From: an uncultured Bdellovibrionales bacterium
GTDB lineage: Bacteria > Bdellovibrionota > Bdellovibrionia > Bdellovibrionales > UBA1609
Direction of reading: 5' to 3'
DNA length: 64,000 nt
NCBI GenBank assembly: GCA_903833275.1
Contig: CAILEP010000018.1
Span: 1 to 64,000, forward strand
Shown piece by piece: positions 1 to 64,000 of this stretch. A model generated the notes under the pieces. The model saw only the letters and a list, made by a program, of their open reading frames with translations. It did no database searches and was not told where the DNA came from. The number at the start of each line of letters is the position of its first letter. The stretch's first letter is position 1. Both the position numbers and the translations under genes were made by a program.

Positions 1-93
1 AAACATTATAACCAAGTTCGACCACACAGCAGTTTAAATGGTAAACCGCCAGCACCGCTAACAATCACACTGAGTGATAAACATGTTGCTTAA
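1..93 (+). CDS. IS3-family transposase, C-terminal fragment (runs in from upstream)
   Basis: Frame 1 is open from the first base and stops with TAA at 91-93, giving 30 residues that include YNQVRPHSSLNGKPPAP. The pattern YN-x(2)-RPHSSL-x-G-x-PPA is the signature end of the rve/DDE integrase domain in IS3-type OrfB transposases, just after the catalytic glutamate helix. The rest of the gene is upstream of the window. Whether the element is still active cannot be judged from this fragment. Confidence 0.75.
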   Translation, partial: KHYNQVRPHSSLNGKPPAPLTITLSDKHVA

Positions 94-140
94 ACAAATT
101 CAGTCCGATAGAAGGTGGGCCAATTCGTGGGGGCAGGTCA
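1..140 (+). mobile_element. Right end of an IS3-family insertion sequence (partial)
   Basis: The window opens inside an insertion element. The first 93 bases encode the tail of a DDE transposase. The following 47 bases end in a sequence whose complement begins TGACCTGCCCCCACG. An end starting with TG on the complement, with a G-rich block just inside, is what IS3-family terminal inverted repeats look like. I place the boundary at about 140 because the downstream frame then continues as an unrelated membrane-protein remnant. The left end lies outside the window, so neither the matching inverted repeat nor a target duplication can be checked. Confidence 0.55.
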
Positions 141-382
141 GTCTCACTCAGATTATGCAAGTCTCGTGGTTGTCGCACGGGCTCACGTGGGCCGCTGTTA
201 CCCTCGAGCTGTGCGGCCCCTTGTTATTATTGCACCCAAAACTACGCCCAAGGTTTGTTTGGGTCTTTATTCTTTTTCATATTTGTATATTTAGCTGCCT
301 AAGATTTACCGGAGTATTCAATCTGACAACAATCGTGGCCCTTATGTCGTTTTTCGTCGGGCCTCGAAAAGGTACGCCGTAA
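141..382 (+). pseudogene. 3' remnant of a multi-pass membrane protein gene, apparently cut by the IS
   Basis: Continuing from the inferred IS edge, the frame encodes about 80 residues with two or three hydrophobic helices and a charged turn (HPKLRPRF). The arrangement resembles the last helices of HTTM/vitamin-K-carboxylase-like proteins, but this assignment is weak. No credible start exists: upstream in-frame stops lie at 35, 56 and 71, and the GTG/ATG codons at 74 and 83 are inside the IS. The TAA at 380-382 is part of the REP palindrome, so the native C-terminus has probably been lost as well. I read this as a dead fragment, not a functional gene of 102 residues. Confidence 0.45.
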
Positions 383-429
383 CTTTTTTCCGCATCCGCT
401 TGGAAAAAAGTTACGGCGTACCTTTTCGA
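364..429. repeat. REPIN: perfect inverted pair of REP sequences (28-bp arms, 10-base loop)
   Basis: Bases 364-391 and 402-429 are exact reverse complements around a 10-base loop. The core GGTACGCCGTAACTTTTTTCC recurs at 30.2, 30.3 and 31.05 kb, next to a RAYT transposase gene. This copy separates the IS-damaged gene from guaD and ends one base before the guaD stop codon, so it could also act as a transcript-end hairpin for the minus strand. Confidence 0.9.
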
Positions 430-903
430 CTAGTATTTAACCTTATCGTCTTTAGCGGCCCATTCGTTAAAAACAGTAAGCGCTTCGTCGCGCAGAAGTT
501 GTTGCATCGGTATACTTCGATGTTCGATGGCGAGCGAAATCTCGCGGTATAAAAAGTCATCGTCAAAATTAATGTCGGCAGCATCGGTGCGGTTGTTGCT
601 GTAATAAATTTTACTTAAACGCGCCCAATAGATGGCGGCGAGACACATTGGGCAGGGCTCGCAAGAGGTATAAATTTCGGCGCCTTGAAGGCTAAAGGTG
701 CTTAAACTTTTGCAGGCCTCGCGAATGGCCACAACTTCGGCGTGGGCGGTTGGGTCATTGCCTGAGGTCACTTGATTCCAACCGCGGCCAATGATTTTAC
801 CATCTTTAACAACGACGGCGCCAAACGGGCCGCCGGCCCCCTTGAGCATGTGCTCGCGAGAAAGTCGTATTGCCTCGCGAATGTACTTATTGTGTTCTGC
901 CAT
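430..903 (-). CDS. guaD: Guanine deaminase
   Basis: A 157-residue cytidine/deoxycytidylate deaminase-fold enzyme that would convert guanine to xanthine. The zinc site is complete: HAE in TAHAEVVAIREA and PCPMC about 30 residues later. The C-terminal segment NNRTDAADINFDDDFLYREI, with its Asp/Phe-rich stretch, is typical of bacterial GuaD and not of the tRNA adenosine deaminase TadA. The ATG at 903 is preferred over an upstream TTG at 915 because a GAGGGGG ribosome-binding site lies just before it. It is divergent from the xanthine dehydrogenase operon, whose substrate it makes. Confidence 0.88.
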   Translation of the reverse strand: MAEHNKYIREAIRLSREHMLKGAGGPFGAVVVKDGKIIGRGWNQVTSGNDPTAHAEVVAIREACKSLSTFSLQGAEIYTSCEPCPMCLAAIYWARLSKIYYSNNRTDAADINFDDDFLYREISLAIEHRSIPMQQLLRDEALTVFNEWAAKDDKVKY

Positions 904-944
904 GGGCCCCCTCAATACCTTGATTTCAGCGAACTTTTTCTGAC

Positions 945-973
945 TTGTAAAGAACTCTTAGACTGCATACGAT
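945..973 (+). promoter_or_regulatory. Candidate sigma70-type promoter of the xdh operon, possibly leaderless
   Basis: TTGTAA (945-950), a 17-base spacer and TACGAT (968-973) form a plausible -35/-10 pair. The -10 ends only 7 bases before the xdhA ATG at 981 and no Shine-Dalgarno is present, so the transcript would begin at or very near the start codon. Seen in sequence; activity is inferred. Confidence 0.4.
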
Positions 974-980
974 AGGCAAA

Positions 981-2399
981 ATGTATCGCAAGCATATCTA
1001 CCTTACAGTCAATGGTGAAATCATCGAGCTCGGCGGTAAAGAGGCGATCGCTCCGTTGAGTGATACTCTTCGCTATTATCTCGGCAAAACCGGTACGAAA
1101 GTGGTCTGCGCTGAAGGCGATTGCGGGGCTTGTACCGTGATGCTGGCGCGGGCTCGCGAAGGGGTTTACCGCTCGATCAATGCCTGCATTTACCCTACGT
1201 TTCTGGCCGATGGCTGTCACTTGGTCACTGTTGAGGGTCTGGCTAAGAACTCTGAGCTTCATGAAGTTCAACAGTCGATGATGCGAAATTTTGGTGGCCA
1301 GTGTGGCTTTTGTACTCCTGGGTTTGTCATGTCGTTGGTAAATCTTTATGAGCACAAGACGGCGCCCAAAGAACAAAATGTCAAAAATTACCTAACGGGC
1401 AATCTTTGCCGCTGCACGGGTTATCAGCCGATCGTACAAGCTGCACTTGATATAAATGCCAAGAAAATGAAATCGTTGGGCGAAATGTACCCGCTTAAGA
1501 AAGAAACCGAAACTCTCATTAGCAAAACGGCTCAGCCCATTTTGATTGAAATTGAAGAGCGAGAATTTTTCGCCCCGGTGACCTTACAACAGGCAGTCGA
1601 ATATAAAAATCGTCGACCGCATGCTCGAATTTTTTCAGGCGCGACAGATTTAGGGGTGCAAATAAACAAGGGCAAGTTCATAGGCGAGCAGCGCATGAGT
1701 TTGCATCTTCTTGAAGAGCTGAATGAAATCAAAGTTAACAACTCTGTTGTTGGCGTTGGCGCGCGAGTGACGTTAGAAAAGTTGCAGACCGTGATGGCGG
1801 CTCATGTGCCACAGTTTGCAGATTTCTTAAATATCTTTGCGTCGCCTCAAATTAAAAACTCGGCGACTCTGGTCGGCAATTTGGCCAATGGTTCACCGAT
1901 TGCCGATACCACGCCGTTCTTATTGGCTATGGACGCCCATGTGAGCTTGCTCGGGCCGAGTGGTCAGCGCGTGCTGCCGATTACACAATTTTTCAAAGGC
2001 TATAAGTCGCTTGATATGGCCGAGAATGAATTTATCACTCACATCTCTTGGCCTTTAGTTTTGGATAAGAAAACCAAAATCGGGCTTTACAAAGTTTCTC
2101 AGCGCCGCGATTTGGATATTTCATGCGTCAATGCCTGTTTTGTTTTTCGCATAAATTCAGGCGTGATTGAAGACGCACGAATTGCTTTGGGCGGAGTAGC
2201 GGCGGTGCCCCTTCGCTTAGGCGCGATTGAAAAAAGCCTATTGGGCCATGTGGTTTCAAAAGACTTAATCGCGAAAACCAATACACAGATCACCGATGCC
2301 ATTCAGCCTTTATCGGATGCTCGCGGTTCGGCTGACTTTAGAAAATCAGTAACCCAAGAACTCTTTCAGAAATTTGCCATGGAGCACCTTCAGCCATGA
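981..2399 (+). CDS. xdhA: Xanthine dehydrogenase small subunit (2Fe-2S and FAD)
   Basis: A 472-residue electron-transfer subunit of a molybdenum hydroxylase. Residues about 5-160 carry two [2Fe-2S] domains: the plant-type CxxxxCGAC set (CAEGDCGACTV) and the alpha-helical set (QCGFCTPG, then NLCRCTGYQPI). Residues about 190-360 are the FAD domain, with FSGATDLG and TLVGNLANGSPIADTTP near the isoalloxazine site. The remainder is the CO-dehydrogenase flavoprotein C-terminal domain. The two-subunit XdhA/XdhB layout matches bacterial xanthine dehydrogenases. The stop overlaps the xdhB start by 4 bases (ATGA), implying translational coupling. Confidence 0.93.
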   Translation: MYRKHIYLTVNGEIIELGGKEAIAPLSDTLRYYLGKTGTKVVCAEGDCGACTVMLARAREGVYRSINACIYPTFLADGCHLVTVEGLAKNSELHEVQQSMMRNFGGQCGFCTPGFVMSLVNLYEHKTAPKEQNVKNYLTGNLCRCTGYQPIVQAALDINAKKMKSLGEMYPLKKETETLISKTAQPILIEIEEREFFAPVTLQQAVEYKNRRPHARIFSGATDLGVQINKGKFIGEQRMSLHLLEELNEIKVNNSVVGVGARVTLEKLQTVMAAHVPQFADFLNIFASPQIKNSATLVGNLANGSPIADTTPFLLAMDAHVSLLGPSGQRVLPITQFFKGYKSLDMAENEFITHISWPLVLDKKTKIGLYKVSQRRDLDISCVNACFVFRINSGVIEDARIALGGVAAVPLRLGAIEKSLLGHVVSKDLIAKTNTQITDAIQPLSDARGSADFRKSVTQELFQKFAMEHLQP

Positions 2400-4744
2400 G
2401 CCAAATTCACGATTCGGCCCGCGGTTACGTAACGGGCTCGGCTGAGTACATCGACGATCGCCCCTTTGTAAGCGGCGAACTGCATGTCGAAGTGTTTTAT
2501 AGTTTGGTGGCCAAAGGTAAAATTAAAACTCTTGATGTCAGCGCTGCCGCCAAGGTGCCGGGTGTCGCCGCGATTTATACTTCAAAAGACTTGCGCCATA
2601 ACCTTTGGGGCTCGATTTTTGAAGATCAGCCTTATCTCGCCGAAAATGAAGTTCAGTATGTGGGCGAGCCAATCGCGGTGATTGCCGCTGAATCTAAAGC
2701 AACGGCTCATCTAGCTAAAACTAAAATTATAATTGAGTTCGAAAAATCAGAGGCTAAAGTCGCAACTCTCGATATTGATGTGGCGATTAAGAACAAAGAG
2801 TTTATTGGCCAAGAGCGTGCGATAATGCGTGGCGATGTCGACGCCGAACTTAAGAAAGCCAAGCATGTTTTGCGCGGCGAAATCTTTATGGCCGGGCAAG
2901 ACCATTTTTATCTCGAGTCTCAGGCCTGCGTGGTCTACCCCAAAGAAGATGATCAAATCGAAATTCATTCGTCATCGCAGCATCCGTCGGAGGTGCAGCA
3001 CTTAGTCGCCAAGGCTCTCGGGCTAAAATTTCATCAAGTTGTTTGCATTGTAAAAAGAATGGGTGGCGCCTTTGGTGGCAAAGAGTCTCAGGCCGCGCCG
3101 TTTGCGGTTTTTGCGGCGCTCGTCGCGCTCAAGCTTAAGAAGCCGGCGCGTTTAATTGTTTCTAAAGATGACGACATGATTATGACCGGCAAGCGAAACC
3201 CATTTAAGAATTTCTACGAAGTTGGGTTTAATGATGCCGGGCAAATCACGGCGCTGAAGGCGCGGCTCTTTTCTGACGGTGGGGCCTATGCCGATCTTTC
3301 GACAGCCATTATGGAGCGTGCGATGCTTCATCTCGACAACGCTTATTTTATCCCAAATTTTTCGGTAACGGGGCAGGTATGTAAAACGAATACTCCACCC
3401 AATACGGCGTTTCGTGGTTTCGGCGGCCCCAAAGGTGTCGTGACGATTGAAAGTATCATTGAAGATATCGCGCAATATTTGAAGGTAGACGCATTTAGCG
3501 TGCGAGAGAAGAATGTTTACCAAAAAGGGCAAACGACCCCATATGGCCAGACGATTGAAGATAATATTCTGCCAGAGCTTTTTCAGAAATTGAAAAAAGA
3601 AAGTAGATACGAAGAATGGCGAAGCGAAATTTCAGCGCATAATAAAGCTGGTGGTGCAACTCTGCGCGGGCTCTCGGCGACTGCGGTGAAATTTGGTATT
3701 TCGTTTACGACGCGATTTTTGAATCAAGCCAATGCTCTGGTCAATGTGCATCTCGACGGCACAATTCAGGTCTCAACTGGGGCCACAGAGATGGGCCAAG
3801 GCGTTAATACCAAGATTGCTCAAATTGTCGCTGAGTGTTTTTCAATTTCTGCGGGCGATGTTCGGGTTATGCCGACTTCAACAGAAAAAAACCCCAATAC
3901 GTCAGCGACGGCGGCGTCAAGCGGCAGTGATATTAATGGTCAGGCGGCACTTAACGCCAGCAACGCGATCAAAGAGAATCTGAATCGCGTCGCTCAGGCG
4001 GTTTTTGCCCGGCCTGTAGAAAATCGCGGGCGAAAAGTGGCTGGCACGGGCAATGTCGCCGAAATTGATATCAGTAAAATTGCTGTGGATGAGAACATTA
4101 TTTTTGAAAATGGTTTCGTAGCGAGTAAGAAGTCGCCAAAACTTAAAATATCGTTTCAAGATTTACTTCAAGAGGCTTACCTCAATCGCGTGCCACTAAC
4201 GGCACAGGGTCATTTTAAGTACCCGGGCATATTTTTCGACAAAGACGCGGGCCAAGGCACGCCATTTTTCTACTTCACAAATGGGGTCGCCGCGAGCGAA
4301 GTTTCGATCGATCGCTATACAGGCGAGCTCAAAGTTTTACGAACAGAACTCTATATGGATCTCGGTCGACCCATCAATGAAGCGATCGACCTCGGGCAGG
4401 TGACTGGCGGGTTCGTGCAGGGGATGGGTTGGGTCACCACAGAAAATCTGTTTTACAAAGAGGGCCGCTTGGTGACGTGCTCGCCGAGCACCTACAAAAT
4501 CCCAAGTGTTCATGACATACCGCGAGTTTTTAATTGCCATCTTATCGATAACGCACTCAATAAGAAAAATGTCAGGGGTAGCAAAGCCGTAGGTGAGCCG
4601 CCGCTGCTTTTAGGGATTTCTGTTTGGGCAGCGGCTAAAAATGCTTTGCAATATGGTACGGACAAACCTATTGCCTTAAATCTGCCGGCTACGCAGGAGC
4701 AGATTTTCACTAAATTAAAGGGTTCAGATGTTGCAGCTCGCTGA
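2396..4744 (+). CDS. xdhB: Xanthine dehydrogenase molybdenum-binding subunit
   Basis: A 782-residue subunit that binds the molybdopterin cofactor and oxidises hypoxanthine/xanthine to urate. Visible signatures are GQDHFYLESQ, GGAFGGKESQA, the substrate-channel motif AFRGFGGPKG, GATEMGQGVNTK and the catalytic glutamate in GSKAVGEPPLLLG near the C-terminus. Length is typical of XdhB. It overlaps xdhA by 4 bases and xdhC by 17 bases, so all three are expected from one transcript. The guaD, puuD and uraH context makes a purine substrate much more likely than an aldehyde. Confidence 0.93.
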   Translation: MSQIHDSARGYVTGSAEYIDDRPFVSGELHVEVFYSLVAKGKIKTLDVSAAAKVPGVAAIYTSKDLRHNLWGSIFEDQPYLAENEVQYVGEPIAVIAAESKATAHLAKTKIIIEFEKSEAKVATLDIDVAIKNKEFIGQERAIMRGDVDAELKKAKHVLRGEIFMAGQDHFYLESQACVVYPKEDDQIEIHSSSQHPSEVQHLVAKALGLKFHQVVCIVKRMGGAFGGKESQAAPFAVFAALVALKLKKPARLIVSKDDDMIMTGKRNPFKNFYEVGFNDAGQITALKARLFSDGGAYADLSTAIMERAMLHLDNAYFIPNFSVTGQVCKTNTPPNTAFRGFGGPKGVVTIESIIEDIAQYLKVDAFSVREKNVYQKGQTTPYGQTIEDNILPELFQKLKKESRYEEWRSEISAHNKAGGATLRGLSATAVKFGISFTTRFLNQANALVNVHLDGTIQVSTGATEMGQGVNTKIAQIVAECFSISAGDVRVMPTSTEKNPNTSATAASSGSDINGQAALNASNAIKENLNRVAQAVFARPVENRGRKVAGTGNVAEIDISKIAVDENIIFENGFVASKKSPKLKISFQDLLQEAYLNRVPLTAQGHFKYPGIFFDKDAGQGTPFFYFTNGVAASEVSIDRYTGELKVLRTELYMDLGRPINEAIDLGQVTGGFVQGMGWVTTENLFYKEGRLVTCSPSTYKIPSVHDIPRVFNCHLIDNALNKKNVRGSKAVGEPPLLLGISVWAAAKNALQYGTDKPIALNLPATQEQIFTKLKGSDVAAR

Positions 4745-5528
4745 GAAAATTCAAGAACTACAGAACTCGCGGCAGTCATTTGTACTGGTGACCTTAATGG
4801 GTCTTAGGGGCAGTGTTCCGCAAGTGGCAGGGGCAAAGATGCTGGTGACCACAAGCGGGCTCTATTGGGGCACTGTTGGTGGCGGTAAAATCGAAGCCCA
4901 TTCGATTCAATATGCGCAGAATTTGTTAAGCGGTCAGCAAGACCCTCACGCCCAGACTTGGAATTTGCAAAAAGACATCGGTATGTCTTGCGGCGGCGAG
5001 GTCACAATGTTTTTTGATATTAGTAAATCAGTAGGTTGGCATATTTCAGTTTTTGGCGCTGGCCATGTAGCGCAAGAGCTTTGTCGGGTCTTGGCGACCT
5101 GGTCTTGTCATGTTTCAGTTTTTGACCCTCGTGCGGAGTGGCTCGAGCGGCTGCCAAGTTCGGCAAATATTGATAAAAAATTATCAGCCCAGATGGGCAG
5201 CGAAGTAGCGAATTTGCCTTCTGGCAGTTACCTCTTAAGCCTGACACAGGGTCATGGCTTTGATGTCCCGGTGTTGAGTGCGGCGTTTAAGCGGTTCACT
5301 GATTTTTCTTTTATCGGGGTGATAGGTTCCGATGTTAAGGCTAAAAAAATTAAGGCTGAACTTCTCGCTCTTGGTGCCAACCCAGATTTGCTGCAGAAAT
5401 TGGTCTGCCCGCTTGGTTTGCCCATTGGCAATAATACTCCAAATGAAATTGCCATTAGTATTTGCGCGCAACTTTTAGCCGTCAGAGATCAAAGCAGTTT
5501 TCGCATCGAAAGAGGTTTATATGATTAG
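4728..5528 (+). CDS. xdhC: XdhC family molybdenum cofactor insertion/sulfuration factor
   Basis: A 266-residue XdhC/CoxI-type protein. XdhC proteins bind molybdopterin, protect it during sulfuration and insert it into XdhB. The N-terminal domain has RGSVPQVAGAKMLV and GTVGGGKIE. A Rossmann-like C-terminal domain begins around FGAGHVAQELCRVL and contains FDPRAEW. The ATG at 4728 is inside xdhB and the gene overlaps uraH by 8 bases at its end, in keeping with a tightly packed operon. Confidence 0.9.
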   Translation: MLQLAEKIQELQNSRQSFVLVTLMGLRGSVPQVAGAKMLVTTSGLYWGTVGGGKIEAHSIQYAQNLLSGQQDPHAQTWNLQKDIGMSCGGEVTMFFDISKSVGWHISVFGAGHVAQELCRVLATWSCHVSVFDPRAEWLERLPSSANIDKKLSAQMGSEVANLPSGSYLLSLTQGHGFDVPVLSAAFKRFTDFSFIGVIGSDVKAKKIKAELLALGANPDLLQKLVCPLGLPIGNNTPNEIAISICAQLLAVRDQSSFRIERGLYD

Positions 5529-5844
5529 CACGCACATCTTAGATTTGAATCTTGGCCAGCCGGCCAGCGGGGTTATGGTCGAGCTTGAAAAAAAAGCGGG
5601 CGATGATTGGCAAACGGTTAAAGAATCGGCGACCAATGCGGATGGCCGCATCCAGTTCGACATAGCGGCGGCGACGGGCGAATACCGCCTGACCTTTAAA
5701 ATTGAAGACTATTTTTTAAAAATGAAACTGGCGCCGTTTTTTACGGTGGCGCCCGTTACATTTAAAATCTCAGATACGAAACGAAAGTATCACATTCCGC
5801 TTTTACTCAATTCATTCGGCTACAGCACTTACCGAGGCAGTTAG
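5521..5844 (+). CDS. uraH: 5-hydroxyisourate hydrolase (transthyretin-related protein)
   Basis: A 107-residue transthyretin-like enzyme that hydrolyses 5-hydroxyisourate to OHCU. Family hallmarks are intact: the N-terminal HILDLNLGQPASGV, the internal TNADGRI turn and the exact C-terminal tetrapeptide YRGS that distinguishes HIUases from true transthyretins. No signal peptide is seen, so it is probably cytoplasmic. It lies between xdhC (8-base overlap) and the giant fusion gene (3-base gap), whose second domain catalyses the next step. Confidence 0.95.
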   Translation: MISTHILDLNLGQPASGVMVELEKKAGDDWQTVKESATNADGRIQFDIAAATGEYRLTFKIEDYFLKMKLAPFFTVAPVTFKISDTKRKYHIPLLLNSFGYSTYRGS

Positions 5845-5847
5845 TTT

Positions 5848-8800
5848 TTGAAAAAACCTGTGAACCCCTTTTTTGATATTCGCTACTACCACGATTTTAT
5901 TTCGCCAGCGCTTGCGACTCATTTATTAGAAGAGGCGACGCCGGTTTCAGGGGTCGAGGGGTTGGTTGAAGTGGGCCAAGGCGGTGGTTTAGAGTCCAAA
6001 GCCTCGCTGCAGTTTTTGTCAGAACTCTATGTCGCGATAAGAGACGATCTTAAAGCTGTATTGCTTCAAAGAGAAATTGATCGCAAGTTTCTTGATGAGC
6101 GAGTGAAGGCCTGCAGCCAGTTTAACGACGAATTGGGCCGAGATATTCTTGATTCGGATTATAAAACGGTGATTGGCCTTGAAGATTCAAAGGGTCGGGT
6201 TGTTATTGGGCCTCTCACAAAGGGTTATGCAAGTCGCGGGGGCAAGGCCATTGCCCCAGTGCCGAGTTTTTTGAAGGGCCCACATGTTACGCTTTTTGGC
6301 CCACCCGATAGTGCGAAAATGGCAGTTAATGCCATGAACGCCTACCATCGAAAAATAATTGGCGAACCCGCGATCGTAAGCGAGATTTTGAAAGACAGTA
6401 GCGTCGGCCCTATGTGGGGTGCGGACGACGAAGACTCGAAAACACCGCTTCGCGCTGATTTAGTCGATGCCGGGTTAAATCTTACGGCCTGTTTCGACAA
6501 GTCGATTGTCGTCAACGACGCTCAGAAAAAGTATGAACTTGCAAAAGATCACCTAGCGATGCCTATCAAGCGGTTTCCAGGCTTGGCGCTGCCCTGCACG
6601 TTTTTGTTTTTAGAAAAAAGCCCGATCCCGCTACATCTCTATGATTTCGCCCTCCATCTTTTTAAAAATTGGCACAACGAAACATCTTTAGTTTTTTACG
6701 TGCCAAAACTCGAGAACGAAGAAGAGGCACGCTATATACACAAAATGGTTTCAACTGCTGAGAAGATGATCAAGAATCTTCATCCAAAATATGTTTTGGG
6801 TTCAGTGCGGCTGATGATTGTATTAGAAAACCCGCGCGCCATTTTACGTACCCACGAAATAATCGATGCGCTTCACCCCTATTTCGTCGGCGCTTCTTTA
6901 GGATGGCACGATTATCTGGCTTCAACAGCGAGACTTTTTAAAGAAGATCATCATTATAGAATACCGGTGAAGGCCGACCCTGATATCGTCATAAAATATA
7001 TCAAGGCCTCGCATCTTCTCTTGGCTGATGTCGTCGGCTCGCGTGGGGGCATCAAGGTCGGTGGTATGTACGGCATTCTGCCTCTCGACGGCGATCTAAT
7101 GTCTTCGTCATTTCAGATGACGCTCAAAGGTTTTATCAAAGACGTTATTACTCAACTCAAGCGCGACCTGACTGGGTTTTGGGTCGCGCACCCTGACTTT
7201 GTACGCCTAGGGATTGCTCTCGTTGAGGCCTGGAAGTCGTATCAGGCCAAAAATAAAGATCCGTTGATTGAGCTTGTGCAATCGCTACTAGACAAAAAGC
7301 ATCACAAAGAAATTTTGAAGTGTATTTCGGCCAAAGACATTGAGGGCCTTGATTCAGCTGACCCAAATTATGTTCGTTCGCTGATCGTCGCCGACATTAA
7401 AGAATCTGATTTTATTGCAAATAATCACCCCGACGAAATTCGGTTTAATGTTTTTCAATCTCTGCAATATTTGACTGATTGGCTTTCTGGCAATGGCTGC
7501 GTGGCCCTGCCTTCGTCAATAAATGGTGTCGCGGTAAGGGTCATGGACGATTTAGCTACGGCTGAGCGTTCTCGGTGGGAAGTCTGGCACGAAATCTATC
7601 ACAAACGGTTCGCCCTCGACGATTTTTTGCGCATCGTGCACGAAGAAATGCTCTTTATTCGAAAAGATCTTTCGAATCAGAAGAAAATCGTACAAGTGAA
7701 GTGGAGTGAAAAAACTGAAAAATGGTACCCGGTGGCCATGCGGCTCATGCTGCAATTGATGACCGACCGTAAACCACCAGAGTTTGCCACAGAGCTTCTC
7801 TTGCCATTTACAGTTGAAAAAATTAGAGAGGCCCATGACCCCTGGCGGGCCGTCTGTGAGCTTGACCCCAATAAGTTTGTTTTGTCGGCTTACATAGAGA
7901 AATTCAATTACTACTTCGAGGCCTGCGGTTGCCAGAAATTTGCCTCAACAATGGCCCGGCTAGCCGCCCAAGACCTTAAGCTTGCAGAAAAATTGGTCTC
8001 TAGCTTTACGGTCAAGGAAATCAATGAGGCGGCGGCCTTTCATGGCAATATTGGCGAAGGCAAAAGCACTCTCGACCGACGTGCTCAAGCCGAGCAATCT
8101 CAGGTGCTTTCAGACGACGAAAGCGTGCGACAGAATTTGTTGCTGCTCGGCCAGAAGTATCAAGAAAAATTTGGGTTTAAATTTTTAATATCGGCAAAGG
8201 GCAAGTCATCAACCGAGCTGTTGGCGGCGCTTAAAAAACGCGCTGGCGGCAAACGCGATATTGAAATCAAAACCGCGGCACGAGCGCTAGCCGACATTGC
8301 TCTTTCTCGAATGCAACAACACCGCCTCGACAGTTTAGTCGAATCGATCGAGGCCCTGCGCGAGCGCCATAACATCAATTCGGTGAGTCTCGCCATCAAT
8401 TGTGGTCTTGGCGTTCAAAGTTTTGGGTTCGGTGAGGCAAGCGAATCGACTTGGTTTGAGCTTGCCTCACTCAGTAAACCGCTGGCCACGGCTTTCGCGA
8501 TCGATTACTTCGATCGTAAAGGCATTTCGCTCACGACATCGGTTAACGCTTTATTTGGGCAGACGAAATCGAAGTTTCGAATAGCAGCTGACACGGGTGT
8601 TGAAGGGGCTGATGACGTGCAGATTCTGCATCTACTGAATCACACCGCGCTCAATATGCATTACGTGACCGGCGTCAGTGCGCAGCTCGAAATGCCGTCG
8701 ATTCAGAATTGGCTCGGTGAAATTAGAATGCTCAATGAGCCAGGTAAGACCTTTAAATATTCGGGCGGGGGTTTTATTGTTCTCGAGCATTTGATCGAAT

Positions 8801-10509
8801 CGCTTGAGAAAAAATCAATTCAAGAGCTCACCAAGGCCTATTTTTCAAAACTTGGTTTGAGTGAAATTAGTTTTAAGCAAAAATCGAAAAAGAACATCGA
8901 ATATGCTCCAGGATATTTCGACGGCGGCGAAAAAGTCGTTGGCGGCAGAAATATGTTCCCAGCCTTTGCAGCAGGGGCGATGGGCACAGCTAAAGGTGTT
9001 GCTGATTTCTTAGAGTTGCTGACCAAGGCGCGCAGTGGGCTTCAGGGCTGTGCTGGGTTGACTCACGACGTAGGCGTTGAAATGTTACACGGCGTCTATC
9101 GCGGCGGTTATGATTTTATGGGCGCGGCGATGGGCCTCGGCGTTTTTATTGCTGAAGCGGGCCCAAATCGTGTGGCCATTCATCAAGGTGCAAACGAAGG
9201 TTTTCGCGCGCTTTTTGTGCATGTCGTGGCTGGGCCAGACAGCGGCAAGGGCCTCGTGATTTTATGCAATGCCGATAACCGAGGCGTATTATTTATTGCA
9301 GAAGCCGCTCAGGTAATTCTAAAGAATCTAGATATTCGCGGCATAGATTTTGATAAATTCAGTTCGGCCTTTCAGTATAAGAATATTGAACAAGAGCAAA
9401 TCGTTAATCTTGGCTATAAGAAACTCATTTTTGATGCCTTCGAGCGAACATTGCCAGAGGCGATCGTCGATAAGGGCCCTCTCGACCCGCTGGCGGAGTA
9501 CAATCTGGCCGTCGGCGCAGAAATTATTTCAGTTAACGACCAAAAATTCGCTCGAGCCGAAAATTTATTGAGTGATCATTTGCCAATTTTTGACCCAGAA
9601 CTTTTTGGCAGCCAAGGCAAAATCATGGATAGTTGGGAGTCCGCTCGCCACAACGAGAACGATTTTGATGTTTTGGTTTTTCGACTTACTAAGCCCGCAT
9701 TGATTAATTTTATTTCGCTATCGACGCAGTATCATGACGGCAACCACCCTGAATACGTGCGGGTGTTAGGTCGTGAAAATTGGTCTGACCCTTGGGTTGA
9801 GATTTTGCCAAAGACCAAATTGCAGGGCCATTCGCTTTTGCAGATTAAGCTCGAAGAATCGCTCGCCGAGTATTCGCAAATAAAGGTCGAAATGGCACCT
9901 GACGGCGGGTTGTCGCGAATTGGCCTTTACGAAGATCTGCCGGCGAAAATTAAGTCGCAATTTCGCGAAGAAACGGCAGCAAAATGTATTCGTTTTAAGG
10001 GCGAGATACCGAAGACTAAAAAGCCGCTTGTAATACCGTATTCTCCGAGCAAGGGTGAATTGGCGCAGAACTTTAAACGAGTGAAGGGCAAGTCGGTTGA
10101 TTTTGCTTCGCGAGCCTTCGGTGGCATTGTGGTAAGAGCCACCAACGAGCACTATGGGCCAGCCGCGCAGGTGATCTCACCCTACCCAGCGATCAACATG
10201 TTCGACGGTTTAGAGTCAGCCCGCAGTCGCGAAACCGGGCATTTCGAAGAAGTTATTTTAAAGCTGGGTAAAAAAATTGCGATTCGACGAATCGTTTTTG
10301 ATTTTCAGTTCTTTGTAAACAACAACCCGAAATTTGTGAGCGTCGAAGGGTTTGTGAATAATAAATGGCGTCAACTTGTGGCAAAGACAAACGTTAAGGC
10401 CTTTGCTGGCAATCAAAAGTCTTTTCAAATTACCAATCGGGCCAAGATTGATAAAATTCGCGTTTGCACCTACCCCGATGGCGGTGTCAATCGCATCAGG
10501 GTCTATTGA
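5848..10509 (+). CDS. Four-module purine catabolism protein: malate synthase-like / OHCU decarboxylase / serine hydrolase / allantoicase
   Basis: One uninterrupted 1553-residue chain starting at TTG 5848. Residues about 20-640 resemble malate synthase A: metal-ligand candidates E327 (VLEN) and D355 (GWHDY), the WVAHP motif, and catalytic-base candidate D568 in MDDLATAERSR. The glyoxylate-binding arginine motif (RPRGWHL in relatives) is rewritten around 237-249. Residues about 650-822 are OHCU decarboxylase: H732 in the HxxIG motif, AEQ at 748-750, then KFGFKFLISAKG. Residues about 825-1165 are a class C beta-lactamase fold with S874-L-S-K877, Y971-S-G and H1112-Q-G1114. Residues about 1215-1553 hold two allantoicase repeats (IMDSWESAR; MFDGLESAR; PDGGVNRIRV). 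Three modules are successive or nearby steps from OHCU to malate. The hydrolase module has no assigned role and sits where allantoinase would act. No signal peptide is seen. Its 3' end overlaps convergent puuD by 7 bases. Confidence 0.9.
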   Translation: MKKPVNPFFDIRYYHDFISPALATHLLEEATPVSGVEGLVEVGQGGGLESKASLQFLSELYVAIRDDLKAVLLQREIDRKFLDERVKACSQFNDELGRDILDSDYKTVIGLEDSKGRVVIGPLTKGYASRGGKAIAPVPSFLKGPHVTLFGPPDSAKMAVNAMNAYHRKIIGEPAIVSEILKDSSVGPMWGADDEDSKTPLRADLVDAGLNLTACFDKSIVVNDAQKKYELAKDHLAMPIKRFPGLALPCTFLFLEKSPIPLHLYDFALHLFKNWHNETSLVFYVPKLENEEEARYIHKMVSTAEKMIKNLHPKYVLGSVRLMIVLENPRAILRTHEIIDALHPYFVGASLGWHDYLASTARLFKEDHHYRIPVKADPDIVIKYIKASHLLLADVVGSRGGIKVGGMYGILPLDGDLMSSSFQMTLKGFIKDVITQLKRDLTGFWVAHPDFVRLGIALVEAWKSYQAKNKDPLIELVQSLLDKKHHKEILKCISAKDIEGLDSADPNYVRSLIVADIKESDFIANNHPDEIRFNVFQSLQYLTDWLSGNGCVALPSSINGVAVRVMDDLATAERSRWEVWHEIYHKRFALDDFLRIVHEEMLFIRKDLSNQKKIVQVKWSEKTEKWYPVAMRLMLQLMTDRKPPEFATELLLPFTVEKIREAHDPWRAVCELDPNKFVLSAYIEKFNYYFEACGCQKFASTMARLAAQDLKLAEKLVSSFTVKEINEAAAFHGNIGEGKSTLDRRAQAEQSQVLSDDESVRQNLLLLGQKYQEKFGFKFLISAKGKSSTELLAALKKRAGGKRDIEIKTAARALADIALSRMQQHRLDSLVESIEALRERHNINSVSLAINCGLGVQSFGFGEASESTWFELASLSKPLATAFAIDYFDRKGISLTTSVNALFGQTKSKFRIAADTGVEGADDVQILHLLNHTALNMHYVTGVSAQLEMPSIQNWLGEIRMLNEPGKTFKYSGGGFIVLEHLIESLEKKSIQELTKAYFSKLGLSEISFKQKSKKNIEYAPGYFDGGEKVVGGRNMFPAFAAGAMGTAKGVADFLELLTKARSGLQGCAGLTHDVGVEMLHGVYRGGYDFMGAAMGLGVFIAEAGPNRVAIHQGANEGFRALFVHVVAGPDSGKGLVILCNADNRGVLFIAEAAQVILKNLDIRGIDFDKFSSAFQYKNIEQEQIVNLGYKKLIFDAFERTLPEAIVDKGPLDPLAEYNLAVGAEIISVNDQKFARAENLLSDHLPIFDPELFGSQGKIMDSWESARHNENDFDVLVFRLTKPALINFISLSTQYHDGNHPEYVRVLGRENWSDPWVEILPKTKLQGHSLLQIKLEESLAEYSQIKVEMAPDGGLSRIGLYEDLPAKIKSQFREETAAKCIRFKGEIPKTKKPLVIPYSPSKGELAQNFKRVKGKSVDFASRAFGGIVVRATNEHYGPAAQVISPYPAINMFDGLESARSRETGHFEEVILKLGKKIAIRRIVFDFQFFVNNNPKFVSVEGFVNNKWRQLVAKTNVKAFAGNQKSFQITNRAKIDKIRVCTYPDGGVNRIRVY

Positions 10510-11666
10510 ATTAACCACTGATTAATTATAGCCCGCTCTTCGTCAGTCATAAGTGTTTTATTGCCGAGAGGCATGGTTCGGCCGACCACCACTTGAACAT
10601 GAATTTTGTCGGCGAGGGCGCGAACTTGAGCCTCATTTTCAAAAACAATCCCTTTGGGGGCCACTTTGAAAGTGTCGTCAGTCGGATTAGGGCTGTGGCA
10701 GGTCTGGCAACGGTTAGCAATGATGGCCTTTACCTGTTGAAAGCCAACCATTTCGGGTGCGGGCGGCAATTCGGGTGTTTGTGCCGTGATAAAAACCAAA
10801 AACGCGAAGCCAATGGCTGCCGGCAAAAGCACCCAGCGCTCGCGTGGTAATTTAGTGACCATCGCATGGCGTATTAGCGCGCCTGAAATAGCTAGGCAGA
10901 TAAGCATTACTAAGTTGTGCGAGTGATTGTAAATTGTCGGAAAGTGATTGCTCAACATGATGAACAGCACCGGAAAAATAAAATAAGTGTTATGCACCGA
11001 GCGCACTTTTGATTTCAGACTCACGCTATAGTCGGGTATTTGGCCAGCTTGGGCCTCTTTAAGCATCTTGCTTTGACCTGGTAGAATGCGAATCCAAACG
11101 TTTAGCAACATAAGCGTGCCGAAGATCACGCCCGTTTGCATGTAGGCCCCGCGCCCACTAAAAATACTAAAATTGAGAACAGTTAAGGCACTAAAAAATA
11201 TAACCGATAAGACGAGGCTTAAAGTTTTGGACCGAACCAAATTAGCATTCCAGATAAGATCATAGATTACCCACGCGGCCGCGATGATACCGAGACTTAG
11301 TGAGATGGCCTGCGTTTGCGTCCAGGCCCTGATCGACGAATCGACCAGAAGGGTTGCGCCGTTTAAATAATATAGAAAAATCAGAAGGCAAAAGCCGGTG
11401 AGCAGGGTGAGCGTGGCCTCCCATTTAAACCAGTGCAGTGTTTTCGGGATTTCACCCGGAAATATCTTTCGTTTTTCAACTTGATAATAGAACCCGCCGT
11501 GCACCATAAACACTTCACCCTCGACATTTTTGCGCGGGGTTTCTGGGGCAACAAACGAACTGTCGAGCCATATAAAATAGAACGAACTGCCAATCCAAGC
11601 AATGCCAGCGACGAGATGTGAAAAACGCAAAATGTATTCAAGCCAGAGATTTAAGCTCATCGACAT
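10503..11666 (-). CDS. puuD: Membrane urate oxidase with C-terminal cytochrome c (PuuD type)
   Basis: A 387-residue integral membrane protein with about eight hydrophobic helices in the N-terminal 290 residues (Urate_ox_N/DUF989 type; opening LRFSHLVAGIAWIGSSFYFIWLD). A soluble cytochrome c domain follows, with CQTCH (heme attachment) and a likely methionine ligand in RTMPLGN. PuuD oxidises urate to 5-hydroxyisourate and passes electrons to the respiratory chain, so no H2O2 is made, unlike soluble uricase. It supplies the substrate of UraH, encoded on the opposite strand. It is transcribed toward the fusion gene and overlaps its end by 7 bases. The ATG at 11666 is followed by another at 11660. 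Confidence 0.9.
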   Translation of the reverse strand: MSMSLNLWLEYILRFSHLVAGIAWIGSSFYFIWLDSSFVAPETPRKNVEGEVFMVHGGFYYQVEKRKIFPGEIPKTLHWFKWEATLTLLTGFCLLIFLYYLNGATLLVDSSIRAWTQTQAISLSLGIIAAAWVIYDLIWNANLVRSKTLSLVLSVIFFSALTVLNFSIFSGRGAYMQTGVIFGTLMLLNVWIRILPGQSKMLKEAQAGQIPDYSVSLKSKVRSVHNTYFIFPVLFIMLSNHFPTIYNHSHNLVMLICLAISGALIRHAMVTKLPRERWVLLPAAIGFAFLVFITAQTPELPPAPEMVGFQQVKAIIANRCQTCHSPNPTDDTFKVAPKGIVFENEAQVRALADKIHVQVVVGRTMPLGNKTLMTDEERAIINQWLIQ

Positions 11667-11734
11667 GGGGGCCCCGCTATTTCAGGTATTAAAAACATTG
11701 GTTCGACATTGGTCAATGGCTAAGACGCCAACTG

Positions 11735-12772
11735 CTAAAAGGCAAAACGGGTGCCCAGGGTGGCGAGAGTTGATTTGGTGTCAACTTCGCTGGGCGAGGC
11801 GTTCGACGGTGTCACCGTACGCGTGCCGCTTGAGTAGGCGACGGTCAAATTGACCAACCACACTTTGTTCAACAAATAGCCGAGTTGAATCTGATAAATT
11901 AACTGAAGGCTGTTGCTGGTGTTCGTGTCTATATTTGTATTTAGATTCGTAATATTAGATCGGTTTGGAAAGTTCAGAGTTAGCATCGGTTCAATGTGCA
12001 TCAAGCTCGTAATGTGATAGCGATCGGCGAATAGCAGTGCGCCTGTCCAGTAGTCACTAAGTTCGAAAGTGCTAACAAGTGATGGGCCTTGCGATTCTCC
12101 ACTAAAATGGTAGGTGGCCTGCGGCTCTATTTCAAATTCATGGCGTCGGTGCACCCAATAGAACGGAAAATTGAGGGACGTGCTCCACGACGTCGCCCAA
12201 TTATCACCCACCTGATTGGCCGTCGCGGCTTTATGAATGGCCATCTGGGGGATAAAAGAGAAACTAATATCCGCAAATATATTATTGGCACGATTATTTA
12301 CTGCCCGGTAAGTAAATGAAAACTGCGGGCAAGAGGGTCCGTTGGCTTTGTCTGTATTGGTGGTAGAGGTTATGCGGTCATTGGTTACAGTGGTCTGTGA
12401 GAAAAGTTCGGTCGCGGAGAGGCCGACACGGTAGCGATCATCGAGCGCCGCGGCTAAAGCTAACGTGAGTTGGCTGTAGTTCGTCGACGATGATTTTGTT
12501 TGAATGCCCAGGCTGTCCGTTGTCGTGCTCTTGGCGTCTATTGGTGCTTGAGTATTCGCAGTAAACACAAATTCATTTTGGTGTGGGTAATAAACTAAAA
12601 ATTGTAATTTTCTGGTGATGTCAGTGCGGTCGATAACGACGGGTGTGGCTTCTGGCTCGGGCAAGGCGGCTTCGCTTTTAAAATCATCCGCGTGTGCGAT
12701 TGTAATGCCGATCAAAGAGCTCAAGATGAGCCCAAAACGGGGGTGCCGACGCAAGGCTGATTTTCTACTCAT
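11735..12772 (-). CDS. Predicted outer-membrane beta-barrel protein, function unknown
   Basis: About 345 residues with a signal peptide (RFGLILSSLIGITIAHA, cleavage after AHA) and then alternating polar/hydrophobic strands ending in the aromatic residue F (LGTRFAF), as outer-membrane barrels do. The body resembles transporter/porin-type proteins of unknown substrate. ATG 12772 is preferred over TTG 12781. It lies between a dienelactone hydrolase-like gene and puuD on the same strand (62-bp gap to puuD after the stop). A role in purine or ureide uptake is possible but rests only on position. Confidence 0.6.
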   Translation of the reverse strand: MSRKSALRRHPRFGLILSSLIGITIAHADDFKSEAALPEPEATPVVIDRTDITRKLQFLVYYPHQNEFVFTANTQAPIDAKSTTTDSLGIQTKSSSTNYSQLTLALAAALDDRYRVGLSATELFSQTTVTNDRITSTTNTDKANGPSCPQFSFTYRAVNNRANNIFADISFSFIPQMAIHKAATANQVGDNWATSWSTSLNFPFYWVHRRHEFEIEPQATYHFSGESQGPSLVSTFELSDYWTGALLFADRYHITSLMHIEPMLTLNFPNRSNITNLNTNIDTNTSNSLQLIYQIQLGYLLNKVWLVNLTVAYSSGTRTVTPSNASPSEVDTKSTLATLGTRFAF

Positions 12773-12808
12773 AAAATTCAATCGCCACTTTTGTTAAAAC
12801 CTAAAATT

Positions 12809-13507
12809 CTATCGAGGTGAGTTGTGATCTTTCAAAAACTGAAGCGTAAGAGCCCATGACTGTCGAGACGCCTCTTCGTTGTAACTGGGGCGTTCTTCGC
12901 AAAAGAACCCATGGTCGGCATCAGAAATCTCAACGCAAGTAAATTTCTTCTTCGCGCTCGTGAGGGCTTGATTTACGCTCTGTATTTGCTCTGGCGGGAT
13001 ATGCTTATCGAGGCCGCCCCAGAAAAATAGGAGCGGGGAATTTTGGGCCGCAGCTAAGTTCAAATTGCCTGGCGCAATGCGGCCGCCATAGTATGAAATG
13101 GCGCAACTAAGCGGCACACTCGCATTGGCGACAAAAGCCACGCGGCCACCCATGCAATAACCGATGGCCGCTACCGATTGTGCTCGCTGTGTTTTCTGAA
13201 GCCAATCGTAGCAGGCCTGGACGTCTTGTTGAAAACCCATTTCGTTCATGGCCGTAAAATGCGGCATCATCGATTGAAATTCTGTATAACCACAGGTGTG
13301 CCCAGGCGGGGCCGTGCGGTGATAGAGCTCAGGTGCGATGGCAATATAGCCTTCGTTTGCAAACCGCGTGGTCAGCCCCTTGATGTGGTTATTGACCCCG
13401 AAGGCCTCTTGCAGAATGATAATGGCCGTCGAAGTTTTTTTCTCCGGCATCGATACGAAGGCATTCATTTTCGTGCCATCGGCAACCGTGAGAGTTATTT
13501 GGTCCAC
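12809..13507 (-). CDS. Dienelactone hydrolase family protein
   Basis: An alpha/beta hydrolase of about 232 residues with the Cys-Asp-His triad of the dienelactone hydrolase family: nucleophile in GYCMGG, Asp in GGLDKHIPPEQ, and His in DADHGFF. The conserved N-terminal segment ILQEAFGVNNHI is present. I choose GTG at 13507 because GAGGAG lies 7 bases upstream; a longer reading frame to 13603 lacks such a site. Family members hydrolyse lactones and related cyclic esters. Its place upstream of the barrel protein and puuD hints at a purine or ureide link, but the substrate is unknown. Confidence 0.85.
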   Translation of the reverse strand: MDQITLTVADGTKMNAFVSMPEKKTSTAIIILQEAFGVNNHIKGLTTRFANEGYIAIAPELYHRTAPPGHTCGYTEFQSMMPHFTAMNEMGFQQDVQACYDWLQKTQRAQSVAAIGYCMGGRVAFVANASVPLSCAISYYGGRIAPGNLNLAAAQNSPLLFFWGGLDKHIPPEQIQSVNQALTSAKKKFTCVEISDADHGFFCEERPSYNEEASRQSWALTLQFLKDHNSPR

Positions 13508-13671
13508 GTGCAGTCTCCTCAGTATATTGGGCTCTGAACAACTTAGTGCGAGCGGCTGTTGAAAGCAATCGTGGTCGTTGATTTTGAGCGCGACGCGCGA
13601 CATGATAACAGGGCGATAATGTCGGCCGCGCGAAATAGCCCGACACTAAACACCTTCAAGTGAGTCTCTGT

Positions 13672-14595
13672 ATGAAAAAGAAACCAGCGCACCATGCCCC
13701 CACTCATATTTCTCACCACACTCGAGCTTCGGTACCACGAATAATCCAAAGACAACGCACGAACACCATCGAGAAAATAGGACGCAATGAGGGCTCGTTG
13801 TTTGGCGACGCTTTTCATTCGCTTATGAATCGCGAGTGGTGGCAACTCATTGCGTTTATCTTCTCTGGTTTTTTATTTTCGAATCTTACATTTGCGGTGA
13901 TTTACTATTTGTTGCCCGACGGCATAGCGAACGTCAACGGCGGGTTTATCGATTATTTTTTCTTTAGCGTACAAACAATGGCCACCATCGGCTATGGCGT
14001 GATGGCGCCCAAAACGATGGCGGCAAATCTTGTCGCGTCGCTTGAAGCGTTTGTGGGCCTCATCGGTTTTGCTGTAGGTTCAGGGGTCATTTTCGGTCGT
14101 TTGGCGAAGCCAACGGCAAAGATAATGTTTAGCCAAGTCGCAGCGATCACGAAGAGAGACGGGCGCGATGTGATGATGTTGAGGCTTGCCAACGAGCGCG
14201 ACAACCAGATTCTTGAGGGCACGGTGACCATGACCTATCTTTCGACAAAGACCACCAAAGAGGGCGAGGTTATGCGTCGCTTTGAAGAGATGAAGCTCGA
14301 ACGAAATCATACGCCCATTTTCTCTTTGACCTGGACGATCATTCACCCGGTCGATCAACTCAGCCCGTTATTTGGTAAAACACCTGACGACCTAATTGAA
14401 GATCAAGCTGAAATACTCATTACCTTTCGCGGCGTCGATGAAACTTTCTCACAAGAGATTTTCGCACGAAATTCTTATATCGCTGAAGAGATTCGTTGGT
14501 CTCATAGGTTTGTCGATATTTTAGGTATCAATGATCAGGGTCGACGCACGATTGATTACAATAAATTTCACGACACTCAGCCGTGGGGTGTCTAA
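13672..14595 (+). CDS. KirBac-type inward rectifier potassium channel
   Basis: About 307 residues. An amphipathic slide helix precedes TM1 (WWQLIAFIFSGFLFSNLTF), then a pore helix and the K+ selectivity filter TIGYG, TM2 (AFVGLIGFAVGSGVIFGRLAKP) and a cytoplasmic immunoglobulin-like IRK domain of about 165 residues. This is the full prokaryotic Kir architecture. ATG 13672 is chosen; a GTG at 13660 would add four residues. Divergent from the dienelactone hydrolase gene. Gating ligands cannot be told from sequence. Confidence 0.92.
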   Translation: MKKKPAHHAPTHISHHTRASVPRIIQRQRTNTIEKIGRNEGSLFGDAFHSLMNREWWQLIAFIFSGFLFSNLTFAVIYYLLPDGIANVNGGFIDYFFFSVQTMATIGYGVMAPKTMAANLVASLEAFVGLIGFAVGSGVIFGRLAKPTAKIMFSQVAAITKRDGRDVMMLRLANERDNQILEGTVTMTYLSTKTTKEGEVMRRFEEMKLERNHTPIFSLTWTIIHPVDQLSPLFGKTPDDLIEDQAEILITFRGVDETFSQEIFARNSYIAEEIRWSHRFVDILGINDQGRRTIDYNKFHDTQPWGV

Positions 14596-14621
14596 GCCAA
14601 TCGCCGCGGAGCTCTCTTGAG

Positions 14622-15725
14622 TTAGAGAGAGCCCTTTAGTTCAGTTAGATTTCCGGCATTATCGCCGATTTGAATATTAAATTCGCCGTTTGCGCCGGCG
14701 GGTATTTTCAGGCGAACGAGTGAGTGCCCTGTGCCGTAGCCGCCTTCGGTTGAAGAAGATTGGCCGCTAGTTGAGCTAATCGAGGCGGCAAAGAAATCCC
14801 AGATTGGCGGAAACTTTCCGTCGGCTCCAGAAAGTGTTTGGCGAAAGTCCCAACGGGTATCGGCCCCTGCGGCAAAGTGAAGGGCTATAAGAGTTGGCGG
14901 ATGCTCGTAAACGTTATCGTCAAGTTTATCGACGACGTCGACAACGATTTCTGTGGTGGTTTTATCAAGAGCGCCGCCCGAGTATTCGATTGTGCTTCCG
15001 TTAGCCAACACCGCGTAAGCGCCCAAAATTTGAGGCGGCAAATGATCGGCGATCGCAGTTGATGCATACTCGGGGTTTACGCGAATACCGCTGGGTAAAA
15101 TTATATTGTAATGAGTGTGGTGATAGTCACCATCGGGCCAAGTGATTACGTGCCCAAGCAAGGTGCCAGCTTCGACTCGGGCGCCGCCCTTATTGAGCTG
15201 GTCGATAATGTTTTGTGGCAGCGAATCGCGATCAACGTGATGCATTTCGTAGCGAGTGCCATCGTCGGCGACAATAGCAACTTCGAAGTACATCCTATTT
15301 CCGCTCTGGGGCCAGGGTAACCAGAATTTCTCGAGAGAACCATCATCGCGATTGTTGTAACTGTAATGGCCCGCCTCGAGGTGCCCACTAACGGGGGCTA
15401 AAATATTTTCTTCGGCTTTGGTGCGCAAGTCGCAGCCCCCATGAAAGTAGGGCGAGCCAAAAGGTTGAAATTCGGTCATCGAATTGCCAATTGAATGTTG
15501 GGCGTCTTGAAACTGAACCGGCCAATTCAGCGAGTGCTCAGCGGGCATATTGCCAGCGCGAAGCAATGAGCCGGTCATGACTGGGCGAAAGCCCTTACTG
15601 AGAAGCACATCTCGCGCCTCGAGCGGCTCATCGGCTCGCGCGCTCCAAGAAAAAGCCATTGAGAGCAAAAAGAGTGCGCAAATTGTAAGTGCGCCGATAG
15701 AAATAGATCTTGTAAACATTTTCAT
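14622..15725 (-). CDS. Secreted LytM/M23-family peptidase
   Basis: About 367 residues with a signal peptide ending around SWSARADEP. The LytM zinc motifs are present: HxxxD in FHGGCDLR and HxH in HTHYNII, so the domain looks catalytically competent. After the M23 domain, about 130 further residues form an extra C-terminal domain of unknown type, rich in Gly/Ser (ASISSTSGQSSSTEGGYGTG). ATG 15725 is preceded by GGGGAG; the reading frame extends to 15761 without a better site. Likely acts on peptidoglycan or envelope peptides in the periplasm or outside the cell. Confidence 0.8.
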   Translation of the reverse strand: MKMFTRSISIGALTICALFLLSMAFSWSARADEPLEARDVLLSKGFRPVMTGSLLRAGNMPAEHSLNWPVQFQDAQHSIGNSMTEFQPFGSPYFHGGCDLRTKAEENILAPVSGHLEAGHYSYNNRDDGSLEKFWLPWPQSGNRMYFEVAIVADDGTRYEMHHVDRDSLPQNIIDQLNKGGARVEAGTLLGHVITWPDGDYHHTHYNIILPSGIRVNPEYASTAIADHLPPQILGAYAVLANGSTIEYSGGALDKTTTEIVVDVVDKLDDNVYEHPPTLIALHFAAGADTRWDFRQTLSGADGKFPPIWDFFAASISSTSGQSSSTEGGYGTGHSLVRLKIPAGANGEFNIQIGDNAGNLTELKGSL

Positions 15726-15838
15726 TATGGCTCCCCCCATGGTCATTTGAAACTTCGTCATATCACTAATTAGCAGCTCGAAGCAACGCCTCTGATCTCG
15801 GCTTGCGTTGGCGTTACGTCGATGTCATTCTTAATTTG

Positions 15839-17113
15839 ATGTTTAAATCGCTTATACGCCATCTCTACTTTTGGGTTGTTGTCGCCATTGTAATTGGGGT
15901 GGCCATTGGTCATTTTGCTCCGGGTGCCGCCATTGAACTTAAACCGTTAGGTGACGGTTTCATCGCATTGGTAAAAATGCTGATTGGGCCGATCATATTC
16001 TGCACCGTGGCTCTCGGCATTGCGGGCGCGGGCGATATGAAAAAAGTCGGGCGTGTCGGCCTCAAAGCGATAGTCTATTTTGAAGTGCTTTCGACGATGG
16101 CGCTGATCATTGGTCTTGTTGTAATGAATATTTTGAGGCCGGGCCGCGGATTCAATATCAACTCCGCAGCCCTCGATACTTCAGTCGTTGCCGGCTTTCA
16201 AAAGACGGCAAATGAAATTGGTGGTTTCGGTGGGGGCGTTCGCGATTTAATTCTTCGTCTTATACCAAAAACATTTTTCGATGCCTTCAGTGGCTCTGGC
16301 GATTTACTACAAATTCTTTTGCTGGCGATTCTTTTCGGCTTTGGGCTTTCGCAATTGCGCGAACGAGGGGCGGCTGTTCGCCATTTTCTCGATTCAACTC
16401 TTGAGATTTTTTTTACAATTCTAAAAACCATAATGTACTTGGCGCCTCTTGGGGCCGGTGGAGCCATGGCATTTACAGTCGGCAAATTTGGTCTTCGAGC
16501 CCTAATGCCGCTGGCCGCCCTCATGGGTTGCTTCTATCTCACCTGTGGTATTTTTATTCTTGTTGTTTTAGGCACCGTTGCTCGCGCCTCAGGCTTTAGC
16601 ATTCTTCGATTTCTTTATTTTATTCGTCACGAACTCATTTTGGTTCTCGGCACTTCATCGTCCGAAAGTGCTCTAGCGCAATTGATGAAAAAACTAGAAA
16701 CTCTCGGCTGCCCGCGCTCGGTGGTTGGGCTGGTCGTTCCAGCAGGCTATTCGTTTAATCTCGACGGCACCAATATTTATCTGACTATGGCGGCCCTGTT
16801 TATTGCTCAAGCGATGAACATCGACTTGTCTCTCACTCAACAGCTGACCATTCTAGGGGTTGCGATGTTGACATCAAAAGGCGCGTCGGGGGTCACGGGT
16901 GCCGGTTTTGTGACTCTGGCCGCGACTCTGGCCGTCGTGCCTGAAGTGCCAGTTGCGGGCCTCGCTCTGATTCTCGGGGTCGATCGCTTTATGTCAGAGG
17001 CGCGCGCGTTGACGAACTTTGTGGGTAACGGGGTTGCGACTCTGGCAATCTCTCGGTGGGAGGGCGAATTGAGCCCAGCTCTCGATATCGAAAGTCAGAA
17101 AGTTTGGCGTTAG
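15839..17113 (+). CDS. Dicarboxylate/amino acid:cation symporter (DAACS/EAAT family)
   Basis: About 424 residues of a multi-pass transporter. Family signatures include the serine-rich hairpin [30 protein letters not shown] in TM7 and [19 protein letters not shown] in the second hairpin. Such proteins import C4-dicarboxylates, glutamate or aspartate with Na+ or H+. ATG 15839 ([12 protein letters not shown]) is preferred because the frame upstream to 15803 is not hydrophobic. Its last 125 bases overlap the convergent glycosyltransferase gene. Uptake of malate or aspartate would fit a scavenger; the exact substrate is not resolved. Confidence 0.88.
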
Positions 17114-17843
17114 TTAGCGGAATGCGATTGAGCGCAAACAAAATCAACCGACGCAAAAAGATCAGCCCGTAACGCCAGGGGTTCACATTATCGCCGGCAA
17201 CGGCGCCCCAGGTGATAGGCACCTCAACATAACGAATTTTTCTTTTCTTGAACGCGGTTAATATCAGCAGTGGCTGATAGCTCATGTCAGCGGGTATTTG
17301 CACCCACGGAAGTTCAGAAATTGTTTTAAGATTAAACGAAATGAAGGCCCCAATATCCCGAACGTCAGCGCCAATAATCCAGCGCTGTAAAAGACTAAAA
17401 AATTTGTTACCCAAAAGCCGCACGAGAGAATACTTCGCGACCCGGCTAGTGGCGAGAAGGCGGCTGCCCAGCACGAGATCGATTTCAGGGGTCGACAGAA
17501 ACATAAGTTTCTCAAGATCATCAGGGTCGGCTTGACCATCGCTATGCATACAAACGAGAAAATCACAGCCCTGTTTAAGGGCCCAATCAATGGCAATAAC
17601 CGTCGAGCCACCAAGCATATAATTGCGCTCATTCGAAAGTACTTGGGCTTTGGTCAGGTTTCGCTCTTTAATGACTTTCTGAACCACCGCGACTGTATCG
17701 TCGTCGCTTGCGTTATCGACGATCAGAATGTGTGACACTCGATCGATCGCCTGCTGTGGGAGCCTATTTAAGACCGATCCAACGTACTTTGCTACGCGGT
17801 AGGTCGGTATCATGAGGCATATTTTGGGTTCAATTTTGACCAT
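16989..17843 (-). CDS. Family 2 glycosyltransferase (dolichyl-phosphate mannosyltransferase-like)
   Basis: A 284-residue GT-A fold transferase. N-terminal [17 protein letters not shown] and the nucleotide-sugar motif [15 protein letters not shown] are typical of polyprenyl-phosphate glycosyltransferases; no C-terminal transmembrane pair is obvious. The last 41 residues (Pro/Arg/Ser-rich) are antisense to the end of the symporter gene. That is an unusually long 3' overlap and suggests the true family domain ends near 17115. No other cell-envelope glycan genes surround it, except the nucleotidyltransferase-kinase fusion across the divergent 61-bp gap. Confidence 0.85.
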
Positions 17844-17849
17844 TCTGAA

Positions 17850-17855
17850 AGCCTA
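17850..17855 (-). promoter_or_regulatory. TANNNT element 6 nt before the glycosyltransferase ATG
   Basis: On the minus strand TAGGCT is followed by TTCAGA and the ATG at 17843. There is no Shine-Dalgarno. This matches the leaderless-type arrangement repeated elsewhere in the window. No good -35 was found. Confidence 0.35.
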
Positions 17856-17887
17856 AATTGGGGGTGGCCCCACGGCAACTTTTTTGT

Positions 17888-17893
17888 TAGCCT
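17888..17893 (+). promoter_or_regulatory. TANNNT element 11 nt before the nucleotidyltransferase-kinase ATG
   Basis: TAGCCT is followed by a T-rich 11-base stretch and ATG 17905, with no Shine-Dalgarno. The spacing equals that before the PP2C gene at 28377. Could be a -10 giving a 3-5 base leader. Confidence 0.3.
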
Positions 17894-17904
17894 ATTTTTT
17901 GTAA

Positions 17905-19506
17905 ATGACGACAAAAAAGGTACTTATTTTAGCTGCGGGCCGCGGCACGCGAATGGGTGATTATGCCGAGACCACCCACAAGGCCCTTTTGCCTCTTGGC
18001 CATAAGGCCATTCTGACGCGCATTTTTGAGCAGTTTACGGCTCAACACGAGTTTATCATTTCTGTCGGCCACAAAGCCGATCATATTCGAAGCTACGTTG
18101 AGTTGGCGCACCCGAATCTTCGTGTTCAATATGTCGAGGTCGATCGTTTCGATGGGCCCGGCTCGGGCCCTGGTTATTCGGCCTACTGTGCTCGCGATCT
18201 TCTGCACGAGCCCTTTTATCTCACCTGCGCCGATACGTTGTGGAGTGAGCCGCTAAATGACCAAGGCAATTGGCTCGGCACCTTCAAAGTTTCTGAAGAA
18301 GAGAGTCGGCATTATTGTAATTTAGAAATAGACGGTCGGCGCGGTACGGCCATCGTGAATAAAAAATCGGTGAAGCCCGAAAATCACCGCGCGTTTATTG
18401 GGCTTGCCCACATAAAAGATTGGGCTCACTTCTTCGCTGGTCTCGCGGGCGATTCAAAATCAAAAGAGTGTGAGTTGCTGGCGGGGTTTGAGGCGATCAT
18501 CAAAAATTCAACTCTCGAGAGTCACGAGATTAATTCGTGGCTAGATGTAGGGCGCTTTGAACTCTACCAAGCGGCTCGCGAAAAAATGGCACTCGATTGT
18601 TTTGAAAAGCGTGACGAGTTTATTTATTTTGCTGAAGGGCGGGTCATCAAGTTTTTCGCCGACGATAGAATTGTCCGTGACCGTGTTGAGCGCTCGAGAA
18701 TGAACACCTCCGTGTTTCCGAAAATTATCGGACAGCGCGCCCATTTCTATAGTTACGATTTTGAGCCTGGGGTTAATTTTTACCAGGCGTATAGTGTCGA
18801 ACGATTTTCGAGATTACTAAATTGGCTTCGCGATACCTTATGGCAGCCCGTTGAAGTCAGGCGTGAAGAGCGTATCGAGAACGGCCTTAAGTTCTACTAC
18901 GAAAAAACCTACCAGCGAGTGGCAAACTTTTTAAAAAATAATCCGAATTTTAACTCGGCGGGCTCTGTACAAGGTCACTTTTGTGAATCTGCTGCCGATT
19001 TACTGCGAAATATTCAGTGGCATGAGCTTACCAATATCGAGGCGACCTTTATTCATGGCGATTTGCAGTTTGCAAATATTATTTATCGCGAAAAAACCGA
19101 CAGCTTTAAATTAATTGATTGGCGACACGATTTTGGCGGCGCCAAAGCGTTTGGTGATCTTTACTACGATTTTGCCAAACTTTATTCTGGCTTATTGGTC
19201 GATCTCGAGCAGGTGAGGGCTGGGCATTTTAAATTTAACGAATCGGTTCAGGCGATTGAATTCTCACTTCCGATGCTAGCCCAAAAGACAGAGTTGATTT
19301 CGATTCTTCGAAAATTTGTCGAGGCCGCAGGTTTTAACTGGGCAAAAATCGAATTGCTATCGGGTCTTATCTTTTTGAATATGGCGGGTTTGCACCGAGG
19401 GCCTCTCGACAAGATTTTCTTTTGCCTGGGCCGTCAAATGCTTTCAGATCTTCAAAGTGCTGCCGCCTCGAATCGTCCGGTTACTCCACAGCCTCGCCCG
19501 AATTAA
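17905..19506 (+). CDS. Bifunctional nucleotidyltransferase / choline-kinase-like phosphotransferase
   Basis: A 533-residue two-domain enzyme. Residues about 5-215 are a sugar-phosphate/CTP:phosphocholine-type nucleotidyltransferase with signature LILAAGRGTRMGDY plus the lysine-containing THKALLPLG. Residues about 235-520 are an APH/choline-kinase fold, with HGDLQFANI (catalytic loop) and LIDWRHDF (metal-binding Asp). The pairing resembles LicC plus LicA, which together make CDP-choline for surface decoration, but here both activities are in one chain. The actual alcohol or sugar substrate is unknown. It is divergent from a glycosyltransferase, so the pair may modify a surface glycan or lipid. 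Confidence 0.8.
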   Translation: MTTKKVLILAAGRGTRMGDYAETTHKALLPLGHKAILTRIFEQFTAQHEFIISVGHKADHIRSYVELAHPNLRVQYVEVDRFDGPGSGPGYSAYCARDLLHEPFYLTCADTLWSEPLNDQGNWLGTFKVSEEESRHYCNLEIDGRRGTAIVNKKSVKPENHRAFIGLAHIKDWAHFFAGLAGDSKSKECELLAGFEAIIKNSTLESHEINSWLDVGRFELYQAAREKMALDCFEKRDEFIYFAEGRVIKFFADDRIVRDRVERSRMNTSVFPKIIGQRAHFYSYDFEPGVNFYQAYSVERFSRLLNWLRDTLWQPVEVRREERIENGLKFYYEKTYQRVANFLKNNPNFNSAGSVQGHFCESAADLLRNIQWHELTNIEATFIHGDLQFANIIYREKTDSFKLIDWRHDFGGAKAFGDLYYDFAKLYSGLLVDLEQVRAGHFKFNESVQAIEFSLPMLAQKTELISILRKFVEAAGFNWAKIELLSGLIFLNMAGLHRGPLDKIFFCLGRQMLSDLQSAAASNRPVTPQPRPN

Positions 19507-19507
19507 C

Positions 19508-21220
19508 CTAAAGCCGTAATGAAATGCCCTTCGGTATAGCGCTTAATAACTTACGCGTGTAATCGTGCTGCGGGTTTTTATAGATGTCGACCGCGTTGGC
19601 TTTCTCGACGATGACACCGTTGTTCATTACGGCAACCTCGTCAGAAATGTATTTTACCACCGCAAGATCGTGAGAAATAAAAATATAGGTGAGGCCGAGG
19701 TCTTCTTGCAGGTCGAGTAAGAGGTTTAAGATTTGCGCCTGAACCGAAACATCTAGAGCTGATACAGATTCGTCGCAAACAATAAACTCAGGCTCAACGG
19801 CCAGGGCTCGAGCAATGCATATGCGTTGACGTTGGCCACCCGAAAATTCGTGCGGATAGCGGTTCAGCATCGAAGGGTCAAGGCCGACTCGCTTCATCAA
19901 GGCCGTGGCCCGGGCGATGCGTTCGGTCTTGTTGCCGCCCAAATTGTGAATGATAAGTGGCTCAATCAAAGTGGAGCCGATCGTCATGCGGGGGTTCAAA
20001 GAGGCATAGGGGTCTTGAAAAATAATTTGAATCTTTCGGCGCAATTCGCGCATCTCGCGCGAACCAATATGTGTTATATCGCGGCCGTTATAAATAATCT
20101 CGCCGGCCGTGGGCTCGACCAGTCTCAGTATCGTTCGGCCCAGAGTTGTTTTACCGCAGCCAGATTCGCCGACCAGGCCCAGCGTGCGCCCACGCCGCAC
20201 TTGAAGCGAAACGTCGTCGACGGCCTTCACCCAAGCGGTGGTGCGCCCAAACATACTTTTTTCAATCGCAAAGTGTTTTCGAATATTCTTAATTTCCATG
20301 ACCACCGGGTTTTTCTCAGTGATCGGTCGCGCGGCTTTTTCGATAAAAAGTTTTGATTTATCGAAGCTCTTCTCTCGGCCGTCTTCGGTCATAAAATCAG
20401 TGATGGTCGGTAGCCGTCGCGGGCTCTTATCAAGTGATGGTCGGCAGGCGATGAGGCCTTTCGTGTATGGGTGCTTGGCCTCTCGAAAAATTTGTTCTTT
20501 CGGGCCTTGCTCGACAATTTCGCCTTTGTACATCACGACCACATGGTCGGCTATGTCGCCGATAACCCCAAGGTCATGGGTAATAAATAGAACGCTCATC
20601 CCGTATTTTTTCTGTAGCGAAGAAATGAGATCAAGGATCTGTTTTTGAATCGTCACGTCGAGCGCCGTTGTGGGCTCATCGGCAATCAGAAGATCGGGCT
20701 CACAGGCGATCGCCATCGCAATCATCACACGCTGTCGTTGGCCGCCCGACATTTCATGCGGGTAAGCATTAATTCGTTTCGCCGGGTCAGGGATGCCAAC
20801 TTGTTCAAGAAGTTCGAGAGTCCTCTCTGTCGCTTTGTTTCGGCTCATTTTTTTATGCAACATAAGAACTTCGGAAATCTGATCGCCGATAGTGAAAACC
20901 GGGTTGAGGCTTGTCATCGGTTCTTGAAAAATCATCGAGATTTTGCAACCACGAACTTCGCGCATCTTTTTTTCAGAAAGCTTTAAAAGGTCTTGGCCAC
21001 GGTACGAAATACTGCCACCGGTGATTTTACCCGGGGGGTTGGCAATGAGGCGCATAATGGCGAGTGAGGTGACGCTTTTGCCCGAGCCTGATTCGCCAAC
21101 AAGGCCAACAGTTTGCCCAGGGGCGATGTTGAATGAGATCCCGCGAACTGCCTCAATAATCGTATTTTCAGTTTTAAAATCTATTTTTAGGTTTTCGACT
21201 TTTAAAAGTGGTTCGCTCAT
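19508..21220 (-). CDS. Double-ATPase ABC transporter protein (oligopeptide/microcin type, YejF/GsiA-like)
   Basis: A 570-residue fusion of two ABC ATPase domains. Domain 1: Walker [11 protein letters not shown], signature MSGGQRQRV, Walker [13 protein letters not shown]. Domain 2: [30 protein letters not shown]. Each is followed by the Opp/Dpp-type C-terminal extension ([15 protein letters not shown]). It would power a peptide, nickel or glutathione importer. No permease or binding-protein gene is in the window, so the partners must be elsewhere. GAGGGGC precedes ATG 21220. Downstream of the HAD phosphatase gene in the same direction, 47 bp apart. Confidence 0.92.
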
Positions 21221-21267
21221 TTCGCCCCTCTCATTTCAAAATTGCCAGTCTGAAGCTAGAATTAATT

Positions 21268-21921
21268 CTAGCAGAAATATTCTATGACTTTAGGCAAATC
21301 TTTGTAACTATCGAGGCGGCAATCGGCTCCGGCCTGTATAAGCTCAGATATAGTCGTATAACCAAAACTGATGGCAACCGACCGGACTTTAGCCCGTTGG
21401 GCTGACTGGATGTCGGGTAGGCCGTCGCCAATCATCAAAGTCGTGTTGGCTGATACTCCAGCGGCTTGCATGGCCGAGTACAAGGGTTCGGGGTGCGGCT
21501 TCTTATAGCGAAGGGTGTTGCCGCCGATAATGTGGCTCCAGTTAAACTTTTTGAGTTCGGATTTAGAGACAAGCTCTCGCACATAAAATTCGTCTTTGTT
21601 ACTCACCACCGCTAGTTTATGGGGCCAGGTTTCAAGAAACGAAATCACCCCTTCATACAAATGGCTCTCGGGCAAAAATATTAATCTGTAGTGGCGGTGA
21701 AAGTCGCTTTCAAGTTTTTGTATATCGCCGAGTCGGTGTTGCGTAGCTTGATCGAGCTGCAGAATGAGTCGGTGAAGCCCAAAGCCGATAAATGAGCTAA
21801 CAAGTTCATAACTCAAAGGTGGCTCGCGGCGCTCAGCCATTAACGCGTTGACCGCCTTGTGAATGCCATTAGCGGTCTCAAACAGGGTGCCATCTAAATC
21901 AAACATGAGCAGATTAATCAT
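21268..21921 (-). CDS. HAD-superfamily phosphatase (phosphoglycolate phosphatase-like)
   Basis: A 217-residue haloacid dehalogenase hydrolase. Motif I is FDLDGTLFET, motif II the Ser in VVSNKD, motif III the Lys in RYKKPHPEPLY, and motif IV GDGLPDIQSA. A small helical cap of about 65 residues follows motif I, as in phosphoglycolate and pyrophosphate phosphatases. The second of two adjacent ATGs is preferred because it places a TANNNT element exactly 6 nt upstream. Likely a metabolite-repair or housekeeping phosphatase; substrate not assignable. Confidence 0.85.
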   Translation of the reverse strand: MINLLMFDLDGTLFETANGIHKAVNALMAERREPPLSYELVSSFIGFGLHRLILQLDQATQHRLGDIQKLESDFHRHYRLIFLPESHLYEGVISFLETWPHKLAVVSNKDEFYVRELVSKSELKKFNWSHIIGGNTLRYKKPHPEPLYSAMQAAGVSANTTLMIGDGLPDIQSAQRAKVRSVAISFGYTTISELIQAGADCRLDSYKDLPKVIEYFC

Positions 21922-21927
21922 CATTCG

Positions 21928-21933
21928 ACTCTA
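21928..21933 (-). promoter_or_regulatory. TANNNT element 6 nt before the HAD phosphatase ATG
   Basis: On the minus strand TAGAGT is followed by CGAATG and the ATG at 21921. No Shine-Dalgarno is seen. This is the same arrangement as at several other starts in the window. Confidence 0.3.
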
Positions 21934-21992
21934 CGTATTTCGTTGCGCAATCGCAATGACAACGGCCGCCAAACTGGCTAGAAAGGGGGCTT

Positions 21993-22646
21993 ATGTCACG
22001 AGAAGAAAGCACAAAAACCGAAGACTATATTATCGAACACTTTGCGAAAGAAGACGCAGACTTGGTGAGGGTGCGCGAGCGGTTGCTTGCCGATAACAAG
22101 TTTGGGGTCAACGTCAGCGCTGCTGAAGGCAAGTTTCTACAGTTTTTGGTCGGAGTCGTCTCGCCTAAACTCGTCGTCGAAGTGGGCACACTTTATGGCT
22201 ATTCGACGCTCTGGATGGCGAAAGCTCTGTCGAACGAGAGCCGTATTATTTCAATCGAGCACAACAAAGAGCATTACGAAAGAGCCCGCGAGCACGCGGC
22301 CGCTTCAAATGTGGCCCATAAAATCGACATTCGTCACGGTGATGCGCGGGCCCTGCTGCCGACCTTGGGGGTGACCCCTGATATGGTATTTATCGATGCC
22401 GACAAGCCGGGCTATCGTCACTATCTTGATTGGGCAATGCAAACGGTGCGAATTGGCGGCGTTATTATCGGCGACAATACATTTCTCTTTGGTCATATGC
22501 TTGGCGAAGACCGGGGGCAAAAAACCAGCCCAGCTGCGATCGAATCGATGCGCTACTTCAATATGACCCTCGCCATGGCCCCGAACTTTCGCGCTATCAT
22601 GTTGCCGACTTATGAAGGTATGACCCTCGCACAACGATTGAGTTAA
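21993..22646 (+). CDS. Class I SAM-dependent O-methyltransferase (family 3)
   Basis: A 217-residue caffeoyl-CoA/catechol O-methyltransferase-type enzyme. SAM site VEVGTLYGYSTLWMA, acidic ISIEHNKEHYE, and the metal-binding region VFIDADKPGYRHYLDWA plus GDN are all present. AAAGGGGG lies 6-7 bases before the ATG. It is followed after 4 bases by the TfoX-like gene and then an acetyltransferase, a likely three-gene operon. Bacterial members of this family also act on small phenolics or tRNA; substrate unknown. Confidence 0.88.
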   Translation: MSREESTKTEDYIIEHFAKEDADLVRVRERLLADNKFGVNVSAAEGKFLQFLVGVVSPKLVVEVGTLYGYSTLWMAKALSNESRIISIEHNKEHYERAREHAAASNVAHKIDIRHGDARALLPTLGVTPDMVFIDADKPGYRHYLDWAMQTVRIGGVIIGDNTFLFGHMLGEDRGQKTSPAAIESMRYFNMTLAMAPNFRAIMLPTYEGMTLAQRLS

Positions 22647-22650
22647 ATTT

Positions 22651-23091
22651 ATGTCTCGCTTTGAAGAATACCCCTGGCTCGAAAAATTCGCACTCAGCGA
22701 GCTGCTTGGGCCGTTGATCGAACAGCCGAGTTTCGTGGCGAAACGTATGTTTGGCGGGGTTGCGGTCTACCTTCACGGTCGCATTTCTCTTGTCATTATG
22801 GAAGGCAGCGACCCCGCGTGGAATGGCCTTTTGATCCCCTCGCGACCCGAACGGCACGCCGAAATTCAACGAGCCCTGCCCTCAACAGTGTCGCATTCGA
22901 TTCTTTACAGCTGGCTCTATTTGCCTCTCGAAAGTGACGCTTTTGAAGACGAGGCCCAAAAACTGATTCGCCTCTTGCGTGTGGATAACCCTCTGTATGG
23001 TGTGGAGAAGAGCCTAACCAAGCCTCGCAAGAATAAGAAAACGCCCGCGGCGAAAAAAAACCACAAGAAAAAGCCGGCGAAGAAAAAATGA
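22651..23091 (+). CDS. TfoX N-terminal-like small protein with lysine-rich tail
   Basis: A 146-residue protein. The segment VAKRMFGGVAVYLHGRISLVI resembles the core of TfoX_N domains (RMFGG-x-YL-x-G), a fold of unclear biochemical role found in competence regulators and small orphan proteins. The last 30 residues are almost entirely Lys/Ala/Pro/Asn, a basic tail that could bind nucleic acid. It overlaps the acetyltransferase start by 4 bases (ATGA). The family match is moderate and no regulatory function should be assumed. Confidence 0.5.
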   Translation: MSRFEEYPWLEKFALSELLGPLIEQPSFVAKRMFGGVAVYLHGRISLVIMEGSDPAWNGLLIPSRPERHAEIQRALPSTVSHSILYSWLYLPLESDAFEDEAQKLIRLLRVDNPLYGVEKSLTKPRKNKKTPAAKKNHKKKPAKKK

Positions 23092-23513
23092 TCACCATAA
23101 GGGCGGCCAATCGACAAGATCGCGCGCGACTGGCGGTCATCTATTTCGAAGTGCGAAAAGCGGCCTTTACTTGGGCCCCGCCCAATCTATTTAAACTTGA
23201 AGATTTTGAAACTGATACGGTGGGCGAAACGATTTTTGTTGCGAACCAAGGTGACCGAATAATGGGTTTTGTCTCGCTCTATGAAAAAGACAAATTCATT
23301 CACCATCTTTTTGTCGACCCACGATATCAGAAGAGTGGCCTTGGCAGCTTGCTTTTAGATCGAGCGGTGAAGGCTCTTGGCCTGCCGGTTCGGCTCAAAT
23401 GTGTGTTGTTAAACACGCAGGGTTGTGAATTCTATCAACGCCGAGGTTGGAAGATCGAGAGCACCACGAATGACGGCCTCGTTGACCCCTATCATACCTT
23501 TATACTTCTATAA
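23088..23513 (+). CDS. GNAT-family N-acetyltransferase
   Basis: A 141-residue acetyltransferase. The acetyl-CoA pyrophosphate loop is clear in HHLFVDPRYQKSGLGSLLL (Q/R-x-x-G-x-G), with the preceding beta-strand GFVSLYEK and a C-terminal YQRRGW motif typical of small GNATs. Translationally coupled to the TfoX-like gene by a 4-base overlap. Ends head-on with the hydrolase gene with no spacer. Substrate unknown. Confidence 0.85.
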   Translation: MITIRAANRQDRARLAVIYFEVRKAAFTWAPPNLFKLEDFETDTVGETIFVANQGDRIMGFVSLYEKDKFIHHLFVDPRYQKSGLGSLLLDRAVKALGLPVRLKCVLLNTQGCEFYQRRGWKIESTTNDGLVDPYHTFILL

Positions 23514-24344
23514 CTACACGCGAGTGGAGTGGTCGACGAGAAAAGCCGAAACAAGCTGGCGATAAAGTTCGCCTTCGGTGCGAAAACCCTGAAGATGGCC
23601 CGCGTGGGGCAAAAGTGCCTTTTGTAGATTTAGGTGGCCCGCGCCGGCGGCAAAAAAATCATCAATCATATAGGGTTGAACAAGAGCATCTTTCTCGCCG
23701 CGCAAACTGAGAATCGGAAAGCCTGTCGGCAAAACTTTCAACGCTTGGTCGACGTCGCGATCATAATGAATAAGCCCAAACGCAAGACCGGTGGTTTCGG
23801 CTAAAAGTTTTCGCGCGAACCCAATTTTTTTCACCGACCAATTGAGCACACGGATGAGTCTGCCATCGGTGCGTTCATCGAGAACAGTTTCGACATTCTC
23901 TTCTTTAAGCAAACTTTCTATGCCGACCATCAGATGCTTGAAGGGCCCGCCTTCGGCGACCCAACCTTTAACATCAATGGCGTGCCGACGGGCAATTGCT
24001 GACAAAACAGCAACACCCGGAAACGAAAATGAATACATTATTTTACTCTCGGGCATGCTGCCGAGCACTTCTTCAATTTTTTCGGCCCAAATGTGGCGAA
24101 GACCGACATTCCAGTCTTTGCTAATTGGCAGGCGAGTGAGCTGCGATAGATTTTTTTGAGGTAAATCGAAGGTGACGGCATCAAAGCCCAATTCATTGAC
24201 CCATTCGATGTGGCGACTAAAGCTGTGCTTGTTGCCGCCGTAGTGGTGAACAAAAACGATGACCTCGCGAAACTTTTTGTGTTTCGCGGGTGAGCGTTCA
24301 AAAATTGAATTTAGTGCGATGATTTGCGCCACAGCTCCCGCCAA
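23514..24344 (-). CDS. Alpha/beta hydrolase
   Basis: About 276 residues with an alpha/beta hydrolase fold: oxyanion-region VHHYGGNKHSF, nucleophile elbow SFSFPG (a variant of GxSxG), acid LSLRGEKDALV and histidine LPHAGHLQGF. The start is uncertain: the TTG at 24344 is inside the end of the upstream aceE-like gene (34-base overlap), and no ATG precedes the first conserved strand. The overlap and shared strand suggest translation coupled to the dehydrogenase gene. Substrate unknown. Confidence 0.7.
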   Translation of the reverse strand: MAGAVAQIIALNSIFERSPAKHKKFREVIVFVHHYGGNKHSFSRHIEWVNELGFDAVTFDLPQKNLSQLTRLPISKDWNVGLRHIWAEKIEEVLGSMPESKIMYSFSFPGVAVLSAIARRHAIDVKGWVAEGGPFKHLMVGIESLLKEENVETVLDERTDGRLIRVLNWSVKKIGFARKLLAETTGLAFGLIHYDRDVDQALKVLPTGFPILSLRGEKDALVQPYMIDDFFAAGAGHLNLQKALLPHAGHLQGFRTEGELYRQLVSAFLVDHSTRV

Positions 24345-27172
24345 TCAGGTCGCGGCTGACCCGTCGTCAAAGCTGCAAGAGCCGAGCTTGCCACGCGCAC
24401 TTCTTCAAGCGCCGTTTCGCTTAAAACTTTGCCACAGGCCTCAACGACCGAGGGCGCGTCGATGTGGTGGTATTGATAAACATCAACAGGGCGGCCGCAT
24501 TTTGAGTGTTTGCGTACAGCCAAGCATTCATGGCGTACGCCAATCAGCGAGCCAATGTTGTCAAGCAAACCGGGTTCGCCATCGTGCACACTGACGATGG
24601 GTACGCGTCGACCAGCGACTGTAACCAATTCGGGTGCCTCGAGATGGCCGTTTTGCACCGGGGTCACATACAAAGTTGAGTTGATCTGCAAGCCCTGTCG
24701 CAAATGATGATAATCATTTAGCTCACCAAGATTGCCGATCAGCAGATCGGGGCTTGTCACCACAATGACGTTGGCATAGATGCCGCGCTCGAGAAGCTGT
24801 TCTGACGCTACGATCGCTTCGGTCGTCATCGAGCCCATCGAAAATATGTGAACCACATTGTCGCCGGGTTCGTAATTTGCGTAGCCGCGATAATCGATCA
24901 AATAGTAGGCTCCTGCCAGTACATCCGTGCGCAGTTGAGTCAAAATTTGTGCGTCGTCAACGGCGGGCACGCTCGCCTCGTCAACGGCGTTCTCCCAGGC
25001 GTAACCAGTGGCGTGCAATACTTCAGGGGCCCCTTCGCCTTTATAGCGACGTTGGCGGCGCAGATATTTCATCATATCTTTTTGGTCGATACCACGTGTG
25101 ACCCCGCGAATAAGAACACCCGAGCGACCGGCATTGTCATCCAGCACATGGCGCTTTACGGCGTCACTAAAAATCCAGTCGAGTTCTTGAACGAAAAAGG
25201 GCTCCCAAGTGATTTGATTTGGTATCTGAATGTCTGACTTCCAACCGTGCTGAGCGCCCTCAGGTGAAAGAGTGACTCCTGAGGGGGTGCCGACAAGAAT
25301 GAAGCTCGACTTCCAGTAAAGATCATAAAAATACTGATCGAGCGCACGTTTAATAAAGAAATCGTAAACTGTCATCAATGGCAATATGGGTATCCCCAAA
25401 AGATCGCGCATGCGACCGAATGAACCCACGCAAGACATCACATTGCCTTCAGCAATTTCAAATCGCAAAAATCGATCGGTCTCTTGTTGGCCCGGCACTA
25501 AATCAGGCAGGCCTTTGTCTTTCACATTTAATTCAGCTTCAATATCTTCGGTCACTTCGGCGCCGAAAACCTTACCGTCCATCGCCGGGTTCAAGTTGGT
25601 CGAGGTGCCCACATCGGGTGCCATTGAAACCAAAAGTTCAGAGGGTAACTTCCAACGCTTTTCAAAATCCGTGAGCGGTTTCGCGGCCGGTTTAGCTTTG
25701 GCGGCGTCTTTCGCCGAATCTTTCGTGCTGTCTTTGCTTGTGGCCGCGACCGCATCGACTGAGGTGTTTGCGATTCGAGTTAGTTTGGCCGTTAGCTGCC
25801 CGAGCATCCACTGAGTGTGCGGGTAGTTCGCCATTTTAAAATTAATATCAAGGGTCTCCGGGATCTCTCCATACTTCGCTGCCAACCCAGAGAATTTTTT
25901 GGCGTTTCGGGCGCGAATCGTATTTTGCTCTTTAATATCAGCATAAAGTTTGTCGCCTCGTGCGCGTAAAAATTTGCCTTCTTTCGAGCTATCGGCGAAG
26001 CGGCCGAAGCTGACTTCATCGCCAAGACCAGCGGCTTTTTGCAGGCGCTTTACTTCAGCGAGATCGGGCAAAGCCGAATGATTGCCTGCTTGCCCCGCCA
26101 TATTCAAGCCCCAACCCTTAATGGTGTGAGCAATAATTAAACTCGGTTTGTTCGGGTTCTTTTTGCTCTCGGCCATGCATTCAGCCAAAAGCTCAATGTC
26201 ATGCCCGCCAAAATCATGCAGCATTTCGTAAAACTCTTGAGGGTTAACACTGGCTAAAACTTTGCTTAAATTTTTAATTTCTCGGCCATGGGTCTGAACA
26301 AGATATTCGCGCAACAGAATCGGGTCGCGCACTAGCAACAAGGCTTGAAGTTCATAATCGCCCAAATCGTGCTCGAACCAGCGTTGAAAATCTTCGCCAC
26401 CTGGACGTTTAAAATACTCGAGGCGTTTTTTGCCGTGGCGGGCTTCAAAGACTTCCCATCCGTTGGCCTCCATCGTGCGTTTAATGCGCTGATCGTCGGT
26501 GTAACCAGTGACTTTGTTATTGGTAATACGATGGCCGTCGAGTGATTGTCGGTTGTAATCAACAATCCAAGTTAAGTTACCGACTTCACGATCGGCAAAA
26601 TCGGGTATGGCTTCGTGCAATGAGCCTTCGCGAAATTCTGAATCGCCGCACAGGCACCAGAAATGCGCATCCGGAACTTCGTAACCATGTCGTTTGGCAT
26701 AACGATAGGCGAGCGCTAAGTACCCAGCATTAACCGGCGGAATGCCAACCGTCCCTGACGGAAAGAAGTTGTGATGATCTGGGTCAAATGCTGAATGATA
26801 AGATTGAAAAACGGGTTCGCCTTGTTTTGAAAAAGCGCGCAAGCCATGCATTGCTTTGTTGGCGTCTTCGATAGTAAATCGGCTAAGGTCTTCGCGTAAA
26901 AATAAATCCATTAAATAGTTGTAAGCGTGGTCAGTGGGTGAGGCGTGCGGTTTGTTGGCGATATGGTCGAAGCCAGATTTCGCAATCAAATGCACAGCTC
27001 CCAAAATGTGAATTGAGCTTGCCGAAGCCGCCGCGTGGCCACCGACTTTTGGGTCGCCTTTTTGCACGTCATCTCGTTCGTTGGCTTCGTGAATCATACG
27101 AGTTGCCAAATAGTGCGCGCGACGAACTACGCTCGGTAATACATTTTTTAAAAGCTCTGCATCTAGTTTCAT
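24311..27172 (-). CDS. aceE: Homodimeric pyruvate dehydrogenase E1-like protein (AceE type)
   Basis: About 953 residues, slightly longer than the roughly 890 of AceE in enterobacteria. The thiamine-diphosphate motif appears as GDSEFREGS...NRQSLDG, with Ser in place of the usual second Gly. HTIKGWGL, GTPSGVTLSPEGAQHGW and the transketolase C-terminal domain align by eye with AceE. An Ala/Lys/Asp-rich linker (around TSKDSTKDSAKDAAKAK) joins the two halves and looks lineage-specific. ATG 27172 follows AGGGGT at good spacing. It would decarboxylate pyruvate (or a related 2-oxoacid) and load E2. The E2/E3/lip operon is 15 kb away. Upstream on the same strand is a TonB-like gene. Confidence 0.82.
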   Translation of the reverse strand: MKLDAELLKNVLPSVVRRAHYLATRMIHEANERDDVQKGDPKVGGHAAASASSIHILGAVHLIAKSGFDHIANKPHASPTDHAYNYLMDLFLREDLSRFTIEDANKAMHGLRAFSKQGEPVFQSYHSAFDPDHHNFFPSGTVGIPPVNAGYLALAYRYAKRHGYEVPDAHFWCLCGDSEFREGSLHEAIPDFADREVGNLTWIVDYNRQSLDGHRITNNKVTGYTDDQRIKRTMEANGWEVFEARHGKKRLEYFKRPGGEDFQRWFEHDLGDYELQALLLVRDPILLREYLVQTHGREIKNLSKVLASVNPQEFYEMLHDFGGHDIELLAECMAESKKNPNKPSLIIAHTIKGWGLNMAGQAGNHSALPDLAEVKRLQKAAGLGDEVSFGRFADSSKEGKFLRARGDKLYADIKEQNTIRARNAKKFSGLAAKYGEIPETLDINFKMANYPHTQWMLGQLTAKLTRIANTSVDAVAATSKDSTKDSAKDAAKAKPAAKPLTDFEKRWKLPSELLVSMAPDVGTSTNLNPAMDGKVFGAEVTEDIEAELNVKDKGLPDLVPGQQETDRFLRFEIAEGNVMSCVGSFGRMRDLLGIPILPLMTVYDFFIKRALDQYFYDLYWKSSFILVGTPSGVTLSPEGAQHGWKSDIQIPNQITWEPFFVQELDWIFSDAVKRHVLDDNAGRSGVLIRGVTRGIDQKDMMKYLRRQRRYKGEGAPEVLHATGYAWENAVDEASVPAVDDAQILTQLRTDVLAGAYYLIDYRGYANYEPGDNVVHIFSMGSMTTEAIVASEQLLERGIYANVIVVTSPDLLIGNLGELNDYHHLRQGLQINSTLYVTPVQNGHLEAPELVTVAGRRVPIVSVHDGEPGLLDNIGSLIGVRHECLAVRKHSKCGRPVDVYQYHHIDAPSVVEACGKVLSETALEEVRVASSALAALTTGQPRPDWRELWRKSSH

Positions 27173-27263
27173 ATTCACCCCTGGAGGTTCTCGGCTGTAT
27201 TTTCAATAGCAATCAAGAGCGGCAGTATAGAAAAAAATATGAGAATTTTCATCAGGTGAAGAG

Positions 27264-28295
27264 TCACCTTCGCGCGAAGCGTTGACGAGGCCTGGTGTCA
27301 GCCGGGTTCGGGGCGCGAAATTGGTCAAAATTGAAGTTATTGGCTTCGATAACGAAATCCCAGTTAACTCTGATGGTGCCGTCTTTATCCGTCATCCCCT
27401 TTGGAGGGTTCGGAAACGGCGCCGCCGCCCGAAAGGCTTCTACCGCAGCGTCATCAAGGTCTTTTACTCCGCTCTCGCCAACCACCTGAACCTTAATCAG
27501 GTTGCCTTCTCTATCGAGAACGATAATGACGCGCGTCGTATGGTCCCGTTCAGAGGCTATAGTTCGGCCGCTGGCAAAGATGCGACGCACCTTTTCGCGG
27601 ATGCTAGGCTCCCAATACTGGCGAATCTGGTTTTGGATGCGCTGATAGTAAGAGTAATAAACGAACTCACGCGTGCTCAGCATGGTCTGCAAACTCGGCG
27701 GAGTGTCCTTTAAAAAATCACTGGTTTGGCTCGCTCGTGACCCATTACCGGCTGAAACCGTGTTGTCGGGGGCTCGCACCGACGGGTCGAATTTGGGGCT
27801 GAGGTCCGAAAGTGTCGGGACTGTTCCGTTTTTATCGATCACTTTGCCAATATTTTTGGATTTGCTGCTTTCAGCGAATTTTTTTACTGCACTTTCGCTT
27901 GCCGCCGGCTTTTGCTGCTTCTGCGGGGGTTCTTGCTTAGCCATCTGCTTGGTCGGCTGACTTTGACCTTCGCCCCTGCCCGCACTATTGCGAAAATCGC
28001 CCGACTGTTGCGCTTTCGTTTCGTGCACGACGCGCTGATTGTGAGCACTCAAAAATTTAGCTTTTTCATCGAGCTCGTCGTTGAGCGCCTTGTCGGGCTG
28101 CTGCACGATCTGCCGCGCTTTTTCTAAGTCACGTTTTTGTGCGGGGCTTTGGTCGAGAATAACGATTTCAACGTTCTGGTTTTTAATATTAAAATCGGAG
28201 GTCGAGGTGAGTCGCAAGCCCGTCCAGATCGCAACGTGCACCAAGAGCGATATGACGACAAAAATAAGTAAACTGTTTCGCATAAAAATGCGCAT
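27264..28295 (-). CDS. TonB-family energy transducer-like protein
   Basis: A 343-residue inner-membrane-anchored protein. A single N-terminal helix (LLIFVVISLLVHVAIW) is followed by a long Gln/Lys/Pro-rich periplasmic linker and a C-terminal TonB/TolA-like domain ending around VNWDFVIEAN, with VVGESGVKDLDDAAVEAFRAA typical of TonB_C. AGAGG precedes the ATG. It would couple the proton motive force to outer-membrane transport or act as a TolA-like tether. ExbB/ExbD genes lie at 46.5-47.6 kb, not next to it. The final residues (FARR) and the linker length vary widely in this family. Confidence 0.8.
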   Translation of the reverse strand: MRIFMRNSLLIFVVISLLVHVAIWTGLRLTSTSDFNIKNQNVEIVILDQSPAQKRDLEKARQIVQQPDKALNDELDEKAKFLSAHNQRVVHETKAQQSGDFRNSAGRGEGQSQPTKQMAKQEPPQKQQKPAASESAVKKFAESSKSKNIGKVIDKNGTVPTLSDLSPKFDPSVRAPDNTVSAGNGSRASQTSDFLKDTPPSLQTMLSTREFVYYSYYQRIQNQIRQYWEPSIREKVRRIFASGRTIASERDHTTRVIIVLDREGNLIKVQVVGESGVKDLDDAAVEAFRAAAPFPNPPKGMTDKDGTIRVNWDFVIEANNFNFDQFRAPNPADTRPRQRFARR

Positions 28296-28336
28296 TAAGA
28301 CCTCTCTTGTGCTCGTCGGTCTATTTAGGGTGATTT

Positions 28337-28365
28337 TTGAGTTAATATTTTTGGATAATTAGAAT
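28337..28365 (+). promoter_or_regulatory. Candidate sigma70-type promoter of the PP2C gene
   Basis: TTGAGT (28337-28342), a 17-base spacer and TAGAAT (28360-28365). The ATG at 28377 lies 11 bases after the -10, so the leader would be only a few bases and no Shine-Dalgarno is seen. Confidence 0.5.
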
Positions 28366-28376
28366 AAACTTGCTCT

Positions 28377-29105
28377 ATGATTTTTGATGTATGGGGCCAA
28401 ACAGACGTTGGGCTCAGAAGAGAAAATAATCAGGACAGTATTTTAGTCGATAAGAATTTATCGTTGTTTATTGTCGCCGATGGTATGGGCGGGCATCGTG
28501 GTGGCGAAGTCGCCTCCGCCATGGCCGTTGAAGCCACGCAAGAAGTCGTTGAAGAGCAGGTCGAAGCGACAGGGCCCCATTCGGCTCGCGAAATATTGAA
28601 AAAAGCCTATCGCGAGGCCAGCAAACGTATTTATCAAAAGAGCAGTCGAGACAACCCCGAACTCGCCGGGATGGGCACGACGATGGTCGCGGCCTTTGGT
28701 TTTGGAAATAAATTCTATATCGCCAATGTCGGCGACTCCCGCGCGTATCTTTTCAAAGACAAAAATCTCTGGCAGGTGACCGAAGATCATTCATTGGTTA
28801 ACGATCAGATTCGGGCCGGCATACTCGACCCCAATAACCCCGACTCGATTGTTGCCAAAAACGTCATCACCCGAAGCGTCGGTTTTGAAGAAGAAGTCGA
28901 GGTCGATATCGTCGAGCGTGATCTGGTTCCGGGCGAATTGTATTTGCTCTGTTCTGATGGATTATCGGGCCTAATATCTAACGAAAAAATTGCTGAAATT
29001 TGCCGAAAATATCAGGGCCAGCAGATCGTTAATAAATGTATTGAAGAAGCAAAAAAAGCTGGTGGTGACGATAACATAAGCGTTATCACCGTGAAGGTTT
29101 GTTGA
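28377..29105 (+). CDS. PP2C-family serine/threonine protein phosphatase (PrpC/Stp type)
   Basis: A 242-residue bacterial PP2C phosphatase with all metal motifs: ENNQDS, VADGMGGHRGGEVAS, GMGTTMVAAF, NVGDSRAYLF, ITRSVGF, LLCSDGLSGL and GGDDNISVI. It should remove phosphate from Ser/Thr residues. No protein kinase is present in the window, but the FHA proteins at 50-55 kb are natural phosphothreonine readers that could share its network. Single gene, divergent from tonB; its promoter appears to give a nearly leaderless mRNA. Confidence 0.93.
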   Translation: MIFDVWGQTDVGLRRENNQDSILVDKNLSLFIVADGMGGHRGGEVASAMAVEATQEVVEEQVEATGPHSAREILKKAYREASKRIYQKSSRDNPELAGMGTTMVAAFGFGNKFYIANVGDSRAYLFKDKNLWQVTEDHSLVNDQIRAGILDPNNPDSIVAKNVITRSVGFEEEVEVDIVERDLVPGELYLLCSDGLSGLISNEKIAEICRKYQGQQIVNKCIEEAKKAGGDDNISVITVKVC

Positions 29106-29198
29106 TCTGGTCCAGCTTATTTTTTGACTGAATTATGCTGCGCGTAAATTTGCGCATTTTTATGCTGACTCTACATGCAGTGCACAACATATTAATGC

Positions 29199-29204
29199 TA
29201 CTAT
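29199..29204 (+). promoter_or_regulatory. TANNNT element 6 nt before the M23 peptidase ATG
   Basis: TACTAT is followed by TTAAGC and ATG 29211, with no Shine-Dalgarno. The rest of the 105-bp gap from 29106 holds AT-rich sequence but no convincing -35 or terminator. Confidence 0.35.
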
Positions 29205-29210
29205 TTAAGC

Positions 29211-30227
29211 ATGGATAATAAGTCTTTTACCTTTCTTATCACCAGCAACCGACGCGGTGAGACGCAAAGCATTACGATGCGCGCCTCGTGGGTTAAAGCC
29301 GCAATTGCGGCGCTGATATTGTCCCTCGTTTTGCTGGCAGCAGCAGGCGTCGATTATTTTGGTTTGCTCCTTGAGCAGGGTGAGAACAAACGTTTGCAGG
29401 CCGAGAATGAGCAACTGACACGCCAATTTCAAGTCGTTGAAAGTAAGCTGACTTCGCTTGAAAGCAGTCTTGATCGCATCAAGACCCTGACAACCAAAAT
29501 CAAGTTGATCACCAACATCGAAGACGAAGATCGAGTCATGAAGCTTTCGGTGGGCCCGTTGCCCCGAATTGAGCAAAACATGGCTGAATTTGACCAAGAA
29601 GAAGAACGAGCGTCGGGTCGTAACCCCGCATCGACTGAATTTATTCGCCGAGACACTCCGTTTCTTGAGCATCCACCGCTTGATGAAATGCGCGGCGAAT
29701 TGGCCGCCACTCGCGAGCAGAACTACGCCGACCTTTCGATTCGTATCGATAAAGCGGTTCACGATTCATCACTTCGTGAGCAAGGGGTGATTCGCCTGCA
29801 AGAATTGCTGCAAGAACGCCAGTCTATTCTCAATGCAACTCCAAGTATTAAACCCGCGCGCGGTTGGTTCACGTCGCGTTTCGGTTATCGCGTCGACCCA
29901 TTTACCGGCAAAACCGATGTGCATTTGGGTCTCGACGTAGCGGCGGCCCCCGGAACTCCGGTTATGGCCACAGCGGACGGAGTCGTCTCTTACATCGGCT
30001 ATGAAGCCGGCTATGGTAAAATTATCGCCATCGATCATGGCTTCGGCGTTCGCACTCGTTACGCGCACAATTCTCAGATCTATGTTGAGCTCGGCCAAAA
30101 AGTGAAGCGCCGAGATGTGATCTCCGCCGTCGGCAGCACCGGCCGCTCGTCCGGCCCGCACGTGCACTACGAAGTTCGCGTCAACGACGTCCCCGTCGAC
30201 CCAATCAATTACATCCTCGACGAATAA
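29211..30227 (+). CDS. Membrane-anchored M23 (LytM) peptidase with coiled coil
   Basis: A 338-residue protein: short cytoplasmic end, one transmembrane helix near residues 25-48 (AAIAALILSLVLLAAAGVDY), a coiled coil to about 110, and a C-terminal LytM domain. The zinc motifs are intact (HLGLDVA; HVHYEV), and so is the GYGKIIAIDHGFGVRTRYAH segment. This layout is common in septal or elongation hydrolases and in predator envelope remodelling enzymes. The stop codon abuts the first REP arm of the RAYT cassette. Confidence 0.9.
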   Translation: MDNKSFTFLITSNRRGETQSITMRASWVKAAIAALILSLVLLAAAGVDYFGLLLEQGENKRLQAENEQLTRQFQVVESKLTSLESSLDRIKTLTTKIKLITNIEDEDRVMKLSVGPLPRIEQNMAEFDQEEERASGRNPASTEFIRRDTPFLEHPPLDEMRGELAATREQNYADLSIRIDKAVHDSSLREQGVIRLQELLQERQSILNATPSIKPARGWFTSRFGYRVDPFTGKTDVHLGLDVAAAPGTPVMATADGVVSYIGYEAGYGKIIAIDHGFGVRTRYAHNSQIYVELGQKVKRRDVISAVGSTGRSSGPHVHYEVRVNDVPVDPINYILDE

Positions 30228-30317
30228 AAAGGTACGCCGTAACTTTTTTCCACCGGCGGCAAAAATATATTCGGTATTGTCCAGAAGCGAACGGAAAAAA
30301 GTTACGGCGTACCTTTT
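30226..30317. repeat. REPIN upstream of the RAYT gene (inverted REP pair, 41-base spacer)
   Basis: The REP core runs rightward at 30227-30251 and leftward at 30293-30317, as perfect inverted 25-base arms around a unique 41-base spacer. The same core is found at 364-429 and 31045-31069. Such pairs are the dispersing unit of RAYT-driven REP systems. Confidence 0.9.
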
Positions 30318-30350
30318 GGGACGCCACTTCCTTTAGTTTTGAGGCGCGAC

Positions 30351-30366
30351 TGGCACGTCTTTGGCA
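30351..30366 (+). promoter_or_regulatory. Candidate sigma54 (-24/-12) promoter of the RAYT gene
   Basis: TGGCACG (30351-30357), 4 bases, then TGGCA (30362-30366) match the TGGCACG-N4-TTGCA consensus with one mismatch in the -12 box. The start of transcription would be about 30378, leaving a short leader with the GGAGGG ribosome-binding site before ATG 30396. The consensus is well established; use in vivo is inferred. Confidence 0.45.
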
Positions 30367-30395
30367 CTCCTGTTTGTGATTCAGACGGAGGGTCT

Positions 30396-31043
30396 ATGCC
30401 AAGAAAACACGTGCCGGTTTCGAATCATAACTTCTATCATCTGACGGCCAGGTCAGTTAACAAAGAGCCTTTTAAAATTCGGCTCGAAGATGCGTGGGAT
30501 ATTTTCTCGACCGAGCTTCTGTTTCTCTCGGCTCTTCGAGAAATCGAAATAGCCGCGTTTGTCATGATGCCGAATCATTTTCATCTAATCGCGCGAACGC
30601 CAAATCGCCCGATCGGTATGGTGATGAGAGATTTTATGTTAGGGACGTCGCGATTTTTGAATTTTGAAGCCAATCGAATTAATCAGGTTTACGGCGGCCC
30701 TTATCATAAATCTTTGATTGGTGATTTGCGCTACTTTTCGAACGCGTACAAATATGTGTATCGAAACCCAGTTGCGAGTCATATCGTTCAGCGAGCGGAG
30801 GATTATCCATTCAGCACCTTGCCGTCAGTAATCGGCCTAAAATTTTCGAATCTCGCAATTCATGACGAACATGTGCTGGGTGCGCAGTCGATTGATCAAA
30901 TATTAAGTTGGATTAATAAGCCGTACTCGTCTGATAAATCAGCGGCGATAAAGGCTGGTCTACGCCACAGCACTTTTAAGTTCGCCGATAAATTCCGCGG
31001 CAAGCGGCGCAACTTCATAAATGAAGATGTGCCACCTGTGTAG
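30396..31043 (+). CDS. REP-associated tyrosine transposase (RAYT, Y1/HUH family)
   Basis: About 215 residues, starting at ATG 30396 after GGAGGG. The HUH metal motif is in MMPNHFHLIART, and the catalytic-tyrosine region reads AYKYVYRNPVAS, as in IS200-like RAYTs. The usual N-terminal signature PRKHVPVSNHNFYHLTARSVNK is present in degenerate form. The gene is bounded by REP sequences on both sides, the defining context of a domesticated RAYT. No IS ends or passenger genes are seen. It is probably a chromosomal single copy that mobilises or nicks REP DNA. Confidence 0.9.
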   Translation: MPRKHVPVSNHNFYHLTARSVNKEPFKIRLEDAWDIFSTELLFLSALREIEIAAFVMMPNHFHLIARTPNRPIGMVMRDFMLGTSRFLNFEANRINQVYGGPYHKSLIGDLRYFSNAYKYVYRNPVASHIVQRAEDYPFSTLPSVIGLKFSNLAIHDEHVLGAQSIDQILSWINKPYSSDKSAAIKAGLRHSTFKFADKFRGKRRNFINEDVPPV

Positions 31044-31044
31044 T

Positions 31045-31069
31045 GGAAAAAAGTTACGGCGTACCTTTT
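31045..31069 (-). repeat. Single REP arm at the 3' side of the RAYT gene
   Basis: The REP core in leftward orientation starts one base after the RAYT stop. With the rightward arm at 30227 it brackets the whole gene in inverted repeats. Its terminal T-run contributes to the stop codon of rpsI, transcribed from the right. Confidence 0.88.
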
Positions 31070-31494
31070 TATCGCTTTGAGTATTGGCCTTTTTTACGCG
31101 CTTTGTGCAAGCCGTACTTTTTACGCTCGACCATACGAGAATCGCGGGTAACGAGACCGGCTTTTTTCAGCATGGGGCGAAGTTTTTCGCCGTCAACAAC
31201 AAGAAGAGCGCGGGTGATGCCGTGGCAGATGGCGCCGGCTTGACCGCTTTTGCCGCCACCGCTTACGGTGACTTCGGCGTCGTATTTGCCTTTTGAATCA
31301 GTGAGAGTAAGAGGCAAAAGCGCCTTTACGAGAGTCACTTCAGTCGGCAAATATTTTTCGATGGGGAGTGCGTTTACAGTCACGACACCAGTGCCTGGTT
31401 TCATGAACACTCGAGCAGTGCTAGTTTTGCGACGGCCCGTTGCGTAGTAAACGATACCTTTTGGAGTCGTACTTTTGGTGGTGGTTTTTGCCAT
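31069..31494 (-). CDS. rpsI: 30S ribosomal protein S9
   Basis: A 141-residue S9. A short extended N-terminus is followed by [39 protein letters not shown], the basic [21 protein letters not shown] and the C-terminal KR that reaches the ribosomal P-site tRNA. It follows rplM by 12 bases in the universal rplM-rpsI pair. The stop codon is formed together with the adjoining REP sequence. Confidence 0.97.
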
Positions 31495-31506
31495 AGTCTA
31501 TATTCC

Positions 31507-31971
31507 TTATTTCTGCTGCGCGAGTGTGAAAGCTTCTGGTTTCTGTTGAGCGTGAGGGTGCTCACCACCGGCATAAACATTTAATTTACCGATCAAGCTG
31601 CGAGCCAATTTGTTATTTGGCAACATGCCTTCAACGGCTTCTTTAATAATGAAAGTAGAATCTTTTTCTTTCTGCTCAGAAGCAGTCAACGATTTCAAAC
31701 CGCCGAAATAACGAGAGTGGCGATAGTAGCGTTTCTCGGCCCACTTGTTACCGCTCATCTCGATATGATCGCTATTGATCACGATAACGAAATCGCCAGT
31801 ATCAACGTGAGGAGTAAATACGGGTTTATGTTTACCGCGTAAAAGTGTCGCCAACTGAGTAGCCAAACGACCGAGTTTTTGCCCTTTGGCATCAACGACC
31901 CACCATTTGCGATCTACACTGATATTTTCGTCGTCAACAACTACGCCTTTTTTGGCATTCCAAGTTCCCAT
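31507..31971 (-). CDS. rplM: 50S ribosomal protein L13
   Basis: A 154-residue L13, with RKWWVVDAKGQKLGRLAT at the N-terminus, HVDTGDFVIVINSDHIEMSG in the middle and the MLPNNKLARSLIGKLNVYAGGEHPH motif near the C-terminus. First gene of the rplM-rpsI pair. A GAGG ribosome-binding site lies in the 64-bp gap after truA. Autoregulation by L13 is known in other bacteria, but no leader structure could be confirmed here. Confidence 0.97.
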   Translation of the reverse strand: MGTWNAKKGVVVDDENISVDRKWWVVDAKGQKLGRLATQLATLLRGKHKPVFTPHVDTGDFVIVINSDHIEMSGNKWAEKRYYRHSRYFGGLKSLTASEQKEKDSTFIIKEAVEGMLPNNKLARSLIGKLNVYAGGEHPHAQQKPEAFTLAQQK

Positions 31972-32035
31972 AACTATGCAACCTCGTTAAAAATTTAAGC
32001 CCGTAAAAGTCAGAGCTCGACAAATATTAAGACCG

Positions 32036-32833
32036 CTAGTTGTAGAGTTCGCGGCACTGGTTGTCAAGTTCGTGGGGGTAATAAACGGAATGTAAATAGA
32101 GCCCCTCAGGGGCTGCGGTATTTTTGGCCTGTCTTCGATCGAGGGCCTCAAGAATTTGCTTCATATCAGCTGGAGTACCTTCGTTCTGATGAAGATAAAT
32201 GAGTGTTCCCACGATGTTACGAACCATTTGCTTGAGAAAGCCGGTGCCGGTAATGCGAAACTCAATCTTATTGGGGGCCTCGAGCCGCCGCCAATTGGCT
32301 TCAGAGATCGTACGAACCGTGGTTTTTACCTCGGTGCCGCTAGTCTGAAAGCTCTTAAAATCGTGCTTTCCGAGTATTGGCTCGGCGAGACCGTTGAGGC
32401 GGTTGATGTCGAGGGGCTTTTCGATGTGGGCAGAAAATCGCGCTCCAATGGCATCTGGGATGGGCGAGTTGTGAATAACATAGCGATAGGTTTTGCCCTC
32501 GGCCGAAAAGAGCGAATGAAATTCATCTGGCGCGACCCAAGCTTTGAGAATGGCAATTGAGTTTGGTGTCAGCTTGTTGAGGGCCCGCACCAAATGGGTT
32601 TCGCCAAGCTCTCGAGGGGCATCAAAGTGCACAACCTGAGCTTCGGCGTGCACCCCAGCATCGGTGCGACCTGAGGCCACCACGCGCACCTGCTGATTGA
32701 AAATTTTCGATATCGCAGCTTCGAGGGTGCCTTGGACGGTTGAGCGGCCCGCGACCGAAACGGCGTCTTCAGGTTGGCGCTGCCAACCGGCGAACTCAGT
32801 CCCGTCATATGAAATAAGAAGTTTAATACGCAC
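32036..32833 (-). CDS. truA: tRNA pseudouridine synthase A
   Basis: A 265-residue TruA that converts uridines 38-40 in the tRNA anticodon arm. The catalytic aspartate is in ASGRTDAGVHAEAQVVHF, with YRYVIHN and RNIVGTLIYLHQ further on as expected. The start is GTG at 32833. Upstream of rplM-rpsI in the same direction, an arrangement (truA-rplM-rpsI) seen in many bacteria. Confidence 0.96.
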   Translation of the reverse strand: MRIKLLISYDGTEFAGWQRQPEDAVSVAGRSTVQGTLEAAISKIFNQQVRVVASGRTDAGVHAEAQVVHFDAPRELGETHLVRALNKLTPNSIAILKAWVAPDEFHSLFSAEGKTYRYVIHNSPIPDAIGARFSAHIEKPLDINRLNGLAEPILGKHDFKSFQTSGTEVKTTVRTISEANWRRLEAPNKIEFRITGTGFLKQMVRNIVGTLIYLHQNEGTPADMKQILEALDRRQAKNTAAPEGLYLHSVYYPHELDNQCRELYN

Positions 32834-32918
32834 AACAACCGCCGCGACGAAGGGGCGCCCAAAGAATTTAAAGCACCCTGCGTCAAAGAAGCTGTTTTAG
32901 TGGGGTCGGTAGAATAAG

Positions 32919-33866
32919 TCAATACTCGGCCGAAAAGCCGCCAGTGATCGTAGAGCCAGAGAAGTCGAACTTTTTCGACAGAGCGACATAATCGCGAAAT
33001 TCGATGGCAATGCTAAAGCGGTTGATGCCGTATTCGCGGCTTAGATCAAGAAACGAGCGCGCATCATGGCCAATCGGGATTGTGACTCCGCCTGACACAT
33101 GTGCAGCAGGAGCAGCGCCGAAGGCGGCCCCCAATTTATTAACATTGTCGTTTCTCGATTCGGCGAACAAAAACGCATCAACCCCGGCTTCGCCGTACGG
33201 GATGACCCACTGATGTTTTAAGTACTCGAGATGATAAATGACCCCCGCATTACACGGTAAAACAAAAAGCGTAAACCTTTCGGGTGGGCCGCGGGGCTCG
33301 GCTGCTTGCGCGTACGCGTTTACGAATGCCCCCGAGCCTTGGGCCACATAAAGCCCAGTGCCAAATTTGTAACCGAATCGGCCAAATTTTTTAAAGATGT
33401 CAGTTTCGATATCGTAAAGAATCAGCGGGATATTGTGAGTCGTATAGACCGAATCAAAAGTAATTTCTGGATATTTTGGGTTAGCTAAATTCGACGGAGT
33501 ATACGGCCCTAAACGTATCGCGGCTTCGTGCTTTGAATCAGCCTCGTTCGTTCGGTAGTAATAAATTTTATTTTTGTCGATTAAATAAAGGCCTTTGGCC
33601 GCATTGGGGTGCTCAATGAATCGATTTTGTGGGTAGTCGTGAGCATCAAAGTTTTCGCCTTTTTTCTGAATGTGTGGCACCGGCTCTTTGTTGCTGGTTT
33701 GCACCGGGGCTTCAACTTCGACATCGAGTGGCGAAACTTGGGTCGAAGCCTGCGCGAAAGCAAAATCAGATTGAAGAAAAAATGCCGCCTGAAAAATCGT
33801 AGCCACAAAAAGTATTTTAGCCACTTCAGTTCTCGAGGTTGAAAATTGGCGGGTTTGAGTCTTCAC
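32919..33866 (-). CDS. Secreted predicted beta-barrel protein, unknown function
   Basis: 315 residues beginning with GTG 33866, which overlaps the upstream stop as GTGA, so it is translationally coupled to the CFI-box gene. A signal peptide ends near SDFAFAQA. The mature part starts with a Pro/Gln linker, then has strand-like alternating segments and finishes in an aromatic residue (GGFSAEY), consistent with an outer-membrane barrel. A longer frame back to 34019 is an unlikely extension inside the neighbour. Family not recognised. Confidence 0.6.
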   Translation of the reverse strand: MKTQTRQFSTSRTEVAKILFVATIFQAAFFLQSDFAFAQASTQVSPLDVEVEAPVQTSNKEPVPHIQKKGENFDAHDYPQNRFIEHPNAAKGLYLIDKNKIYYYRTNEADSKHEAAIRLGPYTPSNLANPKYPEITFDSVYTTHNIPLILYDIETDIFKKFGRFGYKFGTGLYVAQGSGAFVNAYAQAAEPRGPPERFTLFVLPCNAGVIYHLEYLKHQWVIPYGEAGVDAFLFAESRNDNVNKLGAAFGAAPAAHVSGGVTIPIGHDARSFLDLSREYGINRFSIAIEFRDYVALSKKFDFSGSTITGGFSAEY

Positions 33867-35326
33867 CACTGGCCTCGCTGATAACGCCGAAGCGAGACGA
33901 TTGAGAAAGCCAAAATTGTAATTAGCATAAGCAATGCGCCGATGGGTGTGTAGTAGAGAGAAAGCCAGGCGAAGCCCCAGACCGGCGTCAGTGCGAATCG
34001 GGCGGCGGCTCGAAGCCAATCGTGGCTGCGAATAATTTTGGCGTAATGCGGGCCGATTTTATAATACTCTTTTGTGAAAATGCGACCGAGCGAGTTGGTG
34101 ATTAAAAACTGATCGCGAAATTTGCGTAACGTAACTACAGCCGGTGCCCAAGCTGAGCCGTAGGCGGCGGTGGCGATAAAACAATTAAAATTATTCGGCA
34201 ATAGGGCTTCAACAGCTGAGGGTGTTGCATAGAAATCACAAGCCGCATCTGCGGCCGCGCCGACAATAGAACCTGCTAAAGTGCCGCCGCACCCAGCCGC
34301 CGCAATTAAGCTTGGGTCGATTAAGAAAAAATTATTTTTAGCAGCATCGAGAATTGAAACATTAAAGAAATAGCCCACGTCGTTGTTGAGGCCCGAGATT
34401 GTCCAATCGCCAGAAGGGGTGCAGTCATTGCCTAGCGGTAAATCGGTCGAGAGGGCGGCGCCATAAGTGGCGCTGCTAAATAAAGCCGCACTACCTGTGC
34501 CATCATCTGGCACGTAAAAAAATCGCGCGGCCGTGTATGTAGCTGGGCAGGAGGGGCCTTGAATGCCGAGACTTTCAATTGCAACTTCGTGATCGCCGGC
34601 GCGGGCGTAAAATTTAAAAATGCCTGAATCAGTACCAGAATTGGGCGAAACGGTTGTCAATAAATCAGGGGCTGGTGAAGTGCTCGTCGGCGGTGCTAAA
34701 ACATAACCGGTAAATTGGGTGACGTTGGTTGCAAATTGAGCGGGCACGGTCGCCTCAATGCTAATGTAAAGCGGGGTCGACTGAGTCGTACTTATGGCGG
34801 TCGAGCTGCAGTACGGTGTGCCGGTGGTGCCCTGAATGGCTTGGCAGAGCTCAAACCATTTTGCTGTTACGGTTGTGGTATTGCCCTTGGTGACGTACTG
34901 ACCCGAGGTGCCAGTGCTGAAACGCGTTTTAACACCTGAAGCATTCGAGTAGCCGAACCCGACATAACCGCTGACGTTTGCGGTTACGGTAAAGGTCACT
35001 GTGAGATATAAATTATCATAGATTCGCTGTTGATTGCACGCGAGCGGGGTTGTCGTCGAGAAAACACAATTGTTGCACATTGTAGAGCCATCGGTGGGGC
35101 ACGAGGTGTCGAGGCCGGCGACGCCGCCATAAATAACCACTCCGAGGGCGGTGTTGGTGTTCGACCAGCTTGAAGCGCCCGAGACCGAAGTAATTGAAAT
35201 AATCGACGCAGCGGTCGAAGAGGGTGAGGGTGTCGGGGTCTGGGCCATAGCCGATAAACTCGTAAGCAAAAATTGCCCGAGCAAAATTGATAAACCTAGA
35301 CTCAATTTGGCGAAAATCCTCACCAA
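33863..35326 (-). CDS. Secreted Thr/Ser-rich protein with CFI-box C-terminal domain
   Basis: 487 residues: signal peptide (LSLGLSILLGQFLLTSLSAMA), a long Ser/Thr/Ala-rich region with strand-forming repeats and paired cysteines (CPTDGSTMCNNC), and a C-terminal CFIATAAYGS motif. That motif is followed by the YY-x(3-4)-P-x(2)-A pattern and a final hydrophobic helix (LSLYYTPIGALLMLITILAF). This is the CFI-box-CTERM type domain, thought to be a sorting or anchoring signal in delta-proteobacteria and relatives. The start is TTG or the adjoining GTG; the site is weak. Function of the ectodomain is unknown. Confidence 0.65.
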   Translation of the reverse strand: MVRIFAKLSLGLSILLGQFLLTSLSAMAQTPTPSPSSTAASIISITSVSGASSWSNTNTALGVVIYGGVAGLDTSCPTDGSTMCNNCVFSTTTPLACNQQRIYDNLYLTVTFTVTANVSGYVGFGYSNASGVKTRFSTGTSGQYVTKGNTTTVTAKWFELCQAIQGTTGTPYCSSTAISTTQSTPLYISIEATVPAQFATNVTQFTGYVLAPPTSTSPAPDLLTTVSPNSGTDSGIFKFYARAGDHEVAIESLGIQGPSCPATYTAARFFYVPDDGTGSAALFSSATYGAALSTDLPLGNDCTPSGDWTISGLNNDVGYFFNVSILDAAKNNFFLIDPSLIAAAGCGGTLAGSIVGAAADAACDFYATPSAVEALLPNNFNCFIATAAYGSAWAPAVVTLRKFRDQFLITNSLGRIFTKEYYKIGPHYAKIIRSHDWLRAAARFALTPVWGFAWLSLYYTPIGALLMLITILAFSIVSLRRYQRGQW

Positions 35327-35354
35327 AATATGAGATCACGAGCCTAGACTAATG

Positions 35355-36359
35355 TCAGCCAAATATTTTTTGAGCAATTTGTAAACCGTTAAGGGCGGCG
35401 CCTTTAAGAATGTTGTCGCCCACGACCCACATAAGCCAGGTGTTTGGGTCGCTCAAATCTTGGTGAACGCGGCCAACATAAACCGGGTCTTGGCCTGAAA
35501 CTTCGCGGGCTGTTGGGTAGTCTTTGCCTTCGCGTTGAGGCACAAAGCGTAACCCAGGTGCGCTTTCAAGAGCCGAGTGCATTTGTGCCCTGGTTACAGG
35601 CTTTTCGAAAGTGACCCAAACGGCTTCGCTATGTGCATTCAGCGTCGGAACGCGGACCGTGAAAGAGCTCACCTTCAGGTTCGGAAGCTCCATAATTTTT
35701 CGAGTTTCATTTATAATTTTCAATTCTTCGCTGCAAAAGCCGCTTTCATCAAAAGAACCAATCTGCGGAATGCAATTAAAGGCGATCTCATGTGCAAAGG
35801 TTTGCGGTTTTGACTTTATCTGACCGGTTTGAATTTGTTCTTTTGTCTGATTGAGAAGTTCTTCGGGCCCCGCTTTGCCGGCCCCACTGACGGATTGGTA
35901 GCTCGCCACGCGCACTTCTTTAAGGCCGAATGAACGCAGGGCTTGAAGCGCGACCACAAGCTGAATAGTTGAGCAGTTGGGGTTGGCGATTATGGTGGGC
36001 CTTGATCTCGGTGGCAGACGATGGGCATTTACTTCGGGAACCACGAGCGGATAGTCGGGGTTCATGCGAAAGGCCGCCGAGTTGTCGATGGCAAACGCAC
36101 CTGACTTCATCGCTTGCGGGGCCCATTCTTTCGAAATGTCGTCACCACTTGAGAAGAAAACAAGATCGAGCCCGTCGAAACAATTCGGCTTTAATGATTC
36201 AACCGACCACTCTTTGCCGCAGGCTTTGATTTTGAGGCCCTCGCTTTTTTCGCTGGCAAAAGGGCGAAGATTTTTGATCGGAAAGCGGTGCTTGCCTAAA
36301 ATCTCCATGAAAACTTCGCCAACCATGCCGGTGGCGCCGACGACTCCAACGTTAAGCAT
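35355..36359 (-). CDS. asd: Aspartate-semialdehyde dehydrogenase
   Basis: A 334-residue Asd of the Lys/Thr/Met and diaminopimelate pathway. The NADP fold VVGATGMVGEVFMEIL starts the protein; the active-site cysteine is in NPNCSTIQLV; and the substrate-binding histidine region is HEIAFNCIPQIG. The ATG overlaps the pssA stop... in the same strand order pssA-asd by one base (TAATG), so expression is coupled. The diaminopimelate product feeds peptidoglycan synthesis. Confidence 0.95.
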   Translation of the reverse strand: MLNVGVVGATGMVGEVFMEILGKHRFPIKNLRPFASEKSEGLKIKACGKEWSVESLKPNCFDGLDLVFFSSGDDISKEWAPQAMKSGAFAIDNSAAFRMNPDYPLVVPEVNAHRLPPRSRPTIIANPNCSTIQLVVALQALRSFGLKEVRVASYQSVSGAGKAGPEELLNQTKEQIQTGQIKSKPQTFAHEIAFNCIPQIGSFDESGFCSEELKIINETRKIMELPNLKVSSFTVRVPTLNAHSEAVWVTFEKPVTRAQMHSALESAPGLRFVPQREGKDYPTAREVSGQDPVYVGRVHQDLSDPNTWLMWVVGDNILKGAALNGLQIAQKIFG

Positions 36360-37225
36360 TACTCGTCACCCAGGTCTTCGTGAAGGTCATCGTCGTCGGG
36401 GCGGTTTTGGGCCAAAATGCGAGGTGGTCGACCGAGGCGAAGGACTCCAAAAATGGCGCCGAGAAGGGCGTAGGCCATAAAGGTAACGAAAAGCATAACT
36501 TCGGGTCGCATGGCGATTGTTGCAATTAAAACAACGCCGAAAACGAGGTAGCGAAAGGGCAAGCGATGTTTGAAGTCGAGATCTTTAAAACTTCGATACG
36601 GGAAGGTGCTGACCATGACGATACCAAGAAGTGAAGTCATCGCGAGTAAAATGTAAGAGCCAGAGGCCGCCCACTTGAGGTCGTTGAAAGCGAGAACAGA
36701 GCTCGCCACAATGCCGGCGGCCATCGGGATTGGCAGCCCCTGAAAGTAAGCTGGGTTCATCACTTGTTTTTGAACATTGAAGCGGGCGAGGCGAAGGGCC
36801 CCACAGGCGACAAAGAAAAAGCTGACGAGCCAACCGATGCGACCAAAAGGTTGCAGAGCCCACAAATAAAGCATTACGCCAGGTGCGATGCCGAAGCTTG
36901 CCAGATCGCAAAGAGAGTCAAATTCGGCGCCGAAGTGGCTCGTAGAATGAGTGAGGCGGGCGACGCGGCCATCGAGTTGATCAAAAACCGCGGCAGCCAC
37001 AATGGCGTAAGAGGCCATTACATAGTCGCCAGCAATCGATTGAATGATGGCGAAAAAGCCGCAGAATAAATTGCCCGTCGTGACCAAGTTTGGCAGCACG
37101 TAAATATTAACGTGAAGGCGATCACGCAATCGGCGCTTGCGAGTATGGTTGCGTGAGCTTGGTTGCAGCGGCGGTTTGCTAATAGATGCTGACACGTTTT
37201 TAGACCCTTCTTCAAAGTCGTACAT
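36359..37225 (-). CDS. pssA: CDP-diacylglycerol-serine O-phosphatidyltransferase
   Basis: About 288 residues, multi-pass membrane enzyme making phosphatidylserine. The CDP-alcohol motif D-G-x2-A-R-x8-G-x3-D-x3-D is exact in DGRVARLTHSTSHFGAEFDSLCD. ATG 37225 (MYDFEEG) fits the family length and follows a G-rich site; the frame extends to 37270 without support. A basic N-terminal stretch (NHTRKRRLRDRL) precedes the first helix. Likely co-transcribed with the dolichol-kinase-like gene and asd. Confidence 0.92.
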   Translation of the reverse strand: MYDFEEGSKNVSASISKPPLQPSSRNHTRKRRLRDRLHVNIYVLPNLVTTGNLFCGFFAIIQSIAGDYVMASYAIVAAAVFDQLDGRVARLTHSTSHFGAEFDSLCDLASFGIAPGVMLYLWALQPFGRIGWLVSFFFVACGALRLARFNVQKQVMNPAYFQGLPIPMAAGIVASSVLAFNDLKWAASGSYILLAMTSLLGIVMVSTFPYRSFKDLDFKHRLPFRYLVFGVVLIATIAMRPEVMLFVTFMAYALLGAIFGVLRLGRPPRILAQNRPDDDDLHEDLGDE

Positions 37226-37227
37226 TT

Positions 37228-37866
37228 TTAAAAGCCCCCAAATAGATAGAAAATCACCCACAAGAGGCATGAGCTCACTACCGGCATAATAAAATTATCG
37301 TCGAGCCGACCAATGGGGGCGGCTTCGGCGAGTGCTCCTGATATCCCAGCGAGAATGCTGACAATCATTATTCGATCGGCCATCAAATTGTGAGCAAAAA
37401 AGTAGGCCGCTGAAACAATTGCACAGTCGAAAAACGCTGCCACTGAACCTTGAAGGCTTTTTCGGCCCCAAAGTTTATCCTTACCAAAGCGAATGCCAAA
37501 GTAGCTTGCTATTGGATCGGCCGTGGCTAGAAAAAGTAAAGAAAGCATGGCCACATTTTTCGGAAAGAACGCGACGATGGTCAGGGCGCCGAGAAATAGA
37601 TAAGTGGTGCCGGTTAGCCCCTGCTTTTCATTCTCGCGCATGATGGATTTAAACATTCGAACCAGTCGCTGGTTGAAGCGCGGAGACCGACTTCGCCAAA
37701 GTTCGACGGCGATGCTTAGGCTGCAAAAAAGCGTCAATAGTTGAAGAGCCAGGGGGCGCGACATATTGTGGTACAAAATGGCGACAAAGATGACGCCCAA
37801 AAAATGCCAAATCTTGCGGGTAAGGTGTATATCGCTTCTGGGTTTCAGTTGTGGCATTGAATTCAT
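37228..37866 (-). CDS. Dolichol/phytol kinase-like membrane protein (SEC59/DGK1/VTE5 family)
   Basis: A 212-residue multi-pass protein. TRKIWHFLGV at the start, the central ATADPIASYFGIRFGKDKLWG and RKSLQGSVAAF match the CTP-dependent lipid kinase/cytidylyltransferase-like family. The partner pssA, which uses a CDP-activated lipid, is 2 bases downstream, suggesting a role in phospholipid metabolism. Substrate in bacteria is not established. Confidence 0.8.
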   Translation of the reverse strand: MNSMPQLKPRSDIHLTRKIWHFLGVIFVAILYHNMSRPLALQLLTLFCSLSIAVELWRSRSPRFNQRLVRMFKSIMRENEKQGLTGTTYLFLGALTIVAFFPKNVAMLSLLFLATADPIASYFGIRFGKDKLWGRKSLQGSVAAFFDCAIVSAAYFFAHNLMADRIMIVSILAGISGALAEAAPIGRLDDNFIMPVVSSCLLWVIFYLFGGF

Positions 37867-38105
37867 AAGGGCGGCAGCTTATAGGACAATTTTCGGCCTT
37901 TCAATCGTCTCTGACATAACGAGTTAAGTGTCTGTAATTACGAAGAATTTTCATTTATCAAAAACCCCTGTCAAGTAACTAGCCTAGCTCGCGGCGTCAT
38001 GTTTTTAGTGCCGCCAAGAGAGCACAAAAGCCTTTAAATTTCAAATAGTTACATACCCGCCAATGGCCTTGGTGTTGCAATGTCTATCTGTTAGAGAGGA
38101 TCTCT
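37867..38105. other. 239-bp intergenic region between divergent genes
   Basis: Separates the lipid operon from a secreted-protein gene. GAGAGG lies before ATG 38106 as a ribosome-binding site. No strong -35/-10 pair, RNA structure or small open frame stands out. Confidence 0.5.
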
Positions 38106-38978
38106 ATGAGCAAGGGTATTCTAAATTTAGCTCGCTTCGTACACTCCGTCATTTTCGGCGTTATTGGCGGGCTTTGCCTTTGCAGCACGCTTCAGTCAGA
38201 GGCTTATGCGCAACCTTACTCTCAGGCTATGGATCAAGACACCGAGCTATCGCACCCGGGCTACATCGATGATGTTCGCGAAGAGCGTGCTGACCCAAGC
38301 CGCGAAGTTATCATCATGCCGCTGCCTGAAACTCGTGCCCCCCTTTTTATGGACCGCCTGGTGCCAGAGAAGCTGAGCAAGTCTTTCGTTCAAGAATTTC
38401 GCAACCGATTTGGTTACACAGAATACGAACAGATTGAGGTTGAGTCGAATCGCTTTACTGATGTTGGGGAGAGCGAGGGGCGATTGACTCCGGTCAATGA
38501 ATACATCGCTAAACAAGAGGCTTTCGGCCGTTACATGATGGCAAAACTTGCGGACTATCATGTGAACTATTATTTGAAAAACAATAAGAACACTCGAACA
38601 ATTTATGAAGTGAAGCAAAAACTGAGCAACATCGAAGTGAAGGATAAGTCGGGATACAAATACAAAATGTCGTACGATATCGCCAGCAATCGGCTCGCCC
38701 TCGTGATGGAAAAAGACAAAGAAGTTTTTCACCGATCGATCGACACGAGTCTGGGTGGTTCTCGCATAACTTCGCTGCGTTTGGGTTATGATGTTTCTAA
38801 AACGGTGACGATCAAATCAGATTACGGCATCGAAAACGAAGCCTTTACGGTGCAGGGGCGAAAAGCACTGACGTCGTCCTTGGCAACGACGCTCACCGGG
38901 CAATCATTTCTTAAAGACCAAAGTGTGGATGTGCCGAAGCAAGAGAGGGTTTTAGTCGGTCTTTCTTGGAATGATTAG
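38106..38978 (+). CDS. Secreted protein of unknown function
   Basis: 290 residues with a clear signal peptide (VHSVIFGVIGGLCLCSTLQSEAYA, cleavage after AYA). The mature protein has a charged helical part around residues 100-160 and then an alternating-strand part ending GLSWND, which could be a small barrel or beta-sandwich. No recognised family motif. GAGAGG is 7 bases upstream of the ATG. The following gene is also an envelope protein but seems to have its own promoter. Confidence 0.6.
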   Translation: MSKGILNLARFVHSVIFGVIGGLCLCSTLQSEAYAQPYSQAMDQDTELSHPGYIDDVREERADPSREVIIMPLPETRAPLFMDRLVPEKLSKSFVQEFRNRFGYTEYEQIEVESNRFTDVGESEGRLTPVNEYIAKQEAFGRYMMAKLADYHVNYYLKNNKNTRTIYEVKQKLSNIEVKDKSGYKYKMSYDIASNRLALVMEKDKEVFHRSIDTSLGGSRITSLRLGYDVSKTVTIKSDYGIENEAFTVQGRKALTSSLATTLTGQSFLKDQSVDVPKQERVLVGLSWND

Positions 38979-39002
38979 TGAGTGACCCGGGCCTTTGTGC
39001 TG

Positions 39003-39030
39003 TCAAGACATTGGCGGCCCCGGCCGATAA
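39003..39030 (+). promoter_or_regulatory. Candidate sigma28 (FliA-type) promoter
   Basis: TCAAG (39003-39007) and the exact sigma28 -10 GCCGATAA (39023-39030) are separated by 15 bases, one more than usual. The -10 ends 6 bases before ATG 39037 and no Shine-Dalgarno exists, so the transcript would be leaderless. The -10 match is exact; the spacing is imperfect. Confidence 0.35.
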
Positions 39031-39036
39031 ACCTTC

Positions 39037-39630
39037 ATGAACTTTCTCGAGCTAAAATTAATTCGCCGCCTCGCCACCGGCATCGTTTCTTTCACCAGTT
39101 TTTTGGTGTTGGTACTGGGCTTTTGGCTGTGGGGTACAGTGACGGCGGCGCCTGATCGCGTGTCGCTTCATCAACTTTCTCTAAGCAGCAGCACTGACCT
39201 TTCGTCTGTAAGTGGGGACCTTAAGCGCTCGCCGAGCTCGATTCAGTCGGTTAGTCTCGTGGCTCCAAGTTCAGCCGGCATTCTGAATCGGGCTTCGACT
39301 GATGAAAGCTTACGCGTGAACTCAAAAATTGAAACATTAACATTGGATTGCCTGAAAGACGGCGAGCGTTTGAAGAAAACGAGCGGGGCGAGGCAGGTCC
39401 GATTGAAGACCGGCCTATGTCTTGGGCAGAAGGCCGTTCTTGAGAAGAGCAATATCTTTAATCGTGCGAATGGCTTCGAGGCCACGCTTTTTCAGCTCGA
39501 ACAGGGTGGTTTTTCTTCGGATTACATCAACCTGGTCGATGGCGAAAATCAAATTATTATGCAAGTTAAAGATGCCAAGGGTCGCACGGTTTCGGCCGAA
39601 GTGACTATTTCGCGCCAGTCAAAATTTTAG
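39037..39630 (+). CDS. Membrane-anchored protein of unknown function
   Basis: 197 residues. One N-terminal helix (TGIVSFTSFLVLVLGFWLWGTV) precedes a Ser-rich linker and a compact C-terminal beta-type domain with two cysteines (LDCLKDG; TGLCLGQ). The end (YINLVDGENQIIMQVKDAKGRT) looks like a bacterial Ig-like or Big fold. No family was recognised. It may be under a flagellar-type sigma factor. The end overlaps the convergent gene by 26 bases. Confidence 0.55.
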   Translation: MNFLELKLIRRLATGIVSFTSFLVLVLGFWLWGTVTAAPDRVSLHQLSLSSSTDLSSVSGDLKRSPSSIQSVSLVAPSSAGILNRASTDESLRVNSKIETLTLDCLKDGERLKKTSGARQVRLKTGLCLGQKAVLEKSNIFNRANGFEATLFQLEQGGFSSDYINLVDGENQIIMQVKDAKGRTVSAEVTISRQSKF

Positions 39631-40192
39631 TCGCGATTTCGGACGGCGAAGCCGGTGGCTTCAAAGAAGAGCGCATGCGCAGCTCATTTTTCACATCGCT
39701 GCCAACAACAATTTTGGCATCACGAATTTTTTCAAAGATTGATTTTATACCAGCATTTGTTTGAGCATCGGGCTTCAACTCGCTCATCATATTTTCAAGA
39801 ATAATAAAGCATGTGGCTTTTAGATCAGGTGCGGTGCTCTTGAGTTTAATTTTCGAGACCGCCTCGTCGGTGATTTCGCGCGCGATTTCTTCGAAGGCAT
39901 CTAGATTTTTAAGTGGGCCGCGAACGGTGGGCATTAATTGAGAAACCATATTATCGCGGTCGGGGCGAGAAAGAATTAAAAGCAAGGCATCTTTGAGACG
40001 TTTTTTCGCGGTGTCGGCGTCGTCATTGCCTTCTTTCTCCGCCTTTTGCACCCGGGCTTTTACCTCATTCAACATCTCGTCATAAGACTTCATTTGAAGT
40101 TTTGAATAGAGGTAATCAGCGCCAAAAAGTAACGGTGTGGCCGTGCAAAACAGAACGATTAAAAAGAGCTTAGACAGTGATCTGATTTTCAT
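39605..40192 (-). CDS. Exported helical protein of unknown function
   Basis: 195 residues from ATG 40192; the frame continues to 40453 but that stretch is antisense to the DsbA-like gene. A signal peptide (LFLIVLFCTATPLLFGA) is followed by a Lys/Glu-rich helix region (MLNEVKARVQKAEKEGNDDADT) and predicted helices to the end. No conserved catalytic residues or known domain noticed. Convergent 26-base overlap with the preceding gene. Confidence 0.6.
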   Translation of the reverse strand: MKIRSLSKLFLIVLFCTATPLLFGADYLYSKLQMKSYDEMLNEVKARVQKAEKEGNDDADTAKKRLKDALLLILSRPDRDNMVSQLMPTVRGPLKNLDAFEEIAREITDEAVSKIKLKSTAPDLKATCFIILENMMSELKPDAQTNAGIKSIFEKIRDAKIVVGSDVKNELRMRSSLKPPASPSEIATKILTGAK

Positions 40193-40234
40193 GTCAATAT
40201 AGTCAGTCTCACGCAATCTAAAAAGGAGTGCAAC

Positions 40235-41137
40235 TTGAAAATACTCAACTATTTCAAATATGTCGGTGCCGCATTCGGCGCTTTCGTCATTTTGGGCCTT
40301 TCGGCGTGTTCGCCGTCGCCCGCGCAGTTGAAAAAAACTTTGCAAGAACACCCCGATATACTCCAGGCCGCTATAGAAGCAGACCCGAAAGGTTTTTTTG
40401 ATACCATCCAGAAAGCTCAGGCTAAAGCTCGTGAGCAGTCGATGGCCCAGCAAATGGACGACGAGTACAAGCGCATGGCTGATGAGTTGAAGAGCCCCAA
40501 AGAGGTCGTGGTCGCTAGCGATCGCGCGATTCTGGGTTCAGCGACCGCAGCAGTTACAATAGTTGAATGGGCTGACTTCAATTGCGGGCACTGCCTACAT
40601 GCTCAAGAGACTATGGCGAAGCTGGCTAAAGACTACGACGGTAAGATTCGGGTGCTTTACAAGCACTTGCCAATTTTAGCCAAAGAGAGCCGTACAGCTG
40701 CGGAGTATATGGAGGCCATTGCTCAGCAAGACAAAGAAAAAGCCATTCAGTTTCACGATTTATTATTTCAAAAACAGCGTGAATTTCAGACCGGTGGCGA
40801 AGAGTTCTTGAAAAAGCTAACCAAAGAGTTGGGTGCTAACCTTTCTAAAGTTGAAAAATATCGAAAAAGTTCTGCGGTGAAATCTCGTATCGATGGCGAT
40901 ATCGCTGAAGCAAAAAAATTTGAGTTCACTGGCACGCCCGGCTTTATGGTGAATGGCGCAGCGGTGCATGGCGCTTACCCCTATGAGTTTTTCAAAAAAG
41001 TGATAGATGGTATTTTGGCTGGCGGGGCGTCAAGCGCTGCGCCGGTGGCACCAGCGGTTGCTCCAGCGGTCGACAAAGGTTCAGAGAAAAAGCCTGAGGC
41101 AAAACCGGCGGCTGAAGCCGCGAAGCCAGGCGCTTAA
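40235..41137 (+). CDS. DsbA/thioredoxin-fold lipoprotein
   Basis: 300 residues starting with TTG after AAAGGAG. A lipobox (VILGLSAC) predicts a lipid-anchored periplasmic protein. A helical segment (60-95) precedes the DsbA-like domain: EWADFNCGHCLHA holds the CxxC pair (CGHC) and the cis-proline region is FTGTPGFMVNG. This matches thiol-disulfide oxidoreductases of the DsbA/BdbD/frnE type. The C-terminal tail is Ala/Pro/Lys-rich and low in complexity. Role: oxidation or isomerisation of exported proteins. Confidence 0.88.
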   Translation: MKILNYFKYVGAAFGAFVILGLSACSPSPAQLKKTLQEHPDILQAAIEADPKGFFDTIQKAQAKAREQSMAQQMDDEYKRMADELKSPKEVVVASDRAILGSATAAVTIVEWADFNCGHCLHAQETMAKLAKDYDGKIRVLYKHLPILAKESRTAAEYMEAIAQQDKEKAIQFHDLLFQKQREFQTGGEEFLKKLTKELGANLSKVEKYRKSSAVKSRIDGDIAEAKKFEFTGTPGFMVNGAAVHGAYPYEFFKKVIDGILAGGASSAAPVAPAVAPAVDKGSEKKPEAKPAAEAAKPGA

Positions 41138-41151
41138 GTTCGCGCTTTGGT

Positions 41152-41892
41152 CTATAACTCGATTGTGAGTAGCGAACGGCCGTCGAGCTCGGCGCCAACC
41201 GCAGTTAGCCTCACTGGGTAGGCCGAGATTTGGACCCCGGCGGCTTGGGCTTCACGAAGAAGTCGAGCATATTCGGGGTCGATGTCTTCAGCTGGCGCAA
41301 AATCTAAACAATCTGAGCGTTGAACCACAAATAAAATTTCGGTGGTGGTGTTGGGTTCTAATTGCAGCCTCATCAAATCTCGCAAATGTTTTTGCCCGCG
41401 CGTGGTTTCAGAGTCCGGAAACAGCGCCGTACAGCTCGACTTTTTGTTTTGAGATCGGGCCAACGTCACGCTTTTAACTTCGACAAAGTGGGCGTGCCCG
41501 GTCTTTTTGTTTTCGAGACGCAGATCAAGTCGAGATTCGTCGCTAATTTTCACTTCGCGCGCACCGTCAGTGTATGGGGCCCAGTGTGAAATCAGCTTAT
41601 CGGCGAAGGCCTGCCAGGCAAATTCGTTGGCGCGGTGGGTGTTTACTCCAACCCAAACATTGTTAACCTGCACTTGTTCGAGGGTGTAGGCCAGTTTTCG
41701 TTTTGGGTCGTTGCTCTTAAGAATTCGGCAGGGGAGTGGCGTTTTGGTGCCCGCATCGCAAACCCCGCGCAGGCTGCCGGTATTGGGCACGTGCGCCACC
41801 ACTGTTTCGCCGGAGGCTAAGCGCACGTCGGCGAAGAAGCGCTTATACCTTTTTAGAAACTGAGCCTCGATGAGGGGGGCGGGGTAGGTCAT
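41152..41892 (-). CDS. sfsA: Sugar fermentation stimulation protein homolog SfsA
   Basis: A 246-residue SfsA with the usual markers: KRYKRFFADVRLASGE, HVPNTGSLRGVC, the nuclease-like HFVEVKSVTLA and FPDSETTRGQKHLRDL, which contains ligands of a PD-(D/E)XK-like fold. SfsA binds DNA nonspecifically and its molecular role is unclear. AGAGGT precedes the ATG. Convergent with the DsbA-like gene and divergent from lipA. Confidence 0.95.
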   Translation of the reverse strand: MTYPAPLIEAQFLKRYKRFFADVRLASGETVVAHVPNTGSLRGVCDAGTKTPLPCRILKSNDPKRKLAYTLEQVQVNNVWVGVNTHRANEFAWQAFADKLISHWAPYTDGAREVKISDESRLDLRLENKKTGHAHFVEVKSVTLARSQNKKSSCTALFPDSETTRGQKHLRDLMRLQLEPNTTTEILFVVQRSDCLDFAPAEDIDPEYARLLREAQAAGVQISAYPVRLTAVGAELDGRSLLTIEL

Positions 41893-41973
41893 TTTACCTC
41901 TGAATGTTTAGTGCGGGGCGCAATCATAGACAATTTTTCTACTGGTGCATACAACACCAGCAACTAAATAGGC

Positions 41974-41979
41974 TAGGAT
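41974..41979 (+). promoter_or_regulatory. TANNNT element 6 nt before the lipA ATG
   Basis: TAGGAT is followed by TTCTCT and ATG 41986; no Shine-Dalgarno. Upstream, CTGGTG (41942-41947) and CACCAG (41955-41960) form a small inverted repeat that could be an operator. Confidence 0.35.
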
Positions 41980-41985
41980 TTCTCT

Positions 41986-42963
41986 ATGCAAGATCAAAAA
42001 ACAAAAACTTCGACGCGCACGCCGAAACCGGAATGGATCAAGGCTCGGGCCCCAAGTGGCGAGAAGTATTTTGAGATTAAGAGTTTACTTAAATCTTTAA
42101 ACTTAGCGACCGTGTGCCAAGAAGCCATGTGCCCCAATATGGGCGAGTGCTGGAGTGGCGGCACGGCGACCTTCATGTTAATGGGCGAAGTGTGTACGCG
42201 CGGTTGCCGATTTTGTTCGGTTAAGACGGGCAACCCCAAGGGTAAGATTGACCCCGACGAGCCTGAAAAAGTGGGGCATGCAATCGCCCAAATGAATTTA
42301 GATTATGTCGTAATCACAAGTGTTGATCGAGACGATTTGCCTGATGAAGGTTCTGGCCATTTCGCGCGTACGGTCGCGACGATTAAAAAAAATAAGCCAG
42401 AACTGTTGGTTGAAGTGTTGACCCCTGATTTTAAAGGCTCTGAAGAATTTATTGCTAAAATTATCGATGCCAAGCCCGATGTTTTTGCTCACAACGTTGA
42501 AACAGTTGAGCGCTTACAAAAACGCATTCGCGACCCGCGCGCGGGCTACGCACAGTCTTTGAATGTGCTCAAGTTTGTCAAAAAACATGACCCGAGCCGC
42601 TGCACCAAAACTTCAATTATGTTGGGGCTTGGTGAAACCGACGAAGAGGTGCTTGCGACCTTGCGCGATTTGCGCGCGGTTGATTGCGACGTCGTGACGT
42701 TTGGCCAATATTTGCAGCCGACGAAGACCAAATTAAAGGTTGAGGAGTTTGTGACTCCTGAAAAATTTAAATGGTGGCAAACAACCGCAGAAGAGATGGG
42801 TTTTCTCTATGTCGCCAGTGGCCCTCTTGTGCGCAGTTCTTACCGTGCTGGCGAGTTTTATATTCGCGGCATGGTTGAGCGTCGTCAGAAAATGGCTCTA
42901 TTGGGCTCGCGATCAAACGAAAGTTTAGAACAACAAACAATTAAGCAAGAAGTCGAAATTTAA
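41986..42963 (+). CDS. lipA: Lipoyl synthase
   Basis: A 325-residue radical-SAM enzyme that inserts sulfur into octanoyl groups on E2. Both iron-sulfur clusters are visible: the auxiliary set CQEAMCPNMGEC and the radical-SAM CTRGCRFC. The sequence ends with a serine-containing segment near RSSYRAGEFY, as in other LipA. First gene of lipA-E2-E3-lipB, which groups the dehydrogenase and the genes that make its cofactor. Confidence 0.96.
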   Translation: MQDQKTKTSTRTPKPEWIKARAPSGEKYFEIKSLLKSLNLATVCQEAMCPNMGECWSGGTATFMLMGEVCTRGCRFCSVKTGNPKGKIDPDEPEKVGHAIAQMNLDYVVITSVDRDDLPDEGSGHFARTVATIKKNKPELLVEVLTPDFKGSEEFIAKIIDAKPDVFAHNVETVERLQKRIRDPRAGYAQSLNVLKFVKKHDPSRCTKTSIMLGLGETDEEVLATLRDLRAVDCDVVTFGQYLQPTKTKLKVEEFVTPEKFKWWQTTAEEMGFLYVASGPLVRSSYRAGEFYIRGMVERRQKMALLGSRSNESLEQQTIKQEVEI

Positions 42964-42979
42964 TTTTGCAACGAGGTAG

Positions 42980-44362
42980 ATGATGGCAACAAAAGATGTG
43001 AAGCTTCCGGATATCGGCGAGGGCGTGACCGAAGGCGAAATGGTCAAGTGGCTGGTAAAAGTTGGCGATGTCGTGAAGGCTGACCAACCGATCGCCGAAG
43101 TCATGACTGACAAAGCCACGGTTGAAGTGCCATCACCTATTGCCGGTGTAGTGAAAGAATTGAAGGTTAAAGAAGGCGACATCGTGCCAATCGAAACCAC
43201 CTTGTTGGTGCTTGAAGTTTCGGCTGGAGCCTCGGCCCCAGCAGCGTCAGCTGCGAAACCAGCAGCGGCAATGCCGACTGCGCCACAAATGGCGAAAACT
43301 GTCGCACCTGTTGCTTCGGCGAGTGCGTCGTCTGGAGCGTCAACGAATGTGGCGTCGGGCGGCGGGCTTGATGTTTACCCGCCAGCGGCTGAAGTGCATG
43401 TGCTGGCGACCCCGGCGACGCGACGAGTGGCGCGCGAAATGAGTGTTGATATCAATAGCCTTCATGGCACCGGTATCGCTGGTCGAGTGACTCGCGATGA
43501 TGTTTTAAAATCGAAAGGCACTGGCGCGGTCGCGGCTGGGCAACCAAGCTTTGCGACAACGGCAAGTGCTGGCGCAGCGACTGGTGCGTCAGCCGCGGCT
43601 TCAGCAAAAGCCGCAGCAGCAATGCCGACTCGCATGGCCTATGTGTCAACACAGCCAAATGCTGAAGAGCGCGTGCCGATGAGGGGCATTCGAAGAAAAA
43701 TTGCTGAACAAATGCAGATGACAAAGCACGTAGTGCCGCATTTTACTATTATGGATGAAGCCAATGTTTCAGAACTTGTGAAGCTTCGCGATCAAGCCAA
43801 GGTGGCGGGTGAAAAGTACGGCGTGAAAGTGACCTACTTGCCATTTGTGATGAAGGCGCTAGTCGCTGCGATCAGAGAATTTCCGATGTTGAATGCCAGT
43901 ATCGACGATCAGGCCGGCGAAATCGTTTATAAAAAATATTACAACATTGGGTTCGCGGCTGATACTCCGAACGGGCTTTTGGTGCCGGTGATTAAAAATG
44001 CCGATCAAAAGACTATTCTTGAGATCAGCAAAGAAATTCAAGAGCTCGCCAAAAAAGCGCGAGACGGTAAGCTAAGTCTCGATGAAATGAAAGGCGCGAC
44101 GATCACGATCACCAATATCGGAAGTGTTGGGGGCACTTATGCAACTCCGATTATCAACCATCCAGAAGTGGCAATTATCGGTATGTACAAAGTAGATTGG
44201 AAGCCCGTTTACAAAGATGGCCAATTTGTGCCGACCCAAGTGATGAACTATACAGCGACCTGTGATCATCGTTTGATCGATGGCGCGGTGGCGGCGAATT
44301 TCTTAAAAGCGTTCTTGAAGCGGATTGAAAATGTCGGGCAACTTGTGCTCGAAATGATTTAA
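42980..44362 (+). CDS. pdhC: Dihydrolipoamide acetyltransferase (2-oxoacid dehydrogenase E2)
   Basis: 460 residues. Residues about 5-80 are one lipoyl domain with the attachment lysine in MTDKATVEV. An Ala-rich linker, a peripheral subunit-binding domain (ATPATRRVAREMSVDINSLHG), a second Ala-rich linker and the catalytic domain follow. The catalytic DHRLIDG is near the C-terminus. A single lipoyl domain and this length resemble E2 from E1-alpha/beta complexes, yet no such E1 genes are present; the only E1 in view is AceE-type. Between lipA and E3, 16 and 10 bases from each. Confidence 0.93.
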   Translation: MMATKDVKLPDIGEGVTEGEMVKWLVKVGDVVKADQPIAEVMTDKATVEVPSPIAGVVKELKVKEGDIVPIETTLLVLEVSAGASAPAASAAKPAAAMPTAPQMAKTVAPVASASASSGASTNVASGGGLDVYPPAAEVHVLATPATRRVAREMSVDINSLHGTGIAGRVTRDDVLKSKGTGAVAAGQPSFATTASAGAATGASAAASAKAAAAMPTRMAYVSTQPNAEERVPMRGIRRKIAEQMQMTKHVVPHFTIMDEANVSELVKLRDQAKVAGEKYGVKVTYLPFVMKALVAAIREFPMLNASIDDQAGEIVYKKYYNIGFAADTPNGLLVPVIKNADQKTILEISKEIQELAKKARDGKLSLDEMKGATITITNIGSVGGTYATPIINHPEVAIIGMYKVDWKPVYKDGQFVPTQVMNYTATCDHRLIDGAVAANFLKAFLKRIENVGQLVLEMI

Positions 44363-44372
44363 AGAGGTCAAC

Positions 44373-45830
44373 ATGGCTACGCAAAATTTCGATGTCTGTG
44401 TTATTGGCGCTGGCCCTGGCGGTTATGTGGCCGCCATTCGAGCGGCGCAACTTGGTAAAAAAACCGTTATTATTGAGCGTGAATATTTGGGCGGGGTCTG
44501 CCTCAATGTCGGTTGCATACCTTCAAAGGCCATGATCTCGGCTGCTCATTTTTTGCATCGGGTGCAGCATGATGCCCCTGAAATGGGCATTGAAATAAAA
44601 TCTGACGTTAAAGTGAACATGAAAAAACTCGTGAGTTGGAAGCAATCGGTCTGCGATCAAATGTCGGGCGGGGTTTCTCAATTGCTAAAAGGCAATCAGG
44701 TCACAATTATTCGTGGCGAAGCCGAATTTAAAACGGCCCAAGAACTTGTGGTTAAATCGAAAGAAGGCGCGACCTCTATAGTCGCAAAGAATTTTATTAT
44801 CGCCACGGGTTCACGCCCGATTGAAATACCGGGTTTTAAAATTGACGAAAAAGAAGTGCTCTCATCAACGGGCGCATTAGCGCTCGACGAACTGCCGAAA
44901 ACGGCGGTTGTTATTGGTGGCGGCTACATTGGTTTAGAAATTGGCTCTTATCTTTCGAAGCTTGGCACAGAGGTGACGGTACTTGAAGCCGGTGCCACGT
45001 TGTTGAACGGCGTTGCCGAGCGCGACTGCGTTCAGGTCGTTGAGCGCAAGTTAAAAAAAGGCGGCGTTAAAATAGTTTTTGGTGCTAAGGCAAAAAGTTA
45101 TAAAAAAACCGGTAGCGATTATGAGGTTGAGTATGATCTCGCCGGTAAACTCGAGAAAGTAAAATGCGCCAAGTTGTTGCTGACGGTTGGGCGCCGACCG
45201 AATTCAGACCAGGCCAACCTTAAAGGCATTGGTCTGCAAATCGACGAAAAAGGCTTTGTGAAAGTAAATGCTCAGCGACGCACAAGCATTGCCCATATTT
45301 TTGCCATTGGCGATGTTGCGGGCCAGCCGATGCTCGCGCACAAGGCAAGTTACGAAGGTGTGCTCGTGGCTGAGGTGATCGGCGGCATGAATCGCGCCTA
45401 TGACGCGAAGACGGTGCCGGCGGTGGTGTTCACCGACCCCGAAATCGCAAGTGCTGGGATGCTCGAGTCAGAGTGTCGCGCCAAGGGTTATAACGACCTT
45501 AAGATTGGTAAATTTCCGTTCGCGGCCAACGGTCGCGCGGTGTCTTTAAAAGAGACCGACGGTTTTGTTAAAATTATTGCCGATGCAAAGACCAATATTG
45601 TTTTAGGCGTGCACATGGTTGGCCCCGAGGTGAGCAATTTGATCAGCGAAGCGGCACTCGCAATTGAAATGGGCGCTCGAGTCGAAGATTTGGCTCTGAC
45701 GATACATCCGCATCCGACACTCGGTGAAGTCGTGATGGAGGCTGCGGAGGCCACTCTTGGTCACGCGATTCATATAATTCAAAAACCGCTTTCGCGCGCC
45801 GAAGGTTCGAGCGTTCGGGCCACACATTGA
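44373..45830 (+). CDS. lpdA: Dihydrolipoamide dehydrogenase (E3)
   Basis: A 485-residue flavoprotein that reoxidises the lipoyl group. FAD site VIGAGPGGYVAAIRAAQLG; redox disulfide in GGVCLNVGCIPSKAM; NAD site VIGGGYIGLEIGSYLS; and the catalytic His-Glu pair in IHPHPTLGEVVMEAAE. All as in active Lpd. Third gene of the lipA-E2-E3-lipB operon; its TGA overlaps the lipB ATG by one base. Confidence 0.96.
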   Translation: MATQNFDVCVIGAGPGGYVAAIRAAQLGKKTVIIEREYLGGVCLNVGCIPSKAMISAAHFLHRVQHDAPEMGIEIKSDVKVNMKKLVSWKQSVCDQMSGGVSQLLKGNQVTIIRGEAEFKTAQELVVKSKEGATSIVAKNFIIATGSRPIEIPGFKIDEKEVLSSTGALALDELPKTAVVIGGGYIGLEIGSYLSKLGTEVTVLEAGATLLNGVAERDCVQVVERKLKKGGVKIVFGAKAKSYKKTGSDYEVEYDLAGKLEKVKCAKLLLTVGRRPNSDQANLKGIGLQIDEKGFVKVNAQRRTSIAHIFAIGDVAGQPMLAHKASYEGVLVAEVIGGMNRAYDAKTVPAVVFTDPEIASAGMLESECRAKGYNDLKIGKFPFAANGRAVSLKETDGFVKIIADAKTNIVLGVHMVGPEVSNLISEAALAIEMGARVEDLALTIHPHPTLGEVVMEAAEATLGHAIHIIQKPLSRAEGSSVRATH

Positions 45831-46504
45831 TGCGTATTTTTAAGTGGGGGGTAACCCCGTATTTAGTGGCCCAGGCGCGCCAACTTGAACTTGTTGAAGA
45901 AGTGGCTCGCGGTGCTGACGAGGCGCTGGTGTTTTGCACACATTCGCCAGTGGTGACAGTTGGCCGCGGTACACTCCCTGAAGATGTTTTTGGCTGGAGT
46001 GGCGAGCTCGTCGAAACTTCTCGCGGTGGCCGTGCCACCTACCACGGGCCGAATCAAATTATCGTTTACCCGATTGTTAATTTGGCGAACGAAGGTCGTG
46101 GTCGTTTCGGTGCCCGCGACATCCATGCCTATCTGCGGGCTCTCGAAGTTGCCATCGTAAAAACACTTGCTGAATTTTCGCTGGCAGCTGAAGCGCGAAG
46201 TGTGAAAGTTGATGCTGAGGGGCCGTCACTGACAGGCGTTTGGGTGGGCCAGAAGAAAATTGCTTCGCTCGGCATCGCCGTTAAGAAATGGGTGACCTAT
46301 CATGGTTTGGCGCTCAACGTTTTTAATGACCCCAAAGCTTTTTGCGGAATCAACCCGTGTGGTTTTAAAGCCTCGATCATGACCTCAATTGAAGCCGAGC
46401 TCGGCCGCGCGGTTTCGGGCGAAGAAGTGATGCTGGTTCTTGAGCGCTGTTTGCTGCGCGAATTAGATGCAGCCACGGCAAATCAGGTCGACGTTCAACC
46501 CTAA
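45830..46504 (+). CDS. lipB: Lipoyl(octanoyl) transferase
   Basis: About 224 residues. LipB moves octanoate from acyl-carrier protein to E2, ahead of LipA. The RGGRATYHGPNQIIVYPIVNL motif, the Lys in KKIASLGIAVKKWVTYHG and the catalytic Cys in INPCGF are present. ATG 45830 overlaps the E3 stop (TGATG); a TTG three bases earlier is less likely. End of the operon. Confidence 0.95.
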   Translation: MRIFKWGVTPYLVAQARQLELVEEVARGADEALVFCTHSPVVTVGRGTLPEDVFGWSGELVETSRGGRATYHGPNQIIVYPIVNLANEGRGRFGARDIHAYLRALEVAIVKTLAEFSLAAEARSVKVDAEGPSLTGVWVGQKKIASLGIAVKKWVTYHGLALNVFNDPKAFCGINPCGFKASIMTSIEAELGRAVSGEEVMLVLERCLLRELDAATANQVDVQP

Positions 46505-46514
46505 GCGGGTTGGT

Positions 46515-46925
46515 CTATTTCTTCTTATCTATTGTAATAGCAAATTTTGAAATGCCGGCGGTTTTGATGAGGTCGATGACGCCGATGACGCGACCGTGTG
46601 GTACGTCTTTGTCGGCTGAAATAACAGCTTGAGTGTCGGGCTTTTTGGCGATGGCCGTTTTGGCGAATGTCGCAATTTCGTCATCCGTTGCGGGCTTGCC
46701 ATTTAGAAGCGCGTGGCCATCGGCCGTCACCGAAACGGTGAGCTGTGAAGGGGCGGTGTCTTGTCCGCTTGCGGCCTTCGGCAAATTGATATTAATGCTG
46801 GGCTTAACGATAAACGGAGTGGTGATCATAAAAATAATCAAAACCACCAGAATAATATCGACGAAGGGCACGATGTTAATTTCGGCTATCGCTTCGTTGT
46901 CATTTCCACCAATTTTACCAGCCAT
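46515..46925 (-). CDS. exbD: ExbD/TolR-family biopolymer transport protein
   Basis: 136 residues. One N-terminal helix contains the key acidic residue in VPFVDIILVVLIIFMI, preceded by the short cytoplasmic NDNEAIAEIN. The periplasmic domain is of ExbD/TolR size. Together with ExbB it forms a proton channel that drives TonB or Tol. Coded 22 bases downstream of exbB. A TonB-like protein is encoded 18 kb away. Confidence 0.93.
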   Translation of the reverse strand: MAGKIGGNDNEAIAEINIVPFVDIILVVLIIFMITTPFIVKPSININLPKAASGQDTAPSQLTVSVTADGHALLNGKPATDDEIATFAKTAIAKKPDTQAVISADKDVPHGRVIGVIDLIKTAGISKFAITIDKKK

Positions 46926-46947
46926 AATGAGCCCCCGTTTGCCACGA

Positions 46948-47580
46948 TTATGTTTTCGAAGTGGCCTTAGCGTAAGCCACGCATAGGTCGCGTGTGCTTT
47001 CTAAGCTTTGCATAATTGTTTTCACGCGTTTTTGAAAAAAGTTATAGGCAATAACGGCTGGTATCGCCACGATGAGGCCTGTCGCTGTTGCGACGAGAGC
47101 TTGCGAGATACCCATTAGAACGCCTTGAATTTCGCCAGTCGAAGTGGCGAGGCCTTTAAAGGCCTCCATAATCCCAAATACCGTACCGAGAAGACCTATA
47201 AACGGGGCGTTCGAGCCAACTGTGGCTAAGAAATTGAGGCGGCGCTCAAGAGCGGGCCGCTCGACTTGGGCGTAAGAATTAAAAATTTCTTCGAGGCCCT
47301 TTGAGCCATATTCTTTTACGTGGCGCAGCCCGTAAGAGAGGGCGCGGCCCTCAAGCGAATCTTTATCACGAGCAATATCATCGATTTCTTTAAGAGAATT
47401 TGATCGAAGGGTGTCTTTTATTCTTTGCGAAACGGCCGTACTTTTCTTTAAAACCCCTCCAAGTGCAAAAACGCGTTCGATAATGAAGGCGATGCTAAAA
47501 ATACTCAGGATAATTAAAATCCAAAGAGTGGCTTGGTGGCCGACCTGTGCCACGACAAAAAACTTTTCCGTTATATCCAT
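46948..47580 (-). CDS. exbB: ExbB/TolQ/MotA-family proton channel protein
   Basis: About 210 residues with three helices: one near the N-terminus (ATLWILIILSIFSIAFIIERVFAL) and a C-terminal pair (NAPFIGLLGTVFGIMEAF, ALVATATGLIVAIPAVIAYNFF) with the family glycine-rich LLGTVFG signature. ATG 47580 follows GGGAGGT; the frame extends eight codons more. Either ExbB or TolQ is possible; no tolA/tolB/pal neighbours are present. Confidence 0.92.
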   Translation of the reverse strand: MDITEKFFVVAQVGHQATLWILIILSIFSIAFIIERVFALGGVLKKSTAVSQRIKDTLRSNSLKEIDDIARDKDSLEGRALSYGLRHVKEYGSKGLEEIFNSYAQVERPALERRLNFLATVGSNAPFIGLLGTVFGIMEAFKGLATSTGEIQGVLMGISQALVATATGLIVAIPAVIAYNFFQKRVKTIMQSLESTRDLCVAYAKATSKT

Positions 47581-47635
47581 TATGACCTCCCGCTCAAGTT
47601 TCAATTATCTCTGGTCTAGAATTGCACGGTCAAGT

Positions 47636-47641
47636 TAACAT
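47636..47641 (+). promoter_or_regulatory. TANNNT element 6 nt before the sulfatase-like gene ATG
   Basis: TAACAT is followed by GGACCA and ATG 47648, with no Shine-Dalgarno and no clear -35. Same arrangement as at lipA and the 29.2-kb peptidase gene. Confidence 0.3.
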
Positions 47642-47647
47642 GGACCA

Positions 47648-49555
47648 ATGCGCGCACGAAATAAAATTTCATTTTGGCTTTTGCGTTTGACGCTAATCGG
47701 GATCACGGTCCAGTTGCTGGCGGCCTGTTCGTGGCGAACGAGCGACCGGCCCTCCTTTCTTGTGATTGCGGTTGAGGGCTTAAATTCAGAGGCCATCGAT
47801 TGTGCCAACCTCGACGAAGAATTCGAAAAAGGTCTAGGTGTTTTGTGTGCCGAGGGCGTGCGATTTACCCACGCTTACACGACGTCGACCCAGTCACAGG
47901 CAACAATGGCGTCAATATTGACCGGGTTGTACCCAAAAGGTCATGGGGTCTGGCACAATGGCAGCGCATTTTTGTCTGAAGATTTCTCGACGGTTTCGAA
48001 ATTTGCCATAGCGCATGGTTACCGAACTTCGCTTTTTTCTGGAGGCGCCCCGATTTGGCGCAAGTCTGGTCTGGCTCAGGGGTTCGAGGTCTTTGATGAT
48101 AACGTGCCAATCAGTCTTAATGATTTTTATCGACCCGCGAGAAAGAACGCCGAGCTTTTTCTGAGTTGGCTAAATGAGGTCGGCGATCGGGCGCCTTTTT
48201 TCTCTGCCTTGTTTTTGCCCGATCTTCAATTTGCTAAATCGGCGAGCCCGGCCATCCTTGATGATAGGGGTCGACAGAGGCCGTCAGGTTTTGAGGGGCA
48301 AATTCGCGAAATTAATTACGCGCTGGTTGCGCTGATTCAGCAGCTCAAAAAAACAAATCAGTGGGAGAACACTTACGTCACGCTCGTGGGTCTCAACGGT
48401 CAGACCGGAGCCAATCGCGTTGGTGAGTTTAATGCCGTTAACTTAATGAGCGAGAACACTCAAGTGCTGCTGCTGGTAAAGCCAGCGCGCAAAACCCGCG
48501 ATGCCACAATCGATTGGTCAATCGACGCCAATGTAAGTTTGGCCGATCTCGGGGCGACCTACTTTGATATTTTGGGTGCGAACCCTAGCGAAACCAATGC
48601 CGGGCCAAATTCGGTGGCCCGAGGCACTCTCGCGGCAGCAACTGATAAGTCTTTCGAGGTGGTTTCGTTGTGGCCAGCACTTCAGAAGCCACAGGTGACC
48701 TGGCGGCGTGATCGTTTGATTTTAAGTGAATCGGCCTGGCCCATTTGGCGTGGGGTTTCGAACACCCGCGTGGCGGTTCGACAATCGCAACTTTTGGTAG
48801 TGAATGACTTAAAGACAAAGGTTTTTAACTCATTAACAGATCGCTTTGAACGGCAATCCATTTCACTCAATGAACCCTCGGTTAAGCAAGCGGTTGCAGA
48901 AATTCTCGAGAAGTTGGCCGTCCAGAAAATTTCGCCATGGGAGGGCTTGCCGTCAAACCTTACCGACAAAATTATCTTAGCAAAGAAGCTTTTTGGTTCG
49001 GCCGAAGAGAATTCGAGCGATGAGTTGGCGAATCAATTGACGCAACTAGTTCGCCAACGGCCCTGGGATCGGCAACTCGTAGGTTGGCTGGCCCGGCTTG
49101 CGATCGTGCGGCGCGATTGGGAGGATTTAGAAAAACTGGGCAGCGACCATTTTAATCCAGCATGGGTTTATATTTCTAAGCGAGCAAGGGGTGATGTTAA
49201 GGCCCAGGCGAGCGACAACTGTCTGAGTTTAATCGAACGAGACCCAAATGCCGTGGCAGCGACGACTTCGCAATCGACTCGAAGCAGCTGTGGCGACGCT
49301 GAATTTGTTTCTTATTTGGATTACAATCAGGCCAACGAGAAAGAGCATAAACTCAATCTCGAAGAACGATTTACCAGGCTCTTTTCAAATGCTGAAACCG
49401 ACGAAGAAATTGCTAAACAAAATTTTCTGAATTCACTCAATTGGGATACGCAAATCGATATCCCCGCCGAGCCACGGCTTGTACATGTCGCCAATCGAAC
49501 ATTGAGATATGGCAAATTGCCGACTTTTCTAGGCCCGGGCCACCAGCGCAAATAG
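47648..49555 (+). CDS. Sulfatase-fold lipoprotein with altered active site
   Basis: 635 residues. A lipobox (LLAACSW) makes it a lipoprotein. Residues about 35-330 have the alkaline phosphatase/sulfatase fold: YTTSTQSQATMASILTGLYPKGHGVW corresponds to the (C/S)xPSR-xx-LLTGLYPHRHG region. The formylglycine cysteine and the conserved Pro/Arg are missing (STQSQ), and the first metal Asp pair is VEG instead of xDD. So it is unlikely to be a classic arylsulfatase; it may be a phosphotransferase variant or inactive. The C-terminal 250 residues are helical, with a TPR-like look. Single gene beside exbB. Confidence 0.72.
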   Translation: MRARNKISFWLLRLTLIGITVQLLAACSWRTSDRPSFLVIAVEGLNSEAIDCANLDEEFEKGLGVLCAEGVRFTHAYTTSTQSQATMASILTGLYPKGHGVWHNGSAFLSEDFSTVSKFAIAHGYRTSLFSGGAPIWRKSGLAQGFEVFDDNVPISLNDFYRPARKNAELFLSWLNEVGDRAPFFSALFLPDLQFAKSASPAILDDRGRQRPSGFEGQIREINYALVALIQQLKKTNQWENTYVTLVGLNGQTGANRVGEFNAVNLMSENTQVLLLVKPARKTRDATIDWSIDANVSLADLGATYFDILGANPSETNAGPNSVARGTLAAATDKSFEVVSLWPALQKPQVTWRRDRLILSESAWPIWRGVSNTRVAVRQSQLLVVNDLKTKVFNSLTDRFERQSISLNEPSVKQAVAEILEKLAVQKISPWEGLPSNLTDKIILAKKLFGSAEENSSDELANQLTQLVRQRPWDRQLVGWLARLAIVRRDWEDLEKLGSDHFNPAWVYISKRARGDVKAQASDNCLSLIERDPNAVAATTSQSTRSSCGDAEFVSYLDYNQANEKEHKLNLEERFTRLFSNAETDEEIAKQNFLNSLNWDTQIDIPAEPRLVHVANRTLRYGKLPTFLGPGHQRK

Positions 49556-49562
49556 GTGCCGC

Positions 49563-50243
49563 TTAGGTACCGAGAATCCCTGCCCAGAAGGGCAAATCGA
49601 CGTCGTCTTGCGATAGAATTTCAGAGATTTGAGCTAGATTTCTATCGGCCGGTGAGAGTGCAAATAAACTGGGGGCAAGCCCTGATCTTGAGATTAAAAT
49701 CAGGCGATCTTGATATTGTGGCCGAAACGATTCAATCGCAAAATCAGAAGAGTTGTCGAGGCCGAGCAGTTTGTGTGGCAGTGGGGGCAGTGCCTTGGCG
49801 TTCACCGAAAACTCGACAGACAGGTCTTGCATTGTACCGAGCGGGGTCAATGGGCGCTGAGGGCGATCGAGCAGAGCAAACGGTTGGCCAATTTGGGTCC
49901 ACACGATTTCTTCTTTAGTGCGCGCGAGTGCGAAGAGCTCAATAGCTGAGACAAATTCTCGTTTATTGTCTTCGTGATAAATCGAATCGTTGGCAAGCTT
50001 GACTGCAATTCGCAAATCGTTGGCCATGGGTGAAAGGCAAGTGAGTTTCGCAAAGGGCGAAGTGGCTTCGCTGTCTTGGCGCGAAGAGAGATAGTAGTCT
50101 TGGATAATCTGGATTGCTTTTCGTGCGGCCCCGCGTGGCCCCCAGGGGGTCGCAATAATAATCAGGCTCTCGTCGCGTTCGACGTGAACCTCTGGTCGTG
50201 GGCGAAAAAGATGTGAGCTGTATGAGCGTTCTTCGAATGACAT
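49563..50243 (-). CDS. PP2C-like protein lacking metal-binding residues (probable pseudophosphatase)
   Basis: 226 residues. Several blocks follow the PP2C order: TPWGPRGAARKAIQIIQDYY (where active enzymes have DGMGG-x-GE-x-AS), ANDSIYHEDN, ELFALARTKEEIVW, LPHKLLGLD and DRLILISRSGLAPSL (against D-x-LLLCSDGL). The Asp/Gly metal ligands are absent at every position. The assignment is by order and spacing only. Last gene of an operon with three FHA proteins, so a phosphopeptide-linked scaffold role is plausible. Four bases after the upstream gene. Confidence 0.4.
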   Translation of the reverse strand: MSFEERSYSSHLFRPRPEVHVERDESLIIIATPWGPRGAARKAIQIIQDYYLSSRQDSEATSPFAKLTCLSPMANDLRIAVKLANDSIYHEDNKREFVSAIELFALARTKEEIVWTQIGQPFALLDRPQRPLTPLGTMQDLSVEFSVNAKALPPLPHKLLGLDNSSDFAIESFRPQYQDRLILISRSGLAPSLFALSPADRNLAQISEILSQDDVDLPFWAGILGT

Positions 50244-50246
50244 TCT

Positions 50247-52427
50247 CTACATCCCGATCCCGTATTTGCGAAGTTTACTCTTCGCTTTTTTGTAGTACTC
50301 ATCTTCGGGTATCGACTTATCTACGATTTTTGACCATTTTTCTTTAGCGGCGTCGATATTGCCAAGGCTTTCTTCAAGAACACTGTCTTCATAAATCGAC
50401 TTCATTTCACGTTTTAGTTGAGACAGCGCGCGGTCACGCAGCTCACGTGCTTTTGCTTCGTTCGGGTTGTCGCGCAGCACACGGTCACAAGAAAGCACGG
50501 CGGCACGTGCGTCGCCTTTATCGAGCGCCGATTGGCAGCCGCCGAGGGCTTGGTTCAATTGATCAGAAAGGCCCTTCTTGACCGACGCGAGGTTGCGAGT
50601 CGCCTGGTCTTCTTTTTGATTGAGGCCTGGGTATTTGCCGTGCAAGAAGCGCTGATAATCAGCAAGTGCCCTTTTTAAGTCGCCCGCTTTTTGCGCCTTC
50701 ATCGCACGATCAAATAAGTCTTGGCCTTCTTTTTTGCGGTGGTTGAAATCAGCCGCTTTCTGCGCCTCAGATTGGGCTTGGTCTTCTTTTACTTTCATTT
50801 GCATGACCAGATCGTTAACGGCGGCATTTTGGGGGTCGAGTTCGAGAGCCGACTGAAGGCAGATCGACATATCAGCGCTCGTCTTCAAGGTGGCCGCCTT
50901 TGCTCGACAGTCATCAATAACGGCTTTAATACGATTTTCAACTTCTTGTTTCTCGCGTTCTTTTCTTTCGCGATCAGCATCAATTTGCTCGAGTTCTTTG
51001 CCCTGTTGGCAATAGTTTTCGACCTGTTTTGAATCTTTATAAAAGGGCACTAGTGTATTTAGTTTTTCAAATTGCGAAAGGCAGAGAACGTACTTCTTTT
51101 GCAAATAGTAACTCTTTGCGAGATTGTAGATGTCGCTAACTTGCTGTTCTTGGTCGTGGGTCAGAGGCTTGATGTTTGCGTCGCCGCTCACTTTTGACGA
51201 TTGGTCAGTCTGGTTCGCTTTCGGTTTTGAGGGCCCTGATAGTAAGCCGTACAAAAGCAGTATAACCATAAGACCGATAGCGACCCGGATGCCTTTGTTG
51301 CTGGCATTGCCATTTGAGTTCGAACCATTTCGTGAGCTGCGAGGCACCCGCAATACGACCGGCTGGTCAGAATCGCCGCGCAATTGCAATTGATTGCCGC
51401 CCGACTCTCCATTGCCGCCATCCGCAGCGCTAGTGAAATTTGAATCATCGTCGAACTTCATTGGGGCCACGAGCTTACGGTTGTCGTAATTTGAATCTCG
51501 AATTTCAAGTATGATCTCAATGTGTCGCACTGTTATCACATCGCTGCTGGCCAGTGGGTGAGGGTCGGCCGGTATGATCTTGTCGCCGTTGATTCTGGTG
51601 CCGTTTGATGAGCCATGATCAATGACGTAGAAACCCTTTTCGGTGCGTGAGATATCAAAATGTTTTCGGCTGATGGCGGTGTCGTTGAGCGCGATTTCGC
51701 ATGTCGGGTTTCGACCCACAGACCAAAGATTGCCCTCTAACTTAAGAACCTCTTCGGTCTTGGTCTTGTTATTTACGATTCGTAAATAGGGCGTAAGATT
51801 GGGTGAGGGCGAGATCATTGTTCTGCCGCTGATCGACTTGGTGCCTGATTTAGTTTGCGAGTCAACTGGCGCTTCTGAATCAGATTCTTGATTGGTAACG
51901 AAGGGCAGTGGTGCTTGATTGACTTGATATGTTGGGTCGGTTTTGGGCACCGAAGATTGGCCTTCGAGAGTCAAGGCGACCTCTTTGTCATAGGGTACAG
52001 TCGCCCCTTGAATAATCGCCTCAGTCATTGTGTTGGTTGAGACTTTCGCGCTGGCCTGAGTATCAGACGAAGCGCTCTCGGGGGCTTGCGCTTCAATTGG
52101 TACTGGTGACGAATTAGCGGCAGCCACGTTGGCAGACCCATCGTTAAAATGAAATTCGTAAGGGGCAATAGAGAAGCTCATATCGCCAGCGAGAGTTAGT
52201 TCTTTTGAATTTTGATTCTGGCTGGTGATGTCGCCATATTTTGACAGAAGCTTCACTTGCCAGCGGCCGTTGACCTCCGAAAATTTGAGGTGCTGCCGCG
52301 AGATACCTCGTTCTGACATCAATTTAATCTGGCTTTCAGCGGCGCGACCGGCGAAATACTCTTGGCCAGACTGCAGTTGCAGTTCTGTGATGAGTTGGCC
52401 ATGAAGTAAGACGCGAAGGTGAGCCAT
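50247..52427 (-). CDS. Two-FHA-domain membrane protein with TPR-like C-terminus
   Basis: About 726 residues from ATG 52427. A first, divergent FHA domain (about 1-100; RGISRQHLKF) is followed by a Ser/Ala/Thr linker, a canonical FHA domain (about 213-310; SVGRNPTCEIALNDTAISRKHF and GSSNGTRING), one transmembrane helix (about 381-397) and a C-terminal helical repeat region (TPR-like, many AARAAVLSCDRVL-style units). FHA domains bind phosphothreonine. The topology puts FHA in the cytoplasm and the repeats in the periplasm. The start overlaps the previous stop by one base (TGATG). Confidence 0.88.
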   Translation of the reverse strand: MAHLRVLLHGQLITELQLQSGQEYFAGRAAESQIKLMSERGISRQHLKFSEVNGRWQVKLLSKYGDITSQNQNSKELTLAGDMSFSIAPYEFHFNDGSANVAAANSSPVPIEAQAPESASSDTQASAKVSTNTMTEAIIQGATVPYDKEVALTLEGQSSVPKTDPTYQVNQAPLPFVTNQESDSEAPVDSQTKSGTKSISGRTMISPSPNLTPYLRIVNNKTKTEEVLKLEGNLWSVGRNPTCEIALNDTAISRKHFDISRTEKGFYVIDHGSSNGTRINGDKIIPADPHPLASSDVITVRHIEIILEIRDSNYDNRKLVAPMKFDDDSNFTSAADGGNGESGGNQLQLRGDSDQPVVLRVPRSSRNGSNSNGNASNKGIRVAIGLMVILLLYGLLSGPSKPKANQTDQSSKVSGDANIKPLTHDQEQQVSDIYNLAKSYYLQKKYVLCLSQFEKLNTLVPFYKDSKQVENYCQQGKELEQIDADRERKEREKQEVENRIKAVIDDCRAKAATLKTSADMSICLQSALELDPQNAAVNDLVMQMKVKEDQAQSEAQKAADFNHRKKEGQDLFDRAMKAQKAGDLKRALADYQRFLHGKYPGLNQKEDQATRNLASVKKGLSDQLNQALGGCQSALDKGDARAAVLSCDRVLRDNPNEAKARELRDRALSQLKREMKSIYEDSVLEESLGNIDAAKEKWSKIVDKSIPEDEYYKKAKSKLRKYGIGM

Positions 52428-53449
52428 CAGTATTTGTCCCCCGTTTGCGCTTCGCAAAATTTAAACCCAGAGAACGCCTCTTGATAAATCTTCTGGTCCT
52501 TCTCGACCATAACCATGACATTTCGATATTCGGCCATGCATGACTTAAATTGGTTTTGGTCTTTATACTTTCCGCCCATGATCATGTGGTACTGGTAGAG
52601 CTCTTCGTATTTTTTTCGCGAGAGTTCAAAGTATCTTTTGCATTGCTCATGTTGCGGAAAGAGCGAACGACAGGCCTGAAACGCATCGATGGCGCTGCGG
52701 TATTGGCCATTTGAATAATCGCGAAAACCCTTCACAAAGTTTTGCTGAGCATCTTTATATTGTTGTGAGTTAAAGCCCGCGCGCTCGCGCTCGGCCTTCA
52801 TCGCCTCGACCGATTTATCATTGGCAGACATAGCAACGGTTGAGTCGTCGTTTGTTTTGGTGGCATCAATCGCCGAGTTCGGCTTCGAGGTGAGAAGCCA
52901 AACAAAGATAATCCCGACCAAAGCAGCCACGATATAGAAAACTCCCGAGCCAGATTTTGAAGTACGGCGACGGCGAGAAGAGGGGGCGCCCATTTCACCA
53001 CCGCGACCGAGAAAATCGCTGACCTTGTTGTCAGGGGCCGCCGCTGGAGCGATGTTGGACCCGCCCGTTATAACATTAATACCCGCTTGCGAATCGGGAG
53101 CGAGGTTGACCGTGTGATCGGGTTCGGCTGTGCTGGCGTTGAAGCGAAATTTGGTTTCACCCAATTGTACAATTGCACCTGAGGGCAGTGCCATATTTGT
53201 GACCTCTTGGCCGTTAACCAAGATTTTATTGCGGTCACTTACGTCTGAGATCTGGACGCCCGTGGCGGTTACAATCAGAATCGCGTGATTGCGACTGATT
53301 TTGGGGTCATCTTTTAAAATAATAGTATTTTCAGAACCGCGACCGATAGTTATGCGGCCACTGACCAGTTTAAAGGCCGAACCCTTTTCGGGCCCGCTTA
53401 AAACCTGCAGCGAATATTCGGTGGAGGCGATTTTTGCCAGATTACTCAT
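52427..53449 (-). CDS. FHA-domain membrane protein with helical-repeat C-terminus
   Basis: 340 residues. FHA domain at about 10-110 (ITIGRGSENTIIL, ISRNHAILIV, LVNGQEV), a Gly/Ala-rich linker, a basic patch (SSRRRRTSKSG), one transmembrane helix (GVFYIVAALVGIIFVWLLTS) and about 140 C-terminal residues that are TPR-like (GQYRSAIDAFQACRSLFPQHEQC). Same layout as the next gene but with a single FHA; probably partners in one envelope complex. Overlaps both neighbours by one base. Confidence 0.88.
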   Translation of the reverse strand: MSNLAKIASTEYSLQVLSGPEKGSAFKLVSGRITIGRGSENTIILKDDPKISRNHAILIVTATGVQISDVSDRNKILVNGQEVTNMALPSGAIVQLGETKFRFNASTAEPDHTVNLAPDSQAGINVITGGSNIAPAAAPDNKVSDFLGRGGEMGAPSSRRRRTSKSGSGVFYIVAALVGIIFVWLLTSKPNSAIDATKTNDDSTVAMSANDKSVEAMKAERERAGFNSQQYKDAQQNFVKGFRDYSNGQYRSAIDAFQACRSLFPQHEQCKRYFELSRKKYEELYQYHMIMGGKYKDQNQFKSCMAEYRNVMVMVEKDQKIYQEAFSGFKFCEAQTGDKY

Positions 53450-55023
53450 CAGCCCCCCAACATTTTCGGTACGAAGACCACGATAATATAGGCAAGAGAT
53501 GAGGTGCCATAAACCCCCTGCGCCGAGATATCATAGTTTTGACTACTGATTTCGAGCTGGTCATTGGCAATCTGGCTAGGTGCCGCGAGCACTTTTTCTA
53601 TCAAGCCTTGCAAATTTAATTTCAGAGCTTGATCAAGAACTTTGTCGACAGCGATGCCGACCCAATTCTGATTCTGACCAATTTGATTTAAGAAATGGTC
53701 GTTGATTGCGCTGATTGATTTGTCGACGGGGTTAAGCGTAATAGCGGCAAAGCCAACCAAATTGACAATATTTTGCATTTCGAGAGAACGATCTTGCTCG
53801 GTCATTTTTAAATTGTCGCCAGCAAAGCCGCCACCGCCGCGGGTGATTGCGCTATTAATATTCGAAGCGAGCTGTTGAAGTTCTGGAAACAGATAGGGGG
53901 TGGTAATCTGGGTCTGACCGTCTCTTAATGCGACATCAAGCTGGTTATTAAGCTCGACCACGGGTCGTTGCACCACCTTATATAGGAAGAAGTAGAGGAG
54001 GCCGCCGAGTATGATGGCAATAAATAATATCTGAATAAATAAGCTAAGTGTGCGGCCGTTATCGATCGCGAGGGCCCCCATATCATAAATGACAACGGAG
54101 AAGGCCCCGACAGAGTCTGAGCCGGTGGCCGAATTATAAAATTTGATCGGCACCATGGCGACGATTGTGCTGTCATTTGTTTGTTCAAACACCTCGGCCT
54201 GCTGTTTGCGACCCTCTTGAACAAAAGGGATGTCGGATAGATAAGTCCCCGCGACTTGTGACGGAGCCATCACGTCGCCATTTACTCCTGAAATTATATA
54301 GGCACGATTAACGCCTGGCTCGCGCGTCGCGATTTCAACAGACATAGAACTTGGCAGGCCCTGAATTAAGGGGCCACGATTGAACTGCGATAGTGCACGG
54401 GCAATGGTGAGTGCGCGACGCTGACTTTCGCGTTCGATGCTCGATTTTAGAATTCGCATTAAGGGGATTGTTGAAAGGGCCGTCACAAAGATAATAAAAG
54501 CCGCAACAAACCCACCGAGTAAAATTCGCAGCTCAACAAGCTCGGCTAGCTTGTAGACACCCGGCAAGACCACTTCGTTGATGTAACGATTGGCGAAAGT
54601 TAGAAAATTGGGCGGGGCTTGCGAGGCCGCCGGCTGGGCAAAAAGATCAGGATTATAATTTTGTTTGTACGCCAGGTTGCCATCGAACTCGCCGCGATTG
54701 GGGCTGTGGCCAGTCGATGCCGATTTTCTTTTTGGCAATCGGTCAACGACGTCGGCTAAAACGTCGTGAAAAGCAAGTTTGTCGCCGGCCTTTAATTTCT
54801 GAGTCTTAATTTGAATGCCGTTAATGAAGGTGCCGTTGCTCGATTTCAAATCACTCACAATAATTTTATCGTTGTAGAGTTCGATAACGGCATGTTCTTT
54901 CGAAATGCCTTGCGATTGCAATATGACATCGCAATGCGCGCCACGACCGACCACATTTCGGCCCATCTTCAGTGGCATCTGTTTGCCCATAAATGGGCCG
55001 GTGTAAAATCTAATCACCCACAT
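53449..55023 (-). CDS. FHA-domain transmembrane sensor-like protein
   Basis: About 524 residues from ATG 55023 (MWVIRFYTGPF). The N-terminal FHA domain (1-95; MGRNVVGRGAHCDVIL, GISKEHAVIE, SSNGTFING) is canonical. Two transmembrane helices (near 165-190 and 330-355) bracket an extracytoplasmic domain of about 140 residues resembling a Cache/dCache sensor. After TM2 a HAMP-like linker and a PAS-like domain end the protein. There is no kinase or output enzyme, so signalling must pass through partners, maybe via the FHA. It starts inside the DUF192 gene by 14 bases. Confidence 0.82.
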   Translation of the reverse strand: MWVIRFYTGPFMGKQMPLKMGRNVVGRGAHCDVILQSQGISKEHAVIELYNDKIIVSDLKSSNGTFINGIQIKTQKLKAGDKLAFHDVLADVVDRLPKRKSASTGHSPNRGEFDGNLAYKQNYNPDLFAQPAASQAPPNFLTFANRYINEVVLPGVYKLAELVELRILLGGFVAAFIIFVTALSTIPLMRILKSSIERESQRRALTIARALSQFNRGPLIQGLPSSMSVEIATREPGVNRAYIISGVNGDVMAPSQVAGTYLSDIPFVQEGRKQQAEVFEQTNDSTIVAMVPIKFYNSATGSDSVGAFSVVIYDMGALAIDNGRTLSLFIQILFIAIILGGLLYFFLYKVVQRPVVELNNQLDVALRDGQTQITTPYLFPELQQLASNINSAITRGGGGFAGDNLKMTEQDRSLEMQNIVNLVGFAAITLNPVDKSISAINDHFLNQIGQNQNWVGIAVDKVLDQALKLNLQGLIEKVLAAPSQIANDQLEISSQNYDISAQGVYGTSSLAYIIVVFVPKMLGG

Positions 55024-55354
55024 GCAATTGATCCCCAACTTCAATTCTGTGGCGAGCGATCGCGCCCGCCGAAAATTCAAATACCGAACTTGCTCCTAAA
55101 ACTGGCAATGTCATGCGCCACGGTTTAACATTTGCAAAAGTGCGACGAACCTTAAGCGCACGATCGACGAAAACAACGTCGATCGGATAGTTCATGAAAA
55201 ATGTATGAATGCTCGAGCAAGAGGTGATCCAAAGCGCTTTGTCGTCAGGCAATGAAGCCGTGCCGAGAAGGCCCGTCATGCGATCAATAAGCCCGCTCGC
55301 CTTTTCTAAATAAGGCGTCACGACTTGATTCTTGCTCTGGTTCAACAGTTGCAC
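55010..55354 (-). CDS. DUF192 family protein
   Basis: A 114-residue protein. The segments SGLIDRMTGLLGT, LWITSCSSIHTFFMNYPIDVVFVD, PWRMTLPVLGASSVFEFSAG and the G-D-x-L end match DUF192, a small beta-fold of unknown function often found in envelope contexts. It usually carries a signal peptide; this one has none. Coupled to the FHA sensor gene by a 14-base overlap and adjacent (no gap) to the TadC gene. Confidence 0.85.
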   Translation of the reverse strand: MQLLNQSKNQVVTPYLEKASGLIDRMTGLLGTASLPDDKALWITSCSSIHTFFMNYPIDVVFVDRALKVRRTFANVKPWRMTLPVLGASSVFEFSAGAIARHRIEVGDQLHVGD

Positions 55355-56254
55355 TTACTTGCCTCCATAAAAAAACTGCAGAATGACCGGCGCAAACACG
55401 ACGATAAAAACTGCAGGCATCACAAATAAAATCATCGGGACTAGCATCAGCTGAGAGGCCTGAGCCCCCGCTTTTTCAGCGCGCACAAAACGTTCGAGCC
55501 GCATTTGAGTTGATTGATCTTTGAGAACTTGCGAAATGCTGGCGCCGGTGTAATCGGCGTCGTTGATCACGGCAACGAAGCTTGTGATTTCAGGTATGTC
55601 GAGCCGCCGCGCAAAAGCCTTGAGAGAATCGGCACGAGCCGAACCGAGTTTAATATCTTTTAGCACGGTGCCAAGCTCTTCAGCCAAAACGCTGTTTTCT
55701 GCTTTCTCAACAATGCGCTGTATGGCCCCGATAAAATCAAGACCGGCCTCGGTTGAGAGCGCCAGCAGATCGATGAAGAATGGCAAATCAGCGATCACCG
55801 AAGTGTAACGTGATTTTGTTTGTCGACTCGCGTGAAAGTGCGGAAAGCCCATCCCGACAAAACCCATCGCGACCACAAGCCAGTTTGGATAGCCAAGCGC
55901 CAGGGTCAGATTGAGTACAATCAAGACAAGAGGCGCGCCAAGACCCCAAAGAATTTGCAGGCCGATAAATTCGTCAACATTGAGCTCGCCCGAGAGACCG
56001 GCGGTCATAATTTTTTTCTCAACGCGTTTGCGGTAATCGGGGCTTTTGATGCGAGCGGCGTGCTGAAGAGTGAAGTTGTGCACTAGGGGGCGAGAGAAGT
56101 TTATAAAACCTGACTTTGACTTCACCGGTTCTTTGCCCGATGCCCACGCTAAGGCATTGGCGTCGTAGTTATTGGTGAGCAAAGCACTCGTGAATAAATA
56201 CACGCTGGTGGCGGCAAGGCCCAATCCGGCAAAAAGTAAAAAGAGTTCTAGCAT
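55355..56254 (-). CDS. tadC: TadC/type II secretion F-family inner-membrane protein
   Basis: 299 residues. The F-domain core (DLPFFIDLLALSTEAGLDFIGAIQRIVEKAENSVLAEELGTVL, here quoted in parts: DLPFFIDLLALSTEAGLDF and AIQRIVEKAE) and a C-terminal double helix (ASQLMLVPMILFVMPAVFIVVFAP) identify a GspF/TadC platform protein. These assemble type IV/Tad pili with an ATPase. No tadA, tadB or flp gene is present in the window; the next gene upstream is on the other strand. GAGGCGAG is a ribosome-binding site. First gene of the FHA operon. Confidence 0.85.
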   Translation of the reverse strand: MLELFLLFAGLGLAATSVYLFTSALLTNNYDANALAWASGKEPVKSKSGFINFSRPLVHNFTLQHAARIKSPDYRKRVEKKIMTAGLSGELNVDEFIGLQILWGLGAPLVLIVLNLTLALGYPNWLVVAMGFVGMGFPHFHASRQTKSRYTSVIADLPFFIDLLALSTEAGLDFIGAIQRIVEKAENSVLAEELGTVLKDIKLGSARADSLKAFARRLDIPEITSFVAVINDADYTGASISQVLKDQSTQMRLERFVRAEKAGAQASQLMLVPMILFVMPAVFIVVFAPVILQFFYGGK

Positions 56255-56290
56255 TTGACTCGCCTCAAAGTCCGCACTAAGAAAGTTCGC

Positions 56291-56893
56291 ATGTATGAAC
56301 TTCTCTTAGTTTCAAAATCACCGCGTCGTACGCAGCTACTTGAAAATGCGGGTTTTTTATTTCGTGTCGACACAGTTAAAATATCGGAAAACATTGAAGA
56401 AAACGTAAATCCAAGCGAGGCGATTGAGATTATCGCCCAGTCTAAAGCCCAGGCGTATCTTGAGACTCATAACTCACTGAAAGGTCAGAACATTTTGGTG
56501 CTCTCGGCTGACACGATGGTGGTGATTGACGGAAGACCGCTCGGTCAGCCCAAAAACTCGACTGAAGCCCAGCAGTTTTTAGGACTTTTGTCGGGCCGAA
56601 CGCATGAGGTCACGACTGCTATTTTTATCAAAAATCTCAAAACCAGCGAGACTTTCAGGGGGCACGACACGACGAAGGTCGAGTTTCGAAAATTGAGTGA
56701 GGCTGAAATTTTGGCCTATATCGCGACCGGTGAGCCCATGGACAAGGCCGGTGCCTACGCGATTCAGGGTTTTGCGCAAAACTTTGTAACTGCAATCGCT
56801 GGTTCAAAAAGCAATGTGATTGGATTACCCTTAGAGTTCTTAGAGAGAGTGTTGAAACAAAAGGGTTGGGATGTCCATAGGCGCACGAGTTAA
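56291..56893 (+). CDS. maf: Maf-family nucleoside triphosphate pyrophosphatase
   Basis: About 200 residues from ATG 56291. Core motifs: LVSKSPRRTQLLENAGF at the N-terminus, LSADTMVVIDGRPLGQPKN and FMDKAGAYAIQGFA-type segment (EPMDKAGAYAIQGFA). Maf enzymes hydrolyse dTTP, UTP or modified NTPs and affect cell division and septation. The end overlaps yggS by 23 bases. First of maf-yggS-proC-divIVA-yggU. Confidence 0.93.
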   Translation: MYELLLVSKSPRRTQLLENAGFLFRVDTVKISENIEENVNPSEAIEIIAQSKAQAYLETHNSLKGQNILVLSADTMVVIDGRPLGQPKNSTEAQQFLGLLSGRTHEVTTAIFIKNLKTSETFRGHDTTKVEFRKLSEAEILAYIATGEPMDKAGAYAIQGFAQNFVTAIAGSKSNVIGLPLEFLERVLKQKGWDVHRRTS

Positions 56894-57551
56894 AGAAGTT
56901 CAGGACAGGGTCGCGCGCGCCGAGCAAAGTTCGGGTCGTAAAGCCGGTAGCGTGCGCTTGGTGGCAGTCTGCAAAAAAATTTCAGCCGATCTCGTGCGCG
57001 AAGCTTATCATGAAGGCCTCCGAGATTTTGCTGAAAATTATGTGCAAGAAGCGCTTTTAAAAATGGCGGCACTCAATGACCTCGACATCCATTGGCACAT
57101 GATTGGTCATTTACAAACCAACAAAGTTAAAAGCATTTCGAATCGATTTTCACTTATTCAATCTGTCGACAGTGAAAAATTACTAGAAGAAATCGAAAAA
57201 AGATCAGAAAAGACCCAAGAAATTTTGGTCGAGGTAAATCTTGGCGACGAAGACACCAAAAGTGGGCTATCGGCTCATGAATTAAAGGCTCTTTTGCAAA
57301 AAGTGCAGCTGCAGAAACGAGTCGTGGCTCGAGGTTTGATGTTTATGCCGCCGATGGATCTTTCAGTGATCGAACAGGCTCAGTATTTTGAACGCGCGCG
57401 CGAGCTGCGCGAGAGAATGTTGCGAGAAATTTCGGCCCCCCATAATTTGGATGATCTTTCAATGGGCACAAGTCATGATTTTGAAGTGGCAATTCAAGAA
57501 GGTGCCACTATTGTGAGATTGGGCACGGCCATTTTTGGCCCCCGCAGTTAA
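56871..57551 (+). CDS. yggS: YggS-family PLP-binding protein
   Basis: A 226-residue member of the YggS/PROSC family. The PLP lysine is in VRLVAVCKKISADLV, GLRDFAENYVQEALLK follows and IHWHMIGHLQTNKVKSI and MGTSHDFEVAIQEGATIVRLGTAIFG close the barrel. YggS keeps PLP homeostasis and affects amino-acid levels. It overlaps maf and is followed by proC, a PLP/proline pairing common in bacteria. Confidence 0.95.
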   Translation: MSIGARVKEVQDRVARAEQSSGRKAGSVRLVAVCKKISADLVREAYHEGLRDFAENYVQEALLKMAALNDLDIHWHMIGHLQTNKVKSISNRFSLIQSVDSEKLLEEIEKRSEKTQEILVEVNLGDEDTKSGLSAHELKALLQKVQLQKRVVARGLMFMPPMDLSVIEQAQYFERARELRERMLREISAPHNLDDLSMGTSHDFEVAIQEGATIVRLGTAIFGPRS

Positions 57552-57567
57552 TACTAAGGAGCACTTC

Positions 57568-58410
57568 GTGGCAAAGCATGAAATTATTAACACTCTCAAA
57601 ATCGGTTTTATCGGCGTCGGCAATCTTGGCCAAGCCGTGATGAAAGCGTTTATCGATTCGGGGGTGGTGTCGCGCGAAAATATTCGCATTGCCAATCGCA
57701 CCGAGCGAAAACTCGAGCGCGTGGCGGCTGAGTTTCAGGTGCGTTCTGTGCCGACAAATGAACAATTGATCGATGAGTGTGACGTCGTGATTTTGGGCAT
57801 CAAACCACAAGACCTCTATCAGGCCATCGAGCCCATCTCTTCGAGTTTTCACAGTGATCATGTTGTGATGTCGCTCGCGGCCGGGGTTTCACTTTCTTCG
57901 TTGCAAAAATTAATCCCGAGCGCTGAAAAAATACTGCGAGTGATGCCCAACACCGCGGCCAAAATCAGGCGCAGCGTAACGGCTTATGCGGCAACTCCGA
58001 AATGCCAACCGATTTTACCTTGGATCGAAGAGCTTCTTGGCACAATGGGTGTCGTGGTGCCGGTTGAAGATGGCGAAATGATGCAGTCGTTAACGGTTGC
58101 CGCCAGCAGTGGCATCGGGTTTCTTTACGAGCTGATGATCTACTGGAAAGAATGGCTCGAAGAGCGTGGCATCGATTCAGACACAGCCAAAAAAATCACT
58201 GTGCAAACTTTTGCTGGCGCAGCGGCGATGGCCGAAATTGCGCCCGACACCTCTCTCGATGAGCTGCAGCGTAAAGTGACTTCACTCAAGGGTGTGACCG
58301 CGGCGGGTCTCGATTCAATGCGTGAGCTCGAAATTGAGCGCACCCTGCGTATTAGTTTTGAGAAGGCCAGCATGCGCGACAAGGAGCTTGGCCAAAATTT
58401 TAACAAATAG
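57568..58410 (+). CDS. proC: Pyrroline-5-carboxylate reductase
   Basis: About 281 residues; GTG 57568 is chosen because AAGGAG lies 6 bases upstream, and codons before it are inside the yggS end. The NAD(P) motif IGFIGVGNLGQAVMKAF, RVMPNTAAKIRRSVTAY and the C-terminal TSLKGVTAAGLDSMRE are standard for ProC, the last step of proline synthesis. In the same direction as yggS and followed by a 138-bp gap. Confidence 0.95.
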   Translation: MAKHEIINTLKIGFIGVGNLGQAVMKAFIDSGVVSRENIRIANRTERKLERVAAEFQVRSVPTNEQLIDECDVVILGIKPQDLYQAIEPISSSFHSDHVVMSLAAGVSLSSLQKLIPSAEKILRVMPNTAAKIRRSVTAYAATPKCQPILPWIEELLGTMGVVVPVEDGEMMQSLTVAASSGIGFLYELMIYWKEWLEERGIDSDTAKKITVQTFAGAAAMAEIAPDTSLDELQRKVTSLKGVTAAGLDSMRELEIERTLRISFEKASMRDKELGQNFNK

Positions 58411-58548
58411 CGGTGCCTAAAAACTCAGCAGGCTGAGTCACATCGGCACGCCGCGGCATCAAACAAGTTGCGTTAACCCATAGGTTTCTTTAACCTAAAT
58501 CGGTACGACCTACGTCTCATTCACTAGCTGGTCTTTTCAGGGGGAACA

Positions 58549-59142
58549 ATGAAAATCGCGCCAATAGATATTGCCCATAAGCAATTCACTCGTCGCATGA
58601 TGGGTCTCGATCAAGACGAGGTTCTCGATTTTCTCCGACAGATCGCAGATGAAATGGAAGCTCTGATTCGTGATCGCAACAATCTGCGAGAATCATTGCG
58701 TGAAAAAGAGTTGGCAATTCTAGAATATCGCGAGCGAGATGATCTTCTTAAGAGCACGATTACCACCGCAACCAAAATGTCAGATCGAATTCAACAGGAC
58801 GCAGAACGTGAGTCCCGCTTGATTTTGAACGATGCACGCCAGCAAGGCGAAATGATCGTGCGCGATGCGCGTGACAGTCTGAAAAAGATGTTTCAAGAAA
58901 TCACTGACCTAAAACGTATTCGTATGCAGTACGAGAATAATTTGCGTGCACTTGTTCAGGCCCATCTTGCGATGATGGAGCAAGGTCACAAAATTATGCC
59001 CGACCCAGAGATTACGGTTCAACAAGCTCCGACCGCAAATTCGGGGGCAGGGGCTACCAGTTCACAACGCGAGGTCGACTCAATTAAGTCGCACGTAACT
59101 GAAGCTGTTAAGAACTCACTGCATAACCTTGAAATCCGCTAA
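58549..59142 (+). CDS. divIVA: DivIVA-family cell-pole/division protein
   Basis: 197 residues. The conserved N-terminal membrane-curvature segment (IAHKQFTRRMMGLDQDEVLDFLRQIADEM) is followed by a long coiled coil with heptad pattern to about 150 and a disordered Ala/Gly/Ser tail. DivIVA proteins in delta-proteobacterial predators and Gram-positives recruit division and polar proteins. AGGGGGA is the ribosome-binding site. Upstream, the 138-bp gap contains a small inverted repeat (58481-58497). Overlaps yggU by 14 bases. Confidence 0.92.
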   Translation: MKIAPIDIAHKQFTRRMMGLDQDEVLDFLRQIADEMEALIRDRNNLRESLREKELAILEYRERDDLLKSTITTATKMSDRIQQDAERESRLILNDARQQGEMIVRDARDSLKKMFQEITDLKRIRMQYENNLRALVQAHLAMMEQGHKIMPDPEITVQQAPTANSGAGATSSQREVDSIKSHVTEAVKNSLHNLEIR

Positions 59143-59425
59143 GTCGCAGGCAGAAACATTTACCTTTGATATTGTTGTCGTGCCGAATGCGCGTAAAACC
59201 GAATTCGCCGGGATGCACGGCGAACGATTGAAGTTGAAGCTTCATGCTCCGCCGGTTGATGGCAAAGCCAATGAAGAAATCATTCGTTTTTTTTCTCAAA
59301 CATTGGGCGTGGCAAAAAGCCAGGTGCGAATATCTCGCGGCAACCTCAGTCGCATGAAGACGGTTGAAGTCACCGGCCTCGATCACGCTAAAGTTATTAG
59401 TATTATTGGCTCGCTCATGCAGTAA
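59129..59425 (+). CDS. yggU: DUF167/YggU family protein
   Basis: 98 residues. The pattern VVVPNARKTEFAGMHGERLKLKLHAPPVDGKANEEI plus the later SRGNLSRMKTVEV marks YggU (quoted in part: VPNARKTEFAGMHGERLK). Fold known, role not. The start is TTG at 59129 inside divIVA. The yggS-proC-divIVA-yggU cluster is conserved in other bacteria, though yggT is missing here. Confidence 0.9.
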   Translation: MKSAKSQAETFTFDIVVVPNARKTEFAGMHGERLKLKLHAPPVDGKANEEIIRFFSQTLGVAKSQVRISRGNLSRMKTVEVTGLDHAKVISIIGSLMQ

Positions 59426-59452
59426 GTTGAGCTCTTCGCCAAAATCTGTTTT

Positions 59453-60526
59453 CTAGTCGAATAAGCTTTCGTCGTACTCTTCGATATCAGGTTGAAAGTC
59501 GCCGCCCTCGTCTTTATCTCGAGTTTTTTCGCCATCGCCACCTTTGCGGTGCCCTTTACGTGTGCCTGAGTCTTCGTGAGAGCCAGTGGCTGGAGCCATG
59601 TGCTTATGTTTCTTGTGCTCGAAGTTGGCGCCTGGGCCACCGGCCATGTCGACCCCGAACGAGAGCCCGGCAAACAAAGTCTGCCCTTGGGCGGTTTCAG
59701 TTCCTAAAAGCGTCGTGCCCCAGCCGGCCGTGATTTGAATATTGTTTTCAAATGCGAGGCCCGCAGTTAAGCGGAGCTCGGTTAGAGCTGGGTTGGTGGC
59801 GTAGTAGCGAAAACTTTGCCCATCAACGAAGAAAGTGCGATTTTCGCGTGGGTAGTTGAGGGTTTGCTTGTCGTTGATCACGGGTTGATAACCGTCGAAC
59901 GAGCCAGCCAATAGAAAGTGATGCGAGCGCCATAGGAGCCCCGCTTGCCAGGTCATATCATTGGCGCGGTCGTCATCCTGATATAGAAACCCGAGGTAGC
60001 CATAACCGCGCAATTGGCCAAGGTTGATGATAGCCCACGAGCCGGCTTGCAGAGAGTCAGCGTAGTCATTGGTTAGGACCGAGTCGTTGAGGTTGTCGTT
60101 AAGATTTATGCGCTTAAACGCCAATGCGCCTTTTAGTTCTGGCACGAGTCGAAAACGGCCATAATCTAAAAAATATTGAGCGAAGGCATGCCCGTCTGAA
60201 ATCTCACTATTGGTGCGGTTTTTTGTCGCTGGTAGCGAGATAAAGAGGTCTTCGCCAGTGCTGCGCGCATAGGCCATGTTGATACCGCCACCGATAACGA
60301 AATTCTCAGGTAAGTCAAATTTGCCGTCGATGGTGGTCGTGATATTTTGGTACTTTTGCCCGAAGGGCAGAGTCAGTTTGTTGCTGAAGCGGTCGTAATT
60401 GGCTGTTGTCGAAAAATACTCAGTGTTGGCCGAAAAGGTCATCTGCCCTTCCCGATAAGTCGGTGGCAATGCGGCAAATGAATTCTGGGCTACGAATAAC
60501 AAAATATAAATGCTAATTAGTTTCAT
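59453..60526 (-). CDS. Outer-membrane-type protein with charged, His-rich tail
   Basis: About 357 residues from ATG 60526. A signal peptide (ISIYILLFVAQNSFA, cleavage after SFA) is followed by a beta-strand-rich region to about 290 that looks like an outer-membrane barrel, with no known family. The last 60 residues switch to a polar tail rich in His, Lys, Glu and Asp (HKKHKHMAPATGSHED; GDGEKTRDKDEGGD). The tail does not end in the usual barrel signature, so it would project from the membrane. Metal binding is conceivable. Divergent from the MFS gene. Confidence 0.6.
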   Translation of the reverse strand: MKLISIYILLFVAQNSFAALPPTYREGQMTFSANTEYFSTTANYDRFSNKLTLPFGQKYQNITTTIDGKFDLPENFVIGGGINMAYARSTGEDLFISLPATKNRTNSEISDGHAFAQYFLDYGRFRLVPELKGALAFKRINLNDNLNDSVLTNDYADSLQAGSWAIINLGQLRGYGYLGFLYQDDDRANDMTWQAGLLWRSHHFLLAGSFDGYQPVINDKQTLNYPRENRTFFVDGQSFRYYATNPALTELRLTAGLAFENNIQITAGWGTTLLGTETAQGQTLFAGLSFGVDMAGGPGANFEHKKHKHMAPATGSHEDSGTRKGHRKGGDGEKTRDKDEGGDFQPDIEEYDESLFD

Positions 60527-60532
60527 AAGAAA

Positions 60533-60538
60533 ATAATA
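60533..60538 (-). promoter_or_regulatory. TANNNT element 6 nt before the barrel protein ATG
   Basis: On the minus strand TATTAT is followed by TTTCTT and ATG 60526. TTGCGA lies 18 bases further upstream as a possible -35. No Shine-Dalgarno. Confidence 0.4.
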
Positions 60539-60561
60539 ATAATGAATGTCGGTGACTCGCA

Positions 60562-61758
60562 ATGAATAAAAACCCTTTAGCCGTAATTTTTCTGACCGTA
60601 TTCGTCGATTTGGTCGGTTTTGGCATAATAATCCCGTTAAGCCCGTTTTTAGCCCGCAAGTTCGGCGCCTCAGCCTTTGAAATCGGGCTATTGATGGCAG
60701 CCTACTCTGGTATGCAGTTCATTTTCTCGCCTTTTTGGGGAGGGTGGTCTGATCGACTTGGTCGGCGACCCATTTTGCTGATGAGCATTGGGGCCACGGC
60801 GCTGGCGCATTTGATGTTCTATTTTTCGACCACACTTTGGATGCTTTTTCTAGCTCGAGCGTTGGCTGGGCTTTTTAGCGCCAATATTTCGACCGCCTCA
60901 GCATTTATCGCGGATGTGACTGATGCTAAAGACCGCTCAAAAAATATGGGCTTAATTGGCGCTGCGTTCGGTTTGGGTTTCGTATTGGGCCCAGCGCTGG
61001 GCGGCGTTTTTGCTCGTGTGGGCGATAACTTCCCAGCCCTTCTGGCCGCCATCATCAGTGGTTGCAACTTTGTAGCCGCCTATTTCTTTTTGCCAGAATC
61101 GTTAGCCCCAGAAAATCGTCGGCGTCGAGAGCGTAAGTCACGCATCAAGAACATCGTCGAAAATATTCGCCGGCCCATAATAGGCACGTTGCTGTCTTCG
61201 CAATTTATTATGGGTTTCGCCATGGCCAGCATGGAGGCCACCCTTTTCTTATTTGTTTCAGATCGTTTTAGCTGGAGTATGGAGAAAGCCAGTTACGGCT
61301 TTGCCTACGTTGGTATTTGTATCGCGATCACACAGGGCTATTTGGTTCGAAAACTTTTGCCGGCCATCGGTGAGAAAAAACTTTTAATTTTTGGTCTGGC
61401 CCTTTTTGCCGCAAGTTTTTTATTGATGGGCCTCAGCACTCAAGTCTGGATCTTGGCCATTGCCATGACGATGCTTGCGGTTGGCAACGGTTTGATTTCG
61501 CCCTCGCTGACCGGTAGCTTGAGTTTGCTTTCGTCGCCGAAAGAGCAGGGTGAAATTTTAGGGGTGAATCAATCGCTCTCAGCGCTAGCCCGGATTTTTG
61601 GGCCGCCAGTGGGTGGATATTTTTACGCTCAGATTTCGATCACCTCACCATTTTATTTTTCGGCCACAGTTAGCTTTTTTGGTTTGTTGTTAGTTTGGTT
61701 ACACCGGGCGGCCTTGCCATCGGCGGCGCAAGGGCAGCCGCCGGCAGCGACGCACTAG
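60562..61758 (+). CDS. MFS transporter (tetracycline/drug-proton antiporter-like)
   Basis: 398 residues with about 12 helices. The start LAVIFLTVFVDLVGFGIIIPLSPFLA, the loop motif GGWSDRLGRRPILL (MFS motif A) and GAAFGLGFVLGPALGG (motif C, antiporters) place it with TetA/Bcr-like exporters of the DHA1 group. The substrate is unknown. Start ATG 60562 lacks a good ribosome-binding site. Divergent from the barrel gene and 16 bases before valS. Confidence 0.9.
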   Translation: MNKNPLAVIFLTVFVDLVGFGIIIPLSPFLARKFGASAFEIGLLMAAYSGMQFIFSPFWGGWSDRLGRRPILLMSIGATALAHLMFYFSTTLWMLFLARALAGLFSANISTASAFIADVTDAKDRSKNMGLIGAAFGLGFVLGPALGGVFARVGDNFPALLAAIISGCNFVAAYFFLPESLAPENRRRRERKSRIKNIVENIRRPIIGTLLSSQFIMGFAMASMEATLFLFVSDRFSWSMEKASYGFAYVGICIAITQGYLVRKLLPAIGEKKLLIFGLALFAASFLLMGLSTQVWILAIAMTMLAVGNGLISPSLTGSLSLLSSPKEQGEILGVNQSLSALARIFGPPVGGYFYAQISITSPFYFSATVSFFGLLLVWLHRAALPSAAQGQPPAATH

Positions 61759-61774
61759 TTTCAAGGGGGTTTTT

Positions 61775-64000
61775 TTGGAATTGTCAGATCGGTACTCACC
61801 AAAAGAAGTCGAAGGTCGTCTCTACAAGTGGTGGAGTGATAAGGGCTACTTCGCCGCGCAAGACCAATCGACCAAACCGCCGTACAGCGTGATATTGCCT
61901 CCGCCAAACGTCACCGGCCAATTGCATATTGGTCACGCCCTCAATCACTCGATGCAAGATCTCCTTATTCGCTGGAAGCGCATGTCGGGCTTCAACGCTT
62001 TGTGGATGCCAGGTACCGATCATGCCGGCATTGCCACCCAAGGTGTGGTCGAGCGCGAACTGGCAAAAGAAAAGCTCACCCGCCGCGAATTGGGTCGAGA
62101 AAAATTTCTCGAACGAGTCTGGGGCTGGAAGAAACAATACGGTGATCGCATTATCGAGCAGATGAAGTATCTCGGCGATTCGTGCGACTGGGATCGATTT
62201 GTTTTTACTCTCGACGAGGGCGTGTCACTCGCCGTTCGCCGCGTCTTCGTTCAACTTTACAAAAAGGGCCTCATATACAAGGGCACGAAACTAATCAATT
62301 GGAGCCCTAAGCTTGAATCCGCGCTTTCGGATCTCGAAGTTGAATATAAAGAAATCAAAGGTTCGCTCTATCATATTCGTTATCCAACTGAAGATGGCAA
62401 AGGCGAAGTCACCGTAGCGACCACACGCCCAGAGACTATGCTAGGCGACGTGGCGGTGGCGGTTCACCCTCAAGACGAACGCTACAAGGCCCTCATTGGC
62501 AAAAAGGTTCGCATACCGTTAACGACGCGGTCGATACCGGTGATTGCAGATGAATACGTCGACAAAGAGTTTGGTTCGGGCGTTGTCAAAATCACCCCCG
62601 CGCACGATTTTAACGATTACACAATTGGTATTCGTCACAAATTGCCAATGATTACGATTTTAAATCGTGATGGCACGCTGAATGAAAACGGGCTGGCCTA
62701 CAAGGGTCTCAAAGTTCAAGAGGCTCGCAAGCGTGTTCTTGATGATCTGCGAGCGCAAAATTTTATCGTCAAAGAAGACCCACACACGCATTCAGTTGGG
62801 CATGACTCGCGCACTGGCGTGGTGGCTGAGCCGATGCTGTCTGAGCAATGGTTTGTGAAAATGGAGACTCTTGCCGGGCCGGCAAAAGCGGTTGTTGAAA
62901 ATGGCACGGTGAGCTTCGAGCCCGAAGCTTGGGCTAAGACTTATCTGCACTGGCTTAATAATATTCAAGATTGGTGTATTTCTCGTCAACTTTGGTGGGG
63001 GCACCGCATACCGGCTTGGTATTGCGAAGGCTGCAAACATATAAATGTCGCCGAGACAGCGCCGGTAAAATGTGAAAAATGCAATAGTGCAAACCTCAAG
63101 CAAGAAGACGACGTGCTCGACACTTGGTTTAGCTCGGCGCTTTGGCCGTTTAGCACCATGGGATGGCCCGAAGAGACCGAAACCCTTAAGACATTTTACC
63201 CCACAGATGTTTTAGTCACCGGCCACGATATTATTTTTTTCTGGGTGGCTCGCATGATTATGCTGGGCCTCGAATTTCGCGGTGATGTCCCGTTTCGCAA
63301 AGTTCTGATCACCGGGCTTATACGCGATGCCGAAGGTCGAAAAATGTCGAAGTCGCTCGGCAATGCTCTCGACCCTGTCGAGTTGATTGAAGAGTTTGGC
63401 GCCGACAGTGTGCGCTTCACATTGCTCGCTCAAGTGGCGGCCGGCAAAGATCTTAAATTTTCGGTGCCCCGTCTCGAGGGCTACCGTAACTTTATGAATA
63501 AAATTTGGAACGCCGCCCGTTTCTCACTCTCAGTATTGAGCGATTTTTCGCCACCGGCCACCGGCGTGCGAACACTTGCCAAAATCGAAAATCTTTCAGA
63601 CGCCGACAGCTGGATCATTTATAAGCTCGCCGAATGCGAACGTCAGGTAGACGAGTTGCTTGGTGCGGCTCGCTTTTCAGAGGCGGCCAATGTGCTTTAC
63701 GATTTCGTTTGGCACAAGTTCTGTGACTGGTATCTCGAATTGATCAAGCCCGTGCTTTACGGTGATAAGCAAACAGAGCGCGTGACAACACAGCTCGTGC
63801 TCGCCCAAACGCTCAATCGAATCGTGCGTCTTTTGCACCCGTTTGTGCCCTTCATCACTGAAGAGATTTATCAAAAACTGCCGATCAAAGGTGAGGCTTG
63901 TATTGTCGATGCCTACCCGAACCCGAAATCAGATCGCGACTGGTTGGCTCTCGGGGCCAAAGAGAAAGCTCAAGAACTTGATTTGGTGATCGAAGTGATC
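61775..64000 (+). CDS. valS: Valyl-tRNA synthetase, N-terminal 742 residues (runs off window)
   Basis: A class Ia synthetase open to the end of the window. The ATP-binding HIGH motif is in PPPNVTGQLHIGHALNHS, followed by WMPGTDHAGIATQ. The editing domain has TTRPETMLGDVAVAV. KMSKSLGN is the second signature. The anticodon-binding domain starts after residue 590. The start is TTG 61775, 5-6 bases after AAGGGGG; a second TTG at 61781 is possible. The 3' end (coiled coil, stop) lies outside the window. Confidence 0.96.
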   Translation, partial: MELSDRYSPKEVEGRLYKWWSDKGYFAAQDQSTKPPYSVILPPPNVTGQLHIGHALNHSMQDLLIRWKRMSGFNALWMPGTDHAGIATQGVVERELAKEKLTRRELGREKFLERVWGWKKQYGDRIIEQMKYLGDSCDWDRFVFTLDEGVSLAVRRVFVQLYKKGLIYKGTKLINWSPKLESALSDLEVEYKEIKGSLYHIRYPTEDGKGEVTVATTRPETMLGDVAVAVHPQDERYKALIGKKVRIPLTTRSIPVIADEYVDKEFGSGVVKITPAHDFNDYTIGIRHKLPMITILNRDGTLNENGLAYKGLKVQEARKRVLDDLRAQNFIVKEDPHTHSVGHDSRTGVVAEPMLSEQWFVKMETLAGPAKAVVENGTVSFEPEAWAKTYLHWLNNIQDWCISRQLWWGHRIPAWYCEGCKHINVAETAPVKCEKCNSANLKQEDDVLDTWFSSALWPFSTMGWPEETETLKTFYPTDVLVTGHDIIFFWVARMIMLGLEFRGDVPFRKVLITGLIRDAEGRKMSKSLGNALDPVELIEEFGADSVRFTLLAQVAAGKDLKFSVPRLEGYRNFMNKIWNAARFSLSVLSDFSPPATGVRTLAKIENLSDADSWIIYKLAECERQVDELLGAARFSEAANVLYDFVWHKFCDWYLELIKPVLYGDKQTERVTTQLVLAQTLNRIVRLLHPFVPFITEEIYQKLPIKGEACIVDAYPNPKSDRDWLALGAKEKAQELDLVIEVI

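Follow-up and report, generated by a model that had tools for sequence, protein, structure and literature searches.

The allantoinase step of purine breakdown is known to be replaceable by an unrelated fold, as the NodB-like enzyme PuuE illustrates, and allantoicase may have a side activity on ureidoglycolate. Urea elimination from ureidoglycolate by AllA is a metal-dependent reaction (PMC3793230), and spontaneous decay of ureidoglycolate has also been described (PMC6320678). As for glyoxylate, malate synthase has been proposed as the sink for purine-derived glyoxylate in Nephromyces (PMC6320678), and work on Pseudomonas deemed the same enzyme unsuitable for allantoin-derived glyoxylate (PMC12694930). 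The canonical ureide operon of the phylum Bdellovibrionota usually runs in the order PuuD-AllB-allantoicase-OHCU decarboxylase-HIUase-DUF6986.

Here we analyse a protein that joins malate synthase, OHCU decarboxylase, serine hydrolase and allantoicase modules in one chain, encoded in a 64,000-nt window (the whole stretch of DNA under study, from contig CAILEP010000018.1, to whose positions the coordinates refer). A preliminary description had called this combination not known to be described, and the claim holds within the open-licence literature that we searched, where we found no description of either the four-module fusion or a serine-type allantoinase. The evidence is strong that the fusion is a real and conserved four-module protein, undescribed within that literature, and it makes a serine-type allantoinase a strong, testable prediction.

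Four modules in one conserved frame

The fusion occupies positions 5848-10509 of the plus strand, in an open reading frame that starts with TTG and runs for 1553 codons with zero internal stops, and a profile search of the 1553-aa protein places all four modules above the Pfam curated cut-offs. The four-module frame and its coordinates, as first reported, are exact, and the per-module motifs do follow in the order given, with catalytic positions located in the malate synthase, OHCU decarboxylase and serine hydrolase modules.

The malate synthase A-like module (5848-7827, plus strand; residues about 1-660) comprises a TIM barrel (MS_TIM-barrel, residues 245-456, 65.5 bits) and a C-terminal domain (MS_C, residues 529-648, 40.3 bits); a sequence search of the PDB pairs it with the malate synthase A of E. 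coli (3cuz), and its predicted structure agrees with that enzyme at a TM of 0.83 by target. The OHCU decarboxylase module (7828-8322, plus strand; residues about 661-825) matches OHCU_decarbox (PF09349) at residues 712-823 (71 bits, over the Pfam cut-off and below the NCBIfam equivalog cut-offs), and its PDB matches are the OHCU decarboxylases 5uou and 3o7h. The serine hydrolase module (8323-9447, plus strand; residues 826-1200), of class C beta-lactamase fold and here proposed to be a serine-type allantoinase, matches Beta-lactamase (PF00144) at residues 834-1151 (74.5 bits, over the Pfam cut-off); its PDB sequence matches are weak only, and its predicted structure (pLDDT 92.7) reaches a TM of about 0.7 to class C beta-lactamases, DD-peptidases and esterases. 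Finally, the allantoicase module (9460-10506, plus strand) consists of two repeats (residues 1223-1361, the best repeat, and about 1425-1553; PF03561, 173.1 bits), matches yeast allantoicase (1o59) and scores below the TIGR02961 equivalog cut-off (188.6 vs. 277.9).

The active-site positions of these modules are conserved. The malate synthase module keeps R242, E327, D355 and D567/D568, which we take to be the catalytic Arg, the Mg-binding Glu and Asp, and the catalytic Asp, and which are invariant across the aligned homologues; having the domains and the catalytic positions of its family, it is predicted to condense glyoxylate with acetyl-CoA. Catalytic-position H732 and E749 of the OHCU decarboxylase module are likewise invariant in aligned homologues. 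The serine hydrolase module is a member of PF00144 by its fold and by the SxxK, YxN/YxG and H/KxG motifs of that family, which here read S874-x-x-K877, Y971-S-G and H1112-Q-G-A-N, and S874, K877, Y971 and HQGAN are kept in 64/64 fused homologues examined.

The fusion is a widespread conserved protein and not a one-off. A homology scan of the sequence collection returned 40 loci, and 32 proteins (that of the window included) align over essentially their full length; the full-length homologues in 31 further loci measure 1500-1640 aa and are 51-60% identical overall to the window protein, the malate synthase and decarboxylase part being the best conserved (56-65% identity). The serine hydrolase-allantoicase pair, as fusion or as split relative, is present in 71/369 Bdellovibrionota genomes, and nearly all of these pairs sit in open frames of about 1500-1650 codons, contig permitting. 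That the fusion could be an artefact of assembly or gene calling has nothing in its favour beyond the draft assembly, and against it stand dozens of independent genomes, some of them assembled into one or a few contigs (e.g. G187), in which both the architecture and the length recur. The artefact reading is refuted by these independent assemblies, its probability being next to nil; because full-length homologues exist elsewhere, the frame is neither a frameshift nor a chimera, in agreement with the earlier remark that it contains no stop or frameshift. As a separate observation, one homologous locus (L031, 7989-12597) has the fusion split into two frames within the OHCU decarboxylase module, by a frameshift or an assembly error.

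The fusion is rare in Planctomycetota, with 2 strong matches in 392 genomes besides the loci from the collection scan, and a search there for close relatives of the serine hydrolase outside a fusion gave only generic matches of 57-77 bits. In a tree of the malate synthase module the Planctomycetota group is nested in a mostly Bdellovibrionota tree, which suggests a transfer involving Planctomycetota; the tree has long branches and weak deep support, and its root and the placement of genus g114 are unsure.

Immediately around the fusion the window carries the enzymes that lead to it, and its proposed linkage to a urate operon is supported by XdhABC, HIUase and PuuD. A cytidine/guanine-deaminase-family protein, possibly a guanine deaminase (PF00383; 430-915, minus strand), marks the upstream edge of the operon, and a similar deaminase-like neighbour flanks the fusion in Planctomycetota loci. 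On the plus strand follow the small (FeS/FAD) subunit of xanthine dehydrogenase, XdhA (981-2399, profile match), the large (molybdopterin) subunit, XdhB (2396-4744, over the TIGR02965 cut-off), the accessory protein XdhC (4728-5528, over the TIGR02964 cut-off) and, directly upstream of the fusion, 5-hydroxyisourate hydrolase (HIUase; 5521-5844, profile match), while a PuuD-type membrane urate oxidase with a cytochrome c tail (10503-11666, minus strand, profile match) is convergent with it. HIUase is present in 38/41 fusion neighbourhoods and PuuD in 25/41. Since the window has separate genes for the conversion of xanthine to urate, 5-hydroxyisourate and OHCU, the fusion takes over from OHCU.

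Several features of these neighbours can be recorded in their own right. The TAG of HIUase (5842-5844) and the TTG of the fusion (5848) are in the same frame with one codon between them, so that readthrough of the TAG would give a five-enzyme chain; HIUase and the fusion are in different frames at other loci (e.g. L013 and L031), and their adjacency is therefore probably a matter of translational coupling only. The PuuD proteins of many fusion loci (L004, 5988-7664; L022, 6012-7667) are about 550 aa long and end in a carboxypeptidase-regulatory-like domain that the 387-aa PuuD of the window lacks. Near the purine operon the window also encodes an inward-rectifier-type potassium channel (13660-14595) and a sodium:dicarboxylate symporter (15803-17113), which could carry C4 acids.

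The serine hydrolase module and the allantoinase step

Two conversions between OHCU and malate, allantoin to allantoate and ureidoglycolate to glyoxylate, have no evident enzyme, and the preliminary description gave the serine hydrolase no role. To place this module within the route, we compared the 88 genomes with allantoicase among 329 Bdellovibrionota genomes sampled. Each of the 88 belongs to one of two kinds, having its allantoicase in the fusion (or the split relative) or as a separate protein. AllB (TIGR03178) was found in 24/24 genomes with a stand-alone allantoicase (22 over the cut-off, and 2 partial at contig ends) and in 0/68 fusion genomes of the phylum, a mutual exclusion (Fisher p=3e-19, for genomes that share ancestry and are not independent) that could partly stem from this shared ancestry. 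Two genera each hold one genome of either kind (g146, with G347 fused and G348 carrying AllB; g158, with G363 fused and G362 carrying AllB), and the swap therefore occurred at least within those genera. In a set of 25 fusion genomes AllB was never over the cut-off and PuuE was absent from 25/25, on which ground PuuE was rejected as the replacement allantoinase. All absences rest on draft genomes, in which completeness limits single absences but not the overall pattern.

We also rejected the idea that an allantoinase-like amidohydrolase persists in fusion genomes: the only strong amidohydrolase match in the window's genome is a dihydroorotase, and those classified in fusion genomes proved to be dihydroorotases, apart from a D-hydantoinase in G038. 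It should be noted that D-hydantoinase-like amidohydrolases such as that of G038, present in some fusion genomes, might act on allantoin.

Because AllB is missing wherever the fusion occurs and present wherever allantoicase stands alone, we assign the serine hydrolase to this step; the exclusion pattern indicates that it is most likely a non-orthologous, serine-type allantoinase filling the place of AllB. The module lacks what defines a canonical AllB (TIGR03178, metal amidohydrolase fold) and, as a PF00144 protein, is at most an analogue; a serine amidase with a beta-lactamase-type fold could plausibly open a hydantoin ring.

Genus g114 is the exception. Its chain is split into a malate synthase that lacks the decarboxylase and a serine hydrolase-allantoicase pair encoded by a gene of its own (L036, L139, L136, L141), and this split-form genus has AllB, here fused to an OHCU decarboxylase; AllA adjoins the split serine hydrolase gene in one of its genomes (G205, L136). 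Its serine hydrolases have Phe in place of Tyr971 and HHAAN in place of HQGAN in the sequences covering these positions, that of G203 ending at a contig end before the Tyr. Since the motif is altered exactly in the genus with the canonical enzymes, the exception fits the allantoinase reading; the g114 genomes are drafts, 68-85% complete, with AllB seen in one and AllA in another, and the genus may keep the domain, despite its changed motif, for another role. The AllB-OHCU decarboxylase protein of g114 (L135, 7877-9730, 617 aa) is encoded beside HIUase, and next to one split serine hydrolase-allantoicase gene we observed a class V aminotransferase, of alanine-glyoxylate type by the look of its sequence (L139, 7126-8247), and a 179-aa single-repeat allantoicase (L139, 8387-8926).

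Two other readings of the serine hydrolase have to be weighed against these data. One of them, which we consider unlikely, would have the module cleave ureidoglycolate in place of AllA and so feed malate synthase, with another enzyme opening allantoin. AllA (PF04115) was found in 0/25 fusion genomes tested and in 0/68 fusion genomes of the phylum, the module shares its chain with the enzymes that flank this step in the route, and in G205, where the split serine hydrolase is altered, AllA lies beside it. However, AllA is also absent from 21/24 AllB genomes and present in only 3/24, so its absence is ordinary in the phylum and not specific to the fusion, and the module was demoted as an AllA replacement on this account; as the absence of AllB tracks the fusion and the absence of AllA does not, the missing function that goes with the fusion is that of the allantoinase. 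Serine hydrolases of this fold, moreover, attack amides or esters, and urea elimination is a different reaction.

The other reading, about as unlikely in our judgement, would make the serine hydrolase irrelevant to the route, with a structural or regulatory role or with peptide or cell-wall substrates, and would have AllB replaced elsewhere, for example by a hydantoinase. The functional diversity of the beta-lactamase superfamily is very great, the nearest folds are those of beta-lactamases, DD-peptidases and esterases, and some fusion genomes do have D-hydantoinase-like proteins. Yet hydantoinase-type proteins are not universal in fusion genomes (the sole strong match of the window's genome being its dihydroorotase), the triad is invariant in all 64 fused proteins and altered only in the AllB-bearing genus, and the module is embedded among purine enzymes with no signal peptide before it.

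From ureidoglycolate to malate

The preliminary description had placed the route from OHCU to malate on a single chain. What stands of this claim is that four modules of one catabolic route are joined, with a glyoxylate-consuming enzyme for its end; what does not stand is completeness, since no enzyme could be assigned to the conversion of ureidoglycolate to glyoxylate and urea, whether on the chain itself or among the genomes tested, and the chain is therefore not proven to be a complete route. Spontaneous decay, or a side activity of the allantoicase, could suffice for this cleavage.

The malate synthase module is most likely a sink for purine-derived glyoxylate. The window's genome has no isocitrate lyase, and a similarity search found no second malate synthase A in it; full-length isocitrate lyase matches occur in only 6/25 fusion genomes. 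Because isocitrate lyase is missing from the window's genome and from most of the others, the module is mostly not for the glyoxylate shunt, and a part in the shunt was rejected. A search of 11 genomes detected no urease alpha, which makes excretion of the urea probable.

The canonical operons offer a counterpart. In 21/24 AllB genomes, the AllB-allantoicase-OHCU decarboxylase operon, which in most of them also includes PuuD and HIUase, closes with DUF6986 (PF22484), a protein that weakly resembles the barrel of malate synthase; it is the last gene at L142 (11716-13059), L143 (4679-6025) and L144-L161. AllB and DUF6986 were found in 0/41 fusion neighbourhoods, and the two kinds of operon therefore correspond gene by gene, serine hydrolase to AllB and malate synthase to DUF6986. 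We predict that DUF6986 is likely a glyoxylate or ureidoglycolate enzyme, complementary to the malate synthase of the fusion. No DUF6986 was found in the cluster regions of the three AllA genomes, one region being cut by the contig and the cluster genes of another partly recovered, and no paper on DUF6986 was found in the open-licence literature searched.

We think it likely that the fusion acts in the cytoplasm as a multifunctional purine-catabolic enzyme that takes OHCU towards malate, its serine hydrolase module serving as the allantoinase. XdhABC would form urate, PuuD would oxidise urate to 5-hydroxyisourate, and HIUase would yield OHCU, which the decarboxylase module would convert to allantoin. 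Acting in place of AllB, the serine hydrolase would then form an acyl-enzyme at Ser874 to open the hydantoin ring, and the allantoicase module would release urea and ureidoglycolate, the latter losing its second urea spontaneously, through the allantoicase side activity or through another enzyme, before the malate synthase module would condense glyoxylate with acetyl-CoA to malate. The channelling of intermediates and the entry of prey purines that the preliminary description put forward are hypothetical; prey may supply the purines, to judge from phylum membership. As to its origin, we lean towards a third, serine-type class of allantoinase, of beta-lactamase fold, evolved or maintained within a four-enzyme OHCU-to-malate protein in which malate synthase (DUF6986 in related operons) would draw the decay of ureidoglycolate forward.

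Comparison with known systems

If this is true, the recruitment of a beta-lactamase fold as an allantoinase would be the third independent solution for one step of purine breakdown, and one chain would link purine carbon to the TCA cycle. DUF6986 would gain a testable role, as the enzyme for glyoxylate (or ureidoglycolate) of the purine pathway, provided that the prediction holds. With no urease in the 11 genomes tested, carbon would be retained by such a route while nitrogen would leave as urea, a fitting economy for bacteria whose prey is rich in nitrogen.

Like the canonical ureide operon of the phylum, the fusion operon follows the route from urate and has the functions of PuuD, HIUase, OHCU decarboxylase and allantoicase; unlike it, with its separate genes, metal-dependent AllB and DUF6986, the fusion has a serine hydrolase and a malate synthase. 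The reaction proposed for the serine hydrolase, allantoin to allantoate, is that of AllB/DAL1 (cyclic amidohydrolase) and of PuuE, whereas its beta-lactamase fold is unrelated to both in sequence and structure. The N-terminal module has the fold and the catalytic positions of malate synthase A (AceB, 3cuz), but it is only about 22-25% identical to AceB, extended at its N-terminus and attached to ureide enzymes, and isocitrate lyase is usually absent. A use of malate synthase for purine glyoxylate is also predicted in Nephromyces, where no AllA or UAH orthologue was found (PMC6320678); unlike the fusion, the enzymes there are separate, eukaryotic and partly peroxisomal. Lastly, the AllB-OHCU decarboxylase protein of g114 likewise fuses neighbouring ureide steps but, unlike the four-module chain, uses a canonical AllB and has only two modules.

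Follow-up and report, generated by a model that had tools for sequence, protein, structure and literature searches.

A serine beta-lactamase-fold module as a probable metal-free allantoinase within a four-enzyme purine-degradation fusion protein

Comparative genomics makes it probable, in our judgement, that a serine beta-lactamase-fold module (BL) carried by a purine-degradation fusion protein of a Bdellovibrionales bacterium is a metal-free serine allantoinase, non-homologous and unrelated to AllB or PuuE; the activity is inferred, and there is no biochemical evidence for it. To our knowledge, AllB and PuuE are the only allantoinases so far known, unrelated to each other, and BL would then be a third solution to the allantoinase reaction. 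We think it likely that BL represents a third independently evolved allantoinase class, acting through an acyl-enzyme in a four-enzyme chain that converts OHCU to malate by way of allantoin, allantoate, and glyoxylate, with possible handover along the chain; the acyl-enzyme route and any channelling are inferences. If the proposal is true, a fold familiar from antibiotic resistance and from enzymes of the cell wall would have a housekeeping role new to it. The missing step would also be accounted for in dozens of genomes from Bdellovibrionota and Planctomycetota in which degradation of urate otherwise seems interrupted, and the protein would be a natural fusion that couples the last steps of purine breakdown straight to central metabolism.

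The fusion protein is encoded at positions 5848-10509 of the window (the whole 64,000-nucleotide stretch of DNA that was analysed), in one open frame of 1553 amino acids with a TTG start; this frame and all its modules lie on the forward strand. We observed the Pfam domain order MS_TIM-barrel (residues 245-456), MS_C (529-648), OHCU_decarbox (712-823), Beta-lactamase PF00144 (834-1151), and two Allantoicase repeats, the first at 1223-1361. A previous sequence-only reading had placed a beta-lactamase fold between OHCU decarboxylase and allantoicase on one chain, which these boundaries bear out, while the malate synthase domains N-terminal of the OHCU decarboxylase went unmentioned in that finding. 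The malate synthase (MS) module (residues 1-660; 5848-7827; PF01274 and PF20659) passes the test for this family, namely a TIM barrel with catalytic Arg, Glu, and Asp plus a C-terminal Asp: R242, E327, D355, and the Asp of MDDLATAE align with E. coli malate synthase A (3cuz). It scores under the malate_syn_A equivalog cut-off. The OHCU decarboxylase module (residues 690-825; 7915-8322) meets its own test by matching PF09349 (71 bits, cut-off 24) and keeping the catalytic His of FHGNIGE and Glu of AEQS in alignment with OHCU decarboxylases 5uou and 3o7h. BL follows (residues 833-1160; 8344-9327; assigned by PF00144, a predicted model, and PDB matches), and the allantoicase module completes the chain (residues 1221-1553; 9508-10506; PF03561 in two stretches, 173 bits). 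The latter aligns with allantoicase 1sg3 and passes the two-repeat test; its score of 188.6 against the TIGR02961 equivalog model falls short of the cut-off of 277.9. Full-length orthologues of the fusion share 57-61% identity in seven other genomes of the order, and dozens more occur beyond it.

Upstream of the fusion, also on the forward strand, are genes for the xanthine dehydrogenase small subunit (981-2399; FAD_binding_5 and Fer2_2; TIGR02963 439 bits, cut-off 467), the xanthine dehydrogenase molybdopterin-binding subunit (2396-4744; TIGR02965 853.6 bits, cut-off 849.5), the XdhC maturation factor (4728-5528; PF13478 and PF02625), and 5-hydroxyisourate (HIU) hydrolase (5521-5844; TIGR02962 125.1 bits, cut-off 87.45). 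On the reverse strand lies a divergent PuuD-type urate oxidase (10503-11666; PF06181, 303.7 bits) whose C-terminal part, as read from the sequence, contains a cytochrome-like CxxCH (CQTCH). The pathway would start with a guanine/nucleoside deaminase-like gene (430-915, reverse strand; named by sequence reading) that would feed guanine into it and has relatives beside the fusion in nine other loci. At its downstream end the deaminase gene has a long near-perfect inverted repeat (window 365-433; ggtacgccgtaacttttttcc ... ggaaaaaagttacggcgtacc) that, by its sequence, looks like a strong terminator. Of the named enzymes on the path from guanine to malate, this locus lacks only allantoinase and ureidoglycolate lyase.

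We found no allantoinase within the 64-kb window, and profile searches confirmed an earlier statement that it holds neither AllB nor PuuE. The fusion protein itself gave no match to AllB (Amidohydro_1 or TIGR03178) or to PuuE-like polysaccharide deacetylases in profile searches, and none to AllA (PF04115) in a Pfam search. The source assembly of the window, which is 97% complete, contains four Amidohydro_1 matches. Its sole TIGR03178 match (259 bits, cut-off 357.85) is a dihydroorotase (NCBIfam 628.6 bits, cut-off 482), and the remaining amidohydrolases are HutI (imidazolonepropionase, by NCBIfam) and, by reading, an exported Amidohydro_3-like protein and a TatD-like protein. TIGR03212, the PuuE profile, has no match in this genome, whose single polysaccharide deacetylase is a NodB-like lipoprotein. 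Neither AllB nor PuuE was found above the curated cut-offs in the seven other fusion genomes of the order or in any of 50 further fusion genomes. A conventional allantoinase gene elsewhere in the genome would, according to the sequence-only reading, have refuted its proposal, and none turned up in the window genome or the 57 other fusion genomes. The best PuuE matches reached 20-31 bits against a cut-off of 424.6 bits. Almost all genomes give TIGR03178 matches below the cut-off; each one that was read or scanned is a dihydroorotase or a dihydropyrimidinase and not a hidden AllB. Since strong matches of this kind are found nearly everywhere, naive E-value annotation would falsely call an allantoinase. 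Because absence was judged by profile cut-offs on MAGs that are partly incomplete, a very divergent allantoinase elsewhere is not excluded.

Allantoin might instead be opened by another hydrolase, whether a dihydropyrimidinase/hydantoinase, HutI, dihydroorotase, or the product of a dienelactone-hydrolase-like gene at 12809-13603, an explanation to which we give very little weight. Dihydropyrimidinases can open hydantoins, and genome G038 encodes one approximately 5 kb downstream of its fusion. In approximately one third of the 50 further fusion genomes there is a second or a stronger amidohydrolase match below the cut-off, and several of those read are dihydropyrimidinase-like hydantoinases that could act on allantoin there. 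The window genome, however, has no dihydropyrimidinase, several fusion genomes contain just one weak amidohydrolase match, and HutI and dihydroorotase serve their own pathways. The dienelactone-hydrolase-like gene is conserved beside no other fusion. No conserved unknown neighbour recurs beside fusions as a candidate for the missing enzyme either; the only recurrent neighbours are guanine deaminase, molybdopterin genes, transporters, and, in Planctomycetota, uricase. The dihydropyrimidinase gene of G038 is part of a pyrimidine-breakdown cluster a few kb from the fusion (L025:7089-16247), together with genes for beta-ureidopropionase, an aminotransferase, a permease, and dehydrogenase subunits.

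The allantoinase reading of BL is further supported by a gene swap observed among relatives. Nine of 140 genomes of the order contain allantoicase: eight carry the fusion and no AllB above cut-off, and in the ninth (G084) a free-standing allantoicase adjoins the only AllB of the order above cut-off (551 bits), within the operon xdhA xdhB xdhC puuD allB alc uraD hiuH DUF6986. In a phylum-wide search, allantoicase was present in 96 of 368 genomes, and the AllB-containing operon recurs around its free-standing copies. AllB is adjacent in 23/27 free-standing allantoicase loci vs 0/85 loci with a BL-allantoicase fusion (Fisher p 4e-20), a value that overstates independence because it counts related genomes and includes a few of the fused loci twice. 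Of the four unfused exceptions, L218 is a contig edge, L225 and L227 are extra copies in genus g113, and L224 is a real unfused operon without adjacent AllB, from a genome that is 67% complete. The unfused Bdellovibrionota operon (puuD-allB-alc-uraD-hiuH-DUF6986, for example L080) resembles the fusion locus in pathway steps, phylum, and neighbours but has separate genes, with AllB for BL and DUF6986 for MS. The unfused set of AllB, Alc, UraD, HiuH, and DUF6986 or AllA is thereby matched by BL, Alc, UraD, HiuH, and MS, and since this leaves BL as the only hydrolase, BL corresponds to AllB. On the evidence of gene content, BL replaces AllB one for one and MS replaces DUF6986 or AllA. The sequence-only reading had proposed a non-homologous replacement of allantoinase and a comparison of pathways across genomes; the absence of AllB and PuuE together with the AllB swap supports that replacement, with activity on allantoin still inferred.

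We also considered whether BL processes ureidoglycolate, in place of AllA or a ureidoglycolate amidohydrolase, while something else opens allantoin. This step is likewise without a known enzyme, as neither the window genome nor the seven other fusion genomes of the order have AllA (PF04115), and amidohydrolase action on the ureido group would be a hydrolysis. AllA is equally missing, however, from the unfused G084, and hence from all nine genomes tested; because G084 has AllB and no BL, loss of AllA does not call for BL. The slot in question is filled in unfused operons by DUF6986 (21 loci) or AllA (two loci, L226 and L228), never by both, and in the fusion by MS. With BL in the AllB slot and MS in the DUF6986/AllA slot, an allantoinase is favoured over a ureidoglycolate lyase. 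AllA is a nickel-dependent lyase (PMC3793230), and given this dependence and the classification of urea release from ureidoglycolate as a lyase reaction, the step is a poor match for a serine acyl-enzyme. If BL acted on ureidoglycolate, moreover, no enzyme would be left to open allantoin in any of the fusion genomes tested. The ureidoglycolate role, which had been left standing as an alternative before this analysis, therefore appears unlikely to us. DUF6986 (PF22484), a domain without a known function, is encoded at the end of 21 unfused urate operons (among L206-L231), as at L080:5679-7025. As it never co-occurs there with AllA, we suggest that it, and by analogy MS in the fusion, may handle ureidoglycolate or glyoxylate. 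Our literature search, which did not reach subscription papers, found no mention of DUF6986.

The BL module matches PF00144 with an E-value of 1.1e-20 (74.5 bits, cut-off 27), passing the family profile test, and also passes the S12/PF00144 motif test (SxxK, Tyr, and KTG/HxG). The SxxK motif (S-L-S-K; 8467-8478, forward strand) would supply the proposed nucleophile S874 and K877 and is identical in 78/78 aligned modules. The same holds for Y, S, and G of the Y971-S-G motif (K-Y-S-G; 8758-8766, forward strand), whose Tyr is the proposed general base. The third active-site motif, of HxG type (I-H-Q-G), reads H1112-Q-G-A-N1116-x-G-x-R1120 (9181-9207, forward strand), with H1112-x-G1114 meeting the test; across the 78 modules its H, G, N, G, and R are conserved at 100%, Q at 99%, and A at 97%. 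S874, K877, Y971, and H1112 are identical in 8/8 order-level orthologues and in the 78 modules, which come from many genomes; the positions previously given for these four residues hold up. Additional invariant residues include H932, H938, Y939, G973, N1116, G1118, and R1120. The Asn of Y-x-N is absent, with Gly (G973) in 78/78 modules; this Asn is present in many but not all S12/PF00144 members and was not counted as family-defining. Because Gly takes its place, the deacylation chemistry of BL may differ from that of known relatives. Judged from these alignments, the BL motifs are real and under selection.

An AlphaFold2 model of BL, built on 68 homologues, reached a pLDDT of 92.9 and a pTM of 0.89. 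The predicted structure passes the fold test as a serine beta-lactamase/DD-peptidase fold, with Z scores of 30-34 over 300-333 residues to solved members. The closest are IS11 esterase (7spn), Pab87 (2qmi), LACTB, D-amino acid amidase (2drw), and R61 DD-peptidase (1ikg), with Z scores of 31-34 and 14-20% identity. BL was rejected as a class C beta-lactamase (NF033085, 28.5 bits, cut-off 415). Plasmid-borne, free-standing homologues of BL share only 25-29% identity over 70-75% and are generic serine hydrolases.

Genus g113 (G310-G312; L232-L234) does not fit this pattern. Its fusion is shorter, approximately 763-794 amino acids, and contains BL and allantoicase only; a separate MS gene (728-735 amino acids) lies about 2 kb away in G310 and G311 (L232 and L233). 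Phe replaces Y971 in the two genomes in which it was read (G311 and G312), and HHA replaces HQG in all three. The neighbours include AllA beside the fusion in G312 (L234) and class-V aminotransferases in G310 and G311. From these substitutions, the g113 BL is probably changed or inactive, and this split fusion with an altered active site counts against the allantoinase reading and remains unexplained. The tolerated loss of Tyr and HQG is what might be expected if BL had an accessory or a second hydrolase function (such as esterase or amidase action on some outside substrate) or if it merely linked its neighbours structurally, its chemistry being vestigial, and the closest solved folds do include an esterase (7spn) and peptidases or amidases. 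A linker, however, would not retain a catalytic set, and S, K, Y, H, N1116, R1120, and others are invariant among the 78 modules. BL also diverges at about the rate of the allantoicase module (48-54% vs 51-53% identity to order-level orthologues), and the replacement pattern indicates AllB. We regard an accessory or structural role as improbable.

Returning to BL as an allantoinase, we propose that S874, activated by K877 and Y971, would attack the C4 amide carbonyl of the hydantoin ring of allantoin. The ring would open to give an allantoyl-ester acyl-enzyme in which the leaving ureido nitrogen stays attached, and water would then hydrolyse the ester and release allantoate with no need for a metal. 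Opening of a cyclic amide by Ser, Lys, and Tyr is the chemistry that the beta-lactamase fold performs on beta-lactams. On a single chain, the OHCU decarboxylase would make allantoin, BL would open its ring, and the allantoicase module would cleave allantoate to release urea and ureidoglycolate, the latter being a compound on which some allantoicases also act. The ureidoglycolate step is likewise inferred, and glyoxylate could arise by such a side activity of allantoicase, by another enzyme, or spontaneously; the MS module would condense it with acetyl-CoA to malate.

BL shares with AllB, a metal-dependent amidohydrolase (TIGR03178), the proposed reaction from allantoin to allantoate and the position in pathway and gene cluster. 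The folds are unrelated, however, and AllB is a free protein that needs metal, whereas BL is a module within a fusion and has a Ser-Lys-Tyr set. PuuE (polysaccharide-deacetylase fold, TIGR03212) is the earlier known non-homologous replacement of AllB, and it too differs from BL in fold and chemistry; none is present above cut-off in fusion genomes. The S12/PF00144 hydrolases (7spn, Pab87 2qmi, 2drw, R61 1ikg, and class C beta-lactamases) resemble BL in fold, SxxK, and Tyr, and the HxG third motif is typical of R61-type enzymes. Compared to solved members (14-22% identity), BL has YSG for YxN and its own invariant residues H938, Y939, N1116, and R1120, and unlike these relatives it sits in a purine catabolic chain and is not secreted. 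The fold has been recruited to hydrolyse an ordinary amide in NylB, the 6-aminohexanoate-dimer hydrolase, although that amide is linear and NylB is a free enzyme of an unrelated pathway. We found no literature linking allantoinase to the beta-lactamase fold or to Bdellovibrio (subscription papers were outside the search).

The fusion occurs in 8 of 140 genomes of the order, spread over three families, and a scan of 84,980 species genomes returned 80 fusion loci, so that it is no assembly artefact. Nearly all of the 80 encode MS, OHCU decarboxylase, BL, and allantoicase in one frame of approximately 1500-1690 amino acids (shorter at contig ends), and they typically adjoin genes for PuuD or uricase, HIU hydrolase, and Xdh. 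The roughly 80 genomes belong chiefly to Bdellovibrionota and Planctomycetota. A tree of 68 fusions likewise contains these two phyla; a few of its records bear the names Pseudomonadota, Myxococcota, or Bacteroidota, such MAG labels being uncertain. At L102, L123, and L146 the frame is broken in two within OHCU decarboxylase or BL; these look like frameshifts or broken copies, the cause being unsettled and assembly error possible. In Planctomycetota-type clusters (L109, L113-L115, L125, L128, L132-L134, L137, L141, L147, and L159), HIU hydrolase is divergent to the fusion and the flanks contain no PuuD match. A cofactor-free uricase-like gene replaces PuuD in some Planctomycetota-type loci (for example, L159:5194-6105), and the fusion is therefore not bound to one type of urate oxidase.
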